DNA of 64,000 bases from Hymenobacter nivis (GTDB lineage: Bacteria; Bacteroidota; Bacteroidia; Cytophagales; Hymenobacteraceae): assembly GCF_006439025.1 (NCBI RefSeq), contig NZ_RCYZ01000006.1:62001-126000 (forward strand), in the 5' to 3' direction. The notes under the pieces were generated by a model. The model was not told the origin of the DNA. It worked only from the letters and a program-made list of their open reading frames with translations, and did not search any database. Within the stretch, counting starts at the first letter, position 1. Each line of letters opens with the position of its first letter. The position numbers were made by a program, and so were the translations under genes. Positions 1 to 64,000 of the stretch are shown piece by piece.

Positions 1-189
1 AGTTGGTAAATAGAGGAAATGACGTCGGGTAGCATAGCGTGGGCGGCCAAGGGCCAGAAATGGAAATGGATGGATGGGAAAGCTCAAAATTACGCGGTAC
101 GCCGCCTTTCAGTGGTACTAAGATACAAAATCCGAATAATATAGTAGGCACGCCGAATAGTTTTGGAAATCGATTGCATAATTTGCCGC

Positions 190-197
190 TACATTTA
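190..197 (+). promoter_or_regulatory. possible -7 element before fadL-like gene
   Basis: TACATTTA, one base off the Bacteroidota -7 consensus TAnnTTTG, about 39 bp before the start. A TTG lies upstream at 163-165, but the spacing (24 bp) is longer than ideal. The rest of the first 235 bases shows no convincing gene. Confidence 0.3.
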
Positions 198-235
198 AGG
201 TCTGAAATCATTATCTACCCCCTGTTTCCTTTTTT

Positions 236-1543
236 ATGATGCTAAAAACTTTACTTCTGGCCGGTGGGGCCCTAATGGGCTGCGCGGCTACGGCCGCGGC
301 CAGCGGCTTCCAGGTGAACCTGGGCGGGCAGCAAAATATCGGCATGGGCGGCGTGGGCGTGGGCCTTTCGCTCGACCAGGCGGCCATGTTCTACAACCCC
401 GGGGCCCTGGCTATGGTGCGTGCCAACGGCGTGCAGGTGGGTGCCAACTTTGCCCTGGCCCGCGGAGCCTACACGAGCGCCAGCGGCGGGCCCCAGCGCG
501 ACTTGCAGCACCTGCTGGTGACGCCCTTCAACCTCTACGCCGCGTTTGGCAAGGAGGGCAAGTACAAGTTTGGCGTGGGCGTGTATACACCCTACGGCAG
601 CCAGCTGCGCTACGCTGACAACTGGGAGGGCCGCTACAGCCTGACGGAAATCAATTTGCAGTCGGTGTACGTGCAGCCCACGTTCTCCTACGCGTTTTCG
701 CCGCAGTTCAGCGTGGGCGTGGGCGTGACGATGCTGGCCTATGGCTCGGTGAACTTGCAGAAGGACATTCCGCTGCCCACGGGCCCCGCCCACATCACCC
801 TCGACGGCACCACCAAGTTCCAGGTGGGCGTCAACGCCGGCCTGTACTTCAAGCCCTCGGACAAGCTGAGCCTGGGCATCAGCTACCGCTCGAAGATTGA
901 CGCCCAGGTGAAGGGCGGCAACGTGAATTATGCCGGCCTGCCCACCGGGGCTTCGGCCGCCACCATCAACCGAAGCTTCACAGCCACCAACTTCGACGCC
1001 ACGCTGCCGCTGCCGGCCACGGCCTCGGTCGGCGTTGGCATCATGCCCACCGAGAAGCTCACCATCGGCTTCGACGCCTCGCTGGTGTTCTGGAGCGCCT
1101 ACCGCACCCTCGACTTCAACTTCTCGGGCAACAACGGCAACGCCGGCACCCCCACCGACGCTAGCAATGGCCTGGTGGGCGGCAGCAGCACCAGCACTTC
1201 CAAGCGCTTCTACCAGGATGCGCTGGCCTTCCGCGTGGGTGGCCAGTACAAGGCCACCGACCAGCTGATTCTGCGCCTGGGCTCGGCCTACGACTTCGCC
1301 GCGGTGAAGGACGGCTACGTGACCCCCGAAACCCCCGACGCCGACCGCTACATCGCCACCGCCGGCCTCACCTACCAGCCCAACCCGCACCTGGGCATCG
1401 ACGCCTCGTTTCAGTTCGAGCGCTTCGCCAAGCGCAGCCAGTCGCAGGCCGAGCTGCTGAACAACGGCACCACCGACCGCGTGGCCGGCACCTACCGCAC
1501 CGACATCTTCATTCCCGGCATCGGGGTGCGCTACTCGTTCTAA
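236..1543 (+). CDS. FadL/OmpP1-type outer-membrane transporter
   Basis: Predicted outer-membrane beta-barrel of the FadL/OmpP1/TodX family, which moves hydrophobic substrates such as long-chain fatty acids across the outer membrane. The 435-residue product opens with two Met codons (236 and 239) and a signal peptide (hydrophobic run about residues 3-20, ending AAAS). The mature N-terminus contains a glycine-rich stretch with NIGMGG and a YNPGAL motif typical of the family hatch region. The rest alternates short polar and aromatic strands and ends in an aromatic residue (RYSF), as expected for a barrel substrate of BAM. It lies 36 bp before a GDSL lipoprotein gene on the same strand, a pairing that suggests lipid or ester uptake and hydrolysis. 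The substrate cannot be assigned from sequence. Confidence 0.85.
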   Translation: MMLKTLLLAGGALMGCAATAAASGFQVNLGGQQNIGMGGVGVGLSLDQAAMFYNPGALAMVRANGVQVGANFALARGAYTSASGGPQRDLQHLLVTPFNLYAAFGKEGKYKFGVGVYTPYGSQLRYADNWEGRYSLTEINLQSVYVQPTFSYAFSPQFSVGVGVTMLAYGSVNLQKDIPLPTGPAHITLDGTTKFQVGVNAGLYFKPSDKLSLGISYRSKIDAQVKGGNVNYAGLPTGASAATINRSFTATNFDATLPLPATASVGVGIMPTEKLTIGFDASLVFWSAYRTLDFNFSGNNGNAGTPTDASNGLVGGSSTSTSKRFYQDALAFRVGGQYKATDQLILRLGSAYDFAAVKDGYVTPETPDADRYIATAGLTYQPNPHLGIDASFQFERFAKRSQSQAELLNNGTTDRVAGTYRTDIFIPGIGVRYSF

Positions 1544-1579
1544 ACCGCCTCATCCTCTTCGCTACAAGCATAAGTATTT

Positions 1580-3043
1580 ATGAACCGGATATTTAACTAT
1601 TCCGCGTCGGTCTTGGGCCTGCTGGGCCTGGCGCTGGGCGGCTGCCAGCCCAACATCGACGCGCCGGCCGCGTCGGCGGGCACGGCCACGTTCACCACGT
1701 ACCTGGCCGTGGGCAACTCGCTCACATCAGGCTACTCCGATGGGGGCCTCTACCGCGAAGGCCAGCTCAACTCGTACCCCAACATCCTCTCGCAGCAATT
1801 TGCCGCGGTGGGCGGCGGCGCGTTCACGCAGCCCCTCTTCACCGAGGCTCAGGCCAACGGCACGGGCTACCTGCGCCTGACGGGCTTCGCCAACGGGGCC
1901 CCCGTGACGGCGGCCGTGACTAGCAACTTGGCCGTGCGGGGCCTGAGTGCCGCCAATGGACAAGTACTCTACACCAAGTTCACCGACCCGGTGAACAACC
2001 TGGGCGTGCCCGGCATCCGCTTGGCCGACATCCAAACGGTGGGCTACGGCAGCGTGGCGGGCAACGCGTATTTTGAGCGCATCACGCCCGACGCGTCGGC
2101 CAGCCAAACGTACTTCCAGCGGATGCAAGCCACGGTGGCGGCACTTAAGCCCACGTTCTTCACCGAGTGGCTGGGCAACAACGACGTGCTGGGCTATGCC
2201 ACGGGCGGCGGCGGCTCGCCATCGCCCACGGCCACCATTACGCGCACCGACACGTTCACGCTTAAGCTCAACCGCGTGCTAAACGTGCTGACCTCGGGCG
2301 GGGCCAAGGGCGTGGTAGCCACCATTCCCGACGTGACGGGTATCCCGTTCTTCACCACCGTGGGGCCCTCGGCGCGGGCTGCCTTGGCTGCGGCCAGCAT
2401 TCCTACCGCCGCGCCTTTTGTGTACACCACCGGCCTGCTGGCCCCCGGCCAGGCCAACACCCGGGTGACGGGCACGCTGGCCGACATCCGCGTGAGCGGC
2501 ACCGGCACGCTGCTGCTTACCCTCACGGCGGCCCCCTACGTCAGCCTTTACGGCCGGCCCACCGGCAAGTACTGGCGCGACTACTACCAGCAGCTGCGCC
2601 CGTCGCTGCCGGCTACAGTGCCCACCTTTGGCGTGTTTCTAGCCGCCATGCAGATCGATACTACTAAGGCCTTCGGCATGAGCACCGGCAACCCCTTCCC
2701 CAGCGTCCTGGTGCTCGACGGCACGGAGCAAACCGCCGTGGCCAACGCTACCACCGCCTTCAACAACGCCATCGTTGCGGCCACCACTGCCCGGAGCCTG
2801 GCCTTGTTTGATGCCAACACCTATTTTCGCGGCGTGGCCATCAACGGCCAGGCTTCCAACGCTGTAAGTAACTCGGCGTCCTACGTGTCGGGCAACCTGT
2901 TTGGCCTCGACGGCGTGCACCCCACGCCGCGCGGCTACGCCCTCATCGCCAACGAAATCCTGCGGAGCATCAACGCCACCTACGGCAGCAGCTTCAACGG
3001 CGTGAACGCCAACGACTACCGCGGCGTCTCCTTCCCGCAGTAA
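1580..3043 (+). CDS. SGNH/GDSL-family hydrolase lipoprotein
   Basis: Secreted lipoprotein esterase/lipase-like enzyme of 487 residues. A lipobox (LGGC, Cys22) predicts lipid anchoring. Block I of the SGNH fold is GNSLTSG with Ser47, a GNSL variant of GDSL that is common in Bacteroidota. A GNND block III motif follows near residue 199. A C-terminal DGVHP motif supplies the block V Asp444/His447 pair. So the Ser-Asp-His triad and the oxyanion Gly and Asn all appear present. The gene follows the FadL-like porin closely and probably shares its transcript. A plausible but unproven model is that it releases fatty acids from esters at the surface for the neighbouring barrel. Confidence 0.8.
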   Translation: MNRIFNYSASVLGLLGLALGGCQPNIDAPAASAGTATFTTYLAVGNSLTSGYSDGGLYREGQLNSYPNILSQQFAAVGGGAFTQPLFTEAQANGTGYLRLTGFANGAPVTAAVTSNLAVRGLSAANGQVLYTKFTDPVNNLGVPGIRLADIQTVGYGSVAGNAYFERITPDASASQTYFQRMQATVAALKPTFFTEWLGNNDVLGYATGGGGSPSPTATITRTDTFTLKLNRVLNVLTSGGAKGVVATIPDVTGIPFFTTVGPSARAALAAASIPTAAPFVYTTGLLAPGQANTRVTGTLADIRVSGTGTLLLTLTAAPYVSLYGRPTGKYWRDYYQQLRPSLPATVPTFGVFLAAMQIDTTKAFGMSTGNPFPSVLVLDGTEQTAVANATTAFNNAIVAATTARSLALFDANTYFRGVAINGQASNAVSNSASYVSGNLFGLDGVHPTPRGYALIANEILRSINATYGSSFNGVNANDYRGVSFPQ

Positions 3044-3069
3044 GCCAGGGCCCCCGGGGCCCTAAAAGC

Positions 3070-3109
3070 AAAAGCCTCCTTTCCCGCAGCTGGGGAAGGA
3101 GGCTTTTTT
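3070..3109 (+). terminator. Rho-independent-type terminator after GDSL gene
   Basis: An imperfect stem of AAAAGCCTCCTTTCCC against GGGGAAGGAGGCTTTT, closed by a six-base loop and ending in a T tract. It lies 27 bp after the stop and just before the end of the convergent ypdA-like gene, so it may serve both strands. Confidence 0.8.
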
Positions 3110-3135
3110 GTGGGGCAAACGTGCTGTCTGGGGCC

Positions 3136-4104
3136 CTATGCGGGCACGCCGGCCGCGAGGTGCGCGGCGATGAGCTGGGCGTGGTGGCGGCCGTTTTCGA
3201 TGAACCAGCGGCTGGTGGCGCGGCCGCCGCACACGGTGCCGGCCACAAACACGCCGGGGTTAGTGGTTTCGTGGGTGGCGGGGTCGAAGAGCGGGGCGCG
3301 GGCCTCGTCGGCGGGGTCGGGCTCGATGCCGAGGCGGCCGAGCAGGGCCTCGTCGGGGTGGTAGCCGGTGAGGGCGTACACGTAGTCGGTGGGTACCTCG
3401 CGGGGACCCTCGGGGGTGAGGATTTCCACGGCATCGGGCCGAATGGCGGCGATGGTGGTGTTGAAATAAGCCGTGATTTTGCCCTCCTTGATGCGGTTCA
3501 CCAGGTCGGGCCGGATCCAGTACTTCACGGCGTCGCTCACCTCGGGGCCCCGCACGAGCAGCGTGACCTGGGCCCCGGCGCGGGTGAGCTGCAAGGCCGC
3601 TTTGGCCGACGAATTTTTGGCCCCAATGACCACCACGCGCCGGGCCACGTGCTGGTAGGGCTCGCGGTAGTAGTGGCTCACGTGGGGCAGGTCTTCGCCG
3701 GGCACGCCCAGCGGGTTGGGCAAGTCGTAGAAGCCGGTGGCCACCACCACGTTGCGGGCGGGTATCTCGCCTTTGTCGGTCGTTACCAGGAAGTTGCCTT
3801 GCTCGCCGCTCATGCTCAGCACCCGCTCGTGCAGGCGCAGGGCCAGGTTTTCGGACCGGGCCACGCGCTGGTAATAGTCCAGGGCATCTTCGCGCAGGGG
3901 CTTGTAGTGGTAGGTGGGGAAGGGGTAGCCGCCGATTTCGAGCAGCTCGGGCGTGGAGAAAAACTCCATGTTGTAGGGGTAGCCCACAATGGAATTCACC
4001 AGGGCCCCCTTGTCCACCACGGCCACTTGCAGGCCGCGGCGCTGGGCTTCGAGGGCGCAGGCCAGGCCCACGGGGCCGGCCCCAATTACAAGAACATCGA
4101 GCAT
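3136..4104 (-). CDS. ypdA: YpdA-family (putative bacillithiol-disulfide reductase) flavoprotein
   Basis: NAD(P)H/FAD oxidoreductase of 322 residues. The N-terminal FAD-binding motif GAGPVGL spans residues 8-14, and a second Rossmann segment (VVVIGAKNS) near residue 158 fits NADPH binding. Overall similarity is to YpdA (Bdr), proposed to reduce oxidised bacillithiol. The classical CxxC redox pair of thioredoxin reductases is absent, as expected for YpdA. Bacillithiol is made by many Bacteroidota, but no bsh genes are in this window. It stands alone on the minus strand, divergent from the methyltransferase gene at 4221. Confidence 0.8.
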   Translation of the reverse strand: MLDVLVIGAGPVGLACALEAQRRGLQVAVVDKGALVNSIVGYPYNMEFFSTPELLEIGGYPFPTYHYKPLREDALDYYQRVARSENLALRLHERVLSMSGEQGNFLVTTDKGEIPARNVVVATGFYDLPNPLGVPGEDLPHVSHYYREPYQHVARRVVVIGAKNSSAKAALQLTRAGAQVTLLVRGPEVSDAVKYWIRPDLVNRIKEGKITAYFNTTIAAIRPDAVEILTPEGPREVPTDYVYALTGYHPDEALLGRLGIEPDPADEARAPLFDPATHETTNPGVFVAGTVCGGRATSRWFIENGRHHAQLIAAHLAAGVPA

Positions 4105-4220
4105 AAGGAAGGAGCTAAGCTAATTGCGTAAAGTAGGGCGACCTTTGCGGGGCGCGTCCCCGCGTTGTTGTACCAAATGGATTGGGCAGCGGCGCCAACC
4201 AGCCAATCCGCGTTATTGCT

Positions 4221-5135
4221 ATGCGTACCTGCGACTTGTGCGGCAGCTCCGATTTCAAAAAGCTGCCGTTTTACTACGAATTTGAGGGCCAAAGGCTGCA
4301 AGGCACCCGCTGCCGCCGCTGTGAGCTGATGTTCCTCAACCCCCAGCCCACGCCGGCCCAGTTGGAGCGGCTCTACGGCAAAGAGTACTTCACCGACCGG
4401 CCCAACTACGACCGGACGCAGCAGGAAGTCAAGTTCATCGAGGACGGGCAGAAGAACGAAGCGTTAAACCAGCTGCGGCCCGACAAGTTCACCGACTACG
4501 TGCTGGCCCACTACCCAGGCCGGCAGTTCCGGTACCTAGAGGTAGGCTGCGGCCCGGGCTACACCCTTAAGAGCCTGCAAGCCCTGGGCTGGACCACCCA
4601 CGGCCTCGAAATATCCGAGCACGCGGCCGATTTTGCCCGCCGCGAGCTGCACCTGCCCGTAGTGACCGGCAACATCGAAACCACCGAGGACTTCCACGCC
4701 GACCAGTTCGACCTGGCCTACATGGGCGACGTGCTGGAACACTTGCGCTCGCCCTCGGCCACGCTGGCCAAGTTCCACCGCATTTTGGGCCCTGGCGGGC
4801 TGCTGGTGCTGGCCCTGCCGTCGGTGCTGAATCTGCCGTCGGTGCGCCTGGGCTTTGCTGCCTACGGGGCCCTGGGCAAGGAGCGCAAGATGGACATTCC
4901 GCCCTACCACTTATTCGAGTTCACGCCCAACACCATCCGCAAAATGCTGGAGAAGAACGGGTTTGAGATCGTCGATTTGCTGAATCCCGTGAAGCCGCCC
5001 AAGCACATCCGCCTCGGCGGCAGCTTGGTGGAAAAGGTGAGCAAGCTGGCCGGCCAGTACCCCACCTACTACCTCAACAAGCTCACCGGCCGCTTCGGCG
5101 ACCGGATGTTTGTGGTGGCCAAAAACCTAAAATAG
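4221..5135 (+). CDS. class I SAM-dependent methyltransferase with zinc ribbon
   Basis: Predicted methyltransferase of 304 residues. Cys4/Cys7 and Cys31/Cys34 form a four-cysteine zinc-ribbon-like module of the type seen in methyltransferases of surface-polysaccharide clusters. The AdoMet-binding glycine motif (EVGCGPGY, about residues 107-114) and a GDVLEHL segment follow. The ATG at 4221 is preferred over the in-frame codon at 4182 because the cysteine module then begins right at the N-terminus. The substrate is unknown and no sugar-synthesis cluster surrounds it. Confidence 0.75.
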   Translation: MRTCDLCGSSDFKKLPFYYEFEGQRLQGTRCRRCELMFLNPQPTPAQLERLYGKEYFTDRPNYDRTQQEVKFIEDGQKNEALNQLRPDKFTDYVLAHYPGRQFRYLEVGCGPGYTLKSLQALGWTTHGLEISEHAADFARRELHLPVVTGNIETTEDFHADQFDLAYMGDVLEHLRSPSATLAKFHRILGPGGLLVLALPSVLNLPSVRLGFAAYGALGKERKMDIPPYHLFEFTPNTIRKMLEKNGFEIVDLLNPVKPPKHIRLGGSLVEKVSKLAGQYPTYYLNKLTGRFGDRMFVVAKNLK

Positions 5136-5192
5136 GGCCCCGGGGCAACGCGCCCAGGGCCCTATTTGAGAAGCTCGCATCAGCTGCTTGTA

Positions 5193-5276
5193 CCTGTACC
5201 GCCAAGCTGTGCTTGGCCTTGCCTATGCTGCCCGAGGGGCCCCAGGGCAAGGCCAAGCACAGCTTGGCGGTACAGG
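5193..5276. repeat. 31-bp perfect inverted repeat between convergent genes
   Basis: Left arm 5193-5223 and right arm 5246-5276 are exact reverse complements, starting CCTGTACCGCC and ending GGCGGTACAGG, around a 22-bp spacer. It lies between the ends of the methyltransferase (+) and carboxylesterase (-) genes. It could act as a bidirectional terminator, but it lacks adjacent T tracts and is far longer than the other terminators here, so a dispersed REP/BIME-like palindrome is equally likely. Confidence 0.85.
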
Positions 5277-5306
5277 CGCACGGCCCCGGGGCCCCAAACC
5301 AGCCAG

Positions 5307-6929
5307 CTATTTCTGCTCCAGAAACAGGTAGCGGGCACGGGTTTGATCGGTTTCGGCGCGGGTGTTCACGTCGATGCGTAGCAGCTGGCCGCCGGCGCCG
5401 GCCTTGGTGGCGGGCCAGTTGGGCAGGCCGGAGCCGTTGGGGTTGCCATTCTTGATGAAGTTGGCGAAATAGGCTTGCAGCTCCTCCGATACTTTGTAAT
5501 CGTCGGGCGTCCAGGCAAATACCTTGTTAGAGGGCAGGTTGCCCAGGGCGTACTCAATCTCGGCCGAGTGCACGGCACCCTTGGCCGGCGGGGCGGGCGC
5601 GGCGGCCGGCCCGGCGTTCTTGGTAATGCCACCGGCTAGGTTAGCCGTGGCGTTGCCCATTTCGGGCGTCATGGCCGGGCGGGGGCGGGCGTAGAGGTAG
5701 CGGTACACGGGCTTGCCGCCGGTTTGGGCCTGCAAATCGGCCCACTTCCAGGTGCTGTAGCCGATGAACCGGTCGCTGGCCAGGTCGGTAGCTGATTGCT
5801 CGGCGGTGGCGGCGGGGTAGAGCTTTAGGGCACCGGCGGCGCGCTCGCCGTACAGCTTTTGCACGGCGGCCTGGTAGTTTTCGGCGGTGGGTGCGTTGGG
5901 CCCCATCACCATCTGGTACGCCATTTCCTGCGAGTTCCAGCCCACCAGCAGCGGTACGTGCGCCTGCTGGCCGGCGGTGAAGATTTCGGTGGGCGACTTT
6001 GGGAGGAAGTAGCCGTCTACGTTGGGCGAAAAGCGGGGCGCGTCGGGCTTGCCGGTGGCGGCCAGCACCTGCTCGGCGGGCAGGGCGCGCAGCGCCGCCA
6101 GCGTGGGGGCCCCCACCGCGGCCCCGAAGGCCACGCCAGTTTTCTCGGCCTGTGCCAGTGCGGGCAGCGGCTGCAAGCCCAGCAGCGAGCCGCTTTCGCC
6201 GATGGCACCAGCTATCAGGTTTTTGGACAAGGGCGACGCCATTTGGGCGCTAACTGAGAACGAGCCGGCCGACTCGCCGGCGATGGTCACGTGCTGCGGG
6301 TCGCCGCCAAAGGCTGCGATGTTGGCCTTCACCCAGGCCAGGGCGGCCTGTTGGTCGAGCAGGCCGTAGTTGCCCGAAGCGTGGTGGGGCGATTCCTGGG
6401 TCAGCTCGGGGTGGGCCATGAAGCCGAACACGCCGAGCCGGTAGTTCACCGTCACGGCCACGATGCCGCGCTTAGCCATCGCCTCGCCATCGTAGCGCGG
6501 CTCCGAGCCGTCGCCGGCCACAAAGCCCCCGCCGTAGAAATACACCAGCACCGGCCGCCGCTCCTGGCCCGACTTGGCGCCCGTCCACACGTTCAGGTAC
6601 AGGCAGTCCTCGCTCACGCCGTTCGAGCGGAAGTTCATGTCGCCGAACAGCGGCAGCTGCATGGCCCGGGGCCCAAACTGCGTGGCCGGGCGCGCGGTAG
6701 TCCAGGGCTGCACGGGCTGCGGAGCCTGCCAGCGCAGGGGCCCCACCGGCGGCGCCGCGTAGGGCACGCCCTTAAACTCGCGGATGCCACTGGCGGCCAG
6801 GCCACCGATCAGCGGGCCGCTGGCCACCTTCACCTGGTTGTTTTGCAGCCCCGTGGGTGCGTTTTTGACGGGCTGGGCTGTGGCCGCCCCGGTGCCCGCC
6901 AGTAGGGCAATGGCAAGAAATATTTTCAT
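5307..6929 (-). CDS. type B carboxylesterase/lipase, secreted
   Basis: Alpha/beta-hydrolase of the carboxylesterase type B family, 540 residues from the ATG at 6929. An in-frame upstream extension to 7007 would run through the htpG terminator and is rejected. A signal peptide occupies about residues 1-19 (ends ATAQ). The nucleophile elbow GESAGS places the catalytic Ser near residue 220. The oxyanion loop reads YGGGF (132-136), with Tyr where HGGGF is usual. The EDCLYLNVW motif (about 108-116) is diagnostic for the family. It hydrolyses carboxylic esters; the natural substrate is unknown. It sits downstream of htpG on the same strand but is separated by a terminator. Confidence 0.85.
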   Translation of the reverse strand: MKIFLAIALLAGTGAATAQPVKNAPTGLQNNQVKVASGPLIGGLAASGIREFKGVPYAAPPVGPLRWQAPQPVQPWTTARPATQFGPRAMQLPLFGDMNFRSNGVSEDCLYLNVWTGAKSGQERRPVLVYFYGGGFVAGDGSEPRYDGEAMAKRGIVAVTVNYRLGVFGFMAHPELTQESPHHASGNYGLLDQQAALAWVKANIAAFGGDPQHVTIAGESAGSFSVSAQMASPLSKNLIAGAIGESGSLLGLQPLPALAQAEKTGVAFGAAVGAPTLAALRALPAEQVLAATGKPDAPRFSPNVDGYFLPKSPTEIFTAGQQAHVPLLVGWNSQEMAYQMVMGPNAPTAENYQAAVQKLYGERAAGALKLYPAATAEQSATDLASDRFIGYSTWKWADLQAQTGGKPVYRYLYARPRPAMTPEMGNATANLAGGITKNAGPAAAPAPPAKGAVHSAEIEYALGNLPSNKVFAWTPDDYKVSEELQAYFANFIKNGNPNGSGLPNWPATKAGAGGQLLRIDVNTRAETDQTRARYLFLEQK

Positions 6930-6963
6930 GTAGCAAGCTACGAAAAGCTTAGCGTTCGCCCAC

Positions 6964-7001
6964 AAAAAAGCCCCGCGGCCGGTTGGGTCGCGGGGCTTTT
7001 T
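6964..7001 (-). terminator. terminator after htpG
   Basis: The stem AAAAAGCCCCGCG / CGCGGGGCTTTTT encloses a 12-base loop. On the minus strand it follows the htpG stop at 7020 and ends in a T run. The A/T flanks are symmetric, so it could function in both directions. Confidence 0.85.
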
Positions 7002-7019
7002 GAGCATTAACCGATTGCC

Positions 7020-8855
7020 TTACAGCAGCTCGGTGCTGCGCTTCACGAAGGCCGTGAGGGCCTCGCCCTTCAGCATGCCTTGGGCCAGCAAGGCCAGGTC
7101 GAAGGCTTGGCGGGCCAGCTTCTCGCCAGATTCGCCGCCGGCCAGCACGCGCTGGGCCAGGGGATGGTTGGCGTTCACGGTCACGTCGAAGCTCTCGGGG
7201 AAGGCCCCGAACATCTGCATGCCGCCCCCGCCGCCGGTGCGCTGCATATCCTTCATGCGGCGCATGAACTCGTTCTGGGTGATGGTTACCGGCGCGTCCT
7301 GTGGGCTCAAGGCGGCCACTTTCACGTGCATGGCGTCGTTGGCGATGGCCGTTTTGAAGGCCTCCGACACCTTGGTTTGGTCGTCCTCGCTGAGCACGCT
7401 CTCGGTGGTTTCGTCCTTCTCAATGAGCTTGCCCACCGTGTCAGCGTCCACGCGCTTGAAGGTGGTTTTTTCCAGCTTCTGCTCCAGTTGGCCGATGAAG
7501 TGCGGGTCGAGGATGTGGTCGAAGTTCAGCACGTCGTAGCCGCGCTCCTGGGCGGCGGCCACGAAGCCGTGCTGGGCCTCGGCGTCGTTGGTGTACAGCA
7601 CCACGATGTTGCCGTCCTTGTCCTGCTGGTTGGCCTGGATGTGCTCAGTATACTCGCTGATGGTGAACAGCTTGCCCGCTACGTTCTTCAGCAGTACGAA
7701 GTCCTTGGCGCGGTCGTAAAACTTCTCGTCCGACAGCATCCCGTACTTCACGAACAGGCCGATGTCGCTCCACTTTTCCTCGTAGCCGGCGCGGTCTTTC
7801 TTAAAGAGGTCGCCGAGCTTGTCGGCCACCTTGCGGGTGATGTAGGTGTTGATTTTGCGCACCGCTGCGTCGGCCTGCAGGAAGCTGCGCGACACGTTCA
7901 GCGGAATGTCGGGCGAGTCAATCACGCCGTGCAGCAGCATCAGAAACTCGGGCACCACGTCCTTCACCTCGTCGGTGATAAAGACTTGGCGCGAATACAG
8001 CTGGATCTTGTTGCGCGAGAACTGCAGCTCGTCCTTCACCTTCGGGAAGTACAGGATGCCGGTCAGGTTGAACGGGTAGTCCACGTTCAGGTGAATCCAG
8101 AACAGCGGCGCGTCCATCGACATCGGATACAGCTCCTGGTAGAACTTCAGGTAGTCCTCGTCGGTCAGCTCGCTGGGCTGTTTGGTCCAGATGGGCGTGG
8201 TGTCGTTGATGAGCTGGCCTTCCAACTCGATCGGCACCGGCAAAAATTTGCAGTATTTGGTGAGGATGGTGCGCAGTCGCTCCACCTCCAGGAACTCGTC
8301 CGAGTCGTCGGCCACGTGCAGCACCACGTCGGTGCCGCGCTCGGCCTTGGCGTGCTCGCCGGTGGGCTCGTCGATGGTGTATGACGTGCTGCCGTCGCAG
8401 GTCCAGTGGGCCGTCAGGGCCCCTTCTTTGTACGACTGTGACCAGATTTCGACCTCTTTGGCCACCATAAAGGCGGAGTAGAAGCCCAGGCCGAACTGCC
8501 CAATAATCTGGTCCTTAGCCGTGGCGTCGGTTTCCTTGTACTTCTCCACAAACTCGGTGGCTCCGGAGAAGGCAATCTGGTTGATGTACTTCTTAATCTC
8601 CTCGGCGCTCATGCCCAGGCCACGGTCCGACACCGTGATTTTGCGGGTGTCCTTGTCCACGGTCACGCGCACTTTTAGCTCGCCCAGCTCACCTTTGAAC
8701 TCGCCCTGGCGGGCCAGGCTCTGGAGCTTCTGGGTGGCATCGACGGCGTTACTTACCAGCTCACGCAGGAAGATTTCGTGGTCGGAATACAAGAACTTCT
8801 TGATGATCGGGAAGATGTTCTCGGTGTGGATCGAGATGGAGCCGGTTTCCTGCAT
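7020..8855 (-). CDS. htpG: molecular chaperone HtpG (Hsp90 family)
   Basis: Cytosolic ATP-dependent chaperone of 611 residues, slightly shorter than E. coli HtpG. The N-terminal GHKL ATPase domain carries the family signatures near residues 30-40 (LVSNAVDA), at DRGLGMS and at GQFGLGFYS. The middle domain contains the catalytic-loop region (about residues 300-330, NVSRSFLQ). A glycine-rich linker with five Gly and a Met-rich segment lies in the C-terminal dimerisation domain. No CIRCE element was seen upstream. It is flanked by a terminator at its 3' end and by a STAS-like gene upstream on the same strand. Confidence 0.95.
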   Translation of the reverse strand: MQETGSISIHTENIFPIIKKFLYSDHEIFLRELVSNAVDATQKLQSLARQGEFKGELGELKVRVTVDKDTRKITVSDRGLGMSAEEIKKYINQIAFSGATEFVEKYKETDATAKDQIIGQFGLGFYSAFMVAKEVEIWSQSYKEGALTAHWTCDGSTSYTIDEPTGEHAKAERGTDVVLHVADDSDEFLEVERLRTILTKYCKFLPVPIELEGQLINDTTPIWTKQPSELTDEDYLKFYQELYPMSMDAPLFWIHLNVDYPFNLTGILYFPKVKDELQFSRNKIQLYSRQVFITDEVKDVVPEFLMLLHGVIDSPDIPLNVSRSFLQADAAVRKINTYITRKVADKLGDLFKKDRAGYEEKWSDIGLFVKYGMLSDEKFYDRAKDFVLLKNVAGKLFTISEYTEHIQANQQDKDGNIVVLYTNDAEAQHGFVAAAQERGYDVLNFDHILDPHFIGQLEQKLEKTTFKRVDADTVGKLIEKDETTESVLSEDDQTKVSEAFKTAIANDAMHVKVAALSPQDAPVTITQNEFMRRMKDMQRTGGGGGMQMFGAFPESFDVTVNANHPLAQRVLAGGESGEKLARQAFDLALLAQGMLKGEALTAFVKRSTELL

Positions 8856-8950
8856 GGCAGAAGGGATTGGGTGAGGGCGAAGTGGAAATTTTGGCCGGGC
8901 GCGCCGAAGCGAGCCGCCACCAAGGCCGCTTCAAAGTGCGTTCCAAGCCG

Positions 8951-8973
8951 AAAAATGCTGTCAGGATGACAGC
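8951..8973 (-). terminator. terminator after STAS-like gene
   Basis: On the minus strand the 7-bp stem GCTGTCA/TGACAGC with a 3-base loop is followed by ATTTTT. It lies 10 bp past the stop of the gene ending at 8983, upstream of htpG. Confidence 0.65.
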
Positions 8974-8982
8974 GTAGGGCCC

Positions 8983-9486
8983 TCAGTAGCGGTCGTAGTA
9001 AGCGCGGGGCTCTTGCACGCCGCCTGGCGGCAGGGGCGTAGGCCCGAAGGCGGCGTCCCATTCCGTCAGTAGCTCGGGCACCAAGGGCGAGTAGTCGGTG
9101 AGCCAGCGCAGGCCGGCCACGGGCTGCGAGAAAAACTGCACGTCGAACTTGATGAACGGGCGCGCCACCAGTAGCAGGCCTTCCACGGCTTGCTGATTGT
9201 AGATGCGCCGGGGCGAGAGCACGATAACCACCTGCTGCAACGAGAGTTGCAACGAGTTTGGAATCCACTGGGTGGCCAGCCAAGCCTGGTCGTAGGCCGA
9301 AATGTCGGGCAGGGCATCTAGCTCCAGCAGGCACCGGCGTACACCCAGTTTTTTGGCCAAGCCCTGGGCCCGGGTGAGGGCCCCCCGGAACTGGCTCATG
9401 TCGCGGCCCGCGGCCCAACTGGTGCGCAGTAAACCCAGAGGTTCGCTGTGCTGCATCAGCAGCTCGCCAATTTCGTTAATAATCAT
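8983..9486 (-). CDS. STAS/SpoIIAA-like hypothetical protein (paralogue 1)
   Basis: Protein of 167 residues without signal peptide or membrane segments. Pattern: an N-terminal strand and helix, a central segment with VRRCLLELDALP, then QAWLATQW, and near the C-terminus DVQFFSQPVAGLRWLT. This last pattern (hydrophobic strand, FF, then xxAlxWLT) resembles the end of SpoIIAA-like/STAS-SEC14 domains. It aligns along its length with the product of 10206-10646, the other gene of the pair. No phosphorylatable Ser could be assigned. Function unknown; a cytosolic signalling or partner-binding role is an inference from fold resemblance only. Confidence 0.6.
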   Translation of the reverse strand: MIINEIGELLMQHSEPLGLLRTSWAAGRDMSQFRGALTRAQGLAKKLGVRRCLLELDALPDISAYDQAWLATQWIPNSLQLSLQQVVIVLSPRRIYNQQAVEGLLLVARPFIKFDVQFFSQPVAGLRWLTDYSPLVPELLTEWDAAFGPTPLPPGGVQEPRAYYDRY

Positions 9487-9667
9487 ATAATATAGCGCCT
9501 AACGGCGCGGGGCCTGGCCAGGTTAATGCAATAGTACGCAACAGCCGGTATAAAATTGTGCGCTGCTTATGGGCCCCAACTACTGAAAAACAGTTCTTTT
9601 GGATTCAACGTCCAGGACCAACGGGGTGAAAAACCCGGCCAACAACCCGCATTTCCCGGCGGCCGGC

Positions 9668-10108
9668 TCAGCCAACGGCTTGGCAAAACTGGCAAGTGCC
9701 TGAAAGTAAGTAGTCGCGCCGCTCGGCCTGGAAGCCGCCGGGCAGCGTCACGGCCGGAATGGCCACCTGGCTCAGGCAGTACGTGTGGGCGCAGGTGCCG
9801 CACTTGAAGTGCACGTGGTTATCAAAGTGAGCCTCCGCGCTGCACTCGATGGAACACGCTGCGTAGCGCAGCACGTCCGAATCGTCGATGACGCGGTGTA
9901 TAAGGCCGCTTTGCTCGAAGCTTTTGAGGGTGCGGTACAGGGTGATGCGGTCGGTGCCGGGCCCCGTTTCCTGCTCAATCTCGGCCCCGGTGAGGGCGTA
10001 GCCCTTGCCCGCCAGGGCGGCCAGCACGGCGCGGCGCACGGGCGTTTGGCGCAGCCCGTGGCGGGTGATGGTTTGGGCAAGGCGGTCGGGGGCGGCGGGA
10101 GCGGGCAT
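9668..10108 (-). CDS. Fur-family transcriptional regulator (Zur-like candidate)
   Basis: DNA-binding metalloregulator of 146 residues. The N-terminal winged helix contains TDRITLYRTLKSFEQSGLI, the family recognition-helix region (about residues 52-70). The C-terminal dimerisation domain has HFDNHVHFKCGTC with Cys103/Cys106 and a second pair Cys139/Cys142, giving a structural zinc site. The usual Fur HHHDH cluster is reduced to spaced His residues (95, 98, 100), so Zur or PerR function is possible. The ATG at 10108 is chosen because the upstream in-frame sequence has no regulator-like content. A perfect 7-1-7 palindrome typical in form of Fur-family operators lies 1.6 kb away (11740-11790) beside a TonB receptor locus. 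Confidence 0.8.
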   Translation of the reverse strand: MPAPAAPDRLAQTITRHGLRQTPVRRAVLAALAGKGYALTGAEIEQETGPGTDRITLYRTLKSFEQSGLIHRVIDDSDVLRYAACSIECSAEAHFDNHVHFKCGTCAHTYCLSQVAIPAVTLPGGFQAERRDYLLSGTCQFCQAVG

Positions 10109-10205
10109 GGGGCGAAGTACGGAAAAGGAGAAGCGTGCGCTGCCCCACCCCACCAAAACCACCGCCGGCCGCGAAGGGTTTCCGGGGGGTGCGGCCGTGG
10201 GGGCC

Positions 10206-10646
10206 CTATCCGGCCAGCCACTCGGCCTGCAGGCGGCGCACGGCCGCGTCGGAGCCGGTGAGCCAGTGCAGGGCCGCGGCGGCATCGTCGAAAAACTGAA
10301 ATTGGAAGCTGCGCAGGTGGCTGGGGCCCAGCATGTTTTCCATCTTGGCCCAGTTGTGCAAGTCGTACTCGTTGTCGAACACCATGGCGGCCTGCAGCAG
10401 GCATGCCTGCCGGAGGATGCCCGGCACCCAGTGCTGCATCAGCCAAATCTCTTCGGTGACGGAGGTGGGCGGCATCCCCGTGAAATCGACCAGCACCCGC
10501 GTGGCCTGGTATTCGGCCAGTAGGGCCAGCCCCCGCATAAACGCCGGCCGGGTGTGGTCTTCCGAGGGCACCGCCCACTGGAAGCGCAGCAGGCGCAGTT
10601 CCGCGTCGGCCTGCGCCACAAGCGAATCGACAACGGGAAGAAGCAT
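10206..10646 (-). CDS. STAS/SpoIIAA-like hypothetical protein (paralogue 2)
   Basis: Protein of 146 residues that aligns end to end with the product of 8983-9486. Shared landmarks are a Trp near residue 24, a VLVDFTGMP strand, IWLMQHWVP, a Gln in the following helix, FQFQFFDD and AALHWLTG. No signal peptide or membrane segment. The shared landmarks with wide divergence elsewhere suggest an old duplication rather than recent copying. It lies 97 bp upstream of the Fur-family gene on the same strand and could be co-transcribed with it. Function unknown. Confidence 0.6.
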   Translation of the reverse strand: MLLPVVDSLVAQADAELRLLRFQWAVPSEDHTRPAFMRGLALLAEYQATRVLVDFTGMPPTSVTEEIWLMQHWVPGILRQACLLQAAMVFDNEYDLHNWAKMENMLGPSHLRSFQFQFFDDAAAALHWLTGSDAAVRRLQAEWLAG

Positions 10647-10756
10647 GGGTGGGGTGTGAGGGGCTGGGCGGGCGGTAAAAATACGGCCGCAAACTCCTCA
10701 CTACGCAATTGCATTGGGCCCCCAGCGTGCTAATAGCCGGGGCCCCACGGCTGCCG

Positions 10757-11668
10757 TTACGCTGCCCAGCGCCGCATTTGGGTGATGAACAGCCGGCTTA
10801 GTCCCGCGCCCACGACATTGCCGGCGGCCATGGCCTGCACCAGCTGGTGCAGGGGCGAGCAGTTATCGCCCAGGGCGTACACGCCGGGCACGGTGGTTTG
10901 GTTTTGCGCATCAATTTGCAGCAAGTTGTTCTCCGTGAGGGCGCAACCCAGCTGATCGGGCAGCGCGCTGGCCTGCTGCCAGGGCAGCCGGGCGTACAAA
11001 ACCGCCGCGGCCGCCAGCCGCCCATCGGCCAGGCGCAGGCCCTGGAGCTGACCCCCGGAGTGCGCTACGGCGGCCACGCGCGTCTCCTCCACAGGCACGC
11101 GCCAAGCGGCCAACTGCGCCCGCACGGGGGCCCCAAACGTGGCCGGCCCGTTGGTGAAAACCGTCAACTCGCGCGTCCAGTTAAGGAGCAGCTGGGCCAC
11201 GTCGGCCACCTGGTCGCCGTTGTGCCAGAGGCCGGTGGGGCGGTCGGCCACCTCGTAGCCGTGGCAGTAGGGGCAGTGGATGATGCTTTTGCCCCAGCAT
11301 TCGGCGAAGCCGGGCACGGGCGGCAGCTCGTCGCGCAGGCCCGTGGCCAGCGCCAGCACCTCGCCCCGGAAGCTGCCGTGCGCGGCTGTGCCGATGGTAA
11401 ACGTGCCGTCGGGCTGCCGCTCGGCCGCCGTGGCTTCGGCGGCGAGCAGCTGCACGGTGGGGTAGGGGGCCAGCTGCTGGCGGGCCTGGGCCGCTAGGTC
11501 GGCGGGGGCGTCGCCGTCGTGCAGCAGCAGGTTGTGGGCGTGGGGCGCGAAGCGGTTGCGCGGCAGGCCCGCGTCGATGACCAGCACGCGGCAGCGGGCC
11601 CGGCCCAGGGCCAGGGCGGCGCTCAGCCCGGCGTAGCTGCCGCCCACAATGATGACTTCGTATAACAC
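10757..11668 (-). CDS. thioredoxin-reductase-like NAD(P)/FAD oxidoreductase
   Basis: Flavoprotein of 303 residues. The FAD motif GGSYAGL begins at residue 9. A redox-active CPYC pair (Cys132/Cys135) sits in the sequence HCPYCHGYE, the thioredoxin-reductase-like arrangement. A C-terminal ALGDNCSP segment completes the FAD site. The NADPH Rossmann motif between them is weak, so this belongs to the broad family of TrxR-like proteins (including AhpF-like and HcbA-like oxidoreductases) rather than a certain TrxB. The start region is divergent from the His-rich protein/TonB receptor genes, with a 51-bp palindrome between them. Confidence 0.8.
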   Translation of the reverse strand: MLYEVIIVGGSYAGLSAALALGRARCRVLVIDAGLPRNRFAPHAHNLLLHDGDAPADLAAQARQQLAPYPTVQLLAAEATAAERQPDGTFTIGTAAHGSFRGEVLALATGLRDELPPVPGFAECWGKSIIHCPYCHGYEVADRPTGLWHNGDQVADVAQLLLNWTRELTVFTNGPATFGAPVRAQLAAWRVPVEETRVAAVAHSGGQLQGLRLADGRLAAAAVLYARLPWQQASALPDQLGCALTENNLLQIDAQNQTTVPGVYALGDNCSPLHQLVQAMAAGNVVGAGLSRLFITQMRRWAA

Positions 11669-11739
11669 AGGAGTGATAGAAAATGGGTTGGGCGAGGTAG
11701 AAATAGGGCGTTTCAGGGCCCCGATGAGATTATAAAGAT

Positions 11740-11790
11740 AACAGCGGTTTTATTAAATGCAACTTAGTTGCATTTAATAAAACCGCTGTT
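11740..11790. promoter_or_regulatory. 51-bp perfect palindrome with a 7-1-7 core; candidate Fur/Zur-type operator
   Basis: Arms 11740-11764 and 11766-11790 are exact reverse complements around a single T. The core TGCAACT-T-AGTTGCA is a 7-1-7 inverted repeat, the geometry known for Fur, Zur and PerR boxes, and is embedded in an AT-rich extension (ATTTAATAAAA). It lies in the divergent region, 72 bp upstream of the oxidoreductase start and about 120 bp before the TACCTTTG element of the other side. As RNA it would form a very stable hairpin, so an attenuator or REP-like role cannot be excluded. Confidence 0.6.
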
Positions 11791-11874
11791 TACGGCCGCA
11801 CCAACTGTGTGGCGCTAGTGCCTATCGGTAAGCAAGGGACGGGCTTAGCCGGTTGCCGTAAGGAAGAATGCTTG

Positions 11875-11914
11875 CTGCAACTGAGCGCAATTATGTTGCA
11901 GTGTTATACCTTTG
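11875..11914 (+). promoter_or_regulatory. promoter (-7 TACCTTTG) with overlapping TGCAAC/GTTGCA half-sites
   Basis: TACCTTTG at 11907-11914 matches the Bacteroidota -7 consensus. Immediately upstream, TGCAAC (11875-11880) and GTTGCA (11895-11900) form an inverted pair sharing the half-site of the nearby 51-bp palindrome, placed where a repressor would block RNA polymerase. This supports control by the same regulator. Confidence 0.5.
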
Positions 11915-11982
11915 GGGCCCCGGTGCGCTGCCGGCCTGCGGGCCGTGCGGGCCACCGTGCTGCTGCCTTACCCGCGTTGCCC

Positions 11983-12330
11983 GTGCTGTTGCGTCGCCAA
12001 TTCTGCGCTGCTTTCCTGCTGCTCTGCTTCGTGCGGGTGCTGCTGCCGGAGGCTTGGGTGCTGGCGCTGCACGCCCACGCGCACACCACGGCCGAGCCGG
12101 CGCGCCGCGCCCACCTCGGCCCGGCCAAGGGCAAGGCCCTGCTGAGCAGCCAGCACCAGCACTGCCACGAAGACTCACTCTACGACGCGGTCTTCCAGCC
12201 GGCGGCGCCGGTGGTGGTGCCGGGGCCCCGGCACTCGGCCGTGGTGGGGCTGCGCCGGCTGTTTGCGCCCTCGGTGTGGGCCGAGGCCGTGGCGGCGCAG
12301 CGCTGCCTGCGGGGGCCCCCAGTGGCGTAG
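11983..12330 (+). CDS. small His-rich secreted/membrane protein of metal-locus type
   Basis: About 115 residues from a GTG start. TTG 11977 is also possible, and an ATG at 11893 lies upstream of the predicted transcription start. A hydrophobic N-terminal segment (FCAAFLLLCFVRVLLPEAWVL) is followed by HAHAHT and, in the second half, a HQHCHED motif. This resembles small His-rich proteins encoded next to metal-related TonB receptors, and metal binding at the envelope is an inference. It precedes the TonB receptor gene by 163 bp on the same strand and probably shares its promoter. I do not recognise a named family. Confidence 0.55.
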   Translation: MLLRRQFCAAFLLLCFVRVLLPEAWVLALHAHAHTTAEPARRAHLGPAKGKALLSSQHQHCHEDSLYDAVFQPAAPVVVPGPRHSAVVGLRRLFAPSVWAEAVAAQRCLRGPPVA

Positions 12331-12493
12331 CGCCGCTGCATTACCTGGCGCGGGCCCTGGGGCCCCACGCTGCTTCCTTTTCATTTTCTGGGGCCATCCA
12401 CTACGCCCGCCGGCTTGGCCCGGGGGCGGCTGGCGCGCTGCTTTGCGCAGCGTTTACGGCTGGTGGCCACGCATTTAAACCACACAACCTGGT

Positions 12494-15145
12494 ATGGGTA
12501 ACCACGCACGACTCAATAAATACGCATTGCCGCGTTTGGCGGCTTCTGCTTTCTCCCGTTTGGTTTTGGAGAAATTGCGGGAAGGCTCCGGTCCTTGGCC
12601 GGGGCTTTCTTGCGCGGAAGCGGGCCGGCCGCGGCTAGCATTCCGGCCCGCGCTGGGGGCCCTGGGTGGCCTGCGTTTGGTAGCCGTCAATACGTTGCTG
12701 CTGAGTGGACTGGCGCTGCACGCCGGGGCCCAAAATGCGGCCCCCGCGCCGCGTGCCCGGCCGGCCGCCGCCGCCGCCTTCACCGGCCACGTGGCCGACG
12801 CCGCCACCGGCGAGGCCGTGCCCGGGGCCACCGTGCTCTTCACCGACCTCAAGCAGGGCACGGCCACCGACGGGGCCGGTAATTTCAGCTTTGCCAACCT
12901 GCCGCGGGGCCGGTTTGGGGTGCAGATTCGCTCGCTGGGCTACACCACCGTAAGCCTGACCGTGGACACGGGCGCGGGCCAGCCGCTGGCCGTGAAGCTG
13001 AGCCCGGCGGCCACCGAAATTGGCCAAGTAGTTGTCACGGGCGTGTCAGCGGCCACCGAGGCGCGCCGCTCGCCGGTGCCCACCACCGTCATCGACCGCA
13101 CCCGCCTCAACCAAACCTCGGGCACAAACGTGATTGACGCCATCGCCCATACGCCGGGCGTGAGCCAGATCACCACCGGGGCCGCCATCAGCAAGCCGGT
13201 GGTGCGCGGGCTGGGCTACAACCGCGTGACGACCCTGAACAACGGCGCCAAGCAGGAGGGCCAGCAGTGGGGCGACGAGCACGGCATCGAAATCGACGAG
13301 TTCAGCATCGACCGCGCCGAGATTATTAAGGGCCCTGGCTCGTTGCTGTACGGCTCCGACGCCATGGCCGGCGTCATCAACTTCCTGGCCCCCGAGCCCA
13401 TCGCCGAGGGCCACATCACCGGCTCGGCCACGGCCAACTACCAGACCAACAACCGCCAGCAGGGCTACTCGTTCGAAAACGCGGGCAACCTCAATGGCCT
13501 GAACTGGCTGGCCCGCGGCACCCGCAAGGTGGCCGGCGACTACCAAAACCGCTACGACGGTCGCGTTTTCAACTCGGGCTTCAACGAGTGGGACGCCAAC
13601 GGCTACGTGGGCCTGAACAAAAGCTGGGGCTACTCGCATCTCACCTTCAGCACCTTCAACCAACAGTTGGGCCTGATCGAGGGGGCCCGCGACTCAGCCA
13701 GCGGGCGCTTCGTGCGCGACTACTTTATTGACGGGGCCCTGGTGTCGGTGCCGGTGGCCAACACCGGATTCAGCGGCTACGGGCTGGCTGTGCCGCGCCA
13801 GCAAATCAACCACTTGCGGTTTGGTACCGACAACAGCTTCATCCTTGGCGACCGCGGGGCCCGGCTGGCCTTGCAGGTGAACTACCAGCAGAACCTGCGC
13901 CGCGAGTTTGGCAACGCCCTCGATCCCGCCGAAACCAACCTCTACTTCCAGCTCCGCACCCTCGACTACGCCCTGCGCTACTACCTGCCCGAAATGGCCG
14001 GCTGGAACCTGACCGTGGGCACCAGCGGCCTGCACCAGCAAAACCGTAACCTGGGCCAAGAATTTCTCATTCCGGGCTACGTCATGAACGAGGCCGGCGT
14101 GTTCGGCGTGGCCAAAAAGACCATCGGCAACCTCGACCTCAGCGGCGGCCTGCGCTACGACGTGCGCCGCATCGGGGCCGATGCGCTGTTTTTAGATACC
14201 GACGGCCGCCCCACAATAGCTGGGGCCCCCGATTCGGAAACCAAGTTCGGCGGCTTCCGCAGCACGTTTAAAAACTACAGCGGCAGCCTGGGCGCGGCCT
14301 ACAACCTGAGCGACCGCCTCACGGTGAAGGCTAACCTGGCGCGCGGCTTTAGGGCCCCCAACATTGCCGAACTGGGCTCGAACGGCCGCCACGAGGGCAC
14401 CATTCGCTACGAAATCGGCCAGTCCGACCTCAAGGCCGAAACCAGCCTGCAGGTGGACGGCGGCATCAGCTACGCCACCGACCACGTGCGCCTGACCGTC
14501 GATGCGTTTGAGAACAGCATTGACAACTACATCTTTACGCGCCGCATCCTCAACCGGGCCGGCACCGACTCGATGACCACGGCCACGGCCGAAGACCCCA
14601 GCGTGGGCGTGTACGAGTACGCCCAGGGCCGCGCCCGCCTGATCGGCGGCGAGGCCACGTTCGACGTGCACCCGCACCCGCTCGATTGGCTGCACTTCGA
14701 GAACTCGTTTTCGATGGTGCGCGCCCGCCAGCTGGGCGTGAGCGACGCCGAGCGCTACCTGCCCTTCATCCCCGCCGACCGCCTCCAGTCGGAGCTGCGC
14801 GGCAACTTCCGCCGCCAGGGCAAGCGCCTCACCAATAGCTACGTGCGATTCCAAATGGAGCACACCTTCGCCCAGGACCGCTACTTCGCGGCCTTCGATA
14901 CCGAAACTGCCACGCCCGGTTACACGCTCTTCAACGCCGGCGTGGGCACCGACGTGGCCGACGCCCGGGGCCGCACGCTGTTCTCGCTCTTCGTCACGGC
15001 CAACAACCTGTTCGATGTGGCCTACCAAAGCCACCTCAGCCGCCTCAAATACGCCGACCTAAACTACACCACCGGCCGCATGGGCGTCTTCAACATGGGC
15101 CGCACGGTGAGCTTTAAAGTAGTGGTGCCGCTGAGCTTCAAGTAA
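12494..15145 (+). CDS. TonB-dependent outer-membrane receptor
   Basis: 883 residues. After an unusually long N-terminal leader, the hydrophobic core of a signal peptide appears near residues 60-78 (ending AGAQ), so translation may really begin further downstream at an alternative codon. A carboxypeptidase-regulatory-like beta domain (GEAVPGATV, about 108-116) precedes the plug (from about 185; VIDAIAHTPGV, GPGSLLYGSDAMAGVINF) and a 22-strand-type barrel containing RGFRAPNIAELGSNG. The gene follows a His-rich small protein and lies near a Fur-family regulator, which suggests uptake of zinc, iron or another metal complex. The protein ends in Phe-Lys rather than a terminal aromatic residue. Confidence 0.9.
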   Translation: MGNHARLNKYALPRLAASAFSRLVLEKLREGSGPWPGLSCAEAGRPRLAFRPALGALGGLRLVAVNTLLLSGLALHAGAQNAAPAPRARPAAAAAFTGHVADAATGEAVPGATVLFTDLKQGTATDGAGNFSFANLPRGRFGVQIRSLGYTTVSLTVDTGAGQPLAVKLSPAATEIGQVVVTGVSAATEARRSPVPTTVIDRTRLNQTSGTNVIDAIAHTPGVSQITTGAAISKPVVRGLGYNRVTTLNNGAKQEGQQWGDEHGIEIDEFSIDRAEIIKGPGSLLYGSDAMAGVINFLAPEPIAEGHITGSATANYQTNNRQQGYSFENAGNLNGLNWLARGTRKVAGDYQNRYDGRVFNSGFNEWDANGYVGLNKSWGYSHLTFSTFNQQLGLIEGARDSASGRFVRDYFIDGALVSVPVANTGFSGYGLAVPRQQINHLRFGTDNSFILGDRGARLALQVNYQQNLRREFGNALDPAETNLYFQLRTLDYALRYYLPEMAGWNLTVGTSGLHQQNRNLGQEFLIPGYVMNEAGVFGVAKKTIGNLDLSGGLRYDVRRIGADALFLDTDGRPTIAGAPDSETKFGGFRSTFKNYSGSLGAAYNLSDRLTVKANLARGFRAPNIAELGSNGRHEGTIRYEIGQSDLKAETSLQVDGGISYATDHVRLTVDAFENSIDNYIFTRRILNRAGTDSMTTATAEDPSVGVYEYAQGRARLIGGEATFDVHPHPLDWLHFENSFSMVRARQLGVSDAERYLPFIPADRLQSELRGNFRRQGKRLTNSYVRFQMEHTFAQDRYFAAFDTETATPGYTLFNAGVGTDVADARGRTLFSLFVTANNLFDVAYQSHLSRLKYADLNYTTGRMGVFNMGRTVSFKVVVPLSFK

Positions 15146-15160
15146 GAATATAGCACGTTC

Positions 15161-15190
15161 TGTAGCGCGGGCTACAAAGTCCGCGCTACA
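15161..15190. terminator. inverted repeat between convergent genes
   Basis: TGTAGCGCGG and CCGCGCTACA form a perfect 10-bp stem around a 10-base loop between the TonB receptor (+) and GNAT (-) genes. It has no T run, so terminator function is likely from position only. Confidence 0.55.
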
Positions 15191-15194
15191 TCCG

Positions 15195-15635
15195 TTAGGG
15201 CCCCGGGTACGGGTTGGGATGGGCAATTTCCAGCCAGCGCTCAGTGTTTTTCAGCGGCGTGTAGCCGTGCTGCTGGTAGAGGGTGTGGGCGTCGAGGGTG
15301 GCCAGCAGGTGGCGGCGCAGGTTTTGCAGGTCGGGGTGGGCCAGCACGGTGCCCACTAGCTGCTTTGAGAGGCCCCGGCCCCGGAACTCGGGCAGCACAA
15401 ACACGTCGCACAACCAGGCAAACGTGGCCCGGTCCGTCACGACGCGGGCGAAACCGGCTAGGCGGCCGTCTGGGGCATAGGCCCCGAAGCACAGCGAGTT
15501 GGCCAGGGCCCGGGCCACGGTTTCGTACGGGATGTGGCGGGCCCAGTACGATTCCTCGCTGAGGTAGCGGTGCACGGCGGCCACGTCGAGCCGGGCCGGG
15601 TCGGTACTGATGGTGAAGGGCGGCAATGGGGCCAT
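15195..15635 (-). CDS. GNAT-family N-acetyltransferase
   Basis: 146 residues from the ATG at 15635. The GNAT core is visible: GFARVVTD strand, WLCDVFVLPEFRGRGLSKQL with the acetyl-CoA-binding R/Q-x-x-G-x-G/A loop (RGRGLS), and a C-terminal YQQHGYTPL segment. Transfers an acetyl group from acetyl-CoA to an unknown amine. In-frame sequence upstream of 15635 lacks coding character. Confidence 0.8.
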   Translation of the reverse strand: MAPLPPFTISTDPARLDVAAVHRYLSEESYWARHIPYETVARALANSLCFGAYAPDGRLAGFARVVTDRATFAWLCDVFVLPEFRGRGLSKQLVGTVLAHPDLQNLRRHLLATLDAHTLYQQHGYTPLKNTERWLEIAHPNPYPGP

Positions 15636-15836
15636 GACGAAAGCAGGCGAGGGCCTGTGAGCAAGGGTGTAAAAGTGCAGCTGGGCAGCGGGGCCCCGCC
15701 GCGCAAATCTATTGCCGGTTCGTGCCGAGAGCCGCCCCAGGGCCCCAGGGCCACGCAACAACCCAATGGGTTGAACTTAGGGTTGATGGCCTGCGTATCA
15801 GGCCCGCAGTTATACTCCGCTGCCCAGTTATTTGCC

Positions 15837-16253
15837 ATGAAAAAGATTTTTGTATTGGCCGCTTTGGTGATGGCCGGCACCGCCGCCCACGCCCAAACCA
15901 CCGTTCCCGCCACAACGACGACGACCACCACGGCCGATCCTGTGGCCGTGCCCATGCCCAGCGCCGCCGAGGCGCGCGACGTGTACAAGCAGCAGCAGGC
16001 CCAGGCCAAGGACGCCAGCCAGGCCACCCGCGAGAGCAAAAACGCCTACAAGGAGCAGCAGCGCGTGCTGAAGGACCAGAAAAGCCAGATGCGCGCCCAG
16101 CGCGCCCAGGCCAAAATGGCCAAGGAGCAGATGAAGCAGCAGCGCACCGCCGAGAAAGCCGCCAAATCGCAGGAAAAGGCAGCCAAGCAGCAAGCCAGAG
16201 CCGCCAAGCAGATGGAAAAAGCGCAAGAAAAGGCCGCCAAGGCCGCGAACTAA
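15837..16253 (+). CDS. small secreted Lys/Gln/Ala-rich coiled-coil protein
   Basis: 138 residues. A clear signal peptide (about 1-20, ending AHAQ) precedes a run of seven Thr (residues about 25-32), then a long charged helix built mainly from Lys, Gln, Ala and Glu (about 45-138) with repeated QAKxAKEQ/KAAKQQ-like units. A periplasmic coiled coil is likely. No enzymatic motif. Low complexity prevents family assignment. Confidence 0.7.
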   Translation: MKKIFVLAALVMAGTAAHAQTTVPATTTTTTTADPVAVPMPSAAEARDVYKQQQAQAKDASQATRESKNAYKEQQRVLKDQKSQMRAQRAQAKMAKEQMKQQRTAEKAAKSQEKAAKQQARAAKQMEKAQEKAAKAAN

Positions 16254-16274
16254 GCCCCCGGCTTGCCCGTAAGC

Positions 16275-16305
16275 AAAGCCCCGGCCGCCCGCCGGGGCTT
16301 TTTTA
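16275..16305 (+). terminator. Rho-independent-type terminator
   Basis: AAAGCCCCGGC pairs with GCCGGGGCTTT around a five-base loop and runs into TTTTTT. It follows the coiled-coil protein gene by 20 bp. Confidence 0.85.
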
Positions 16306-16334
16306 TTGCCATTCCGCCCGCTTTTTGCCTCATC

Positions 16335-16775
16335 ATGGCCGCCAAAAACCCCGTTCAGTACTACCCCTGGCACCATTTTGTGCTTCTGCCCGCCGCCCTG
16401 ATCCTGGCTGGCTACGGCATTACCCGCTACGTGCACGTGGCCGGCGACGACGACCAGATTGCCCGCCTTTGGTTCACGGTAGCCGCTTTGGCGGTGGTGG
16501 GCCTGGGCGTGCTCCTGATGCTGCGCCAGCACTACGCCCTCACGCTGCAAGACCGCATTTGCCGCCTCGAAGTGCGCCAGCGCTACTTTGAAGTGAGCGG
16601 CCAGCGGTTTGCCCCGCTCGAAAAAGACCTCTCGCTGAAGCAGATCCTGACGCTGCGCCTGGCCGGTGACGCCGAGCTGCCCGCCCTGGCCCAAGCCGCG
16701 GCCAAAGAGCAGCTTTCGCCCGCCGACATCCAGGCGCGCATTACCAATTTCCAATTCGATGCCATGCGGGTCTGA
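16335..16775 (+). CDS. DUF6526-like membrane protein
   Basis: 146 residues. Two membrane segments (about residues 15-30 and 45-62) are followed by a cytosolic domain beginning LTLQDRICRLEVRQRYFEV and ending QARITNFQFDAMRV, a pattern I associate with the Bacteroidota DUF6526 family. Function unknown. The ATG at 16335 is chosen because the terminator lies upstream of it. Confidence 0.65.
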   Translation: MAAKNPVQYYPWHHFVLLPAALILAGYGITRYVHVAGDDDQIARLWFTVAALAVVGLGVLLMLRQHYALTLQDRICRLEVRQRYFEVSGQRFAPLEKDLSLKQILTLRLAGDAELPALAQAAAKEQLSPADIQARITNFQFDAMRV

Positions 16776-16854
16776 GGCGGTGCGGGCAAGTGGGGGCCTT
16801 AGCCGCTGCCCGGGCTTTAGGTTAATTGTCTGAAATACTGAAAATTAGTTTGTT

Positions 16855-17157
16855 ATGATTCTTTACAACGTTACGACTAGTCTGGAGCCCGCCGTGGCTG
16901 ACGAGTGGGTGACCTACATGCGCGACGCCCACATGCCGGAGGTGATGGCCACCGGCTGCTTCATCAAAAGCCAGCTCTGCCGCCTGCTCAACGAGGAAGA
17001 CGACGGCGTTACCTACGCCTCGCAGTACTACTGCCTGAGCCTGGAGCAGCTCGAAGCCTACCAGCAGCACTTCGCCCCCGCCCTGCTTGCCGACATGGAC
17101 CGCCGCTTTGCTGGCAAGTACGCCTCATTCCGCACCACGCTCGAAATAGTAGAATAA
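16855..17157 (+). CDS. DUF4286-family protein
   Basis: 100 residues with no signal peptide. The sequence starts MILYNVTTSLEP, then WVTYMRDAHMPEVMATGCF and ASQYYCLSLEQLEAY, matching the compact ferredoxin-like DUF4286 family (dimeric alpha-beta barrel type). Conserved in Bacteroidota; function unknown. Confidence 0.75.
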   Translation: MILYNVTTSLEPAVADEWVTYMRDAHMPEVMATGCFIKSQLCRLLNEEDDGVTYASQYYCLSLEQLEAYQQHFAPALLADMDRRFAGKYASFRTTLEIVE

Positions 17158-17198
17158 GCCCCTGGGGCCCCAGGCGGCTTTGCCTTGGGCTAGGGGCC

Positions 17199-17630
17199 CT
17201 ATTTTAGTAGCCAGCCCAGTAGCGCCAGCCGGGCCGACCAAGCCAGGGTGCGCAGCCAGTTGGTGCGTACCAGGCCGTCAATGGTGATGTAGTCGTAGCC
17301 GTTGGCCTCCAGGCGGTTGTGGAACGGGACGGACACGAAAAACGTGCTGGCCCACACGAACACCACCAGCCCAAGGCTCCACCAGCCGGCGCCGTGGGGC
17401 AGGGCCCCGCGCCCGGCCCAGGCCAACCACACCGCCAGGGCCAGTTCCAGCACCATGGGGGCCAGCACTACGTAGCTCATGCGCTCGGTATGGGCGGCGT
17501 GGTAGCGCGGAAATTCGGCCTTGCCCACCAGCGCAAAGCCGGGGTAATGCACCACTTGCACCGTCCAGATAAGGCCGGTGAGGTAGGCGGCGAGGGCAAA
17601 ATTGAGCAGCAGCAACAGGCGGAGCGACAC
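17199..17630 (-). CDS. four-helix conserved membrane protein
   Basis: About 143 residues from a GTG at 17630. The in-frame ATG at 17741 would add a non-hydrophobic N-terminus overlapping the divergent gene's upstream region. Four membrane segments are visible, with a VQVVHYPGFALVG motif after the first and YHAAHTERMSYVV before the second. Conserved His residues are notable, but no function is recognised. Divergent from the M13 peptidase gene. Confidence 0.6.
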   Translation of the reverse strand: MSLRLLLLLNFALAAYLTGLIWTVQVVHYPGFALVGKAEFPRYHAAHTERMSYVVLAPMVLELALAVWLAWAGRGALPHGAGWWSLGLVVFVWASTFFVSVPFHNRLEANGYDYITIDGLVRTNWLRTLAWSARLALLGWLLK

Positions 17631-17779
17631 GGCAGAAACGGGAACGGCGGGAGATGCGCCGTGTACGCAAAACCCCCGCCCTTCATCTAACGGCGAACAC
17701 AGCTGGGGCCCCGGCGTGCGGTTTTGGCTTAACATTGCCAAACCGAACGCGCCCCACTTGGGGCCCTACGCCGCCGCCC

Positions 17780-19828
17780 ATGATGCACAAAAACCTCCTG
17801 GCCCTGCCGCTGCTGGCAGCCCTGGCCACCGCCTGCAACTCATCGCCCACCGGGGCCGACGCCGGTAGCAAGCCCGATCTGCTGCGCGCCGCCCTCGACA
17901 CCACGGTGGCGCCCGGCGACGACTTCTTCAGCTACGCCAACGGCACGTGGATCAAAAACCACCCGATTCCGGCGTCGGAAAGCAACGCGGGCATCGGCAT
18001 TGAGGTGCAAAAGGAGATTTACGCCCGCCTGCGCGAAACCAGCGTGGAGGCGGCCAAGGCCAACGCCGCGGCCGGCAGCAACCAACAGAAAATCGGCGAC
18101 TTCTGGGCTGTCGGCATCGACTCGGTGAAGGCCAACAAGCTGGGCGCCGCGCCCATCAAGCCCGAGCTGGACCGCATTGCGGCGATGAAAACGGTGGCCG
18201 AAGTGCCGGCCGTCATCGCCCACGAAATTCAGCTGGGCGTGCGGGCGCTGATAGGGCCCCGGGTGGGCCAGGATGACAAGAACAGCGACAAGATGGTGCT
18301 GTCCTTGTACCAGAGCGGCCTGGGCCTGCCCAACCGCGACTACTACTTCAACACCGACACGCGCACCAAAAACATCCGCCGCGCCTACGTGCGCCACGTG
18401 GCCAACACCTTCAAGCTGCTGGGCCAAGACTCGACCGCGGCCAACGCCAACGCGGCGCGGGTGATGGCGCTGGAAACCACGCTGGCCAAGTCGTCGCGCA
18501 AGCTCGAAGCCCTGCGCGACCCCTACAAAAACTACAACAAGATGACCGTCGCGCAGCTCGACAAGCTGACGCCGGGCATCGATTGGCAAACCTGGTTCGG
18601 CCAGCTGGGGGCCCCCCGCATCGATACCGTCATCGTGGGCCAGCCCGAATTTTACCAAACCGTGGGCCAGCTGCTGAAAACCAAACCGCTGGCCGATTGG
18701 CAAGCCTACCTGACCTGGGCGGTAGCCCGTGAATTCTCGCCCACGCTCAGCCAGCCGTTTGCCGACGAGAGCTTTAAGTTCTACGGCACCACGCTGCGCG
18801 GCGCCAAGGCCATGCGCCCCCGCTGGAAGCGCGTGCTCGACATGGAGGAAGACGCTTTGGGCGACGCCCTGGGGCAGCTGTTTGTGAAGGAATACTTCAA
18901 GCCCGAGGCCAAGGCCCGCTACGACACGCTGGTAAAAAACGTGGTGGCCTCCTTCGCCGAGCACATCCAAAAAGTGGATTGGATGAGCGCCCCCACCAAA
19001 GTAGTGGCCCTGGATAAGCTCCACAAAATCAACCCCAAGGTGGGCTACCCCAACAAGTGGAAAGATTACTCAAACCTGACCATTGACCGCAGCTCGCTCA
19101 CGGCCAACGTGATGCGCGCCAACCAGTGGCAGTACAACTACCAGCTGCACAAGCTGGGTAAGCCCGTAGACCGCACCGAGTGGGGCATGACGCCCCAGAC
19201 CTACAACGCCTACTACAACGGCTCGAACAACGAGATTGTGCTGCCCGCCGCGGCCTTCGCCATCCCCACGCTGCTCGACGCCGACGCCGACGACGCCATG
19301 GTGTACGGCTACGCCGGGGCCAGCACCATCGGCCACGAGCTAACCCACGGCTTCGACGACGAGGGCAGCCAGTACGACGCCCACGGCAACCTGCACGAGT
19401 GGTGGAGCAAGGACGACCGCAAGCGCTTCAACCAGCGCGTGGCGGGCATCGTGCGCCAGTTCAACGGCTACACGCTACTCGACTCGCTGCACATCAACGG
19501 CAAGGCCACGGCCGGCGAGAACATTGCCGACCTCGGCGGCATCGTCATCGGCCTCGACGCCTTCAAGAAAACCAAGGAGTACAAGGAAGGCAAGAAAGTG
19601 GGGGGCCTCACGCCCGTGCAGCGCTACTTCTTGGGCTACGCGCTGGGCTGGCAGATGCACGTGCGCGACGAAAGCCTGGCCTCGCAGCTGCTCACCGACG
19701 TGCACTCGCCGGCCCAGTACCGCGTGAACGGCCCGATGGCCGACGTGCCCGCTTTCTACGAAGCCTTTGGAATAAAGCCCGGCCAGAAGATGTACCTGCC
19801 CGACTCGGCGCGGGTAAAGATTTGGTAG
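17780..19828 (+). CDS. M13-family metallopeptidase lipoprotein
   Basis: 682 residues. Signal peptide with lipobox (TAC, Cys19) predicts an envelope lipoprotein. The zinc site HELTH (His519, Glu520, His523) is followed about 60 residues later by GENIADLGG, which supplies the third zinc ligand Glu; both are hallmarks of the neprilysin/PepO family. The N-terminal domain (PGDDFFSYANGTWI) is also typical. It cleaves short to medium peptides in the periplasm or at the surface. Two Met codons (17780, 17783) offer the start. Confidence 0.92.
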   Translation: MMHKNLLALPLLAALATACNSSPTGADAGSKPDLLRAALDTTVAPGDDFFSYANGTWIKNHPIPASESNAGIGIEVQKEIYARLRETSVEAAKANAAAGSNQQKIGDFWAVGIDSVKANKLGAAPIKPELDRIAAMKTVAEVPAVIAHEIQLGVRALIGPRVGQDDKNSDKMVLSLYQSGLGLPNRDYYFNTDTRTKNIRRAYVRHVANTFKLLGQDSTAANANAARVMALETTLAKSSRKLEALRDPYKNYNKMTVAQLDKLTPGIDWQTWFGQLGAPRIDTVIVGQPEFYQTVGQLLKTKPLADWQAYLTWAVAREFSPTLSQPFADESFKFYGTTLRGAKAMRPRWKRVLDMEEDALGDALGQLFVKEYFKPEAKARYDTLVKNVVASFAEHIQKVDWMSAPTKVVALDKLHKINPKVGYPNKWKDYSNLTIDRSSLTANVMRANQWQYNYQLHKLGKPVDRTEWGMTPQTYNAYYNGSNNEIVLPAAAFAIPTLLDADADDAMVYGYAGASTIGHELTHGFDDEGSQYDAHGNLHEWWSKDDRKRFNQRVAGIVRQFNGYTLLDSLHINGKATAGENIADLGGIVIGLDAFKKTKEYKEGKKVGGLTPVQRYFLGYALGWQMHVRDESLASQLLTDVHSPAQYRVNGPMADVPAFYEAFGIKPGQKMYLPDSARVKIW

Positions 19829-19844
19829 GCTGAACGACTGCGTG

Positions 19845-19885
19845 AACGGGCCCCCAGCCGCCGCTTGGCGACTGGGGGCCCGTTT
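19845..19885 (+). terminator. terminator between convergent genes
   Basis: A 13-bp perfect stem, AACGGGCCCCCAG / CTGGGGGCCCGTT, with a 14-base loop and a T-rich tail. It lies 17 bp after the M13 peptidase stop and just before the end of the convergent gene, and uses the GGGCCC palindrome in its stem. Confidence 0.75.
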
Positions 19886-19898
19886 GGTTTGTGGCTGG

Positions 19899-20624
19899 CT
19901 AGTTCAAGTTCAGGCCAAAAAGTAGCCCAAACCAGGGCCTCCGCTGGTAAAGCCAGTAATCGGCATCGCCCCCCAGCAGGTAGTCGATGCCCACGGCCGC
20001 GCCCACGTTGAACACCCGCGCGTCGTAGATGACGGCGGCCCCACTGTGTACCACAAAGCCCTCATAATCAACGGCGGCGTGGCCGCGGGTGAGGCCGGGG
20101 CTGATATCGGCCGAGCCCAGGCCGGTGAACAGCCCGTAGCCCAGCCCCACGGTGCGGATGAGCGGAGCCGTGCGCCCCGACGGGGCCTGGTGGCGGGTGA
20201 GGTGGAAAAAGTCGAGCCGGCGCCCGAGGTACAGCGCCGCGTTGAAGTTGGTGTTGAGCTGGGCGGGCACGCCTTCGCGGCCGGGCCGGATTTTGAAGGG
20301 CAAGGTGAAAATATCGAAGTCGAACTCGCCCCGCAGCAACACCACGCGCTGGCCCCGGTGCAGCCCGTAGCGCAGGGGCGGGCCGGGCTCGGCCGCCGGG
20401 CGGTACAGCAGCAAGGTGTCGGGCACGTCCTGCTCCACGTAGAAGCGGTGGTGCGGCACGGTGGCCACCCGCCGCGCTAGCGTCGAGTCGTTGGTTTGCA
20501 CCAATCGGTAATAGTCAGCGTCGAGCTGCGGCAAGTGGCCCACGGAACAGCCGGCCAAGCCCGCTGCCAGCAGGGTGGCCCAAAAACAGTGGCCCAGGGG
20601 CCCCAGAAAAGTAAGTTTTTGCAT
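19899..20624 (-). CDS. envelope lipoprotein, possible small beta-barrel
   Basis: 241 residues from the ATG at 20624. A lipobox (LAGC, about Cys26) follows a hydrophobic leader. The mature region has alternating hydrophobic and aromatic strands (RTVGLGYGLFTGLGS, GAAVGIDYLLGG) resembling an outer-membrane barrel or surface protein. No family is recognised. Confidence 0.6.
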   Translation of the reverse strand: MQKLTFLGPLGHCFWATLLAAGLAGCSVGHLPQLDADYYRLVQTNDSTLARRVATVPHHRFYVEQDVPDTLLLYRPAAEPGPPLRYGLHRGQRVVLLRGEFDFDIFTLPFKIRPGREGVPAQLNTNFNAALYLGRRLDFFHLTRHQAPSGRTAPLIRTVGLGYGLFTGLGSADISPGLTRGHAAVDYEGFVVHSGAAVIYDARVFNVGAAVGIDYLLGGDADYWLYQRRPWFGLLFGLNLN

Positions 20625-20817
20625 AGCCGGCTCCGGTTGGGGTGGCAAGTTGGGGCGGCTGGCTACAAGTGGGTTGGTGGCCAGGGCCCCTGCGGCCCGG
20701 GGCCCCAGCCGTGCGCTAGGAGCCGCCCTCCGCCAAGTGCCGCGCTAGTCGCGGGTGAAAGGCTAGTAATCAAGATGAATGCTGCGTGAAAACGTGGCCG
20801 GGGCCCTGGCTGGGCGG

Positions 20818-20825
20818 TACCTTTG
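20818..20825 (+). promoter_or_regulatory. -7 element TACCTTTG
   Basis: Exact match to the Bacteroidota -7 consensus, 40 bp before the ATG of the porin gene at 20865. Because it lies inside the longer in-frame extension (20823), it supports the start at 20865. No clear -33 TTG at the ideal distance. Confidence 0.6.
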
Positions 20826-20864
20826 CCGACCGCACCGTTTGCGGCATTTTTTGCAATTGATTTG

Positions 20865-22277
20865 ATGCTACGCTACTTTTTGCGCCCGCTGGGGCTGGCC
20901 GGGGCGGCCTTGCTGCTGGCGGGCCACGCCCGGGCCCAGGGCCAGGTTACGCCGCCCGCCACCGCCTTGCCCGGCCAGGCGCCGGCTGCGGCTTCGGCCC
21001 AACAGCCCGTGCACCACGAACACGACGAGGCCGACAACTGGAGCGTGCACTTCCAGCAGACGGTCATCCAGCAGTGGCACAACGATTTGAGTCCACGCTA
21101 CGCCGGCGACCACAGCCTGCAGGCCCGCGAGAATGCCAAGCTTTCGCTCACCACCACCTTGTTCCTGGGCCGGCGGCTGTGGAAGGGTGCGGCCATCTTT
21201 TTCAACCCCGAGGTAGCCGGCGGCAGCGGCTTGAGCGGCGCTACCGGCATCGGTGGGGCCCCCAACGGCGAAACGTTTCGCATCGGCGACCCCTCGCCGC
21301 AGGTGTACCTGGCCCGCCTCTACCTGCGCCAGCTGTGGGCCCTGGGCTCCGATAGGGAGCAGGATGAGGACGACCTTAACCAGTTGAAGGGCAGCCGCCC
21401 GGCCCGCTACCTGGCCCTGAACGTGGGCAAGTTCAGCATCGCCGACTACTACGACCAAAACAGCTACTCGCACGACCCGCGCACCCAGTTCTTCAACTGG
21501 AGCCTGATGAGCGCCGGCGGCTGGGACTACCCGGCCAACGTGCGCGGCTACACCGCAGGTGCGGTGCTGGAATACGTGCAGCCCGGCCTGGCCCTGCGCG
21601 CCAGCGCCACCGCCATGCCCACCGACGCCAACGGCCCCACCCTGGACTTCCACTACGGCAAGGCCCAGGCCCTGACCGCGGAGGTAACCAAAACGTTCAG
21701 CCTGCGCAACCACCCCGGCGCGGTGCGCCTGCTGGGCTTCCGCAACCAAGCCGCCATGGGCAGCTACAACCTGGCCGTGCGCAACGCCACCGGCGGGGCT
21801 GTGCCCGACGTGACGGCCGCCCGCGCCGAGGGCCGCACCAAGTACGGCTTCGTGGTGAACGCCGAGCAGGAAATAAGCAAGGAAGTGGGCGTGTTTGGCC
21901 GCTTCAGCTACAACGACGGCCACAACGAAACCTGGGCCTTCACCGAAATTGACCGGAGCCTGAGCGTGGGCATCACCAGCACCGGGGCCCGCTGGAAACG
22001 CCCCACCGACCGCCTCGGCGCGGCTCTGGTGGCCAACGGCCTTTCTGGCGACCACCGCGCCTACCTGGCGGCCGGCGGCTCGGGCTTCATCCTCGGCGAT
22101 GGCCGGCTGGACTACGGCCTGGAGTACATCGGCGAGGTATACTACAGCATCGATTTCCCGCGCTACCACGCCGCGCTAAGTCCCGATTACCAGATTATTA
22201 TCAACCCCGGCTATAATACCAGCCGCCTGCCCGGCCCGGTGCACGTGGTGGCGCTGCGCCTGCACGTCGAGTTTTAA
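20865..22277 (+). CDS. OprB-like carbohydrate porin
   Basis: 470 residues. Signal peptide (about 1-25, ending ARAQ), a short Pro/Ala and His-rich segment (HHEHDEADNWSVHFQQTVIQ), then a long barrel of alternating strands. Landmarks of the OprB/carbohydrate-selective porin family are GAAIFFNPEVAGGSGLS near residue 110 and LNVGKFSIADYYDQNSYSHDPRTQF near residue 200. It ends in Phe, fitting outer-membrane insertion. The substrate is probably sugars or other small hydrophilic solutes. Confidence 0.75.
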   Translation: MLRYFLRPLGLAGAALLLAGHARAQGQVTPPATALPGQAPAAASAQQPVHHEHDEADNWSVHFQQTVIQQWHNDLSPRYAGDHSLQARENAKLSLTTTLFLGRRLWKGAAIFFNPEVAGGSGLSGATGIGGAPNGETFRIGDPSPQVYLARLYLRQLWALGSDREQDEDDLNQLKGSRPARYLALNVGKFSIADYYDQNSYSHDPRTQFFNWSLMSAGGWDYPANVRGYTAGAVLEYVQPGLALRASATAMPTDANGPTLDFHYGKAQALTAEVTKTFSLRNHPGAVRLLGFRNQAAMGSYNLAVRNATGGAVPDVTAARAEGRTKYGFVVNAEQEISKEVGVFGRFSYNDGHNETWAFTEIDRSLSVGITSTGARWKRPTDRLGAALVANGLSGDHRAYLAAGGSGFILGDGRLDYGLEYIGEVYYSIDFPRYHAALSPDYQIIINPGYNTSRLPGPVHVVALRLHVEF

Positions 22278-22314
22278 CAAACCGCAAGCCGGCCGCAACT
22301 GGGGCCCCGGGGCC

Positions 22315-24492
22315 CTATTTGTGGCCGGGCAAGGGGCCCTGGTCGGCTTTCTGGCTGAGCTTTTGGGCCAGCGGGCTGGGCACGCCCGCGCTGTGCAACA
22401 CGCCCCGGATGAGGCCCTGCCGCCATACCGTAATCGCCGCCGAGCGCAGGTCGCGCTTCACCTCCATGTCGCCCACCACCAGCCGGCCGCTGGGGCGCGG
22501 GTTGCTGTCGCGAATTACCAGGCCGTTCACCAAGCCGCTCTTCACGCGGCTCCACAGCGTCTTTTTCACCTCGCCTTTTTTGTAGCCCAACAGGTCAAAT
22601 TTCAACCCGGTGTACTCGGCCCAAACCTGGCCAGTGGCCCGCTGGCGGTTGACGTTCAGCACGAAATGGATGCGTTGCACGTCGCCGCTTTTGAAGGCAA
22701 TCAGGCGCGTGGGCTGCGTCATGGGGTTGAGGATGCTGAACGGCGCCGCCCCGAAGCTGCCCCACAGGCGGTGCCGGCCCTGGGGGTCGAGCATCGGGGC
22801 CGAGAGGTGCAGTTCCATCCGGCAGCGGTCTTGCAAGTAAGCGGTGGCCGTGCCCGTGAGCGGGTGCTGAAACGACTGCCGCCGCGGGTCGTTGCTGAAG
22901 TTGTGCAGCGTGGCGTTGAAGCGCGTGAGGTTGAACGTGCCCACCAAAGGAGTGCTCGAGCTGCGGTAGCGCGTGGCGATGGTGCCGTTGCGCACGTCCA
23001 CCTGTCGCACGTCCACCACTGCCTTGAGCTTGCGCAGGGCTTCGGGCGTCATGATGGATATGTGCGGGTTCAGGGGGCCCCGGGCGTCGCTGCCCACCAG
23101 CATCCAGGACCGGTCCAGCACCAGCCGCGCAATGTGCACCTGGCTACGGTCCGACAGCGTGTAGAAGTCGAACCCTTGGGCCCGCAGCACACCCAGCCGT
23201 ATTGTCAACTGCGACAGCTGGTAGCCCTTGTGCACGTTGAGTTGGGCCGCCGTCATTACGGGCCACACCGAAAAATTATTGATTCGCAGCAGGTGCGCGT
23301 CGGTATCAACCACCAGTTGCTCGGCGCTGGTTGGGTACACCGGCGCATCGAATACGGCGGTGAGGCGCCCCGTGTGCCCTTTCCAGGCGCGGGCGTACAC
23401 GATGCGCTTGGCTCCGGGCTGCCCCGCGGCCGAATCGACCCGGATGGCCCGGGCCACGGCAAAAACGTGCCGCGCCACCGGCCGGTGGCGCAGCCCCGCC
23501 ACGGCCAGGTAGCCATCGTCGATGATTAAGCGGCCCAAATCGGTGCGCTTGGTGAGGGGCTTCAGCAGTTGCCACAGCGGCGGTGGCGCCTGCGCCGGCG
23601 GCCGAAACGTGAGCCGGGGCCCCGTCAGCCGCGCCGAATTGGCCACGAGGCGGTGCTGGTGCTGCCAGGTAGCTGCCCGCAAGCCGCGCACTACCAGGTG
23701 AGGCATTGCCATTGCCACGCGCACGGCCCCCGGCTTGCCCTGCCCCGGCGCGGGCGGCGCAATGCGCAGCGAGTCGAGGCGAAACACTCGTTCTTGGCTT
23801 GAAAAATACACCTGTTGGGCCCCCAAGCGGTGGCCGCCCAGCTGGCCCGTGGCCCCGCGCAACGTGGCCTGCCACGCCGCTGCAAAACCCAGCCGCGCCG
23901 AATCGGCAGCACCGGCGGGGGTGAACAGTACATCGTGGGCCACCGCATCGGCCCCAGCCAGTGCGCCCACCGGGGCCCCGGCCGGGCCAAAGCTGCCGCT
24001 GGCGCGCCGCAGCGCCGCGTAGCCCAGCCGCACCGGCAGCCGCTGGTAGAGTGGGGGCCCCGGGTGGGGCGCCGGGCGGCGGGCCAGGGCCTCCACACGC
24101 AGCTGCAGTGAGTCGAGCACAAGGCTGTCGAGCGGCACGGTTTGGCCGCGCAGCAGCGCCAGCAGGCCCACGCCGCTCAAGTCGAGGCGGGCCAGGCGCA
24201 GGTGCAGGCGGGGCAGGGTGTCGGCCAGGGCGGCGGCGGTGGGGCGCAGGTCGAGACCGCGCAGGTGGGCGGCGCGCGGCAGCAAGCGGGTCTGCAGGCT
24301 GCTAATGGTCAGGCGGTACTGGCCGTGCGTTTGCTTGGTTACTTGCTTTTCCAGGGTTCGGCGCAGCCAGGGGTCGAGGCCCAGCCACACGGCCAGCGCC
24401 AGCAGGGCCCCGAGCGCGGCCAGGCCCAGCAAACCCAGGCGGAGCCAACGGCGTGGCCGTGTGGACGGCGCAGAAACAGCGGTAGTTGGCAC
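22315..24492 (-). CDS. large AsmA-like/DUF748-like membrane-anchored protein
   Basis: About 725 residues from a GTG at 24492; the longer in-frame extension to 24825 runs over the divergent gene and is rejected. One N-terminal membrane helix (about residues 16-38, LRLGLLGLAALGALLALAVW) is followed by a large periplasmic region of short beta repeats with L-x-L-x-L periodicity, resembling AsmA/TamB-like bridge proteins involved in lipid transport between membranes. Assignment is by architecture only. Convergent with the porin gene; divergent from the DUF3667 gene. Confidence 0.55.
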   Translation of the reverse strand: MPTTAVSAPSTRPRRWLRLGLLGLAALGALLALAVWLGLDPWLRRTLEKQVTKQTHGQYRLTISSLQTRLLPRAAHLRGLDLRPTAAALADTLPRLHLRLARLDLSGVGLLALLRGQTVPLDSLVLDSLQLRVEALARRPAPHPGPPLYQRLPVRLGYAALRRASGSFGPAGAPVGALAGADAVAHDVLFTPAGAADSARLGFAAAWQATLRGATGQLGGHRLGAQQVYFSSQERVFRLDSLRIAPPAPGQGKPGAVRVAMAMPHLVVRGLRAATWQHQHRLVANSARLTGPRLTFRPPAQAPPPLWQLLKPLTKRTDLGRLIIDDGYLAVAGLRHRPVARHVFAVARAIRVDSAAGQPGAKRIVYARAWKGHTGRLTAVFDAPVYPTSAEQLVVDTDAHLLRINNFSVWPVMTAAQLNVHKGYQLSQLTIRLGVLRAQGFDFYTLSDRSQVHIARLVLDRSWMLVGSDARGPLNPHISIMTPEALRKLKAVVDVRQVDVRNGTIATRYRSSSTPLVGTFNLTRFNATLHNFSNDPRRQSFQHPLTGTATAYLQDRCRMELHLSAPMLDPQGRHRLWGSFGAAPFSILNPMTQPTRLIAFKSGDVQRIHFVLNVNRQRATGQVWAEYTGLKFDLLGYKKGEVKKTLWSRVKSGLVNGLVIRDSNPRPSGRLVVGDMEVKRDLRSAAITVWRQGLIRGVLHSAGVPSPLAQKLSQKADQGPLPGHK

Positions 24493-24603
24493 GGCAGGAA
24501 AGTGGAGCGGTAGTGAAGAGCTTTTAACGGGAAGGGCGCGGGCGCGGGTTGCAGCTCCAGCGTGGCGCCGGGGCCCGGTGCACGCCGGGGTGGGCCCAAA
24601 CGA

Positions 24604-24611
24604 TATATTTG
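24604..24611 (+). promoter_or_regulatory. -7 element TATATTTG
   Basis: Exact match to TAnnTTTG, 52 bp before the ATG at 24664. It implies a leader of about 45 bases and supports that start over the in-frame codon at 24562. Confidence 0.6.
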
Positions 24612-24663
24612 CGCCAACGGCCTGCTCGCCTACTCCTTGGCAAGCCCGGCTTTCTTTGCGCCT

Positions 24664-25767
24664 ATGGCCCACCACGCTACTCCTTCGGCCGACTGCGCCA
24701 ACTGCCACTACGCCTTCGCGCCCGACGCCCCCCGCGAATTCTGCCCCCGGTGCGGGCAGCAAAACCACCCCGTCGAAATCAGCTTCGGCCACGTGGTGGA
24801 GGAGTTTCTGGAGGGCATTTTCCACTTCGACGGCAAGGTGTTTCGCACGGCGGGGCTACTGTTGTTTCGGCCCGGCGAGCTCACGCGGCGCTTCCTTTCC
24901 GGGCAGCGCGTGCCCTACGTGCCGCCCATCCGGCTGTACGTGTTCATCAGCTTCGTCTTTTTTCTGCTGCTGGGCACCTGGCTGGGCCACGAAGAACCCG
25001 CGGAGGGCCCCAAAGCCAAACACTCCATTAAAGTCGACGCCTTGGGCGGCATGAAACTGGATTTAGGTGTTGATTCTAGCCAGTTGACGGCCAAGCAAAA
25101 AGTGCAGCTGCGGCAAAGCCTCGACTCCGTGAACCGCGCCATTGCCACCGCTATTAGCCCGGCTGCTCCAGGCGTGGCGCAAGTCATTAAAAAGGTGGGC
25201 CGGGGCCCCGGCGTAGAAAAGTTGGGCAACTCGGGGGGCTCATTAAAAAGCATTGCCGACCACTTGCCCGTTGATCCCACCGACGCGCAAGTCGATTCGG
25301 TGCTGCGCAAAAACGGCGACAAGCCCGACTACTTCCACCGGCTGGTGGTGCGGCGCGCGGCGCGCTGGGTGCACTCAAGCCGCGAGGAAGTGGTGCACCA
25401 GGCGTTGCGGGGCGGCTCCATCCTCTTGTTTTTGCTGATGCCGCTGGCCGCGCTGCTGCTCAAAGGGGCCTATTTCCGGCAGCACCGCTACTACATCAGC
25501 CACCTGGTGTTCACCATCCACGTGCAGTGTTTCCTGTTCATCCTCATTGCCTTGCTCATCGGGCTCGACAAGCTGAACGCTCCGGATTGGCTGAACAACC
25601 TGCTCAGCGTGGCGTCCATTGTGTACTTCGTGGTGGCGCTGCACACCTTCTACCAGCAAAGCTGGGGCAAGACGGTGGCGAAGTCGCTGCTGCTGGGCGT
25701 GGCCTACAGCTGCGTGCTGGTGGTGGTGGTGCTGCTGGTGGGGTTGGCCGGCGCCGCCCTGTTTTAG
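24664..25767 (+). CDS. DUF3667 zinc-ribbon membrane protein
   Basis: 367 residues. The N-terminus carries CANC and CPRCGQQN pairs forming a zinc ribbon, then the family region EEFLEGIFHFDGKVFRTAGLLLFRPG and a membrane helix (YVFISFVFFLLLGTWL). A soluble loop of about 150 residues precedes four C-terminal membrane segments. This matches DUF3667, a Bacteroidota family of unknown function. Confidence 0.85.
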   Translation: MAHHATPSADCANCHYAFAPDAPREFCPRCGQQNHPVEISFGHVVEEFLEGIFHFDGKVFRTAGLLLFRPGELTRRFLSGQRVPYVPPIRLYVFISFVFFLLLGTWLGHEEPAEGPKAKHSIKVDALGGMKLDLGVDSSQLTAKQKVQLRQSLDSVNRAIATAISPAAPGVAQVIKKVGRGPGVEKLGNSGGSLKSIADHLPVDPTDAQVDSVLRKNGDKPDYFHRLVVRRAARWVHSSREEVVHQALRGGSILLFLLMPLAALLLKGAYFRQHRYYISHLVFTIHVQCFLFILIALLIGLDKLNAPDWLNNLLSVASIVYFVVALHTFYQQSWGKTVAKSLLLGVAYSCVLVVVVLLVGLAGAALF

Positions 25768-25787
25768 GGGCCCCGGCCGTGGGGGCC

Positions 25788-26312
25788 CTAGCGGCCCCGC
25801 ACTTTGTCGAACAGGCCGCGGGTGCGCTCGCCGATGGTTTTGTTGCGCTGCTTGAAAATGACGTACCGCACCGACAGCGCCGAGGGAAACCGCGCCCAGT
25901 CGTCGCTGTTGATTTCCACGCTGGGCTTGAAGTCGTAGCTGAGCACGATGGGCAGGAAAGCAATTTTGTACTCGATGCCAATAATGCCGTCGAAGCCGCC
26001 GAAGCGGCCGGTGTCCTTGTTGTTGCCCAGGTGGCCGCCGGCGCCCAGGTAGTAGTTCAGGCTGCGCCCTAGTATGCCGAAGTGGTACTCGCCCAGCACC
26101 GTGCCCGTTACCTCGCGCGAGGCCAGGCCCACAATGCCCTCCAGCGTCACGCGCGAGGCCACAGCCTGCTGCACCGTGATGCCGTAGGGGTTGCCCAAGC
26201 GAATGCCCGCGGCGGTGCGGTACTTCTGGGCAGCGGCGGGCAGGGCCAGGCCCGCCCCCAGCAGCGTAAGCACTAAGGGGTTGGGTTTCAAAAGGGGACG
26301 AAAAAAGGCCAT
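25788..26312 (-). CDS. small outer-membrane beta-barrel-like protein
   Basis: 174 residues with a signal peptide (about 1-28, ending AAAQ). The mature part alternates hydrophobic strands with Gly turns (GIRLGNPYGITVQ, LNYYLGAGGHLG, GIIGIEYKI), like a short eight-stranded barrel, but has a polar C-terminus ending GRGR-like rather than an aromatic residue. Function unknown. Convergent with the DUF3667 gene. Confidence 0.6.
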   Translation of the reverse strand: MAFFRPLLKPNPLVLTLLGAGLALPAAAQKYRTAAGIRLGNPYGITVQQAVASRVTLEGIVGLASREVTGTVLGEYHFGILGRSLNYYLGAGGHLGNNKDTGRFGGFDGIIGIEYKIAFLPIVLSYDFKPSVEINSDDWARFPSALSVRYVIFKQRNKTIGERTRGLFDKVRGR

Positions 26313-26427
26313 AATCTTATACCGGGTGCCGGCGAACTTCGCCCGGCAACGGGCGTTTGAACGCGCAACGGGGCCTTTTTGATACGCTTGAGGCGCAACG
26401 GCTGACCTTCGGGGCGGCCCAGGCCCG

Positions 26428-26435
26428 TACTTTTG
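26428..26435 (+). promoter_or_regulatory. -7 element TACTTTTG
   Basis: Matches TAnnTTTG, 72 bp before the GTG start of the KAS III gene. Confidence 0.5.
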
Positions 26436-26507
26436 CGGCCGTTTAGCTTCGGCTTTTTTTCACAGGCTGGCCATATCGGTCCTCCCTCGCGCTAATTACC
26501 ACCCTCT

Positions 26508-27455
26508 GTGTATCTACACCACGTGGCCGCTTACCTGCCGACGGCCGTCGTCACCAACGAGCACTTCACCCGCCTCAACGGGTTGGCTTCCGACTGGATT
26601 ATTGAGCGCACCGGCATCCGGGAGCGCCGCAAGGCGGGCCCCGGCGAAAACGCCAACACCATGGCCGTGGCCGCCACCCAGGCGCTGCTGGCCGAAATCC
26701 CGGCGTTCGACGCGGCCAGCATCGACCTGATTGTGGTGGGCAACTACACCCCGCACGACACCATTTACACCGCCGCCCACGCCGTGCAGCGCGCGCTGAA
26801 CATCAACGAAATCCCAACGGTGACGATTTCCTCGGCCTGCTCGTCGCTGCTGAACGCCGTGGAGGTGGTGGAGGGCTACTTCGCCATGGGCAAGGCCCGC
26901 CGCGCCCTGGTGGTGGTGAGCGAGCACAACACGGCCTACAACAACGAGGCCGACACGATGGCCGGCCACCTGTGGGGCGACGGCGCGGCGGCCCTGCTCA
27001 TCACCAAGGAGCCGCTGGGGCCCCAGCCGGTGCGCATTGCCGAGGTCATCACCGGCGGGGCGGCCCCCGTGGGCAAGGCCGACGAGGCCGTGACGCTGAA
27101 GCCGGTGGAGAAGGGCATTGTGATGCCGTTTGGGCGCGACGTGTTTCAGCAGGCCTGCACCTACATGACGCGCGTGACGCAGACGCTGCTCGACCGCCAC
27201 CACCTCGTGGCCAACGACCTGACGTACCTCATCCCGCACCAAGCCAACTTGCGCATTTCGGTGAACGTGACCAAGCAGCTGGGCCTCGACCCCGAGCGGG
27301 CCGTGAACAACATCCAGCGCTTGGGCAACACGGGCTGCGCCGGCGCTGCCATCGGCCTGGCCGAAATATGGGACACGCTGCGCGCCGGCAACAACGTCAT
27401 CATCACCGTGTTCGGCGGCGGCTACTCGTACGGGGCCATGCTGCTGACGAAGTAA
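26508..27455 (+). CDS. 3-oxoacyl-ACP synthase III (FabH-like)
   Basis: 315 residues from a GTG. Condensing enzyme with the thiolase fold. Catalytic Cys111 lies in ISSACSSLLN, the His in PHQANLR and the Asn in NTGCAG, completing the Cys-His-Asn triad. FabH starts fatty-acid synthesis by condensing acetyl- or branched acyl-CoA with malonyl-ACP. The protein is shorter and more divergent than the housekeeping FabH, so it may be one of several KAS III paralogues. The arfB gene follows after 3 bp, so the two are almost certainly co-transcribed. Confidence 0.85.
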   Translation: MYLHHVAAYLPTAVVTNEHFTRLNGLASDWIIERTGIRERRKAGPGENANTMAVAATQALLAEIPAFDAASIDLIVVGNYTPHDTIYTAAHAVQRALNINEIPTVTISSACSSLLNAVEVVEGYFAMGKARRALVVVSEHNTAYNNEADTMAGHLWGDGAAALLITKEPLGPQPVRIAEVITGGAAPVGKADEAVTLKPVEKGIVMPFGRDVFQQACTYMTRVTQTLLDRHHLVANDLTYLIPHQANLRISVNVTKQLGLDPERAVNNIQRLGNTGCAGAAIGLAEIWDTLRAGNNVIITVFGGGYSYGAMLLTK

Positions 27456-27458
27456 GCC

Positions 27459-27863
27459 ATGCTGCCGCCCGCCGCCGCGTTTCTGCCCGAAATCATTTTT
27501 CAAACCAGCCGCGCCAGTGGCCCGGGCGGCCAAAACGTGAACAAGGTGGAAAGCCGCGTGGAGCTGCGCTGGCACCTACTGGACTCGCAGGTGCTCACCG
27601 ACGAGCAAAAGCAGCTCATCCTGGAGAAGCTGGGGCCCCAGCTCACGGCCGACGGCCTGCTGCTGCTCACCGCCCAGGACGACCGCAGCCAGCTTCGCAA
27701 CAAGGAAATCGTGCTGGCCCGCTTCCACGCGCTGCTGCTCAAAAGCCTGCACCGCCCCAAGCCGCGCCGCGCCACCAAGCCCAGCCGCGGCGCCGTGCGC
27801 AAGCGCCTGGAAGGCAAGAAGATCCAGAGCGACAAAAAAGCCAACCGCCGGAAGTTGGATTAG
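27459..27863 (+). CDS. arfB: alternative ribosome-rescue factor ArfB (peptidyl-tRNA hydrolase)
   Basis: 134 residues. GGQ (23-25) in SGPGGQNVNK is the catalytic loop shared with class I release factors. A basic C-terminal tail (KPRRATKPSRGAVRKRLEGK) fits the ribosomal mRNA channel in ArfB/YaeJ. Length and layout match ArfB, not full RF1/RF2. It frees stalled ribosomes lacking a stop codon. Confidence 0.9.
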   Translation: MLPPAAAFLPEIIFQTSRASGPGGQNVNKVESRVELRWHLLDSQVLTDEQKQLILEKLGPQLTADGLLLLTAQDDRSQLRNKEIVLARFHALLLKSLHRPKPRRATKPSRGAVRKRLEGKKIQSDKKANRRKLD

Positions 27864-27958
27864 TACAGTGCCTTTGATAAGCAGGCTAAGTCGGCTGCGA
27901 TGAACCTATCTGGGGCCCCGGCAACCAGCGCGGGGCCAGTTGGGGCCCCAGCCGGCTC

Positions 27959-28819
27959 TCACTTGGCGACGGCCGTTTTCTGGTTGTGCTGCTGAAGAAA
28001 AGAAGCCACTTCGTGGGCGAACTGGGCCGATTTTAGGGTGGTGTCGTGCGTGCCCGGCACGCGCCGGGCGGTGGCCGCCGGCAGCAGCTGGGCCAGCGCT
28101 TCCGCCGAGCCGCAGTCGTTGTCGGCCGCGCCGGAGATGACCAGCACGGGCACCCGGATTTTGGCTAGGGCCGCGGGGGAGGTGCTGGGCTGGGCCTGCT
28201 GCTGCCAAGCCAGGGCCTGGCGGTCGAGCCCGCGCGTTTGCACAGACTGCAAAAAACCTGCAAATTCCGGGTTCGCTCCCTCGCCGCTCAGCGCTTTATA
28301 GAAGGCAATTCGGCGGGGCCATTGGGGGTCGGTGAAATCCTCCCCCATGCCGCCCAGCACCGCCGCCGTCACGCGCGGGTCCAGCACCAGCAGCCGCGCC
28401 GCGATGATGGAGCCCCGGGAATACCCCACCACCTGGTAGTGCGCGAAGCCCAGGGCCGTGGCCAGCCCCATCACATCGCGGGCTTCGGCGTCGTGCTCGT
28501 AGCCGGCCAGGGCCCCGGGCTTGGCCGAGCGGCCGTTGCCCCGCAGGTCGAGTGCCACTACCTGGCGGCCCTGGGCCAGCAGCTCGGTGCAGAGCGGGGT
28601 GCCCCGCCATCCATCCAAGGTACCGGTGAAGCCGTGCAGCAGCAGCACCGGGGGCCCCTGGCCCTGCACTTCGTAATAAATTTTAAGCCCGTCGAAGGTG
28701 GTGAAGTAGGCACCCGCTGCCGCCTTGGGCGGCGTGGATGGGGCCTGCGCAAAGCCGGGCCGGGCCCCAAAAACCAGGGTCCACAGCCCAATCCAAACGG
28801 CAATTAAAGGGAAGCGCAT
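27959..28819 (-). CDS. secreted alpha/beta hydrolase
   Basis: 286 residues from the ATG at 28819, preceded by an in-frame ATG at 28837. Signal peptide (about 1-25, ending GFAQ). The HGF oxyanion motif, a GYSRGS nucleophile elbow (Ser in the middle) and a late GTHD with catalytic His are all present, typical of the Abhydrolase_1 superfamily. An acidic residue occurs in SGAADNDCG. Substrate unknown; periplasmic location is likely. Confidence 0.8.
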   Translation of the reverse strand: MRFPLIAVWIGLWTLVFGARPGFAQAPSTPPKAAAGAYFTTFDGLKIYYEVQGQGPPVLLLHGFTGTLDGWRGTPLCTELLAQGRQVVALDLRGNGRSAKPGALAGYEHDAEARDVMGLATALGFAHYQVVGYSRGSIIAARLLVLDPRVTAAVLGGMGEDFTDPQWPRRIAFYKALSGEGANPEFAGFLQSVQTRGLDRQALAWQQQAQPSTSPAALAKIRVPVLVISGAADNDCGSAEALAQLLPAATARRVPGTHDTTLKSAQFAHEVASFLQQHNQKTAVAK

Positions 28820-28966
28820 CGCGGAGCGGAAAACCACGCCGGGGCCCTAGTGCCCGCGGCGGGCCGGAAGATAGCGCCGCCCGACGCGGGCACAGCTCTG
28901 CAATTCTTTGTCGCGGCTGGGCGGGAGTAATTCACTCCCTCACCCATCCACCGACGCACTAATTCG

Positions 28967-30349
28967 CTACAGCAGCGTGCCGCGCAGCACCAGCAGCGCC
29001 ACCGAGAAGTAGATGATGAGGCCCGTCACGTCCACCAGCGTGGCCACGAAGGGGGCAGAGGACGTGGCCGGGTCGAGGCCCAGCTTCTTGAGGATGAGCG
29101 GCAGCATGGAGCCTGCCAGCGAGCCCCACAGCACAATGCCCACCAGCGCGAAGCCCACCGTGAGGCCCACCAGCAGCCAGTGGGGCCCGTAAATGGGCGT
29201 AATCATTTGCCAGATGGCGATGCGTCCGAAGCCCACCAAACCCAGCAGCAGGCCCAGCAGCAGGCCCCCCACTAGCTCGCGTTGCAGCACCTGCCACCAG
29301 TCGCGGAGCTTAAACTCGCCCAGGGCCATGGCCCGGATGATGAGCGAGGTGGCCTGCGAGCCCGAGTTGCCGCCCGAGCTGATAATCAAGGGGATGAACT
29401 GCACCAGCACGATGGCCTTTTGCAGCTCGCCCTCGAAAAACTGCATGGCCGAGGCCGTCAGCAATTCGCCCAGGAACAGGACGACCAGCCAGCCGCCGCG
29501 CTTCTGCACCAGCCGCAGCAGGGGCATGGTGAGGTAGGGCTCTTCCAGGGCCTCCGAGCCGCCGAACTTCTGGATGTCCTCGGTGTCTTCCTGCTCGCGG
29601 ATGCTGAGAATGTCGTCGAGCGTGACGATGCCGAGCAAAATGCCCTGGTCGCTCACCACGGGCAGGGCCACCCGGTCGTTGCGCCGAAACGTGTCGATGG
29701 CCTCCTCCTGGTCCTGGCCCACGGCCAGGTGCACAAAGCGCCGGTCCATGATGTCGCGGACCCGCACGGTGGGGGCGGCCAGCAAAATTTCGCGGATGCG
29801 GATGTCGTCCGTCAGCACGCCGTGCGCGTCGGTCACGTACAGCATGTTCAGCGTTTCGGACTGCCCGCCGTGCTTGCGCACGTAGTCGAGTACCTGCTCC
29901 ACGGTCCAGTTCTCGCGGATGGCGATGTAGTCGGGCGTCATCAGGCGGCCCACTGAATACTCAGGGTAGCCGAGCAGCTCCAGCGTCACCTTGCGCTCGG
30001 GCTCCGAAAGGCTCTGAATGAGCTCGGCCACGAAGTTGGCGGGCAGGAACTCTAGCAGGGCCGTGCGGTCGTCGGGCGACATCTCGTTGAGAATGTCGGC
30101 CATCTTGTCCTGGGCCAGGTTGTCGAGGAAGTGCCGCTGCACGTCCAGGTCGAGGTACTCAAATACTTCCGTGGCCAGCTTGAGCGGCAGCAAGCGGAAG
30201 ATGATGAGCTGCTCGCGGTCCTCCTCGTTCTCGATAAGCGTCACCAGCTCGGCGGGCTGGAAGCCCCGAAGGATTTGCTTGAGCTTAAAAAATTCACCCT
30301 CCTGAATCAGGGCTGTGATGGTTTCCACAGATGGCGACAATGGCATCAT
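28967..30349 (-). CDS. mgtE: magnesium transporter MgtE
   Basis: 460 residues. The cytosolic N domain (about 1-130, with LIENEEDREQLIIFRLLPL), two CBS domains (about 135-260; TPDYIAIRENWTV and DRRFVHLAVGQD) and five C-terminal membrane helices match MgtE. The selectivity-region signatures SSGGNSGSQA and the PFVATLVDVTGLIIYF segment are present. Mg2+ channel gated by cytosolic Mg2+ through the CBS domains. Single gene on the minus strand, divergent from the cyanophycinase-like gene. Confidence 0.95.
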   Translation of the reverse strand: MMPLSPSVETITALIQEGEFFKLKQILRGFQPAELVTLIENEEDREQLIIFRLLPLKLATEVFEYLDLDVQRHFLDNLAQDKMADILNEMSPDDRTALLEFLPANFVAELIQSLSEPERKVTLELLGYPEYSVGRLMTPDYIAIRENWTVEQVLDYVRKHGGQSETLNMLYVTDAHGVLTDDIRIREILLAAPTVRVRDIMDRRFVHLAVGQDQEEAIDTFRRNDRVALPVVSDQGILLGIVTLDDILSIREQEDTEDIQKFGGSEALEEPYLTMPLLRLVQKRGGWLVVLFLGELLTASAMQFFEGELQKAIVLVQFIPLIISSGGNSGSQATSLIIRAMALGEFKLRDWWQVLQRELVGGLLLGLLLGLVGFGRIAIWQMITPIYGPHWLLVGLTVGFALVGIVLWGSLAGSMLPLILKKLGLDPATSSAPFVATLVDVTGLIIYFSVALLVLRGTLL

Positions 30350-30515
30350 GGCAGGACGGGTGGTAGTGCTTCGCTAGGCAAGCAGGGTTGATGAAGGGAT
30401 TGCGCCACGAAATTACGCCGAAACCCGCCCCAGGCCGTATGCCCAGCGCGGCCGGGGCTCAAGTATCTGCCCAATACTGCCCATCTTGCCGCCCTTACCG
30501 CTCCCCCGCTGCCCC

Positions 30516-31325
30516 ATGCCCGACCTTTCTGCTGCTCCCCGCGCCACTTTGGCCCTCTACGGCGGCGGGGCCGACGAAGCCCTGGTGGCGCTGCTGGCCG
30601 GCCTGCTGCCCCGCCCCGGGGCCCCCATCGAGGTGCTCACCACGGCCAGCACCGCCAACCCCGCCCGCACCGCCGCCTCCTATGCCCGCTCGTGGGAGGC
30701 CCGCGGCTGCTCCCACGTGGGCCACTTGGAGGTGGACGAAACCCACCCCGCCGACGCGCCGGCCACCCTGGCCCGCCTGCGCCGGGCGGCGCTGGTGTTC
30801 ATCAGCGGTGGCAACCAGGAGCGCCTCACGCACTTTTTGCTGGGCACCGAGTTCCTAGCCATCCTTAAGGAGCGGTGCCGCACCGACGAGGGCTTCGTAC
30901 TGGCCGGCACCAGCGCCGGCGCCGCCGCCCTGGCCGAGTTTATGCTGGTGGAAGGCCGCGGCTGGCGCAGCCTGCTGCCCGGCGGCGTGGGCGTGGCCCC
31001 CGGCCTGGGCCTGCTGCCGGGCGTGGTGCTCGACCAGCACTTTGCCGAGCGCCACCGCTACCCGCGCCTGCTGCACGCCGTGCTGGCCCACCCCGCCTGC
31101 CTGGGCCTGGGCCTGAGCGAAGAAACCGGCCTATTGCTGCGCCCCGGCCAGCCCGCCGAAGTGTTCGGCGACGAAGTAGTGTTTGCCTTCGATGCGGCCG
31201 GGGCCCAGCACATCAGCCTGGTGGGCCCCGGGCCCCGCCAGCCCGTCAGTGGGCACGGCCTCACCACGCACCTGCTGGTAGCGGGCCAGCGGCTCGATTT
31301 GGCCACCCGGCAGGCAGTGGGGTAG
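30516..31325 (+). CDS. cyanophycinase-like S51 peptidase
   Basis: 269 residues from the ATG at 30516. The catalytic Ser133 sits in AGTSAGAAAL and the GGNQERL motif (98-104) forms the second active-site signature, both diagnostic of the cyanophycinase/peptidase E (S51) family. Cyanophycinase cleaves the Asp-Arg polymer cyanophycin. No cphA synthetase gene is present here, so a dipeptidase E-type or scavenging role is possible. Cytosolic; no signal peptide. Confidence 0.8.
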   Translation: MPDLSAAPRATLALYGGGADEALVALLAGLLPRPGAPIEVLTTASTANPARTAASYARSWEARGCSHVGHLEVDETHPADAPATLARLRRAALVFISGGNQERLTHFLLGTEFLAILKERCRTDEGFVLAGTSAGAAALAEFMLVEGRGWRSLLPGGVGVAPGLGLLPGVVLDQHFAERHRYPRLLHAVLAHPACLGLGLSEETGLLLRPGQPAEVFGDEVVFAFDAAGAQHISLVGPGPRQPVSGHGLTTHLLVAGQRLDLATRQAVG

Positions 31326-31351
31326 GGGCCCCAGCCGGGCACGAAACCGGC

Positions 31352-31359
31352 TACCTTTG
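31352..31359 (+). promoter_or_regulatory. -7 element TACCTTTG
   Basis: Exact consensus match, 33 bp before the ATG at 31392. It overlaps the start of a longer in-frame extension, supporting 31392. Confidence 0.6.
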
Positions 31360-31391
31360 CGTTGATGCCGCGAAAAAATACCGTGCCGCTC

Positions 31392-32396
31392 ATGCCAAAT
31401 TTCCGTTGGGGTGCTCCGGTGCTGGCGCTGCTGCTGGCGGTGGCCGGCGCCTGCACCCGCCACCCCATTTCCTTCAATTCGCGCCCCGACGTGGCCCCCG
31501 CCACGATGGCCGGGGCCCCCGACTCGCTTACCCGCACCGCCGATTCGGTGGCCGGCCGGCCGTCGCTCAGCACCGCCCGCCGCGTGGCCATTAGCAAGGC
31601 CGAGGAACGTGCTGCCAAAGACAAAGAGAAGGACGCCCAGCGCAAGCCGACTAAGAAAAAGAAAATTTTCCTGGGCGAGCGCATTAAGCGAGGCTTCGCC
31701 AAGTCGGGCGGCAAGGGCCGCAACCAGTTCATCGAGGTATTCTACTACCTCAAGTACTTCCAGCAGCCTAACGTGCAGGCCCCAGCGCGCTTCTACTACG
31801 ACCCGAAGAAGCACAAAATCTTCAAGGCCGCGGCCGGTGAGCTCGACCCCAGCGTCAAGGTATTGCACGGGCCCTATAAGAAGCTGCAAAACAATAAGGT
31901 GATGGAAACTGGCTTTTATGCCTTGGGCGTGAAGCACTTGCGCTGGGAGCGGTTTGACCGCAACGGCGTGCTGCTAACCAAAATCCATTACGAGATGGGC
32001 TTCCCGCGCGACGCCAACATCACGTACTTTGACGCGGGCCACACCATGCTGAAGGAAGTGGTGCCCTACGTAAACGGCAAGCTGGAGGGCGACTACGCCC
32101 GCTACACCGCCACGGGCCAGCGCGAGTGGTCGGGCCAGTTTGAGAACGGCCGCCGCGTGGGCGTCTGGACCAACTACTGGCCGGTAAAACGCAATTTCCG
32201 CCACTTCGAGTACCAGTACCCCGAGAGCGGCTACGACCCCGAAGTGGAGGAGCCCGAGTTGCTCAAGCAGTTCACCCGCGACGGCCTGGCGGTGTACGAT
32301 AAGGAGAAAAACATCGATAAGCGCGGCGAGCCCGAGCCCGTGGCCCCCGCCGCCCGTCCGGGGCACGTGCTGCCCAAGCGCGCGCAGGGCCGCTAG
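31392..32396 (+). CDS. lipoprotein with MORN/YwqK-like repeats
   Basis: 334 residues from the ATG at 31392. Signal peptide with lipobox (AGAC). A basic segment (KAEERAAKDKEKDAQRKPTKK) links to a domain with repeats of the form G-x-x-x-x-x-W/Y-x-x-x-G, such as GKLEGDYARYTATGQREWSG and GRRVGVWTNYW, typical of MORN-like YwqK-family proteins. Envelope location; function unknown. Confidence 0.65.
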   Translation: MPNFRWGAPVLALLLAVAGACTRHPISFNSRPDVAPATMAGAPDSLTRTADSVAGRPSLSTARRVAISKAEERAAKDKEKDAQRKPTKKKKIFLGERIKRGFAKSGGKGRNQFIEVFYYLKYFQQPNVQAPARFYYDPKKHKIFKAAAGELDPSVKVLHGPYKKLQNNKVMETGFYALGVKHLRWERFDRNGVLLTKIHYEMGFPRDANITYFDAGHTMLKEVVPYVNGKLEGDYARYTATGQREWSGQFENGRRVGVWTNYWPVKRNFRHFEYQYPESGYDPEVEEPELLKQFTRDGLAVYDKEKNIDKRGEPEPVAPAARPGHVLPKRAQGR

Positions 32397-32413
32397 GGCC
32401 CCCAGCCGACCGC

Positions 32414-32773
32414 CTAATAAAAAGCGTCCTCGAACGCCTCGATGAGGAAGCTGCCGCCGTGGCGCAGCGTGAGGGCCAGGATGTCGAAGCGGATGTCGCC
32501 GCGCCAGTCCAGCTCTTCCTGCAAGTGCGTAGCCGCCAGTCGGAACAGCTCTTTTTTGCGGGCCGAAACGAACGTTTCCGGGGCCCCAAACTGGCCGCCG
32601 GAGCGCGTTTTCACTTCCACAAATACCAATAGGGCCGCGCCCTGGCGCAGCACCAAGTCCACCTCGGCGCGGCCGTGGCGGTAGCCGCGGGCCAGCACCT
32701 CGTAGCCGCGGGCAGTGTAGAACTCGGCGGCGGCGGCTTCGCCGGCCTGGCCCAGGGCGTGGGGGGCGTGCAT
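32414..32773 (-). CDS. YraN family (UPF0102) endonuclease-like protein
   Basis: 119 residues. Nuclease-fold signature: Glu37, Asp39 in AEVDLVL and Glu53/Lys55 in VEVKTRSG, the D-(E)xK motif of restriction-endonuclease-like enzymes. YraN is usually encoded near ribosomal or housekeeping genes and its function is unknown. Divergent from lipB. Confidence 0.85.
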   Translation of the reverse strand: MHAPHALGQAGEAAAAEFYTARGYEVLARGYRHGRAEVDLVLRQGAALLVFVEVKTRSGGQFGAPETFVSARKKELFRLAATHLQEELDWRGDIRFDILALTLRHGGSFLIEAFEDAFY

Positions 32774-32838
32774 GGGAGGGCGGGAAAATGCAAAAGCCGG
32801 TTTGCGCCAGGCCGGGGCCCTGGCCCGGCGCCGGTTTG

Positions 32839-32846
32839 TACCTTTG
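32839..32846 (+). promoter_or_regulatory. -7 element TACCTTTG
   Basis: Exact consensus match 87 bp before the lipB ATG. Confidence 0.55.
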
Positions 32847-32933
32847 CTACGGGCAGGCTTTGCGGGCCGGGCGAAGGTAGGGCCGCGTCGCCGGGCCCCA
32901 CAAGCAGCTATTCTTATCGACTTATCCGCACAG

Positions 32934-33686
32934 ATGACTACCGCCCCCGCCGCCCCCGCTTTGCCCGTTGCCGCCGCGCCCCACCGGGCGCTGGCCGTGC
33001 AGCGGCTGGGTTTGGTGCCCTACGCGCCCACTTGGGCCCTGCAAGAGGAGCTGCTGGCGGCCACCGTGGCCATCAAAACCCAGAACCGAGAGGCCGTGGC
33101 CGCCGGCCAGCCCCCGCAGCCCACCCCCAATCACCTGCTGCTCTGCCAGCACCCGCACACCTACACGCTGGGCAAAAGCGGCAAGCCCGAGCACCTGCTG
33201 CTCGATGAGGCGGCGCTGGCGGCCCACGGGGCCACCTACCACCGAATCAACCGGGGCGGCGACATCACCTACCACGGCCCCGGCCAGCTGGTGGGCTACC
33301 CCATCCTCGACCTCGACAACTTCCGGCCCGACATCCACTGGTACCTGCGCACGCTGGAGGAGGCCGTTATCCTGACGCTGGCCGAGTACGGCCTGCGCGC
33401 CGGCCGCATTGCGGGCCTCACCGGCGTGTGGTTGGGCTGGGAGGAAGGGGCCCCCAACCCGCGCAAAATCTGCGCGATGGGCGTGAAGTGCAGCCGCTGG
33501 GTGACCATGCACGGCTTCGCCCTGAACGTGGCCCCCGACTTGGCCTACTTCGGCCACATCGTGCCCTGCGGCATCACCGACAAGGCCGTGACCTCGCTGG
33601 CCCAGGAGCTGGGCCGCCCCGTGGCCGTGGAGGAAGTGCAGGAGCGCCTGCTGCCCCACCTGCGCGCTTTGTTCGACGCCGCCTAA
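32934..33686 (+). CDS. lipB: octanoyltransferase LipB
   Basis: 250 residues from the ATG at 32934. Transfers octanoyl from ACP to lipoyl domains in the first step of lipoate synthesis. Signatures: RGGDITYHGPGQ (107-118), conserved Lys178 in PRKIC, and catalytic Cys212 in VPCG. A proline-rich N-terminal tail precedes the conserved core. Function is confident. No lipA is in the window. Confidence 0.95.
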   Translation: MTTAPAAPALPVAAAPHRALAVQRLGLVPYAPTWALQEELLAATVAIKTQNREAVAAGQPPQPTPNHLLLCQHPHTYTLGKSGKPEHLLLDEAALAAHGATYHRINRGGDITYHGPGQLVGYPILDLDNFRPDIHWYLRTLEEAVILTLAEYGLRAGRIAGLTGVWLGWEEGAPNPRKICAMGVKCSRWVTMHGFALNVAPDLAYFGHIVPCGITDKAVTSLAQELGRPVAVEEVQERLLPHLRALFDAA

Positions 33687-33687
33687 A

Positions 33688-33723
33688 CTAGGGCCCCCGC
33701 GCCGCCCAGCGCCGGGGCCCCTA
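33688..33723 (+). terminator. hairpin after lipB built from GGGCCC sequences
   Basis: A near-symmetric stem of AGGGCCCCC against GGGGCCCCT with a GC-rich loop, followed by AAAAACTATTTTTTA. The T run suggests termination. Confidence 0.5.
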
Positions 33724-33767
33724 AAAACTATTTTTTATCCATTACAATCCGTTAAAACTGCGGCCTC

Positions 33768-34190
33768 GTGAAGCAAGATATTTCCTTTGATCCCGTAGAG
33801 GGCGTGTCGGTGGCCATTGCCCCGGCCGAAGACGGGGCCCTGACGCCCGCCGGCCAGCCCCTGTGGCAGGTGTACCTGCTCAACCACAACGCCTACCCGC
33901 TGCAAAGCGTCATCGTGAATGCCCACGGCTACGGCCAGCAGCCCGACGGCGAAACGGTGCGCACCTCCACGCTGCGCTACCTCTTCGAGGAAGTGCCGCC
34001 CCGCACGGCCGTGCCCGTCGAGCCCCTCGACCCCGCCCTGTTCCACCTCAACAACCAGTACTGGGTGAGCTACTACCGCGGCGCGCAGATTTTCGACAAA
34101 AAGTACATTTTTGTGCCGGATTCCATCGTGGCCGACAATTTTATTTCCATCGCCCTACTCGGCGACCGACTTGGCGTGTTGCACAGCTAG
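33768..34190 (+). CDS. conserved Bacteroidota hypothetical protein
   Basis: 140 residues from a GTG. No signal peptide. It begins MKQDISFDPVEGVSVAI and contains the stretch DPALFHLNNQYWVSYY and DKKYIFVPDSI, a pattern I recall in a conserved uncharacterised Bacteroidota family, some members of which are misnamed as tRNA-synthetase subunits. Nothing here supports that naming. Precedes a lipid-linked sugar transferase gene with a hairpin between. Confidence 0.6.
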   Translation: MKQDISFDPVEGVSVAIAPAEDGALTPAGQPLWQVYLLNHNAYPLQSVIVNAHGYGQQPDGETVRTSTLRYLFEEVPPRTAVPVEPLDPALFHLNNQYWVSYYRGAQIFDKKYIFVPDSIVADNFISIALLGDRLGVLHS

Positions 34191-34200
34191 TTGGCCACGG

Positions 34201-34222
34201 CTGCCGCAAGGCTTTGCGGCAG
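34201..34222 (+). terminator. hairpin terminator
   Basis: CTGCCGCAA and TTGCGGCAG pair around a four-base loop and are followed by a T-rich tract (CCTATTTTT), 10 bp after the stop at 34190. Confidence 0.65.
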
Positions 34223-34245
34223 TTATCCTTTCCTATTTTTACGTT

Positions 34246-35322
34246 ATGAATCCAGTAGCTATTCAATTGGTGCTATCGGCCGGCTGGGCCTTTCTGGTAG
34301 CGTTGTTCGCGGTGCCGTCCATTATCCAGATCGCCCACCTCAAAAACATGCTCGACACGCCCAATGGGCGCACCGTGCACTCGTCGCTCACGCCCCGGCT
34401 GGGCGGCGTGGCGGTATTTGCGGGGTTCATGTCGGCGCTCACCATTTTTGGGCCCCTGCAAAACGGGGTGAAGGAGCTGCTGGCCGGCTGCATTATCCTA
34501 TTCTTCGTGGGTCTGAAAGACGACCTGGTGGGCATGTCGGTGTTCAAAAAGTTTGTGGGCCAGCTGCTGGCCACGGGCATCGTCATGATCATGGCCGACG
34601 TGCGCATCACCAGCTTCCAGGGCATTTTGGGTATCTATACCCTGCCGGTGGGCGTTAGCTACGCCTTCACGTTGGCCGCCATCGTGGGCATCACCAATGC
34701 CATCAACCTCATCGACGGCCTAGACGGCCTCGCCGGCTCCATCGTGCTGATTATCATGGGCACGTTCGGCTTTTACTTTTACCACTACGGCGGCGCATCG
34801 TACAGCAATTACGCCTTCGTGGCCGTGTGCTTGATGGGTGGCATGGTGGGCTTCCTGCGCTACAATTTTCACCGGGCCCCCATTTTCATGGGTGATACCG
34901 GCTCGTTGGTCTGCGGCTTTATTGTGTCGGTGCTGGCCATCCAGTTCATCGAGCTGGGCGGGCAGCCCGGCACGCAGTTGCCGTTTAGTGCCACACCGGC
35001 GGTGGCGCTGGGCATCTTGTTCGTGCCTTTGTTCGATACGCTGCGGGTATTTGTGCTGCGCATGGCGGCCGGCAAGTCGCCCTTCGCCCCTGACCGCAAC
35101 CACATCCACCACCGCTTGCTGGGCATGGGCTTCTCCCAGATCAGCACGGTGCTGCTGCTGGGGGCCCTCAATCTGCTCGTCATCGTGTTCGTTATTCAGT
35201 TCGCCGGCCTCGGCAACCTCGCCCTCATCGGCATCCTGATCGGTTTCTCAGTGCTGCTGAGTGTGTTCATGGGCGTGTACCAGAGCCGGTTGCGCCGCGA
35301 GGTTGTGGCCGCCCAATCGTAG
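34246..35322 (+). CDS. WecA/MraY-family undecaprenyl-phosphate glycosyl-1-phosphate transferase
   Basis: 358 residues, about ten membrane segments. Transfers a sugar-1-phosphate, likely GlcNAc-1-phosphate, to polyprenyl phosphate to start polysaccharide or O-antigen synthesis. Conserved loops: DDLVGM, INLIDGLDGLAGSI (acidic Mg2+ motif), GDTGSL, and HIHHRLLG, a His motif typical of WecA rather than MraY. Family assignment is firm and the exact sugar is inferred. Starts at ATG 34246. Confidence 0.9.
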   Translation: MNPVAIQLVLSAGWAFLVALFAVPSIIQIAHLKNMLDTPNGRTVHSSLTPRLGGVAVFAGFMSALTIFGPLQNGVKELLAGCIILFFVGLKDDLVGMSVFKKFVGQLLATGIVMIMADVRITSFQGILGIYTLPVGVSYAFTLAAIVGITNAINLIDGLDGLAGSIVLIIMGTFGFYFYHYGGASYSNYAFVAVCLMGGMVGFLRYNFHRAPIFMGDTGSLVCGFIVSVLAIQFIELGGQPGTQLPFSATPAVALGILFVPLFDTLRVFVLRMAAGKSPFAPDRNHIHHRLLGMGFSQISTVLLLGALNLLVIVFVIQFAGLGNLALIGILIGFSVLLSVFMGVYQSRLRREVVAAQS

Positions 35323-35342
35323 CCTTACCCTTGGTGCTAGCA

Positions 35343-36566
35343 ATGGCAATGCAGAGCTTTGTGGGGGGGGCGATGGGCCCCGGGCCAGGGCGGCGCGGCA
35401 CTTGGTGGCGGCCGCTGCTGCTAGTGCTGCTGCTGGGGGCCCTGCCCGGCCGCGCCGCCGAGTACCGGCCGCTGCCCCCGGCCGCGCCCACCGGCCTCAC
35501 CGCCGACTGGCTGCTGCACGACGTGGCCCGCAACCGCCTCATCCTGTACCTGCCCGGCTACCACACCCCCGCCCACGCCTACTACCAGTACGTGCGCCTG
35601 CGCCGCGGCCAGCCGTTTCCGGTGGCTTTCGCGGCCCAGCGCGGCCTTAGTCTGTTTGTGGATAACCAGCTTGTTTTCACCGCCGAGCGCACGGGGCCCT
35701 ACGCCTTCGACTTGGCCCGGCGGCTGCCGGTGGGGCTGGCCCCAGGCACCCACCTGCTGGGCGTGTGGCAGCCCGGTGGCACCCCCGCCCTGGCCTCGTT
35801 CGCGTCGGGTACCGCCGCCGACGAGCCCGACGAGCCCGATGCCACCCCCGACACCGCCGCGGAAATTGCCCACGCCCGGGCCCCCGGCCCGCTGGGCCAA
35901 AACGTGCTGCTGAGCTTTTTGCTGGTGCTGGGGCTACTCTACGGCGGGGTGCGCGCCACGTACCAACCCAGCCTGGCCCGCGTGTTCCGGTTCGACGAGC
36001 TGTTTGGCAACACGTCCGAGCAGGGCACGTTTCTGGCGCGGCCGGCCTTCTCGCTGCTCAACGTGGTGCTGGTGCTGCTGTTCGGGCTCTCGTTTGCGCT
36101 CTTATTAACGGCCTTGCACACCGGCTTCGAAAACCTGCCCCTGGTGCGCCAGTTTGTGTCCGTGCCCGAGCGGGCCATTGTGGCGCGGGTGCTGCTCTAC
36201 ACCGTGCTCATTGCGGGCTTTGTGCTTGGCAAATACCTCTACATATCGCTGCTGGCTTATACTTTCGACCTGCGTGAGCTAGTCGCGGTGCAGTACCGCG
36301 AATTTTTGCGCACCACCTTACTGGCCGGTCTTTTCCTGCCCTTCGTGCTTCTGCTCTACCTGGGCTTGAACGGTAGCTACCCCGCTACTGTGGCCGGCAC
36401 GGCGGCGGCCGTCATTGCGTTGGTGCTGGTGGGCACCGTGCTGCGGGTGCTCCACACCGTGCACCAGCGGGCCTCACTACTTAATCTTCATTTGTTTGCT
36501 TACCTTTGTGCTACCGAAATACTGCCCCTGCTTATTTTGCTAAGGGTGTTGGTATTCACCACTTAG
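35343..36566 (+). CDS. DUF4271 membrane protein
   Basis: About 407 residues from ATG 35343; 35349 or a TTG at 35331 are alternatives. Signal-like N-terminus, a soluble region (about 45-185) with charged DEPDEPD stretch, then seven or so membrane segments in the C-terminal half with QYREFLRTT and LFAYLCATEILPL, the signature of DUF4271. In Bacteroidota this gene commonly precedes hemD and the gliding genes, as here. Function unknown. Confidence 0.75.
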   Translation: MAMQSFVGGAMGPGPGRRGTWWRPLLLVLLLGALPGRAAEYRPLPPAAPTGLTADWLLHDVARNRLILYLPGYHTPAHAYYQYVRLRRGQPFPVAFAAQRGLSLFVDNQLVFTAERTGPYAFDLARRLPVGLAPGTHLLGVWQPGGTPALASFASGTAADEPDEPDATPDTAAEIAHARAPGPLGQNVLLSFLLVLGLLYGGVRATYQPSLARVFRFDELFGNTSEQGTFLARPAFSLLNVVLVLLFGLSFALLLTALHTGFENLPLVRQFVSVPERAIVARVLLYTVLIAGFVLGKYLYISLLAYTFDLRELVAVQYREFLRTTLLAGLFLPFVLLLYLGLNGSYPATVAGTAAAVIALVLVGTVLRVLHTVHQRASLLNLHLFAYLCATEILPLLILLRVLVFTT

Positions 36567-36643
36567 TTGCTGCCGGGTTCTACCCCCGTTTTCTCCAGGT
36601 TTTCTTTCTTCTATCGTTCTAGCGGTACTCCTTTTATTCCTAT

Positions 36644-37435
36644 ATGGCCGAGAGTGCAGACACGCCGGGCATCGGCCGGCACGCCAAGCGCATCCAAAGC
36701 ATTTTGGTAACCCAGCCCAAGCCCACCACCGAAGTTTCCCCCTATTCGGCCCTTGCCGAGAAGTATGGTATTCGGGTTGATTTCCGGGAGTTTATCGAAG
36801 TTCAACCGGTGTCCTACAAGGACTTTCGGCGCGATAAGATCAACATAGCGGACTTCACAGCGGTGATTTTTACCAGCCGCAACGCCGTTGACCATTTCTT
36901 CCGCATTTGCCAGGAAGCCAAGATCGAAATGCCCGCCGAAATGAAATATTTCTGCATTTCGGAGCAGACGGCCAACTACTTGCAGAAGTACATCGTGCTG
37001 CGCAAGCGCAAGCTTTTTGTGGGCACGCGCACGGCGGCCGACTTGTTCGATGTTATCAAGAAGCACAAGGGTGAGAATTTTCTCTACCCGTGCTCCGACA
37101 TCCGCAAGGACGACCTACCAGTGTTCATGCGCGCCAACAACCTCAAGTTCACGGAGGCCGTCATCTACCGCACGGTGGCCAGCGACTTGTCGGATTTGTC
37201 GGATGTGAAGTACGACGTGCTGGCCTTTTTCAGCCCCTCGGGCATCAGCTCGCTGTTCGTCAATTTCCCCAATTTTGTGCAAGACGGCACCCGCATCGCA
37301 GCATTTGGCCCCACCACCGCCAAAGCCGTGCGCGACGCCAACCTGGAGCTCGATATTGAGGCCCCCATGCCCAATGCGCCCTCCATGGCGGGGGCCATCG
37401 AAGCCTACATTCGTCTCAACCAGCCCGCTGGGTAA
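36644..37435 (+). CDS. uroporphyrinogen-III synthase (HemD-like)
   Basis: 263 residues. Bilobed HemD fold implied by an N-terminal SILVTQPKP, VIFTSRNAVDHFF and a C-terminal FFSPSGISSLF and AAFGPTTAKAV, the typical low-conservation motifs. Cyclises hydroxymethylbilane to uroporphyrinogen III for heme. In Bacteroidota it lies with DUF4271 upstream of porP/gld genes, matching this layout. Confidence 0.85.
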   Translation: MAESADTPGIGRHAKRIQSILVTQPKPTTEVSPYSALAEKYGIRVDFREFIEVQPVSYKDFRRDKINIADFTAVIFTSRNAVDHFFRICQEAKIEMPAEMKYFCISEQTANYLQKYIVLRKRKLFVGTRTAADLFDVIKKHKGENFLYPCSDIRKDDLPVFMRANNLKFTEAVIYRTVASDLSDLSDVKYDVLAFFSPSGISSLFVNFPNFVQDGTRIAAFGPTTAKAVRDANLELDIEAPMPNAPSMAGAIEAYIRLNQPAG

Positions 37436-37488
37436 TATTCAAACGGCCTTTCGTAGCGACCGTTTCTCGGCCCGTCGATAAGAATTTT

Positions 37489-37522
37489 GCAAACGCCGAA
37501 AACTTTGTTTTCGGCGTTTTGC
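37489..37522 (+). terminator. terminator after hemD-like gene
   Basis: GCAAACGCCGAAAAC pairs with GTTTTCGGCGTTTTGC around a three-base loop, with T-rich ends. Separates hemD from porP. Confidence 0.75.
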
Positions 37523-37562
37523 GTTAGGCCCCGTAGCAGGCTACGGGCCCGCGTTTTAGCCT

Positions 37563-37570
37563 TACATTTG
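37563..37570 (+). promoter_or_regulatory. -7 element TACATTTG
   Basis: Consensus match 65 bp before the porP/sprF start at 37635 and just after the terminator, so the gene probably has its own promoter. Confidence 0.55.
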
Positions 37571-37634
37571 AATGTACATCCCCTGGCCGGTGCGCACCCT
37601 GTGGGCTGTCTTTTCTCTCCCTGGTCTTTGCTCC

Positions 37635-38630
37635 ATGAAAAAAAGTGTACTTGCCCTCCTCTTGCTGGCTGGTGGCGCAGCCCCGGCCCTGGCGCAGCAG
37701 CAGCCCCAGTTCACGCACTACGGCTTCAATGGCATGTACCTCAACCCGGCCTACGCCGGCATCAAAGGCCAAGGCGAGGTTAACCTGATCGGCCGCTACC
37801 AGTACTATAACCTTACTAACACCCGAGGCGACGCCAACGGGGCCCCCCGCACGGGCCTGATCACGGCCTCGCTGCCCATTCTGGCCCTCCACGGAGGTGT
37901 GGGGCTGGCTGTGAGCTATGACCAGGCCGGCGAAGTGCGCGTGACAAACACCGCTTTGTCGTATTCGCAGCACGTCAAGCTGGGGGCCGGTAAGCTGGGC
38001 TTCGGTATTCAGGGCACATTCACCTATATCAGCGCGGGTACGTTCGTGGCCATTGACCCGACCGACCCCTATATCCCTTACAATGGCTCCGACCGCAAGT
38101 TTGATGCGGGAGCCGGCATCTGGTATGAGTCGCCTAAATTCTACGCTGGCCTAAGTGCGAACAACCTGTTGCGCGCTACTTACCACTTCGCTAACCAGTA
38201 CGGCAACTCTGTTCCCGGCTATTTAGGAGAAAATCACGCTTATTTCACGGCAGGGTACAATATTGAGGCGTCCTCTTCCGTTGTCGTAACCCCCACTGTA
38301 CTGGCCAAGGCTGTGCTACCCGGCAGCTTTGATTCAAGCAACAAGTTTAGTAACACTAAAAATTATTCTTTTGAGGGCGGTCTGCGGGCCACTCTTGATG
38401 ATAAATATTGGATAGGTGCAAACTATCGGTTGCAAGAATCCGTTTCTGGCTTAATTGGATTAAGCTTTGCTAAAGACAACGCTTTTCGCGTAGGCTACGC
38501 TTTTGATTTTATTGCATTTAATCAAGATGCTCGAGCCCTCAGTTCCCACGAAATTTTGCTCTCGTACCGCCTGCCCAAGCCCGGACTAATTCTGCGGCCG
38601 GCCATCCGCACGCCCCGCTACAGTTTCTAG
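37635..38630 (+). CDS. PorP/SprF-family type IX secretion membrane protein
   Basis: 331 residues from the ATG at 37635, which starts the signal peptide (about 1-20, ending ALAQ). The family signature FTHYGFNGMYLNPAYAGIKG follows at once. An outer-membrane barrel of this family anchors or helps export specific T9SS adhesin partners such as SprB. It lies immediately upstream of gldK-gldN. The 3' third (38280-38520) is noticeably richer in A/T and in TTT, AAT and GAT codons than neighbouring genes. Confidence 0.88.
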   Translation: MKKSVLALLLLAGGAAPALAQQQPQFTHYGFNGMYLNPAYAGIKGQGEVNLIGRYQYYNLTNTRGDANGAPRTGLITASLPILALHGGVGLAVSYDQAGEVRVTNTALSYSQHVKLGAGKLGFGIQGTFTYISAGTFVAIDPTDPYIPYNGSDRKFDAGAGIWYESPKFYAGLSANNLLRATYHFANQYGNSVPGYLGENHAYFTAGYNIEASSSVVVTPTVLAKAVLPGSFDSSNKFSNTKNYSFEGGLRATLDDKYWIGANYRLQESVSGLIGLSFAKDNAFRVGYAFDFIAFNQDARALSSHEILLSYRLPKPGLILRPAIRTPRYSF

Positions 38631-38784
38631 CCTATTGAACGACCGTTAAAAACGCTGTTTTTCATCTGCTGAGGCCCTTTGAAGCCTTACATTTACTGGT
38701 GCGGTCATTGCGCCAGTTTGCTTACCAATTGTCACGGGATCTTTTATACGCTTTTGCGGTGCTCTTACCCGCGATAAAAATTTA

Positions 38785-38815
38785 TTGTGCAATTGTGTTG
38801 GAAATTGTATATTTG
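38785..38815 (+). promoter_or_regulatory. promoter of gldKLMN
   Basis: TTG at 38785-38787, a 20-bp spacer and TATATTTG at 38808-38815 fit the Bacteroidota TTG-N19-21-TAnnTTTG pattern, 56 bp before the gldK ATG. The region 38631-38871 is AT-rich and otherwise free of genes. Confidence 0.75.
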
Positions 38816-38871
38816 CCAGCCGAACAACATAAACCGATAGCTCTGCCAATTCAACACGTCTCTTTACTCCC

Positions 38872-39891
38872 ATGAATAAGTTATTAGCATTATCCCTGTT
38901 CGCGCTTTCTGGGGCCCTTTTGGGGGGTTGCAGCTTTAGCAAGGGCTTCGAAGGCGAACTAGTCGGCTCCGAAGACCGCCCCTATTATGTTCCCCAAGAA
39001 GTACCTTTCGGAATGGTACCCTGCCCGGGTGGTACGTTTCACATGGGCCAGACGGATCAGGATATTTCTGCGTCGATGGTCAACATGAACAAGCAGGTGA
39101 CTATCGCCGGCTTCTACATGGATGAGACGGAAATCACCAACAACAAGTACCGGCAGTTTATCGATGCCATCAAGCAGGATTCGCTGGATGTGCTCGGCGA
39201 GGAGTATGTGATGACGGAATTGTACCCTGACACGACGGTGTGGGTGCGCGACTTTACCTACCACATGGGCGACCCCCTGCTGGAATACTACTATACTCAC
39301 CCGGCGTTCGACGACTACCCAGTAGTGGGTGTGGACTGGTTCGCGGCAAAATACTTCTGCAACTGGCGCACCAAGTTCCGCAACGCTTCGCGCGAGGAGC
39401 GCGGCTTTGCTGCCGATCCTAACTTCCGCCTGCCCTCCGAAGCTGAGTGGGAATACGCCGCCCGCGGTGGCCGTGAAGGCGCTACATACCCCTGGGGTGG
39501 CCCTTACCTGCGCAACACCAAAGGTTGCATGCTGGCCAACTTCAAGCCTGGTCGTGGCGACTATGTTAGCGATGGCTATGCCTACACTTCGGAAGTTGGC
39601 TCGTTCTTCCCCAACGATTTCGGCCTGTACGACATGTCGGGCAACGTAGCCGAGTGGTGCGACGATGCCTACATGGAAGCCTCGGTGCCCGTGGTGTGGG
39701 ACTTGAACCCCACCAACCCGGATGACAACGAACCCCGCAAAGTAGTACGTGGCGGCTCGTGGAAGGACATTGCTTACTTCCTCGAAACCGGCACCCGCAA
39801 CTTCGAATACCAAGACTCGGCCCGTTCCTACATCGGCTTCCGCTGCTCGATGATTCAGATCGGCATGGGCACTAACCGCAAACTCAACTAA
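38872..39891 (+). CDS. gldK: gliding motility lipoprotein GldK
   Basis: 339 residues. Lipobox with Cys20 (LLGGC). The bulk is a formylglycine-generating-enzyme-like domain (PGGTFHMGQTD, DETEITNNKYRQF, LPSEAEWEYAARGG, NVAEWCDD, VRGGSWKD, GFRCSM). It forms, with GldN, a periplasmic ring under the outer membrane in the T9SS. First gene of gldK-L-M-N. Confidence 0.95.
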   Translation: MNKLLALSLFALSGALLGGCSFSKGFEGELVGSEDRPYYVPQEVPFGMVPCPGGTFHMGQTDQDISASMVNMNKQVTIAGFYMDETEITNNKYRQFIDAIKQDSLDVLGEEYVMTELYPDTTVWVRDFTYHMGDPLLEYYYTHPAFDDYPVVGVDWFAAKYFCNWRTKFRNASREERGFAADPNFRLPSEAEWEYAARGGREGATYPWGGPYLRNTKGCMLANFKPGRGDYVSDGYAYTSEVGSFFPNDFGLYDMSGNVAEWCDDAYMEASVPVVWDLNPTNPDDNEPRKVVRGGSWKDIAYFLETGTRNFEYQDSARSYIGFRCSMIQIGMGTNRKLN

Positions 39892-39953
39892 TTTATACCA
39901 ACCAACCAACCCACAAACCAATTCTTCTACACCACTCTTTTCAATTTAAAATT

Positions 39954-40769
39954 ATGGCTGCTAAGAAAAGTTTCCTGTACGACACCCTGATGCCGAAAGT
40001 ATATGGTCTGGGTGCTGCTGTAGTTATTGTAGGTGCTCTATTCAAAATCCAACACTGGGAAGGTGCCAGTGCTATGCTAATCGTGGGCCTGGGTACTGAG
40101 GCAGTAATCTTTGCTCTCAGCGCTTTCCAGCCCCACGCAGCTGATCACGATTGGTCGCTGGTGTACCCCGAGTTGAGCGAAGGCTACGACCCCAGCACCA
40201 ACGACAACCGCTTCCGCGACGCTAACAAAGGCCAAGTAAATGGCCTGACCGGCAAGTTGGACGACATGCTGAAAAATGCTAACGTTACTCCCGAAGCCCT
40301 CACCAACCTGGGCCAGGGCCTGAACCGCCTTAGCACCACGACTGCCCAACTGGGCCAGCTCGGTGAGGCTACCAACGTGACCGACGAGTACACCAAGAAG
40401 GTGCGTACGGCCGCCGATTCGCTCGATAAAATCAACGTGGCTTACTCGAACACCGCCGCCGCTATCACGTCGCTGGCCGATGCTACGGGCGACGCCAAGG
40501 AGTACCACATGCAGGTGCAGAACGTCACCAAAAACTTGGGGGCCCTAAACGCTGTGTACGAAATGGAATTGCAGGATGCCAACACACACCTCAAGTCCAT
40601 GAACCAGTTCTACGGTACGCTGGGCAAGGCCATGGACAACATGACCCAAGCTGGCAAAGACACCGAGCAGTTCCAGAAGCAAGTGGCCGACCTGACCGGT
40701 AACCTGACCTCCCTCAACCGGGTGTATGGCAACATGCTGAGCGCCATGCGCGCCCCGGCCCAAGCGTAG
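39954..40769 (+). CDS. gldL: gliding motility protein GldL
   Basis: 271 residues. Two N-terminal membrane helices (about 13-30 and 38-57) precede a long cytosolic coiled coil. Inner-membrane stator of the proton-powered T9SS/gliding motor with GldM. The buried Glu49 in TM2 (GLGTEAVIF) sits where the family's essential carboxylate is expected, and His34 in KIQHWEG is also conserved. Codons favour GGT, GCT and GTA, unlike the GC-rich neighbours, which suggests high expression. Confidence 0.95.
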   Translation: MAAKKSFLYDTLMPKVYGLGAAVVIVGALFKIQHWEGASAMLIVGLGTEAVIFALSAFQPHAADHDWSLVYPELSEGYDPSTNDNRFRDANKGQVNGLTGKLDDMLKNANVTPEALTNLGQGLNRLSTTTAQLGQLGEATNVTDEYTKKVRTAADSLDKINVAYSNTAAAITSLADATGDAKEYHMQVQNVTKNLGALNAVYEMELQDANTHLKSMNQFYGTLGKAMDNMTQAGKDTEQFQKQVADLTGNLTSLNRVYGNMLSAMRAPAQA

Positions 40770-40824
40770 GTATTGCTTACTTTATAAAGATTCCTTATTT
40801 ATCCATTTTTAAAGGAAATCCCTA

Positions 40825-42411
40825 ATGGCGGGCGCAAACGAAACACCGCGGCAGAAAATGATAGGCATGATGTACCTCGTGCTGACAGCTCTGCTGGCAC
40901 TCCAGGTAAACTCGGCTATCCTGCTGAAATTTAAATTTATCGACGACAGCTTAATAGGTGTGAACGATAAGACATCGGCCGCGGCCGATGGTACAGTAAA
41001 AGGCATTGAGGCCGCTGTGGTTAAAAACCAAAACCAAGCCCGCGATAAAGCGGTGCTGGTCCAGAGCGAAGAGATTCGGGAGAAGACCAAAGCTATGGTT
41101 AGCTACTTGCGCGACCTGCGCGACAAGCTGCTGGCTGCTTCTGAAAACGTGAAAGGTGCCGCGGAACTCAAGAATATGAGTGCCGAAGACAAAGTAGCCA
41201 CCACCATGATCGGCGGCACCAAGAACGGCTTGGGCTACCCAATGAAGACCAAGCTGAACGACTACGCTGCGTATATCAAAGGCTTCGTGCCCTCGGCTAT
41301 GCCGCTGGCGCTCGACGGCAAAGAAGACCCGTTGGTGAAAACCATGCCCGAGCAGCGCAACAAGGACTTTGCTGAGCTGAACTTCGAGAACACGCCCTTG
41401 GTGGCGGCCCTCGCTGTACTGTCGCAGAAAGAAACCGAAGTGCTGAAGTACGAAGCCGATGCATTGTCGGCTCAGTCACAGAAAGTGGGTGCCAAAACCA
41501 TCGTATTCGACAAAATTGGTGCCTTCGCCTCGGCTGAGTCGAATACCGTAGCCGCCGGCACCAAGTACAAAGCCGAACTGTTCCTAACCGCTGCTGCTTC
41601 AAGCATCCGCCCCGCTATGACGCTGAACGGTTCGTCGTTGGCAGTGGGCCCCGACGGCCATGGCAAGGTAGAATTCACGGCTCGTCCTGGCAACTTCGAT
41701 GCTTCGGGCAACGCCAAGGCTTCGTGGACGGGTACGGTTCGTTTCAACCAGAACGGCCGCGACACCACCTTCAAAGTGCTGGTGCCCTACACCATTACCA
41801 AGCCGGTGATGCAGATTCAGTCGGCTTCGGTGCAGGCGCTTTACTTCAAGTGCGGCAACAAGCTCAGCGTATCGGTACCTGCCCTGGGGGCCCAGTACAA
41901 GCCCGGCTTCTCGGCCTCGGGTGCTACCACCATTGCCGGCAGCAAGCTGGGCGATGTGACGCTGGTGCCCAATGCCCGCGAAGTGACCCTGAACGTGAGC
42001 AGCGGCGGCAACGCTATCGGCTCGCAAACCTTCCAAGTGCGCCCCATCCCCAAGCCTGAAATCAAATGTTTCGTAGGCGGCCGTGAGGCCAACGAGAAGC
42101 AGGGCACCCCCGGCACAGCTGTGCGTTCGCTGTCGCTGAAAGCCATCCCGGACGCCGGTTTTGCCACCTTTTTGCCCGATGATGCCCGCTTCCGCGTGTC
42201 GAGCTACGAAGTGACCCTGGTACGCGGCAAGCGTCCCGCTATCCCGACCAAAACGGTTTCGGGTCCTGAGGCTAACCTGAGCGACGTGGTGAATGCCTAC
42301 CGTGAGGGTGACCGCCTTTACATTGAGGTGAAGGGCGTGCAGCGTCAGAATTTCCAAGGCAATGTAGAGCCGGTGAACGTTTCGCGCACTTTCAACATTC
42401 CGCTGCTGTAA
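40825..42411 (+). CDS. gldM: gliding motility protein GldM
   Basis: 528 residues. One N-terminal membrane helix (about 13-33) preceded by ETPRQKMIGMMYLVL with Arg9, then a large periplasmic part of four domains (helical bundle then Ig-like D2-D4 with repeated Gly and beta strands). Partner of GldL, forming the rotating column that contacts the GldK/GldN ring. Length agrees with the family. Confidence 0.95.
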   Translation: MAGANETPRQKMIGMMYLVLTALLALQVNSAILLKFKFIDDSLIGVNDKTSAAADGTVKGIEAAVVKNQNQARDKAVLVQSEEIREKTKAMVSYLRDLRDKLLAASENVKGAAELKNMSAEDKVATTMIGGTKNGLGYPMKTKLNDYAAYIKGFVPSAMPLALDGKEDPLVKTMPEQRNKDFAELNFENTPLVAALAVLSQKETEVLKYEADALSAQSQKVGAKTIVFDKIGAFASAESNTVAAGTKYKAELFLTAAASSIRPAMTLNGSSLAVGPDGHGKVEFTARPGNFDASGNAKASWTGTVRFNQNGRDTTFKVLVPYTITKPVMQIQSASVQALYFKCGNKLSVSVPALGAQYKPGFSASGATTIAGSKLGDVTLVPNAREVTLNVSSGGNAIGSQTFQVRPIPKPEIKCFVGGREANEKQGTPGTAVRSLSLKAIPDAGFATFLPDDARFRVSSYEVTLVRGKRPAIPTKTVSGPEANLSDVVNAYREGDRLYIEVKGVQRQNFQGNVEPVNVSRTFNIPLL

Positions 42412-42473
42412 TACTAATTTATCCGGGACCGGCGTTGACCGGCTGTTGTTATCCCCGCTTATTCTGCGTTCAT

Positions 42474-43460
42474 ATGAAAGCTACCCAAACGCTGGCCATT
42501 GTGGCCGCCAGCCTGTCGCTCAGCACCGCTGCCCTGGCCCAGGAGCAGGCCACCACGGCCAGCAGCACGGGCTCGCGCCGGCCGATTCCGTTGTCCGACC
42601 AAATGTTCCGCAAGAGCATCTGGCGCGCCATCGACCTGCGCGAAAAGCAGAACAAACCGATGTTTTCGGAAGGCAAGGAAATCAGCCGCGTCATCCTCGA
42701 TGCGGTGAAGCGGGGCGAAATTCAAGCTTATAAAAACGACTCGCTGACTTCGACCTTCACCCAAGCGGAGGTTTCGTCCAACATGTCGTACGCCGATAAG
42801 GCTAACGAGTTGAGCGAAGACGAGAAAGCTGCTGGTTTTAGCGAGAGCGACCTAGGCGGTGGTGCCGCGGCCGACGACGGTTGGGGGGCCCCGGTAAAGA
42901 AAAAATCGACTGCTTCCACTACGCGCCGGGCCAAGCTCGGTGCCAATGGCAAGCCACTAAAGGACAAGCGTGGCCGGGTGATATACGAAACGGTACCCGC
43001 CGTGGCCGCCGCGCCAGTGGTCAAGAAGGCCGATTCGTTTGAGTACCGCCCGAAGGACTTGTACCAGATGGAGCTGAAAGAGGACATGATTTTCGACAAG
43101 AAACGGTCGCGCATGTACCACGACATCAAAACCATCACCTTGCTCGTGCCTTCGACGCTGTCGCAGAACGCTTCGGGAATTGAGAAGCCCATTGGCACCT
43201 TCAAGTACAGCGACTTGGTGAAGGTGTTCCGCGCCAACCCGCAGAACGCCATCTGGTTCAACGCCCAGAACGATGCTCAGCACAAGAACCTAGCCGATGC
43301 CTTTGAATTGTGGCTGTTTAACTCCTACATCACCAAAGTGTCGAACGCCGGCGATTCGCGCCTCGACGATATCTACGGTGGGCAGCAGCAAGGCATTCTG
43401 GCCGCGCAGCAAACGGCCGCCGACTTGGTGGAGTACGAGTACAACCTGTGGTCCTTCTAG
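42474..43460 (+). CDS. gldN: gliding motility protein GldN
   Basis: 328 residues from the ATG at 42474. Signal peptide (about 1-20, ending ALAQ). Conserved SDQMFRKSIWRAIDLREKQN near the N-terminus and MYHDIKTITLLVP and DDIYGGQQQGILAAQQTAADLVEYEYNLW at the end mark the GldN family. Ring partner of GldK. A basic, low-complexity insert (about 140-180) separates the two halves. Confidence 0.93.
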   Translation: MKATQTLAIVAASLSLSTAALAQEQATTASSTGSRRPIPLSDQMFRKSIWRAIDLREKQNKPMFSEGKEISRVILDAVKRGEIQAYKNDSLTSTFTQAEVSSNMSYADKANELSEDEKAAGFSESDLGGGAAADDGWGAPVKKKSTASTTRRAKLGANGKPLKDKRGRVIYETVPAVAAAPVVKKADSFEYRPKDLYQMELKEDMIFDKKRSRMYHDIKTITLLVPSTLSQNASGIEKPIGTFKYSDLVKVFRANPQNAIWFNAQNDAQHKNLADAFELWLFNSYITKVSNAGDSRLDDIYGGQQQGILAAQQTAADLVEYEYNLWSF

Positions 43461-43522
43461 ATCACTGAGTGGGTTGATTAACCGTGATTTCGCTGATTTC
43501 TTAGCTTAATTGACCGGACATC

Positions 43523-43559
43523 AAAGGGGCCCCCAGCAGTAATGCTGGGGGCCCTTTTT
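43523..43559 (+). terminator. terminator after gldN
   Basis: A perfect 12-bp core GGGCCCCCAGCA / TGCTGGGGGCCC, four-base loop and a T5 run. Convergent with the end of uvrC and likely works for gldN. Confidence 0.9.
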
Positions 43560-43590
43560 GCTTTGGGATTATATTATTTGCTACAGCTAG

Positions 43591-45402
43591 CTACTCGGTG
43601 GGGGTAGCTTCTTGCTGGTCGAAGTATGCTTGGAGCACCTTGGTTTTTGCCTTGCCTACTTCGGCGATTAGCTCTGCTTCGCTCAGTTCGCGGATTTTCT
43701 TGACGGACTTGAACTTGTTGAGCAGCTTTTCGGCCGTGACGGGGCCCAGGCCTTTGACCTCGGTCAGCTCGGTTTTGAGGGTGCCAGCGTCACGCAGGGA
43801 GCGGTGGAAAGTGATGCCAAAGCGGTGTACTTCGTCGCGCATGCGCTGGAAGAGGCGCAGCGACTCGCTGCGCTTGTCGATGTAGATGGGCAGCGGGTCG
43901 TTGGGCACGTAGATTTCCTCTAAGCGCTTGGCGATACCAATGACTGGTATTTGGCCCCACAGGTTGAGATCTTTCAAGGCTTTCACGGCCATGCTGAGCT
44001 GGCCCTTGCCGCCGTCCACAATCACGAGCTGGGGCAGGCTGGCGCCCTCGTCGGTGAGGCGGCGGTAGCGGCGGTGCACCACCTCGTACATGGACTGGAA
44101 GTCGTCGGGGCCCACCACCGTTTTGATGTGGTAGTGGCGGTAGTCCTTTTTGCTGGGCTTGGCGTTGCGAAAGCACACCATGGCCGACACGGGGTTGTCG
44201 CCTTGGAAGTTCGAGTTATCAAAGCACTCGATGTGCTTAGGCAACTCCTTCAGGCGCAGGTCCTTCTTGATAGTTTCCATAATGCGCACCTCGTTCAGAT
44301 CCTTGCTGCGCTCGTTCATGCTCTCCTTTTCCTTGCGCAGGTAGAGTACGTTTTTCAGGCCCAGCTCCAGCAGCTTGCGCTTGTCGCCGATTTGGGGCAC
44401 GGCCAGCGCCACGCCGGGCAGCGGCAGCTCCAGGGCCACGTTGGACAGGATTTCGCGGGCCTCGCTCTCGAACTCCTGGCGCAGCTGCATCACCAGGGGC
44501 CCCAGGATTTCGGCGTCGGGCTCGTCGAGCTTCTTCGTCACTTCCAGGCTCTGGGTGAGGATGATGGAGCCGTTCATCACCTTCATGTAGGAGATGAAGG
44601 CTGCCTTCTCGTTGGAGGCAATGGCGAACACGTCGATGTTGGTCAGCGAGTCGCTCACGATGGTGCTTTTGGCCTGGAAAGCGTCGAGCTTGTCGAGCTT
44701 CACCTTGAACTGGTGGGCCAGCTCGTACTGCATTTCCTGGGCTGCGCGGCTCATCTGCTCGCGGAAGTACTGCTTGGGGATGCGCAGGTCGCCGTTCAGG
44801 ATTTGCTTGATCTGGGTGATGTAGCCGGTGTAAGTGGCCTCGTCCTCCAGGCCCTCGCAGGGCCCCTTGCAGTTGCCGATGTGGTACTCCAGGCACACCT
44901 TGAACTTGCCGGCGGCCACGTTGGCCGGCGTCAGGTTGAAGGTGCAGGTGCGCAGCGGGTACAGGGCCCTAATTAGCTCCAGCAGCACGTTCATGGCCGT
45001 GCCCGTGGCGTAGGGCCCGTAGTAGCGCGAGCCGTCGTTGATCTTGTTGCGCGTCGGAATCAGGCGCGGAAACCGCTCGTTTGTGAGGCAGAGGTAGGGA
45101 TAGGTCTTGCCGTCCTTCAGCAGGATATTGTACTTGGGCTGGTGCTGCTTGATAAGGTTGTTCTCGAGCAAAAACGCATCCGACTCCGAGTCCACAATCG
45201 TGAATTCCAGGCGTTTGATGTTGCGCACCAGCTGCTGGGTCTTCTTGTTGTGGTCGTTCTTGTTGAAGTAGCTGCTCACCCGCTTACGCAAATCGATGGC
45301 CTTGCCCACGTAGATGATGCCCTCGTCGTCGAAATACTTGTACACCCCCGGCCGGTGGGGCAGGTGGTTGATTTGGGCTTGTAGTTCGGGAGAGGCAGCC
45401 AT
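43591..45402 (-). CDS. uvrC: excinuclease ABC subunit UvrC
   Basis: 603 residues. N-terminal GIY-YIG nuclease (PGVYKYFDDEGIIYVGKA, about 18-35), a UvrB-binding region (about 205-240), an RNase H-like nuclease domain (ECFDNSNFQG, VDGGKGQL) and C-terminal helix-hairpin-helix (VKGLGPVTAEKLLNKF). Performs the dual incision in nucleotide excision repair. No truncation seen. Confidence 0.97.
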   Translation of the reverse strand: MAASPELQAQINHLPHRPGVYKYFDDEGIIYVGKAIDLRKRVSSYFNKNDHNKKTQQLVRNIKRLEFTIVDSESDAFLLENNLIKQHQPKYNILLKDGKTYPYLCLTNERFPRLIPTRNKINDGSRYYGPYATGTAMNVLLELIRALYPLRTCTFNLTPANVAAGKFKVCLEYHIGNCKGPCEGLEDEATYTGYITQIKQILNGDLRIPKQYFREQMSRAAQEMQYELAHQFKVKLDKLDAFQAKSTIVSDSLTNIDVFAIASNEKAAFISYMKVMNGSIILTQSLEVTKKLDEPDAEILGPLVMQLRQEFESEAREILSNVALELPLPGVALAVPQIGDKRKLLELGLKNVLYLRKEKESMNERSKDLNEVRIMETIKKDLRLKELPKHIECFDNSNFQGDNPVSAMVCFRNAKPSKKDYRHYHIKTVVGPDDFQSMYEVVHRRYRRLTDEGASLPQLVIVDGGKGQLSMAVKALKDLNLWGQIPVIGIAKRLEEIYVPNDPLPIYIDKRSESLRLFQRMRDEVHRFGITFHRSLRDAGTLKTELTEVKGLGPVTAEKLLNKFKSVKKIRELSEAELIAEVGKAKTKVLQAYFDQQEATPTE

Positions 45403-45462
45403 GGCAGCGCGGATAGGGAGCAGATAAGCGAAAAGACGGGCCCGGGGCCCTAAAGCGTAACG

Positions 45463-45492
45463 AAAAATGGCCGGTGAAAGTCACCGGCCATT
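45463..45492 (-). terminator. terminator after pbp1A
   Basis: AATGGCCGGTGA and TCACCGGCCATT pair around a three-base loop; on the minus strand TTTTT follows. Positioned 22 bp beyond the PBP1A stop. Confidence 0.8.
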
Positions 45493-45514
45493 GCGCAAGA
45501 AACCACCGGAACGG

Positions 45515-47863
45515 CTAAATATCTTGCTTGTCGGGGCCCTGTAGGTCGGGCTGGGCCATTTTCTGGTCGTACGGGATGGTGTCGCGCTGGGCAGCGCCGG
45601 TGTACTTCGAGCAATCAATCTCGATGCTCAGCGGCTTGGCTGGCAGCGGGAAGGGGCCCCGGTTGATGGCGATGTCCTTGTCGGCGTACACTTTCTTCAT
45701 AAAGATGCCGTAGAGCGGCAGCGCCAGCCGGGCCCCCTGGCCGTAGGCGCCGGTGCGGAAGTGGATGCTGCGGTCCTCGCCGCCGATCCACATGCCGCAC
45801 ACCAGGTCGGGAGTGATGCCCATGAACCAGGCGTCGGAGTAGTTGGAGGTGGTGCCGGTTTTGGCCCCGATTTCGTTGGGGAACTTGAAGCCTGTGTGCA
45901 GGATGGTGCTGGTGCCGCCGGGCTCGGTGGTGCTGGCTTGCAGCATGTTGGTCATGATGTAGGCCGTTTCCTCGCTCAGCACTTCCTTGGTTTGGGGCTG
46001 GAATTCGCGCAGCACGTTGCCGTTCTTGTCTTCGATGCGGGTCACCATCACCGGCGAAGTCCACACGCCCTTGTTCACGAAGGTGGCGTACACCCCGCAC
46101 AGCTCAAAAATGCTGCAATCGGAGGCCCCGAAACCCACCGACGGCACCGCGTCGACGGGCGAGGTGATGCCCAGGCGCTTGGCGTAGCCCACGACGATTT
46201 CGGGCGTGAGCTTGTACACCAGCCACGCCGTGATGGAGTTCATGGAGCGTGCCAGAGCCTGGCGCAGCGTGAAGGTGCGCCCCGAGTAGCCACCCTCGAA
46301 GTTCTGGGGCGTGTAGGGGGCCCGGCCGGCCACAGCCGGGAAGGTGGTAGCTACGTCGGGCCGCGGGTAGCAGGGCGAGTAGCCCTGGTCGATGGCCGCC
46401 GTGTATACAATGGGCTTGAAGGTGGAGCCTGGCTGGCGCTTGCCCTGGCGCACGTGGTCGAACTTGAAGTACTTAAAATTGGGGCCCCCCACCCAGGCCT
46501 TTACCTGGCCGTTCAGCGGGTTCATGGCCATGAAGCCGGCTTGCAGGTAGCGCTTGTAGTAGGCCAGCGAGTCGAGCGGCGACATCATCACTTCCTTCTC
46601 GCCCTGCCAGCTGAACACCTGCATTTTGTACTTCTTGCGCAGGTAGTAGTTCACCGAGTCGCGGTTGCCGTCGTAGATGTTCATCAGCGACTTGTAGCGC
46701 TCGGTGCGGCGCATCGAGATGTTCAGGAAGTTGGGGATGACCTTGCCGTTCTCGTCGCGCCAGGGCAGCTGGCCCTTCCAGTGGGCCGAAAACCACTTCT
46801 GCTGCAAAGCCAGGTGCTCGTTTACGGCTGCTTCGGCGTGCTGCTGCATCCGCGAGTCGATGGTGGTGTAAATCTTCAGGCCGTCGGCGTACAAGTCGTG
46901 GTCGGTCTCTTTGGCCCAGGCCAGCAGCGACTTGGCCACCTCGGTGCGGAAGTAGGGGGCCAGGCCTTTGGCCGCGTTTTCTACGCTATAGTGCAGCACA
47001 ATGGGCTGGGCTGTGTCGGCGGCCAGCTCGGTGGCGGGGATGTAGTGAGCCTTGGCCATCTGGCGCAGCACCCAGTTGCGGCGGCGGCGCGAGCGGTCGG
47101 GGTGCACCTTGGGGCTGAAGCGGCCGGGCGCGTTCACGATGCCCACCAGCGTGGCCGCCTCGGGCGTCGTCAGGTCGCGCGGGGCCTTGTTGAAGAACGT
47201 TTTAGCGGCCGTGTTGATGCCGAACGCGTTCGAGCCGTACTCCACCGTGTTCAGGTACATGCGCAGGATCTCGCGCTTCGTGTAGTTGCGCTCCAGCCGG
47301 ATGGCCAGCAGCCACTCCTTGGTTTTGGCTATCAAGATGCCCACCTTGCCGCTGCCATTTAGCAGGCCGTCGTTCAGGGTGTTGGGCTGGTCGGGGCGGG
47401 TTTTGAAGAGCACCTTGGCCACCTGCTGCGTGAGCGTGGAGCCCCCGCCGCCGCGGCCCAGCTTCGCCACGGCCCGCGAAATGCTGCGCGGGTCGATGCC
47501 CGAGTGCTGCTCAAAGCGTACGTCTTCGGTGGCCACCAGCGCATCGATCAGGTTCTGGGGCAGGTCTTTGTACTCGGCGGGCGTGCGGTTTTCTCGGAAG
47601 TATTTGCCCAGCAGCACGCCGTCAGCGGAGTAGATTTCCGAGGCCAGCTCGGAGCGCGGGTTTTCGAGCGATTTCAGGTTTGGCATCCGCCCGAACAGGT
47701 TCAGGAAGTTGCTGTTCACGGCCAGCACGTAGCCCCCGGCCACCAGCGCGCCGCCCACAAACAGCACCCACAGCGTGCGCACAAAAGCCGTATAGCGCCC
47801 CGGCCGGGCCGGCGCAGGGGCCCCCTTGGGCCGGCGGGGCGTGGCAGCAGAGTAGTCAGGCAT
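45515..47863 (-). CDS. class A penicillin-binding protein (PBP1A-like)
   Basis: 782 residues. One N-terminal membrane helix (about 32-52), a GT51 glycosyltransferase domain (EDVRFEQHSGIDPRSI, GGSTLTQQVAK, LNTVEYGSNAFGI) and a transpeptidase domain with SxxK (GSTFKP), SxN (SMN) and KTG (KTGTTSN). Polymerises and crosslinks peptidoglycan in the periplasm. All catalytic motifs are intact. Confidence 0.95.
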   Translation of the reverse strand: MPDYSAATPRRPKGAPAPARPGRYTAFVRTLWVLFVGGALVAGGYVLAVNSNFLNLFGRMPNLKSLENPRSELASEIYSADGVLLGKYFRENRTPAEYKDLPQNLIDALVATEDVRFEQHSGIDPRSISRAVAKLGRGGGGSTLTQQVAKVLFKTRPDQPNTLNDGLLNGSGKVGILIAKTKEWLLAIRLERNYTKREILRMYLNTVEYGSNAFGINTAAKTFFNKAPRDLTTPEAATLVGIVNAPGRFSPKVHPDRSRRRRNWVLRQMAKAHYIPATELAADTAQPIVLHYSVENAAKGLAPYFRTEVAKSLLAWAKETDHDLYADGLKIYTTIDSRMQQHAEAAVNEHLALQQKWFSAHWKGQLPWRDENGKVIPNFLNISMRRTERYKSLMNIYDGNRDSVNYYLRKKYKMQVFSWQGEKEVMMSPLDSLAYYKRYLQAGFMAMNPLNGQVKAWVGGPNFKYFKFDHVRQGKRQPGSTFKPIVYTAAIDQGYSPCYPRPDVATTFPAVAGRAPYTPQNFEGGYSGRTFTLRQALARSMNSITAWLVYKLTPEIVVGYAKRLGITSPVDAVPSVGFGASDCSIFELCGVYATFVNKGVWTSPVMVTRIEDKNGNVLREFQPQTKEVLSEETAYIMTNMLQASTTEPGGTSTILHTGFKFPNEIGAKTGTTSNYSDAWFMGITPDLVCGMWIGGEDRSIHFRTGAYGQGARLALPLYGIFMKKVYADKDIAINRGPFPLPAKPLSIEIDCSKYTGAAQRDTIPYDQKMAQPDLQGPDKQDI

Positions 47864-47889
47864 AAATAAGTAAAAGCAGATTCAACAGG

Positions 47890-47897
47890 CAAAAATA
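47890..47897 (-). promoter_or_regulatory. -7 element TATTTTTG for pbp1A
   Basis: On the minus strand TATTTTTG matches TAnnTTTG, 26 bp before the PBP1A start. Confidence 0.5.
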
Positions 47898-47978
47898 AAG
47901 CCCACGGCGCGGGCCGCAGGCCTTCAACAAAAAAAGGGCCGCAACTCCGGGCTGCTCGCCAGCCGCTTGCTAGGGGCC

Positions 47979-50900
47979 CTACTTGTATGTTTTCTGGAAA
48001 AACGCTTCGTAGCCGGCCAAGTCGCCGGTGCTTTGCAGCAGCGCTAGGTTTTCAAGGCTGATGACCACCACCTGGAAACCCTGCCCGCGCAGCCGCCCCA
48101 GCGGCGACTGGGGCCCCCGCAGCTTTACGGCGTAGCTCTGGGCCACTTTGGCCCCGGTTAGGGCGCGCACCACCAGCAGGTCCTGCTTGTCGCCGAGGGC
48201 TTCGGCTTGCACCTGCAAGTTCACGTCGCGGAACCAGCGGTGGTTGTATGTATCCAGGGCTGCGTCGAGGTTGGCCACCGGCGGCGTACCCTTCGGGAAC
48301 ACCAGCACCACGGCGTGGGCCGCGCTCAGCTGCGTGCTGTAGGCCGTGGCGGGCGCAGGCGCGGGCACCGCCGCGGCAGCGGGGTCGGCCACCGGCGCAG
48401 GGGCCCCGGCAGGGGCCGGCACGGGGGCCGCTTCGGGTATCGGTGTGGGGGCCACATTGGTGCCCGTGGGGGCCCCGGCTGCTGGCGCCGTAGCGGCGGC
48501 CTTGGCCTTGCCCCTAGGGGCCCTGGCGCGTGGCTTTGCCGGTGCTGGCGAGCCCGCCGGGGCCTCTGGCGTTGGCGCTGTTGCCGGGGCCCCAGTGGGT
48601 ATGGCCGGGGTGGGGGCCCCAGCGGGCGTGGCCGGGGCAGTAGCGGCAGGAACGATGGCCGGGGTAGGGGCCGGGGCTACGGCGGCGGCCGGCGACTCGT
48701 CGTTGCTGTAGTACACGCGTAGCCGGTTATCGATTTCGCCGGGGCGGAAAATCGACACCACGGGCTTGTCCGTCGAGGCCAGGGCCCCGGTGATTTGGCC
48801 GGCGTCTTGCCGCCGGTAGGTAGTGGCCAGGGCGCGGGCCTCGGGCACCAAGGGGCTGTCGGGAAAGTCTTTGTAGAACTTCTCCACCATGCTGCGGGCC
48901 GTGAGCGGCGGCTGGGTGCGCACCACGAGCAGCGTTTTCAGGTACGCCACCCGGTCGCTGAGGTCATTTTTGGGATATTGCTGCTCGGTGCGGGTCAGCA
49001 CGGCCGTGGCTTTGCGGAACTCCTGGTTTTTGTAAAGCACAAACGCCGAATCGACGCGGCTGGCCACGGCCTTGTGCAGGGCCAGCTCGTGCTCGCGGTA
49101 CTGCGGGTCGGCAATCAGCTTGGCGTAGAGCGACTGCGGAAAATCGCGCTGCAAGGCGGCTGCGTACTCGGCGGCCCGGTCGGCATCGGGCAGGGCCTTG
49201 TAGTGCAGGTAGAGCAGGTAGTAGGCGTCGGGGGCGTTGGGGCCCCGGGGGAAGCGCTGCACTTGCTGGGCGTAGGTGGCAATGCCCCGGTCGCGCTCCT
49301 TCAGCTGCTCTTTGTAGATGTTGCCCAACTCGTACAGCGCCGCTTCAACTTGTTTGTTAGAGGCTTGCAGCTTTTCGGGGGTGGTGGGCAGCACCTCGCG
49401 GTACTGCACCACTAGGTCGCGCTTCTCGGCAGCGGGGTCTACGGCGGGGGCCCCAGCGGGGCCTTCGGGGGCCCCCGTGGTGGGGTTCACGCGGGTGTCG
49501 CCGTTGCCGGTGATGGTGACGGGCACACTGCCGTTGGCCGCTGGGTTGGCGCTGTTGGATTGGCTGCTGGTGCGCCAGTTGTCCTGCAGGCGGCGGTTGT
49601 CCCACTTGCGCAGGAAGTCGGCGCGGGCCGTGCCAAGCGTGGCGGGGTTGTCGAAGTACCACTGGGCCCCAGTGCCGGCCGCGGTGGGGTCAAAGGCCAG
49701 CGGGTCGATGGCCGACTGGCCGCTGGGCAGGTTACTCAGCGAGCTGCCGTTGCTCAGGCTGGGCCGGCCGGCTAGCTCGGCGGCGCGGGCCTGGGCCTTG
49801 TCGGCCAGCAGCTTTTTGGCCAGCGCTACTTGGCGCGCCGCCAGCTCGGCGTCGGCGTACTGGCCCAGGCGCTCGTCGAGGGCCCCCGGGGCGAGCCGTA
49901 CCAGTGCCTGCAGGCTGTCCTGGGTTTCGACGATGGTGTACTGCTTGGCAAATTCCTTCAGAATGTCGGCTCGCTCCTTGATGGCCGCGTAGGTGCGGGC
50001 CGTCGGGGCCAAGTTCTGCACCGTGCTGTCGTAGTAGGCGGCCGCCAGGCGAAATTTTTGCAGGTTTTCGTAGTAGATGCGCCCGGCCAGCAGGTAGGTG
50101 TAGCTTTTCTGGGAGCGGTTGGTGGTGGTAGCCTTGGCGGAGGTGCGCAGCTGGCCCAGGGCCCCGGCGTAGTCCTTCTGGCGGTAGGCCAGCCGCGCCA
50201 GCTCGTAGTAAATCTTGTCGTGGTATTCCTTGTTCTTCGGGTCTTTCAGCAGCCCGGCGAAGTATTTGTCGAGCCGCGCCTTGTTCTCGGCGTCCAGCCC
50301 CGATACCTGCGCCAGCAGCAGCTTGCTGAAAAAATCTAACTCGTAAGGAGGGTTGTGGGCCAAGATGTCGTTGAGCTGCTCCACTGCTTTTTTATCGTCG
50401 CCCTGCTCTTGGTACAGCTGGGCCAGCAGGTAACGGGTGCGCGAGCGCTCGTTCTTGTTCTCAATCAGCGGCACGGCCCGCTCTAGCTGCGCAATGGCCA
50501 GCTTGGGCTCCTCGGTGCGCAGGTAGTACTCGGTGCGGGTCAGAAACAGCTCGCGGGCGTCGGCTGGGGTCCCCACCTCGCGGTCTAGCAGGTCCGACAC
50601 GGCCTTGGCGCTCTCCAGTTGGTCGGTAGCCATGAAGGTGCGCATCAGCCCAATCAGGCCCTCGTGCTGGGCGTTGGGGTCTTTGCTGGTCGAGTTCACG
50701 TACTTAAACGTCAGGGCCGCGTCGTCGAACTGCATCGAGTAGAACCGAGCCCAGGCCACCAGCAGGTAAGCGTCGTCGGTCCAGTCCGAGCCCGGCCGGT
50801 TCTGGATCGGCATCGACGCCTTCTTGATGATGTCGTTCAGGTCGGCGCGGTTGGCCCGCACGCTGGCGCTATCCAGCGTCGGGAACAGCGGCAGGCGCTG

Positions 50901-51110
50901 GTTGTAGTCGTTCACCCGCCCGGCGTACAGCTTGGTTTCGGTGGCGTGGAGCTTCTCACGGGCCAAAAAAAAGGCGTTGTCGCGCGCCGCTACGTTGTTC
51001 ACGGCGTGGCCCACCAAGCCGGTGCTCGACGCGCACCCGGCCAGCAAGGCCAAGCCCAGCAACCACCCGGCCCAGGCCGGCCAGCGAAAATTCAGCGAGT
51101 AATTCGTCAA
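47979..51110 (-). CDS. TPR lipoprotein resembling gliding protein SprE
   Basis: About 1043 residues from a TTG at 51110, directly before a signal peptide and lipobox (LLAGC). In-frame sequence further upstream to 51515 overlaps the atpZ gene and is not coding. Many TPR-like helical repeats (about 60-870) resemble SprE, the T9SS/gliding lipoprotein. The C-terminal third contains a Pro/Ala/Gly-rich linker of about 130 residues (48240-48720) before a final folded domain of about 100 residues. It neighbours PBP1A and the ATP operon, not the gld genes. SprE identity is inferred from architecture. Confidence 0.75.
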   Translation of the reverse strand: MTNYSLNFRWPAWAGWLLGLALLAGCASSTGLVGHAVNNVAARDNAFFLAREKLHATETKLYAGRVNDYNQRLPLFPTLDSASVRANRADLNDIIKKASMPIQNRPGSDWTDDAYLLVAWARFYSMQFDDAALTFKYVNSTSKDPNAQHEGLIGLMRTFMATDQLESAKAVSDLLDREVGTPADARELFLTRTEYYLRTEEPKLAIAQLERAVPLIENKNERSRTRYLLAQLYQEQGDDKKAVEQLNDILAHNPPYELDFFSKLLLAQVSGLDAENKARLDKYFAGLLKDPKNKEYHDKIYYELARLAYRQKDYAGALGQLRTSAKATTTNRSQKSYTYLLAGRIYYENLQKFRLAAAYYDSTVQNLAPTARTYAAIKERADILKEFAKQYTIVETQDSLQALVRLAPGALDERLGQYADAELAARQVALAKKLLADKAQARAAELAGRPSLSNGSSLSNLPSGQSAIDPLAFDPTAAGTGAQWYFDNPATLGTARADFLRKWDNRRLQDNWRTSSQSNSANPAANGSVPVTITGNGDTRVNPTTGAPEGPAGAPAVDPAAEKRDLVVQYREVLPTTPEKLQASNKQVEAALYELGNIYKEQLKERDRGIATYAQQVQRFPRGPNAPDAYYLLYLHYKALPDADRAAEYAAALQRDFPQSLYAKLIADPQYREHELALHKAVASRVDSAFVLYKNQEFRKATAVLTRTEQQYPKNDLSDRVAYLKTLLVVRTQPPLTARSMVEKFYKDFPDSPLVPEARALATTYRRQDAGQITGALASTDKPVVSIFRPGEIDNRLRVYYSNDESPAAAVAPAPTPAIVPAATAPATPAGAPTPAIPTGAPATAPTPEAPAGSPAPAKPRARAPRGKAKAAATAPAAGAPTGTNVAPTPIPEAAPVPAPAGAPAPVADPAAAAVPAPAPATAYSTQLSAAHAVVLVFPKGTPPVANLDAALDTYNHRWFRDVNLQVQAEALGDKQDLLVVRALTGAKVAQSYAVKLRGPQSPLGRLRGQGFQVVVISLENLALLQSTGDLAGYEAFFQKTYK
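48240..48720. repeat. low-complexity Pro/Ala/Gly-coding DNA in sprE-like gene
   Basis: About 480 bp of GC-rich short repeats (GGGGCC-, GCCGGG-rich) encoding proline, alanine, glycine and threonine with charged patches such as KPRARAPRGKAK. It is the least conserved-looking part of the gene and prone to slippage. Confidence 0.7.
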
Positions 51111-51261
51111 AGCCAAAAGAAAAGGAAAAAGCCGGCCCCTGGGGCCCCAACGCCGCTGGTGCTCCAAAATGTTCGCTCCGCGGCCGGTGCCCGCCCGGTA
51201 CCAACGGCGGCCGCCGGGTAAAATTACGTTTCCCTGCCCAAACCCCGCCCGGTCTGCGCCG

Positions 51262-51269
51262 TAGCTTTG
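51262..51269 (+). promoter_or_regulatory. -7 element TAGCTTTG before atpZ-like gene
   Basis: Match to TAnnTTTG 25 bp before the ATG at 51294. Probable promoter for the whole ATP-synthase cluster. Confidence 0.55.
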
Positions 51270-51293
51270 CGCCCCGTCCTTCACCTCCCGCTC

Positions 51294-51545
51294 ATGCCCC
51301 TCCCACCCGCCGCCGGCCCCGAACCCGAGCCCACCCCCGCCGGCAGCGGCCGGGGGCGCACCATTGCCAAGTATTCGGGCATGGCTGCCCAAATGCTGGC
51401 CACCATCGGCTTCAGCGCTTGGGCTGGCACTTGGCTCGACGGCCACTACCACACCAAAACGCCGTGGTTCACCATCGGGCTCATGCTGGCGGGCGTGCTC
51501 GTGGCCCTCTACCAAGTCATCCGCTCCCTCACCAACAGCGCCTAG
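51294..51545 (+). CDS. AtpZ/AtpI-like small membrane protein
   Basis: 83 residues from the ATG at 51294. A Pro-rich start is followed by two membrane helices (about 32-50 and 58-77, MAAQMLATIGFSAWAGTWLDG), the AtpZ/AtpI layout. Associated with F-ATP synthase assembly and Mg2+/c-ring handling. First gene of the atp cluster. Confidence 0.75.
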   Translation: MPLPPAAGPEPEPTPAGSGRGRTIAKYSGMAAQMLATIGFSAWAGTWLDGHYHTKTPWFTIGLMLAGVLVALYQVIRSLTNSA

Positions 51546-51558
51546 CGCCGGCTTTCAC

Positions 51559-51966
51559 ATGTCCGCTTTTTTCCGGCCATTTGTGGCCTTTTGTTGCGTG
51601 GTGGGCCTGGCCCTCTACGGGCTGTATGCCGCCTTCGGGGCCGCCGCGGTGCACCCACTGGCCCCGTCCCTGTTTGCCGGGCTGGCGGCCCTCACCTTCA
51701 TCGGGTTGTCACTCACGGCGCGGGCCGTGCGCGCCAATCCCGATAACTTCCTGGCAGCCTATTTCGGCTCCGTAGCGCTCCGGCTGGTGGCCGGCATGGC
51801 GGCCGTGCTCACCTACCTCTACACCGGTGGAGCCCACGCCGGGCGGGCCACCTACACCTTCCTGGGAGCCTTCTTTGTATTGTACTTTCTCTTTGCTGGC
51901 TTTGAAATTTGGGCTATTTTGACTAACTTGCGGCCGTTTTCCAAAAAACAAGTACCGGAGCAGTAA
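51559..51966 (+). CDS. ATP-synthase-associated membrane protein (AtpI-like)
   Basis: 135 residues. Four membrane segments and a charged, non-hydrophobic tail. It lies 13 bp after the AtpZ-like gene and 36 bp before atpB, where AtpI-like proteins occur in Bacteroidota. Specific identity is inferred from position. Confidence 0.6.
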   Translation: MSAFFRPFVAFCCVVGLALYGLYAAFGAAAVHPLAPSLFAGLAALTFIGLSLTARAVRANPDNFLAAYFGSVALRLVAGMAAVLTYLYTGGAHAGRATYTFLGAFFVLYFLFAGFEIWAILTNLRPFSKKQVPEQ

Positions 51967-52002
51967 TTAGTTACTTCGGTTTGCGCTATTAAGATCGTTT
52001 GA

Positions 52003-53076
52003 ATGAAGCATTTACTGTCGATTCTCTTTTTTCTGTTCACCCTGCCGGTTTTTGCCCAAGAGCCCGCAAAGGGCGCTGAGTCGGCCGAAGCCTTCAACCC
52101 CGGGGAAGTTATTTTGCACCACGTAGCCGATTCGCACGAATGGCATTGGTTCTCGACCGACAACGGCAACTTTGTTAGCTATTTCCCCATCATCGCCTAC
52201 CAGCCGGGCAAAGGCATGTCGGTGTTCTCCTCGGAGAAAGTAGCCGAAGGCAAAAGCTACCAGAATTTTAAGCTCGAGGAGGAACACCTCACCACGCTGG
52301 ATGGCAGCACGGTATACGACTTCTCCATTACCAAAAACGTGGCGGCCCTCATCATGAGCAGCTTGGTTTTGGTTATCGTGTTCACGTCGGTGGCCCGCGG
52401 TTACCGCCGCCGTGTAGGCCAGGCCCCCACCGGCTTGCAGTCGTTTCTGGAGCCGTTCGTAGTATTTATCCGCGACGAAGTAGCCAAGAAAAGTATCGGC
52501 CCAAAGTACGAGCGCTACATGCCGTACTTGCTCACCGTGTTTTTCTTTATCTGGTTCAACAACCTACTGGGCCTCACGCCCGGCGCGGCTAACCTCACCG
52601 GCAACGTGGCCGTGACGGCCATGCTGGCCATCCTAACGCTGATCGTCACGCTGTTCAGCAGCAACAAGGCCTATTGGTCGCACATCTTCTGGACGCCGGG
52701 TGTTCCGCTGTGGCTGCGCCCGATCATGATTCCTGTGGAGCTGGCCAGCGTATTTATTAAACCCATTTCGCTCACCATCCGTCTGTTTGCCAACATCACG
52801 GCGGGCCACATCATCATCCTGAGTTTCATCAGCCTGATTTTTATTTTCCGCTCGCCCTGGACGGGTTTCCTTTCGGTTCCTTTCGGCTTGTTCATCAGCG
52901 TATTGGAGTTGCTGGTTTCCATCCTGCAAGCTTACATTTTCACCTTGCTCACCGCCATGTACATCGGCGGCGCGATGGAAGAACACCACCACGACGAAGA
53001 CCTTGGCATTGCCGAGCAGTCGCACGGCGGCTCTGATCTGGGCCACCTCACCCGCCCCGACGTAGCCGCTCACTAA
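52003..53076 (+). CDS. atpB: F-type ATP synthase subunit a
   Basis: 357 residues. A signal-like N-terminus and about 100-residue soluble extension, characteristic of Bacteroidota subunit a, precede five or six membrane helices. The proton-channel helix carries Arg in PISLTIRLFANITAGH. A His-rich tail (EEHHHDED) closes the protein. Forms the half-channels with the c-ring. Confidence 0.95.
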   Translation: MKHLLSILFFLFTLPVFAQEPAKGAESAEAFNPGEVILHHVADSHEWHWFSTDNGNFVSYFPIIAYQPGKGMSVFSSEKVAEGKSYQNFKLEEEHLTTLDGSTVYDFSITKNVAALIMSSLVLVIVFTSVARGYRRRVGQAPTGLQSFLEPFVVFIRDEVAKKSIGPKYERYMPYLLTVFFFIWFNNLLGLTPGAANLTGNVAVTAMLAILTLIVTLFSSNKAYWSHIFWTPGVPLWLRPIMIPVELASVFIKPISLTIRLFANITAGHIIILSFISLIFIFRSPWTGFLSVPFGLFISVLELLVSILQAYIFTLLTAMYIGGAMEEHHHDEDLGIAEQSHGGSDLGHLTRPDVAAH

Positions 53077-53117
53077 GGCCACCGGCTCCTTTGGGGCTCC
53101 GGTTGGGGCCCCGTACC

Positions 53118-53125
53118 TATTTTTG
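53118..53125 (+). promoter_or_regulatory. -7 element TATTTTTG before atpE
   Basis: TAnnTTTG match 35 bp before atpE, which may boost c-subunit expression within the operon. Confidence 0.45.
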
Positions 53126-53159
53126 CGTTTTCATTTTTTCAACACACTCCCCCTTTACC

Positions 53160-53420
53160 ATGCTTCTCTCGTTGTTACTGCAAGTTGTTAATTCTGTTGG
53201 TCTGGCCGTAATGGGTGCCGGCATTGGTGCTGGTTTGGCTATCCTGGGCGCTGGCCTGGGCATCGGCCGCATCGGTGGCAGCGCCATGGACGCTATCGGC
53301 CGTCAGCCGGAGGCTTCGGGCAAAATCCAAACGGCTATGCTGATCGTGGCTGCCCTGGTAGAAGGCGCGGCCCTGTTCGCCGTCGTAGTTTGCTTGCTCA
53401 TCGCTCTGAAACTGCAATAA
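53160..53420 (+). CDS. atpE: F-type ATP synthase subunit c
   Basis: 86 residues. Two membrane helices with Gly-rich GAGIGAGLAILGAGLGIG in the first and the ion-binding Glu in VEGAALF of the second. The conserved polar loop RQPE (GRQPEASGKI) is present. The residues around the Glu do not match the Na+-binding signature I know, so proton coupling is likely. Strong GGT/GCT codon bias indicates high expression. Confidence 0.95.
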   Translation: MLLSLLLQVVNSVGLAVMGAGIGAGLAILGAGLGIGRIGGSAMDAIGRQPEASGKIQTAMLIVAALVEGAALFAVVVCLLIALKLQ

Positions 53421-53597
53421 TTGCGATGCTAAGCCCGGCCGGCTGGCCCTTGCTCCGCTCCGGCGGGTGGGGGCCAGTCGCGCCGGGTTTTCCTTCGTTA
53501 CGGGCCGGGGTCCTTGCTGGGGCGCGCCATTGCTGGCAGCCCGCGGGCACTGAATTTCCCGCCCTTTTGTTAGCCAGGCTGTTAAATCGCTGATACT

Positions 53598-54092
53598 ATG
53601 TCGCTCATCACCCCCGAATTTGGCTTGCTGTTCTGGCAAACCCTGATTTTCCTGATCCTCTTCCTGTTGCTGGCCAAGTTCGCTTGGAAACCCATCTTGG
53701 GGTCGCTGAAGGAGCGGGAGGACAGCATCGAAAGCGCCTTGCGCATGGCCGATCAGGCCAAGCTGGAGATGCAGCAGCTGAAAGCCGGCAATGAAAAATT
53801 GCTGGCCGACGCCCGCCAGGAGCGCGACCGCATGATGCAGGAGGCCACCACAATGGCCAACCAGCACCGTGAGACCGAGAAAGCCCGCGCCACCAGCGAA
53901 GCCAACCACATCGTGCAGCAGGCCCGCGAAGCCATCCAGACCGAGAAAAATGCGGCCTTGGCCGAAGTGAAAAATACCGCTGCTCAGCTCTCGCTCGACA
54001 TTGCTGAGCGTATTCTGCGCCGCGAGCTCGCCGACCCCACTGCCCAGACGCAGTTGGTGGACTCGTACCTAAAAGAAGTAAAACTCAACTAA
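53598..54092 (+). CDS. atpF: F-type ATP synthase subunit b
   Basis: 164 residues. N-terminal membrane helix (about 9-26, LLFWQTLIFLILFLLLAKF) and a long charged coiled coil, the peripheral stalk. Preceded by 178 bp without another gene. Confidence 0.93.
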   Translation: MSLITPEFGLLFWQTLIFLILFLLLAKFAWKPILGSLKEREDSIESALRMADQAKLEMQQLKAGNEKLLADARQERDRMMQEATTMANQHRETEKARATSEANHIVQQAREAIQTEKNAALAEVKNTAAQLSLDIAERILRRELADPTAQTQLVDSYLKEVKLN

Positions 54093-54188
54093 GCCGCTGG
54101 TTAGCAGCAGTTGGTGGCCGGCCCGTTTTCGACGGGGCCCCGGTGCCAAGCGCCGCTAACCACCCATAGCAATTAGCTACCCCTCAAC

Positions 54189-54749
54189 ATGGCTGACCAA
54201 CGAGTAGCGTCCCGCTACGCCAAGTCGCTCCTCGACTTGGGACAGGAGCAAGGCACGCTGGAACAGGTGAAGCAGGACATGGACCTGCTTGACCAGGTAG
54301 TGAGCGGCAGCCGCGAGTTGCGTCTACTGTTACGCAACCCCATCGTGAAGCACGACAAGAAGCTGGCCATCCTCACCGCCTTGTTCAAAGGCAAGGTGTC
54401 GGACATGACCATGCGTTTCTTTACCATCCTGACCCAGAAGAACCGGGAAAGCGCACTGGAGAGCGTTGCCGCCGAGTTTAAAGTGCAGTACAACATCCTG
54501 CGCGGTATCCAAACGGCCGAGGTCGTTTCGGCCGTGCCCCTCACGCCCGCCCTGCGCGAGCAGATGCGCGCCGAGGTGACGCGCCAGTCCGGCCACGCCG
54601 GTGTGGAGTTAGCCGAAAAGGTTGACCCGGCGCTAATTGGTGGTTTTGTGCTGCGAGTAGGCGACGTGCAGCTCGACGAATCCGTTCGTTCCAGCCTGCG
54701 GAAGATGCGTACTGCGCTGCAAGAAAATTCATATCAAAATAAACTGTAA
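54189..54749 (+). CDS. atpH: F-type ATP synthase subunit delta
   Basis: 186 residues. Starts MADQRVASRYAKSLLDL with the OSCP/delta N-terminal signature, and the C-terminal GGFVLRVGDVQLDESVRSSLRKM matches the family. Links the F1 head to the b stalk. Ends 9 bp before atpA. Confidence 0.93.
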   Translation: MADQRVASRYAKSLLDLGQEQGTLEQVKQDMDLLDQVVSGSRELRLLLRNPIVKHDKKLAILTALFKGKVSDMTMRFFTILTQKNRESALESVAAEFKVQYNILRGIQTAEVVSAVPLTPALREQMRAEVTRQSGHAGVELAEKVDPALIGGFVLRVGDVQLDESVRSSLRKMRTALQENSYQNKL

Positions 54750-54758
54750 ATCAGCATC

Positions 54759-56342
54759 ATGGCAGAAGTACGTCCGGACGAAGTATCCGCAATCCTGCGG
54801 GAGCAGCTGTCCAATTTCAAGTCCGAAGCCGAGCTGGAAGAAGTCGGCACCGTGTTGCAGGTGGGCGACGGCGTGGCCCGTATTTACGGCCTGACCAAAG
54901 CGCAGTCGGGCGAGTTGCTGGAGTTCGAAAACGGCCTCCAGGCCCTCGTGCTGAACCTGGAAGAAGACAACGTCGGGGCCGTAATGCTCGGCGACTACAG
55001 CGACATCCGCGAAGGTGCCACCGTGCGCCGCACCAATAAGATTGCCTCCATCAAAGTAGGCGAAGGCATTGTGGGCCGCGTAGTGAATACCCTCGGCCAA
55101 CCCATCGACGGCCGGGGCCCCATCCAGGGCCAACTGTACGAGATGCCGCTGGAGCGCAAAGCACCGGGCGTTATTTTCCGCCAGCCCGTAACCGAGCCTC
55201 TGCAAACCGGCATTAAGAGCATCGATGCCATGATTCCGATTGGCCGGGGCCAGCGCGAACTGATCATCGGCGACCGCCAGACCGGTAAGTCGGCCGTGGC
55301 CATCGACACGATTATCAACCAGCGCGAGTTCTTCGAGCGCGGCGAGCCCGTGTTCTGCATCTACGTAGCTGTGGGCCAGAAAGCCTCGACGGTAGCCCAG
55401 GTGGTGAACGCCCTGACCAAGGGCGGTGCCATGGACTACACCGTGGTAGTATCGGCTTCGGCCGCTGACCCCGCCCCTCTGCAATTCTACGCGCCCTTCA
55501 CCGGCGCCGCCATTGGCGAATTCTTCCGCGACACGGGCCGCCCGGCCCTGGTGGTGTACGATGACTTGTCGAAGCAAGCCGTGGCCTACCGCGAGGTGTC
55601 GCTGCTGCTCCGTCGCCCTCCCGGACGTGAAGCTTACCCCGGCGACGTATTCTACCTGCACAGCCGCCTGCTCGAGCGGGCGGCCAAAATCAACGCTTCG
55701 GACAGCATTGCCCGCGACATGAACGACCTGCCCGAGAGCCTCAAAGGCATCGTGAAAGGTGGCGGTTCGCTGACGGCGCTGCCGCTGATTGAGACGCAGG
55801 CTGGCGACGTATCGGCGTACATCCCAACCAACGTAATCTCGATTACGGACGGCCAGATCTTCCTCGAAACCAACCTTTTCAACTCTGGGGTACGCCCCGC
55901 CATCAACGTGGGTATCTCGGTAAGCCGCGTAGGCGGTAATGCCCAGATTAAGTCGATGAAAAAGGTATCGGGCACGCTGAAGCTCGACCAGGCCCAGTTC
56001 CGCGAACTGGAAGCTTTTGCTAAGTTCGGCTCCGACCTCGATGCCTCGACCAAGCTCACGATTGAGCGCGGCCGCCGCAACCTGGAAATCCTCAAGCAGC
56101 CGCAATTTTCGCCGGTGAAGGTAGAAGACCAGGTGGCCATCATCTACGCCGCCACCAACGGCTTGCTCGACAACGTGCCCGTGAATAAGGTGCGTGAGTT
56201 TGAGAAGGAGTACACCCAAACGATGAACTCGCGCCACCCCGATGTGTTGAAGGCCCTCAAAGCCGGTAAGCTCGAAGACGCTGGCATCAAGGCCATGCGC
56301 GAGGTAGCCAAAGACGTGTCGTCGCGTTACGCAACTAAGTAG
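54759..56342 (+). CDS. atpA: F-type ATP synthase subunit alpha
   Basis: 527 residues. Walker [10 protein letters not shown] near residue 170 and the alpha-specific [14 protein letters not shown] segment are clear. Regulatory nucleotide-binding subunit of F1. Complete. Confidence 0.97.
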
Positions 56343-56351
56343 CTATCAGTC

Positions 56352-56450
56352 CATCAGCTGCTAGCCGTTAGCTTCTCGTTGAGATGAGCTAACGGCTAGC
56401 AGCTGATGACCGGTAGCTCGAACCAAAAAGCTAACAGCTAGCAGCTGTCA
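56352..56450. repeat. 22-bp perfect inverted repeat plus a third imperfect copy between atpA and atpG
   Basis: Arms 56352-56373 and 56387-56408 are exact reverse complements with a 13-base loop, built from AGCTGCTAGC/GCTAGCAGCT. A third related copy lies at 56429-56450. It occupies the whole gap between the atpA stop and the atpG start and would form a stable RNA hairpin within the operon. Confidence 0.85.
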
Positions 56451-56468
56451 GCCAACAGCTCATAAAGA

Positions 56469-57353
56469 ATGGCTAGTTTAAAAGAAGTTCGCAGCCGCAT
56501 CCAGTCGGTGAGCAGCACGCAGCAAATCACCAAAGCCATGAAAATGGTGGCGGCGGCCAAGCTGCGCCGCGCCCAGGACAATATTGTGCGCATGCGGCCC
56601 TACGCCCAGCGCCTGAACGCGATTCTGGCCAACCTGACCCGGGCAACCGACGACGATATTGTGAGCGACTACGGCACGGTGCGCGAAGTGCGTAAAGTGC
56701 TGGTCATCGCCATCACGTCGGACCGGGGCTTGGCGGGCGCGTTCAACTCCAACGTATTTAAGGGCGTGGCCGCTTTGGTGGCCCAGCGCTACGCGAGCTT
56801 GCCGGCGGCTAACATCTCGGTGATGGCCATCGGTAAGAAAGCCAACGACTACTTCGCTCGCCGGGGCCCCTTGGTCGGCAACTACACCCACGTGTTTGCC
56901 CAGCTCTCGTTTGATACGGTGCGGGTGGCGGCCGAGCAGGCCATGGCCGGCTTCCGCGACGGCCAGTACGACGAAGTGGTGATGGTGTTCAACGAGTTTC
57001 GGAACGTGGCCACGCAGGTGGTGCGCACTGAGCAGCTGCTGCCATTGGTGCCCGCCGAGGCTCCCGCCACTTCAGTGGCCACCAGCAACGTGGACTACAT
57101 TTTCGAGCCCAGCAAGGAGGAAATTGTGCAGACCCTCATTCCGCAGTCGCTGAAAATCCAGCTGTACAAAGCGGTGCTGGAAAGCAACGCTTCGGAGCAC
57201 GGCGCTCGGATGACGGCCATGGACAAGGCCACCGAGAACGCCGGCGAGCTGCTCAAGTCGCTGAAGCTGACTTATAACCGGACGCGCCAAGCGGCTATTA
57301 CGACCGAGATTCTCGAAATCGTGGGTGGAGCTGAGGCGCTGGCTGCCGGATAA
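56469..57353 (+). CDS. atpG: F-type ATP synthase subunit gamma
   Basis: 294 residues. N-terminal MASLKEVRSRIQSVSSTQQITKAMKMVAAAKLRRA coiled-coil signature and C-terminal RQAAITTEILEIVGGAEAL are diagnostic. Central rotor shaft. It is the last atp gene here; atpD (beta) and atpC (epsilon) do not follow. Confidence 0.96.
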   Translation: MASLKEVRSRIQSVSSTQQITKAMKMVAAAKLRRAQDNIVRMRPYAQRLNAILANLTRATDDDIVSDYGTVREVRKVLVIAITSDRGLAGAFNSNVFKGVAALVAQRYASLPAANISVMAIGKKANDYFARRGPLVGNYTHVFAQLSFDTVRVAAEQAMAGFRDGQYDEVVMVFNEFRNVATQVVRTEQLLPLVPAEAPATSVATSNVDYIFEPSKEEIVQTLIPQSLKIQLYKAVLESNASEHGARMTAMDKATENAGELLKSLKLTYNRTRQAAITTEILEIVGGAEALAAG

Positions 57354-57368
57354 GAAAAAAATATTGCT

Positions 57369-57405
57369 AAAAAAGCCCCGGAACTTACTAGTTCCGGGGC
57401 TTTTT
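57369..57405 (+). terminator. terminator after atpG
   Basis: AAAAAGCCCCGGAAC pairs with GTTCCGGGGCTTTTT around a six-base loop. It ends the atp transcript. Confidence 0.9.
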
Positions 57406-57764
57406 GCGTTTAGGTCAAAAAAGGTGTTGAGCAGGGCCAAAGCAAGTGTGCCTGATTGCCCCTTCGGGTCCTTAATCGATGGATTGGGCGGTAGTCATCT
57501 GGGTGGTGCCTTATGCCGGCTCATTATGTTGGCTTTTGAGAAGAATGATTATTGTATTTGGCTAATAAATGTGGGTTTAAGGGTGGCAAAATGCTAAAAA
57601 ATGTATATTTTAGCGAAAAATTTGGTTAGTGGCTCTAAAACCACTGCTAACCGGTGGGCGGCCTGCCTGCTCCTGAGCTATTTAAGCCCCGGTGGGAAGC
57701 ACCTTCAGGGCCCTGTTTTTCTTCCGCCAAGCCCCATTCGGTGCGGGTAAACCCTGTCTGGATC
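57406..57764. other. AT-richer intergenic region
   Basis: About 360 bp with no supported gene. It holds a near-consensus promoter (TTG 57529-57531, 21-bp gap, TGTATTTG 57553-57560) and a hairpin GCTAAAA/TTTTAGC (57593-57614). The base composition is markedly more AT-rich than its surroundings from 57530 to 57630. It may be the long leader of the next gene. Confidence 0.45.
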
Positions 57765-58310
57765 ATGCAAAACCAGTTTTTTGAGGCAATTACCGGGGCT
57801 CAGGCCCGTGCGCCCCGTTTTCTGGCCAATGACTACGCTGCACCGGGGGCTCGCATCGAGCCCGACGATTTCCGCCCGCAGCTGCACCTGACGCTGCACG
57901 GGCCCGATGGCCTATCGTCGGCCACGCTCATTCGCTTTGAGGGCGAAGCCGAATCACCTGCCGGGGCCCTGCGGCTTTCGGCCCGCTCGGGGGCCCTGGC
58001 CTATGCGCTGCCGCTGGCCCAGCTCACCGATACCACCACCGTGGCGCTGAGCGTGGCCGGCCTAGCCCCTGGCCGCTACGCACTGTGGGCCGATGCCTTG
58101 TATAATTTTTCGGCGACGGCCGTTTGGCTGGTAGACGCCCACGCCGGCGTGCGCGTGAACCTGCGACAGGAGCCGGGCTACGTATTTACCGCGGTAGCGG
58201 CGGCCCCGGGCCGCTTCTGGCTGCACTTCCTGCCGCTTGACTTGGGCGAGTATTCGACGGCCCCGGAGATGCTGCGAGCGCTGGCGGCCCCACGCTGGGC
58301 GCAAGCATAG
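57765..58310 (+). CDS. hypothetical protein
   Basis: 181 residues from the ATG at 57765. No signal peptide or membrane helix. Alternating strands (LHLTLHGPD, ALRLSARSG, VALSVAGLAPGRYALWADALY) suggest a beta-sandwich or Ig-like fold. No family is recognised. Confidence 0.6.
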   Translation: MQNQFFEAITGAQARAPRFLANDYAAPGARIEPDDFRPQLHLTLHGPDGLSSATLIRFEGEAESPAGALRLSARSGALAYALPLAQLTDTTTVALSVAGLAPGRYALWADALYNFSATAVWLVDAHAGVRVNLRQEPGYVFTAVAAAPGRFWLHFLPLDLGEYSTAPEMLRALAAPRWAQA

Positions 58311-58320
58311 GGCCCCCCGG

Positions 58321-59007
58321 CTAGCGGCGGCCCGGCCGGGGCCCCACCGGCTGCGCCTGCCATGCGGCCAGCAGGCCGGCGGGGGTGAGGCCAGTAAAAT
58401 CCTTAATGATCAGCAACGGCGCTTGGAACGCCTTGGCCGGCAGCGACGACGTGACGGCCACGCAGCGCATGCCGGCCCGGTAGGCGGCTTGTTCGCCCAG
58501 CACGGCATCCTCAAACACGATGCAGTCGGCGGGGGCCACGCCTAGCTTCTTGGCCACCACGGCGAAAGTATCGGGGTGGGGCTTGCCCTTGCTGACATCG
58601 TCTTCCCCCACCACGACGTCAAAATATTGCCGTAGCGCCAGGTGGTCGAGGAGGTAGCTGAGCGTGGAGCCCCCGGAGCCGGTGCCCAAGCCAATGGGGT
58701 GGCCGGCGGCGCGGGCCGCTTGCAGAAACGCAATGAGGCCCGCCGTGGCGCGGCGCTTGTCCCAATACAGGGTACGGTAGAGAAACTCGCGCTGGGCAGC
58801 GTACTCTTTGAGCTGCTTGGCGGGCACGGGGTGGCGGAATACCGACGCCAGAATGTCGGTGGCGGGCATACCGTTCAGGCGCTTCAGCAGCGCCCGGGCG
58901 TTGGTAGTCAGGCCCAAGTCGCGGAACAGGAGTTGAAAGGCGCGGGCTTGGTAGGCGGTGTTATCGACAATAACGCCGTCCATGTCGAAAATGAGGGCGG
59001 GCTGCAA
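58321..59007 (-). CDS. HAD-family hydrolase (beta-phosphoglucomutase/phosphatase-like)
   Basis: 228 residues from a TTG at 59007, which begins QPALIFDMDG. The nucleophile motif DMDGVIVDN, the Thr/Ser motif GTGSGGS, the Lys-containing SKGKPHPD and the acidic VFEDAVLG complete the HAD active site, and the helical cap fits subclass I. Substrate unknown, probably a sugar phosphate. The TTG start is chosen because no ATG precedes the motif in coding-like sequence. Confidence 0.8.
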   Translation of the reverse strand: MQPALIFDMDGVIVDNTAYQARAFQLLFRDLGLTTNARALLKRLNGMPATDILASVFRHPVPAKQLKEYAAQREFLYRTLYWDKRRATAGLIAFLQAARAAGHPIGLGTGSGGSTLSYLLDHLALRQYFDVVVGEDDVSKGKPHPDTFAVVAKKLGVAPADCIVFEDAVLGEQAAYRAGMRCVAVTSSLPAKAFQAPLLIIKDFTGLTPAGLLAAWQAQPVGPRPGRR

Positions 59008-59101
59008 AAGGGAAGGGGCTGGGGAAAAATGGGGGCCCTGGGGGCCCAAACATCTACGAAACTTAACGGCGAAGGGCTGGATGGGGCTGCGGGGCGGGCA
59101 G

Positions 59102-59109
59102 TACCTTTG
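59102..59109 (+). promoter_or_regulatory. -7 element TACCTTTG
   Basis: Exact match 38 bp before the TTG start of the alkaline phosphatase gene; supports that start. Confidence 0.6.
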
Positions 59110-59146
59110 CCCCAGCCGGTGCCACGGTGGCACCGTTTCCCTGCCC

Positions 59147-60871
59147 TTGAAACGAACCCTTGCCCCTGCCTTGCTGGCGGCCGCTGTGCTGCTGGCGGGC
59201 CCCGCATTTGCCCACCGGCCCGGCCCCGCGCCGCTGCCCCGCCCCAAGCTAGTGGTGGGCATTGTGGTGGACCAGATGCGCTACGATTACCTCTACCGCT
59301 ATTGGGATAAGTTTGGCAGCGGCGGCTTCCGGCGCCTGCTGGGGCAGGGCTTCAGCTACGCCAGCTGCCACTACAACTACGTGCCCACCTACACGGGCCC
59401 CGGGCACAGCAGCATCTACACCGGCACCACGCCCGCCAACCACGGCATTGTGGGCAACAACTGGTACGTGCGCGAAGACGGCAAGAGCACCTACGTGACC
59501 GAGGACAAGACCGTGCAGGCGGTGGGCGGCTCGGCCGTGGCGGGGCAGCAGAGCCCGCGCCACCTGCTCACCACCACCATTACCGACGAGCTGCGGCTGG
59601 CCACCAACTTCCAGAGCAAAACCATCGGCGTGTGCATCAAAGACCGGGGCAGCATTTTGCCGGCCGGGCACGCGGCCAGTGCCGCCTACTGGTACGACGG
59701 CGCCAACGGGGCCTTCATTAGCAGCACCTTTTATACCCAGGCGCTGCCCGAGTGGGTGAACAAGTTCAACGCCGCCGGGCACGCCGCCGAGTACCTCAGC
59801 AAGCCTTGGAATACGCTGCTGCCGCTGGCCCAGTACACCGAAAGCACGCCCGACGACGAACCCTGGGAGGGCGCTTTTAAGGGCGAGGACAAGCCGGTGT
59901 TTCCGCACGACTTGCCGCGGCTCAGCGCCGGGCTGCCGGCCGTGGTGAGCGCCACGCTCAAGGCCACCGGCGAAACCGCGCCCAAGGCCACGCCCCAAAA
60001 CCTGGACCTGATCCGCTCCACGCCCTTTGGCAACTCGCTCACGGCCGACTTCGCCATTGAAACCATTCGGGCCGAGCAGATGGGCCAGCGTGGCCCAACC
60101 GACTTCCTGGCCCTGAGCTTCAGCAGCACCGACTACGTAGGCCACCAGTTTGGCACCACGGCCGTGGAAACGGAGGACACCTACCTGCGCCTCGACCAAG
60201 ACATCGCCCGGGTGCTCGACTACCTCGACAAAACGGTGGGCAAGGGCCAGGCGCTGGTGTTCCTCACCGCCGACCACGCCGCCGACCAGTCGCCCGGCTT
60301 CTTGCAGGCCCACCGCTTGCCCGGCGGCGGCGTGGGCCCCAACGTGATGCGCGACTCGCTGCAGCGGGCCCTGGTGCGCCGCCACGGCCCCGGGGCCTGG
60401 GTGCTCGACTACGAAAACCAGCAGGTGTACCTCAACCGGCCGCTGCTGGCCCAGAAGGGCCTGGACCTGGCCAAGGTGCAGGCCGAAATGGCCGACCTGC
60501 TGCTGCGCCTGCCCCACGTGGCACAGGCCATTACGGCTACTGACCTCCAGCGCGGGCACTGGAGCGAGGGCACCGGCATGTTTCAGGAAAACGGCTTTTA
60601 CGCCCCGCGCTCGGGCGACGTGCTGGCCGTGCTGGAGCCGGGCTGGCTGGAGGCCTACGGCTTTCCGGCGGTGAAGGGCACCACCCACGGCGCCTCCTGG
60701 GCCTACGACACCCACGTGCCGCTGCTGTTCTGGGGCTGGGGCGTGAAGCACGGCGAATCGGCGGCGCCCGTGAAAATTGTGGACGTGGCCCCCACCGTGG
60801 CCCAGTGGCTGCACATCCAGGAGCCCAGCGGTTGCACCGGCACGCCGTTGCGCGAGGTGCTGGGCCGCTAA
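59147..60871 (+). CDS. PafA-like alkaline phosphatase
   Basis: 574 residues from a TTG. Signal peptide (about 1-22). Alkaline-phosphatase superfamily monoesterase of the PafA type: DQMRYD (metal ligand Asp42), nucleophile Thr (TYTGPGHSSIYTGTTPANHG, about residue 83), and later DYVGHQFG and TADHAADQSPG metal ligands. Periplasmic release of phosphate from organic esters. Followed by ppa, which fits phosphate metabolism. Confidence 0.9.
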   Translation: MKRTLAPALLAAAVLLAGPAFAHRPGPAPLPRPKLVVGIVVDQMRYDYLYRYWDKFGSGGFRRLLGQGFSYASCHYNYVPTYTGPGHSSIYTGTTPANHGIVGNNWYVREDGKSTYVTEDKTVQAVGGSAVAGQQSPRHLLTTTITDELRLATNFQSKTIGVCIKDRGSILPAGHAASAAYWYDGANGAFISSTFYTQALPEWVNKFNAAGHAAEYLSKPWNTLLPLAQYTESTPDDEPWEGAFKGEDKPVFPHDLPRLSAGLPAVVSATLKATGETAPKATPQNLDLIRSTPFGNSLTADFAIETIRAEQMGQRGPTDFLALSFSSTDYVGHQFGTTAVETEDTYLRLDQDIARVLDYLDKTVGKGQALVFLTADHAADQSPGFLQAHRLPGGGVGPNVMRDSLQRALVRRHGPGAWVLDYENQQVYLNRPLLAQKGLDLAKVQAEMADLLLRLPHVAQAITATDLQRGHWSEGTGMFQENGFYAPRSGDVLAVLEPGWLEAYGFPAVKGTTHGASWAYDTHVPLLFWGWGVKHGESAAPVKIVDVAPTVAQWLHIQEPSGCTGTPLREVLGR

Positions 60872-61069
60872 GGCTGGGGCCCCCGGGGCCCTAAAAATTG
60901 CGGTCCCCCAACCCGGGGCGCGTTTGTCCGTTGAGGCACATTCGGCCGGGGCCCAGTAACTTGGGGGCCCGTTCGGGGGCACAGCCGGGCGGAGGCGCTT
61001 GCTTTGCTTATTGGTTGGGGCCCCAGGGCCCCGCGGCTTATTTTCGGTTTTCCATTTTCCCATTTTTTA

Positions 61070-61621
61070 ATGAATTCCCATTTTAACCCCTGGCACGACG
61101 TGTCGCGCGGCGACAACCTCCCGCACACCGTGCAGTCCATCATCGAAATACCCAAAGGCAGCAAGGCCAAGTATGAGCTCGATAAGGAGAGCGGCCTGCT
61201 GAAACTGGACCGCGTGCTGTTCTCGGCCGTGCACTACCCGGCCGCCTACGGGTTCATTCCGCAGACGTACTGCGACGACCACGACCCGCTGGATATTCTG
61301 GTGCTCTCCTCGGTCGACATCGTGCCCATGTGCCTCGTGGAGGCCAAGGTTATCGGCGTGATGCAGATGGTGGACCAAGACGAGGAGGACGACAAAATCA
61401 TTGCTGTGGCCGCCAACGACATTTCGGTGAACCACTACAACGACCTGTCCGACCTGCCCCCGCACATGCTGCTGGAGATGCAGCGCTTCTTTGAGGACTA
61501 CAAAGCCCTGGAGCACAAGCACGTGAGCGTGGAGCGCTTCATGGGCCGCGAGGATGCTTACCGCATCATCGACGCCAGCATCAAGCTCTACGAAGACACC
61601 TACGGTAACGGCAAGCGCTAA
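61070..61621 (+). CDS. ppa: inorganic pyrophosphatase
   Basis: 183 residues from ATG 61070. Family I soluble pyrophosphatase: [35 protein letters not shown] with the catalytic Asp cluster, and the late [13 protein letters not shown]. Hydrolyses PPi to drive biosynthesis. Cytosolic. Confidence 0.95.
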
Positions 61622-61646
61622 ACACGCCGGCCAACTGCCTGTTTCG

Positions 61647-61687
61647 ACGGCCCCGGGGCAAGCAGCTGCTTGCTTCGGGGCCGTTCT
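61647..61687 (+). terminator. hairpin after ppa
   Basis: ACGGCCCCG pairs with CGGGGCCGT enclosing an inner GCAAGCAGCTGCTTGC palindrome, with a short T-rich tail (TTCTTTG). Probable terminator just before the next gene. Confidence 0.6.
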
Positions 61688-61695
61688 TTGTGCCC

Positions 61696-62556
61696 ATGCT
61701 TCGCCGCCCGTTGCCCCTGCGCCTGCTCGATGCCGTGCTCTACAGCAGCGCGTGGCTGGCCGCCGCCGCCGCTGCCCAAACGGCGGCCACCCTGCGGCTG
61801 TGGCCCGCGGCCGGGGCGTGGGGCGGGGCCCCCGGCGGGCGCGTGGTGGCGCTGGTGTTTGCCGCCACCCTGCTCGTGTATAACCTCGACGCCGCGTTGC
61901 CCTTCAAGCACCGCGAGCCGGCCGGCGCTTCGGGCCGCAAGGCCTGGCAGCAGCGGCACCGCGGGGCCCTGGCCGGGCTGGCCGCCGCCGCCGCGCTGGG
62001 CGGGGCCTACCTTTTTTTCTCCGATGGCTGGTGGCACTACCTGCCGCTACTGGTGCCGCTGGCGGCCCTGGCGCTGCTCTACTCGTGGCCGCTAGGGCGC
62101 TGGCGCGGGCGCCCCGTGGCCCTGCGCGACGTGCCGCTGCTGAAGGTGTTCCTCATTGCCGGGGTGTGGTCGCTCATCACGGTGGGGCTGCCGGTGCTGG
62201 CCCTGCACCGCCCCTGGGCCGAGGCCCAGGGCCTGCTCGACCAGCGGTTTCTGTTGGTGCTGGCCCTGGCCATCGTGTTCGACATCCGCGACTACGGGCG
62301 CGACCGGGCGGCGGGCACCCGCACGTTTCCGGGGGTGCTGGGGGTGCCGGGGGCCCGGTGGCTATCCTTGGCGCTGCTGGCCGGGGCCGTGGCCTTGGGC
62401 CTGTGGCGCGGGGCCGCCCCGCTGGCCGTGCTGCTGCCGGGCGTGCTGGCCGCTGCCGTCATCGCCGCGGCCGAAGAGTCGCGCGGCGACTATTTCTTCG
62501 CCCTCATCACCGACGGCGTGCTGCTGGTGCAAGCCGCGGCGTACTTCATCTTTTGA
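61696..62556 (+). CDS. UbiA-like prenyltransferase-family membrane protein
   Basis: 286 residues from ATG 61696; a GTG at 61690 is an alternative. About eight membrane helices. The second Asp-rich motif DIRDYGRD (196-203) fits the UbiA family, but the first motif is degenerate (NLDAALPF at 63-70 rather than NDxxDxxxD). It may be a divergent prenyltransferase or a non-catalytic relative. The start lies just after the ppa terminator. Confidence 0.6.
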   Translation: MLRRPLPLRLLDAVLYSSAWLAAAAAAQTAATLRLWPAAGAWGGAPGGRVVALVFAATLLVYNLDAALPFKHREPAGASGRKAWQQRHRGALAGLAAAAALGGAYLFFSDGWWHYLPLLVPLAALALLYSWPLGRWRGRPVALRDVPLLKVFLIAGVWSLITVGLPVLALHRPWAEAQGLLDQRFLLVLALAIVFDIRDYGRDRAAGTRTFPGVLGVPGARWLSLALLAGAVALGLWRGAAPLAVLLPGVLAAAVIAAAEESRGDYFFALITDGVLLVQAAAYFIF

Positions 62557-62806
62557 ACGGGGGCCATGCCCCGCAGTAAAAGGCGCGCCCAGCTGTGCAC
62601 AATGGCTCGCTGGGCGGCCCGGTGAAGTTGACGGATGGCTGGTGGTGGCAACGGCTGGGAGTTAGGGCCCCAGCCGTACGGGCCTAGGGCAGGCTGCTGC
62701 CCCACCAACCCTCAAACCCACGAAACGTACTGGTCGGGAAACGGTGGTTTCCCACGGTGCTGCTTGCGCAGCAGGCGCGGCTGCTGGTCAATAACTTACC
62801 TCTTCC

Positions 62807-63592
62807 GTGGACTGGATTTACTCCCTACCCAACTGGTTGTTCTTCATCTTTTGCTGCGGTACCACCCTGGTTGTTTCCCTGGTGGGCATGGTGCTGCTGC
62901 GGCCGTGGGTGCGGGCCCATGCCGGCCCCTCGGCCGAGCACAACGATTTGGTGAGCTATTTCCTGGGCACTTCGGGCGTGATTTACGGCATCTTGCTGGG
63001 CCTGGTCGCCGCCGGGGTGTGGAGCAATTTCCAAACCTTATCAGCCCAAGTGGACAGCGAGGCCACCATTACGGCGGCCCTGTACCAGGACCTGGCCACG
63101 TACCCGCCCGCCTACCGCCGGCCCTACCAGCGCGAGCTGCGGGCGTACGTCTGGTCGGTGATTCACCAAGACTGGCCGGCGCACCACCGGGGCGAGGTGC
63201 CCCAGCAGAGCAGCACGGTGCTGCGTTCGTTCAAGAACCACTTGTTCGATTTTGATCCGCCCACCTCCCGGTTGCGCATCGTGCACGAGCAGGCCATCAA
63301 CCAGCTCAACGAGCTGCTGCTGGCCCACCGCCTGCGGCTGCGCGGCAACCAAACCAACCTGCCCACCCTGCTGTGGTGGGTCATCGTCCTGGGCGCGCTG
63401 ATTACCGTGGTGATTTCCTGGTTTTTCGTGTCCGATGACAAGCCGAAGCAGGTCATCCTCACCTCCCTCATTGCGCTGCTGCTAGGGTCGCTGCTGTTCC
63501 TGACGGCTGCCATGGACAACCCCTTCCGCGGGGGCTTCAGCGTGAATGCCAGCGCCTTCGAGTCCGTGCTCTACGAGATGGTCAACTACTAG
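62807..63592 (+). CDS. DUF4239 membrane protein
   Basis: 261 residues from a GTG. Two N-terminal membrane helices, a soluble central part and two C-terminal helices, with the conserved DLVSYFLGTSGVIYGILLGLVA and DNPFRGGFSV of DUF4239. Function unknown. Confidence 0.8.
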   Translation: MDWIYSLPNWLFFIFCCGTTLVVSLVGMVLLRPWVRAHAGPSAEHNDLVSYFLGTSGVIYGILLGLVAAGVWSNFQTLSAQVDSEATITAALYQDLATYPPAYRRPYQRELRAYVWSVIHQDWPAHHRGEVPQQSSTVLRSFKNHLFDFDPPTSRLRIVHEQAINQLNELLLAHRLRLRGNQTNLPTLLWWVIVLGALITVVISWFFVSDDKPKQVILTSLIALLLGSLLFLTAAMDNPFRGGFSVNASAFESVLYEMVNY

Positions 63593-63625
63593 CCGCGCCG
63601 TTGCGGCGAGCGAGCACCGCAGGGT

Positions 63626-64000
63626 TTATTCCGTCAGCGCCTGCAAGGCCGGGCCAATGTGCGCCACCAAATCGCTGGCGATGAGACCGGCCTCGCCGGT
63701 GGCGGCGGCGGCTAGGTCGCCGGCGTGGCCGTGGGCCAGCACGGCGAGGCGGGCGGCGTGCAGGGGCCCCAGGCGCTGGTCGGCACGCAAGGCCAGCACG
63801 AGGCCGGTTAGCACGTCGCCGCTGCCGCCGGTGCCCATGCCGGGGTTGCCGGTGCTGTTGAAGTACACCTGCCCGTCGGGGGCCCCCACGGCGGTGTAGG
63901 CCCCCTTCAGCACCACCACGCAGCGGTATTTCTGGGCAAATTCGCGGAGTAAATCAAGGCGGTGGTAATCGTCGTGGGCCTTTTCGGTGAGGCGCGTGAA
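63626..64000 (-). CDS. ADP-dependent NAD(P)HX dehydratase domain (partial, cut by window edge)
   Basis: The C-terminal part is visible; the coding frame continues open past 64000, so the N-terminus is outside the window. The segment VVLKGAYTAVG, then NSTGNPGMGTGGSGDVLTG, is the NnrD/carbohydrate-kinase-like dehydratase signature, which repairs damaged NAD(P)H hydrates. In many bacteria it is fused to an epimerase (NnrE); whether that is so here cannot be seen. Confidence 0.85.
   Translation of the reverse strand, partial: FTRLTEKAHDDYHRLDLLREFAQKYRCVVVLKGAYTAVGAPDGQVYFNSTGNPGMGTGGSGDVLTGLVLALRADQRLGPLHAARLAVLAHGHAGDLAAAATGEAGLIASDLVAHIGPALQALTE

What the first reader, a model, noticed from the sequence alone, without database searches (positions are those of the whole stretch)
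11740..11790. 51-bp perfect palindrome
Arms of 25 bp with a single central base are much longer than needed for a dimeric repressor, and they are flawless in an intergenic region. This implies either selection for two stacked operators, a strong RNA hairpin, or a recently inserted palindromic element.
Basis: seen in the sequence. Interest (0 to 1): 0.5.

Follow-up and report, generated by a model that had tools for sequence, protein, structure and literature searches.

The report
Zinc-repressor operator inside mirrored palindrome
The 51-bp palindrome is a probable zinc-repressor (Zur) switch whose two flanks are mirror copies of each other, and in related bacteria the flank letters change while the mirror symmetry often stays, pointing to a copying process that keeps palindromes perfect.

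Summary
The palindrome is real: 25-bp perfect arms, one central base, 11740-11790, between divergent genes. Its centre, ATGCAAC-N3-GTTGCAT, is a Fur-family-type box. In relatives it lies before COG0523 GTPase, MerC-like, ZIP-operon, TonB-receptor, Fur-family and above all thioredoxin-reductase-like genes (at most 1 mismatch in 43 of 70 upstream regions; reversed control 0 of 70), and before znuA in two Campylobacterales loci: a probable Zur operator. It holds the -33 TTG of a promoter whose -7 (TATCTTTA, 11733-11740) lies 19 bp away, so the arm is the promoter spacer. Of 37 exact-motif sites, 23 have perfect arms of 17-33 bp; outer letters differ between species, yet symmetry stays and ends near the -7. 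This is not Zur-specific: 863 kb of the same genome hold 27 perfect palindromes with arms of 20 bp or more (31/Mb; 0 in 200 kb of E. coli), mostly terminator-like, 24 of them single-copy in that sample. Best explanation: a working Zur operator whose arms are made identical again and again by replication template switching. Stacked operators and a mobile element are not supported; selection for an RNA hairpin or cruciform is not excluded. Zur control and the copying mechanism are inferences.

The parts
11740..11790 (.). 51-bp perfect palindrome (25-1-25)
11757..11773 (.). Zur-type box ATGCAAC-TTA-GTTGCAT (7-1-7 TGCAACTTAGTTGCA at 11758-11772); the only exact match in the genome
   Evidence: exact motif in 32 of 120 genomes of the genus, own included, and 115 of 395 of the class sample
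11760..11762 (-). -33 TTG of the promoter of the leftward gene, inside the box
   Evidence: the -33 TTG consensus is recalled
11741..11759 (-). 19-bp promoter spacer; most of the left arm of the palindrome
11733..11740 (-). -7 element TATCTTTA (consensus TAnnTTTG)
   Evidence: consensus from PMC9723704 passages
11766..11790 (.). right arm, the exact mirror copy; no -7 match on this side at the tested spacings
10757..11668 (-). thioredoxin-reductase-like FAD/NAD(P) oxidoreductase (Pyr_redox_2), probable target gene
   Evidence: below the TIGR01292 cut-off; box within 700 bp upstream in 43 of 70 ortholog loci at most 1 mismatch
9668..10090 (-). Fur-family regulator, probable Zur (true start not fixed)
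   Evidence: PF01475 (on 9668-10285); nearest solved chains Fur/Zur type; paralogs in 14 of 77 site loci, two of them the loci the queries came from, and 0 of 80 control loci
11809..12330 (+). ORF for a small His-rich protein (start uncertain; no Pfam match), beside the TonB receptor also in L017 and L018
12494..15145 (+). TonB-dependent receptor (ZnuD model 120.5 bits, cut-off 950: not assigned)
11885..11901 (+). weak possible second box, GCGCAATTATGTTGCAG; matches at this level are expected by chance (mean 2.46 in shuffles)
11907..11914 (+). TACCTTTG, possible -7 for the rightward genes, at the offset (+14) seen in config II relatives
   Evidence: read; offset

Best explanation
The centre is an operator for a zinc-sensing Fur-family repressor (Zur). 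With zinc bound, the dimer would sit on ATGCAAC-N3-GTTGCAT and cover the -33 element of the promoter of the thioredoxin-reductase-like gene (inferred; no binding or expression data). The outer arms are not a binding site: they are the promoter spacer and its mirror copy. They stay identical because one arm is now and then copied onto the other, most simply when a replicating strand folds back at the operator palindrome and switches template (quasipalindrome correction). Letters in the arms drift, but a change is either copied across or lost. Copying stops being tolerated at the -7 element, which would explain why symmetry ends there. The same process would explain the many long, mostly single-copy palindromes in this genome, most of them terminator-like. 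Shown: palindrome, motif, gene contexts, promoter geometry, symmetry without sequence conservation, sharp edges, genome-wide excess. Inferred: Zur as the binder, zinc as the signal, template switching as the cause.
For: Operator: exact motif in 32 of 120 genomes of the genus (own included), reversed pattern in 1 of 120; 115 of 395 in the class sample, reversed pattern in 11 (my count from the table). In 70 upstream regions of TRX-reductase-like genes the best match has 0 or 1 mismatch in 43 and 2 in 3; in the reversed sequences the best is 3 or more in all 70. Contexts by Pfam: cobW in L128, L134, L135, L139, L140, L023; MerC in L129, L130; Zip in L137; FUR in L129, L142, L177; ZnuA in L005, L006. 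Fur paralog in 14 of 77 site loci (12 of 75 without the two loci that gave queries), 0 of 80 control loci. -7 match (TA and at least 5 of 6 consensus letters) at an allowed offset at 21 of 23 long-arm and 7 of 14 short-arm sites, against 145 of 4600 shifted centres. Symmetry: arms of 17-33 bp at 23 of 37 sites; pairing arms of different sites gives 17 of 2520. Complementarity falls from 0.63 at position 25 to 0.34 at 26, where the window-type -7 starts. Generality: 27 palindromes with arms of 20 or more in 863 kb of this genome, 24 without a second copy there; 31/Mb here, 25 in a congener, 15, 10 and 0 in three more distant genomes, 0 in E. coli (5, 3, 2, 0 and 0 palindromes in 200 kb each). 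Complementarity beyond the first mismatch is 156 of 640 (0.24) in the own genome. One terminator-like palindrome is kept in one relative with outer arms altered on both sides in step. Outer-arm GC 0.56, flanks 0.55. Process known: PMC7202029 passages, PMC8794818 abstract and Discussion.
Against: No pedigree or dated event shows a copying step. The 63 two-sided and 0 one-sided differences are by construction, since only positions inside contiguous perfect arms of both sites were compared. 14 of 37 sites have short contiguous arms (7-13 bp); outside the genus 50 of 53 boxes do (under 17 bp), some of them inside ORFs and probably chance. 27 of 70 TRX-reductase upstream regions lack a box with at most 1 mismatch, and 88 of 120 genomes of the genus lack an exact one. 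Four of six mirrored config II arms end just past the -7, which could mean selection for symmetry. First mismatches are often G-T on the sense strand, which an RNA hairpin would also give. SbcD and XseA are present, so loss of these does not explain an excess. Of two own palindromes placed in both relatives, the second (arm 20) has no counterpart in either.
Confidence: 0.58

Rival explanations
1. The symmetry is kept by selection for an RNA hairpin that ends transcripts reading in from the upstream gene: a combined terminator and operator.
For: Stable fold, z = -10; terminator-like matches on the - strand; at seven relatives' sites the upstream ORF is tandem and ends 27-250 bp from the palindrome (my reading); first mismatches are often G-T on the sense strand.
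Against: In the window and in L017 and L018 the flanking genes diverge, so no upstream transcript is expected to cross it. Outer arms are not GC-enriched. A terminator needs a much shorter stem than 25 bp (general knowledge).
Confidence: 0.15
2. The symmetry is kept by selection at the DNA level: a symmetric two-way promoter, or a cruciform that hides the promoter.
For: In six config II sites both -7 elements are mirrored, and four of these arms end at position 21 or 22, right at or after the -7; L143 has two perfect -7 elements.
Against: Most config I sites lack a second -7; terminator-like palindromes in the same genome show the same long extensions.
Confidence: 0.13
3. The box belongs to another metal sensor of the Fur family (for example nickel), not Zur.
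For: The nearest solved chain by sequence is 3eyy, named a putative iron uptake regulatory protein; no metal data exist here.
Against: cobW (COG0523), Zip and ZnuA contexts.
Confidence: 0.1
4. Two stacked or nested operators.
For: Arm length alone.
Against: Outer letters are not conserved.
Confidence: 0.02
5. A recently inserted palindromic mobile element.
For: Perfect arms.
Against: No second copy; the same site holds the same core in relatives with other arms.
Confidence: 0.02

Closest known systems
Zur operators (7-1-7, 9-1-9 or 23-bp boxes; review PMC6103462, passages read)
   Same: 7-1-7 inverted repeat on the promoter; targets of the kinds named there (COG0523, Zn importers, TonB receptors)
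   Different: Half-site TGCAAC was not in the passages I read; embedded in much longer perfect palindromes; a TRX-reductase-like gene is a recurrent target
Quasipalindrome-associated template-switch mutation (E. coli; PMC7202029, passages read)
   Same: Imperfect inverted repeats are corrected by an intramolecular template switch
   Different: Here inferred from natural sequences at operators and terminator-like palindromes; no mutation event observed
Template switching creating and maintaining RNA hairpins (PMC8794818, abstract and Discussion read)
   Same: Multi-base compensatory changes; perfect stems in one event
   Different: That work concerns RNA genes; here a DNA operator/promoter, where RNA pairing has no evident role
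Bidirectional intrinsic terminators
   Same: 18 of the 27 long palindromes of this genome have a run of 4 or more A in the left arm, the terminator form
   Different: The window palindrome lies between divergent genes and covers a promoter

Membership tests
Zur/Fur-family operator | inverted-repeat box of 7-1-7 type | tested here: met
   TGCAACTTAGTTGCA
Zur/Fur-family operator | same box before zinc-homeostasis genes in several lineages | tested here: met
Zur/Fur-family operator | Fur-family gene linked to boxes | tested here: met
   14 of 77 site loci (12 of 75 without query loci) against 0 of 80 control loci
Zur/Fur-family operator | zinc-dependent binding and repression | not testable with these tools
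   needs EMSA and RT-qPCR
Quasipalindrome template-switch product | perfect arms with abrupt ends | tested here: met
Quasipalindrome template-switch product | arms change together between relatives | tested here: met
   the counts are conditioned on perfect arms
Quasipalindrome template-switch product | a copying event seen on a pedigree | not tested
   no strains of one species were compared
Bidirectional intrinsic terminator | lies downstream of a gene or between convergent genes | tested here: not met
   genes on either side diverge
Palindromic mobile element (REP/MITE type) | several copies in the genome | tested here: not met
   whole genome, core; 863 kb
Rfam RNA family | match above the gathering score | tested here: not met
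   8 matches listed, all below their gathering scores

The most novel reading that the evidence does not exclude
In this lineage inverted repeats of any function (operators, terminators) are seeds that a fast arm-copying process extends into long perfect palindromes and keeps perfect, so regulatory DNA evolves in mirror-image pairs, bounded only by the next constrained element such as the promoter -7. A promoter spacer can then be copied across an operator, and a whole mirrored promoter can arise in one step.
Probability: 0.45. Interest if true: 0.75.

Novelty: new variant of a known kind. Interest (0 to 1): 0.55.

Why it matters
Symmetry kept without sequence is usually read as a sign of RNA structure. 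Here it appears at a DNA operator where no RNA is expected, so covariation alone could mislead. The lineage offers tens of natural sites per megabase (31/Mb with arms of 20 or more) where the rate and limits of arm copying could be measured. It also gives a usable candidate Zur box for the class (ATGCAAC-N3-GTTGCAT). My literature searches showed no paper with it, but I saw only the listings (3 of 3, 12 of 5,098 and 10 of 2,008 papers) and passages of two of the listed papers.

Tried and rejected
Stacked operators: rejected, outer letters vary. Mobile palindrome: rejected, no second copy. Rfam search: 8 matches, all below their cut-offs, six of them animal microRNA hairpin models. Loss of SbcD or XseA as cause of the excess: both genes are present. 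GC-rich stem as a sign of terminator selection: not seen. Sigma-70 scan: one match, but the promoter class differs; the TAnnTTTG type was used instead. Other 1-mismatch boxes in the genome: one (L098) precedes a TonB receptor and is a decayed quasi-palindrome; the other two lie inside ORFs and look like chance. A plasmid search with the receptor did not name the organism. Literature searches: listings only except the papers cited. The 12 papers listed (of 3,160) hold the word Hymenobacter 0 times (that genus name is my recall), so it is uninformative; the 12 listed (of 75) show none on operators extended by template switching.

Dropped before counts: Campylobacterales loci L004-L006 were left out of the 37-site count and of the palindrome scan. 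L142 (another genus) is in the 37 but not in the per-position table. L123 (cut by a contig end at 13 bp) counts as short and is left out of the 36 sites of the cross-site control. L113 (25 bp with one mismatch) also counts as short. The pair list (12 pairs) was chosen by me. Only TRX-reductase hits with E below 1e-75 were taken (a capped list) for the 70 upstream regions. One search tried 5 own palindromes; 3 could not be placed in both relatives.

Full report
OBSERVATION. The 51-bp palindrome at 11740-11790 is exact. It lies between a leftward thioredoxin-reductase-like gene (10757-11668) and rightward ORFs for a His-rich protein (from 11809, start uncertain) and a TonB receptor (12494-15145). 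The promoter type fits Bacteroidota; any genus name is my recall, not a call.

THE CORE IS AN OPERATOR. TGCAACTNAGTTGCA occurs once in the genome and in 8 of 120 genomes of the genus, own included. Relaxed to ATGCAAC-N3-GTTGCAT (A or T at the ends), it is found in 32 of 120, the reversed pattern in 1 of 120, and in 115 of 395 genomes of a class sample, the reversed pattern in 11 (my count from its table). In 70 upstream regions of TRX-reductase-like genes (orthologs with E below 1e-75) the best match has 0 mismatches in 19, 1 in 24, 2 in 3 and 3-5 in 24; in the reversed sequences it has 3 or more in all 70. A scan of named genomes with a longer form gave 3 stretches: Malaciobacter, Poseidonibacter and an uncultured Campylobacterales. 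In two the boxes lie just before ZnuA genes (Pfam). In the third the box lies between the end of a TonB-receptor gene and the start of a porin gene. In the genus and the class the sites precede cobW/COG0523 GTPases (six loci), MerC-like genes (two), a methyltransferase-ZIP pair, Fur-family genes, TonB receptors and TRX-reductase-like genes (Pfam). Fur-family paralogs lie in 14 of 77 site loci (448 kb), two of which gave queries, and in 0 of 80 control loci (1.6 Mb). The window has its own Fur-family gene 1.7 kb away. 7-1-7 boxes and such targets are known for Zur (passages of PMC6103462). [quoted passage not shown] Some class sites are inside ORFs and probably chance.

THE PROMOTER. On the minus strand the TTG of the half-site GTTGCAT is followed after 19 bp by TATCTTTA, a match to the Bacteroidota -7 consensus TAnnTTTG (PMC9723704 passages; the -33 TTG is recalled). 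A -7 match at an allowed offset is found at 21 of 23 long-arm sites and 7 of 14 short-arm sites, against 145 of 4600 shifted centres. There are two layouts: config I with the -7 at +24 to +27 from the centre (window type, +25), and config II with the -7 at +14, mirrored on both sides in six sites.

SYMMETRY WITHOUT SEQUENCE. Of 37 distinct exact-motif sites, 23 have contiguous arms of 17-33 bp and 14 have 7-13 bp. The arm letters differ between species and between target genes, even where the gene is the same. Pairing arms from different sites gives arms of 17 or more in 17 of 2520 cases, against 23 of 36 real. Complementarity over 36 genus sites is 0.69-0.92 from position 9 to 22, 0.63 at 25, 0.34 at 26 and near background from about 29, so symmetry ends about where the config I -7 starts. 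In 12 pairs of related sites that I chose there were 132 equal, 63 two-sided and 0 one-sided positions; the zero is by construction, because only contiguous perfect arms were compared. Exceptions: L113 (one mismatch, T-G), L020 (arm 17, then G-T twice), L018 (T-G at 23), L131 (decayed), L098 of the own genome (core decayed, outer stem kept). Outside the genus 3 of 53 boxes have arms of 17 or more (L183 24, L194 24, L197 17).

GENERALITY. In 863 kb of the own genome (window plus 40 fetched stretches) there are 80 perfect palindromes with arms of 13 or more, against 3 mirror-repeat controls; 27 have arms of 20 or more, up to 42. They are mostly terminator-like: 18 of the 27 have a run of 4 or more A in the left arm. 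Of 54 (of 80) with an A-run stem, 15 continue symmetrically for 6 or more nt beyond the A-run. 24 of 27 have no second copy in the sample. Densities of arms of 20 or more per Mb: own 31.3, congener G077 25, G127 15, G491 10, G532 0, E. coli 0 (the last five from 5, 3, 2, 0 and 0 palindromes in 200 kb each). Beyond the first mismatch 156 of 640 pairs are complementary, i.e. random. One own terminator-like palindrome (arm 31) has an ortholog in G018 (arm 36) whose outer arm differs on both sides in step, while G077 has none there; a second (arm 20) has no counterpart in either relative; three more could not be placed in both.

MECHANISM. The simplest account is a working operator plus a mutational process that copies one arm onto the other. 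Quasipalindrome template switching is known in E. coli (PMC7202029 passages) and has been proposed to create and maintain RNA hairpins (PMC8794818 abstract and Discussion). A passage of PMC4060949 cites an excess of short inverted repeats in coding sequences explained in this way. It predicts arm letters that drift, sharp ends, independence of gene orientation and extension of terminators as well as operators; all four are seen here. It does not by itself say why this lineage has so many; SbcD and XseA are present.

RIVALS. RNA hairpin or terminator: good fold and terminator-like matches, but the window genes diverge and the outer stem is not GC-enriched. DNA symmetry under selection (two-way promoter, cruciform): suggested by config II arms ending at or just past the mirrored -7; not excluded. 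Stacked operators and mobile element: not supported.

VERDICT. A new variant of a known kind: a probable Zur operator-promoter wrapped in a mirror-copied palindrome, one case of a genome-wide tendency.

Noticed in passing
window 10757-11668; L178, L182, L188, L194, L195, L197: A thioredoxin-reductase-like FAD oxidoreductase is a recurrent Zur-box target in the class sample; its role in zinc shortage is unexplained.
   Followed up: partly
L023, L132, L140, L141: A small putative lipoprotein gene, with repeats of the type DHxxMExDHxxME in L023 and L141, lies beside Zur boxes; the L132 ORF has no Pfam match.
   Followed up: no
L164, L165, L166: Putative lipoproteins (DUF4625 in L164), with HHH stretches in L164 and L165, lie beside the box in other families of the class.
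   Followed up: no
L178, L186, L191: Paired boxes 36-39 bp apart in one intergenic region, as if for two dimers.
   Followed up: no
L204:18715-18760: Another operator-like perfect palindrome (arms 23, loop 0) just upstream of an ORF, without the Zur core.
   Followed up: no
L123 (G085:C20 start): The contig begins inside the palindrome, 13 bp from its centre: a probable assembly break at the hairpin.
   Followed up: no
L038; G018 and G077 segments: A GTCATGCTGAGC-type inverted repeat sits in intergenic regions of congeners, perhaps a dispersed element.
   Followed up: no
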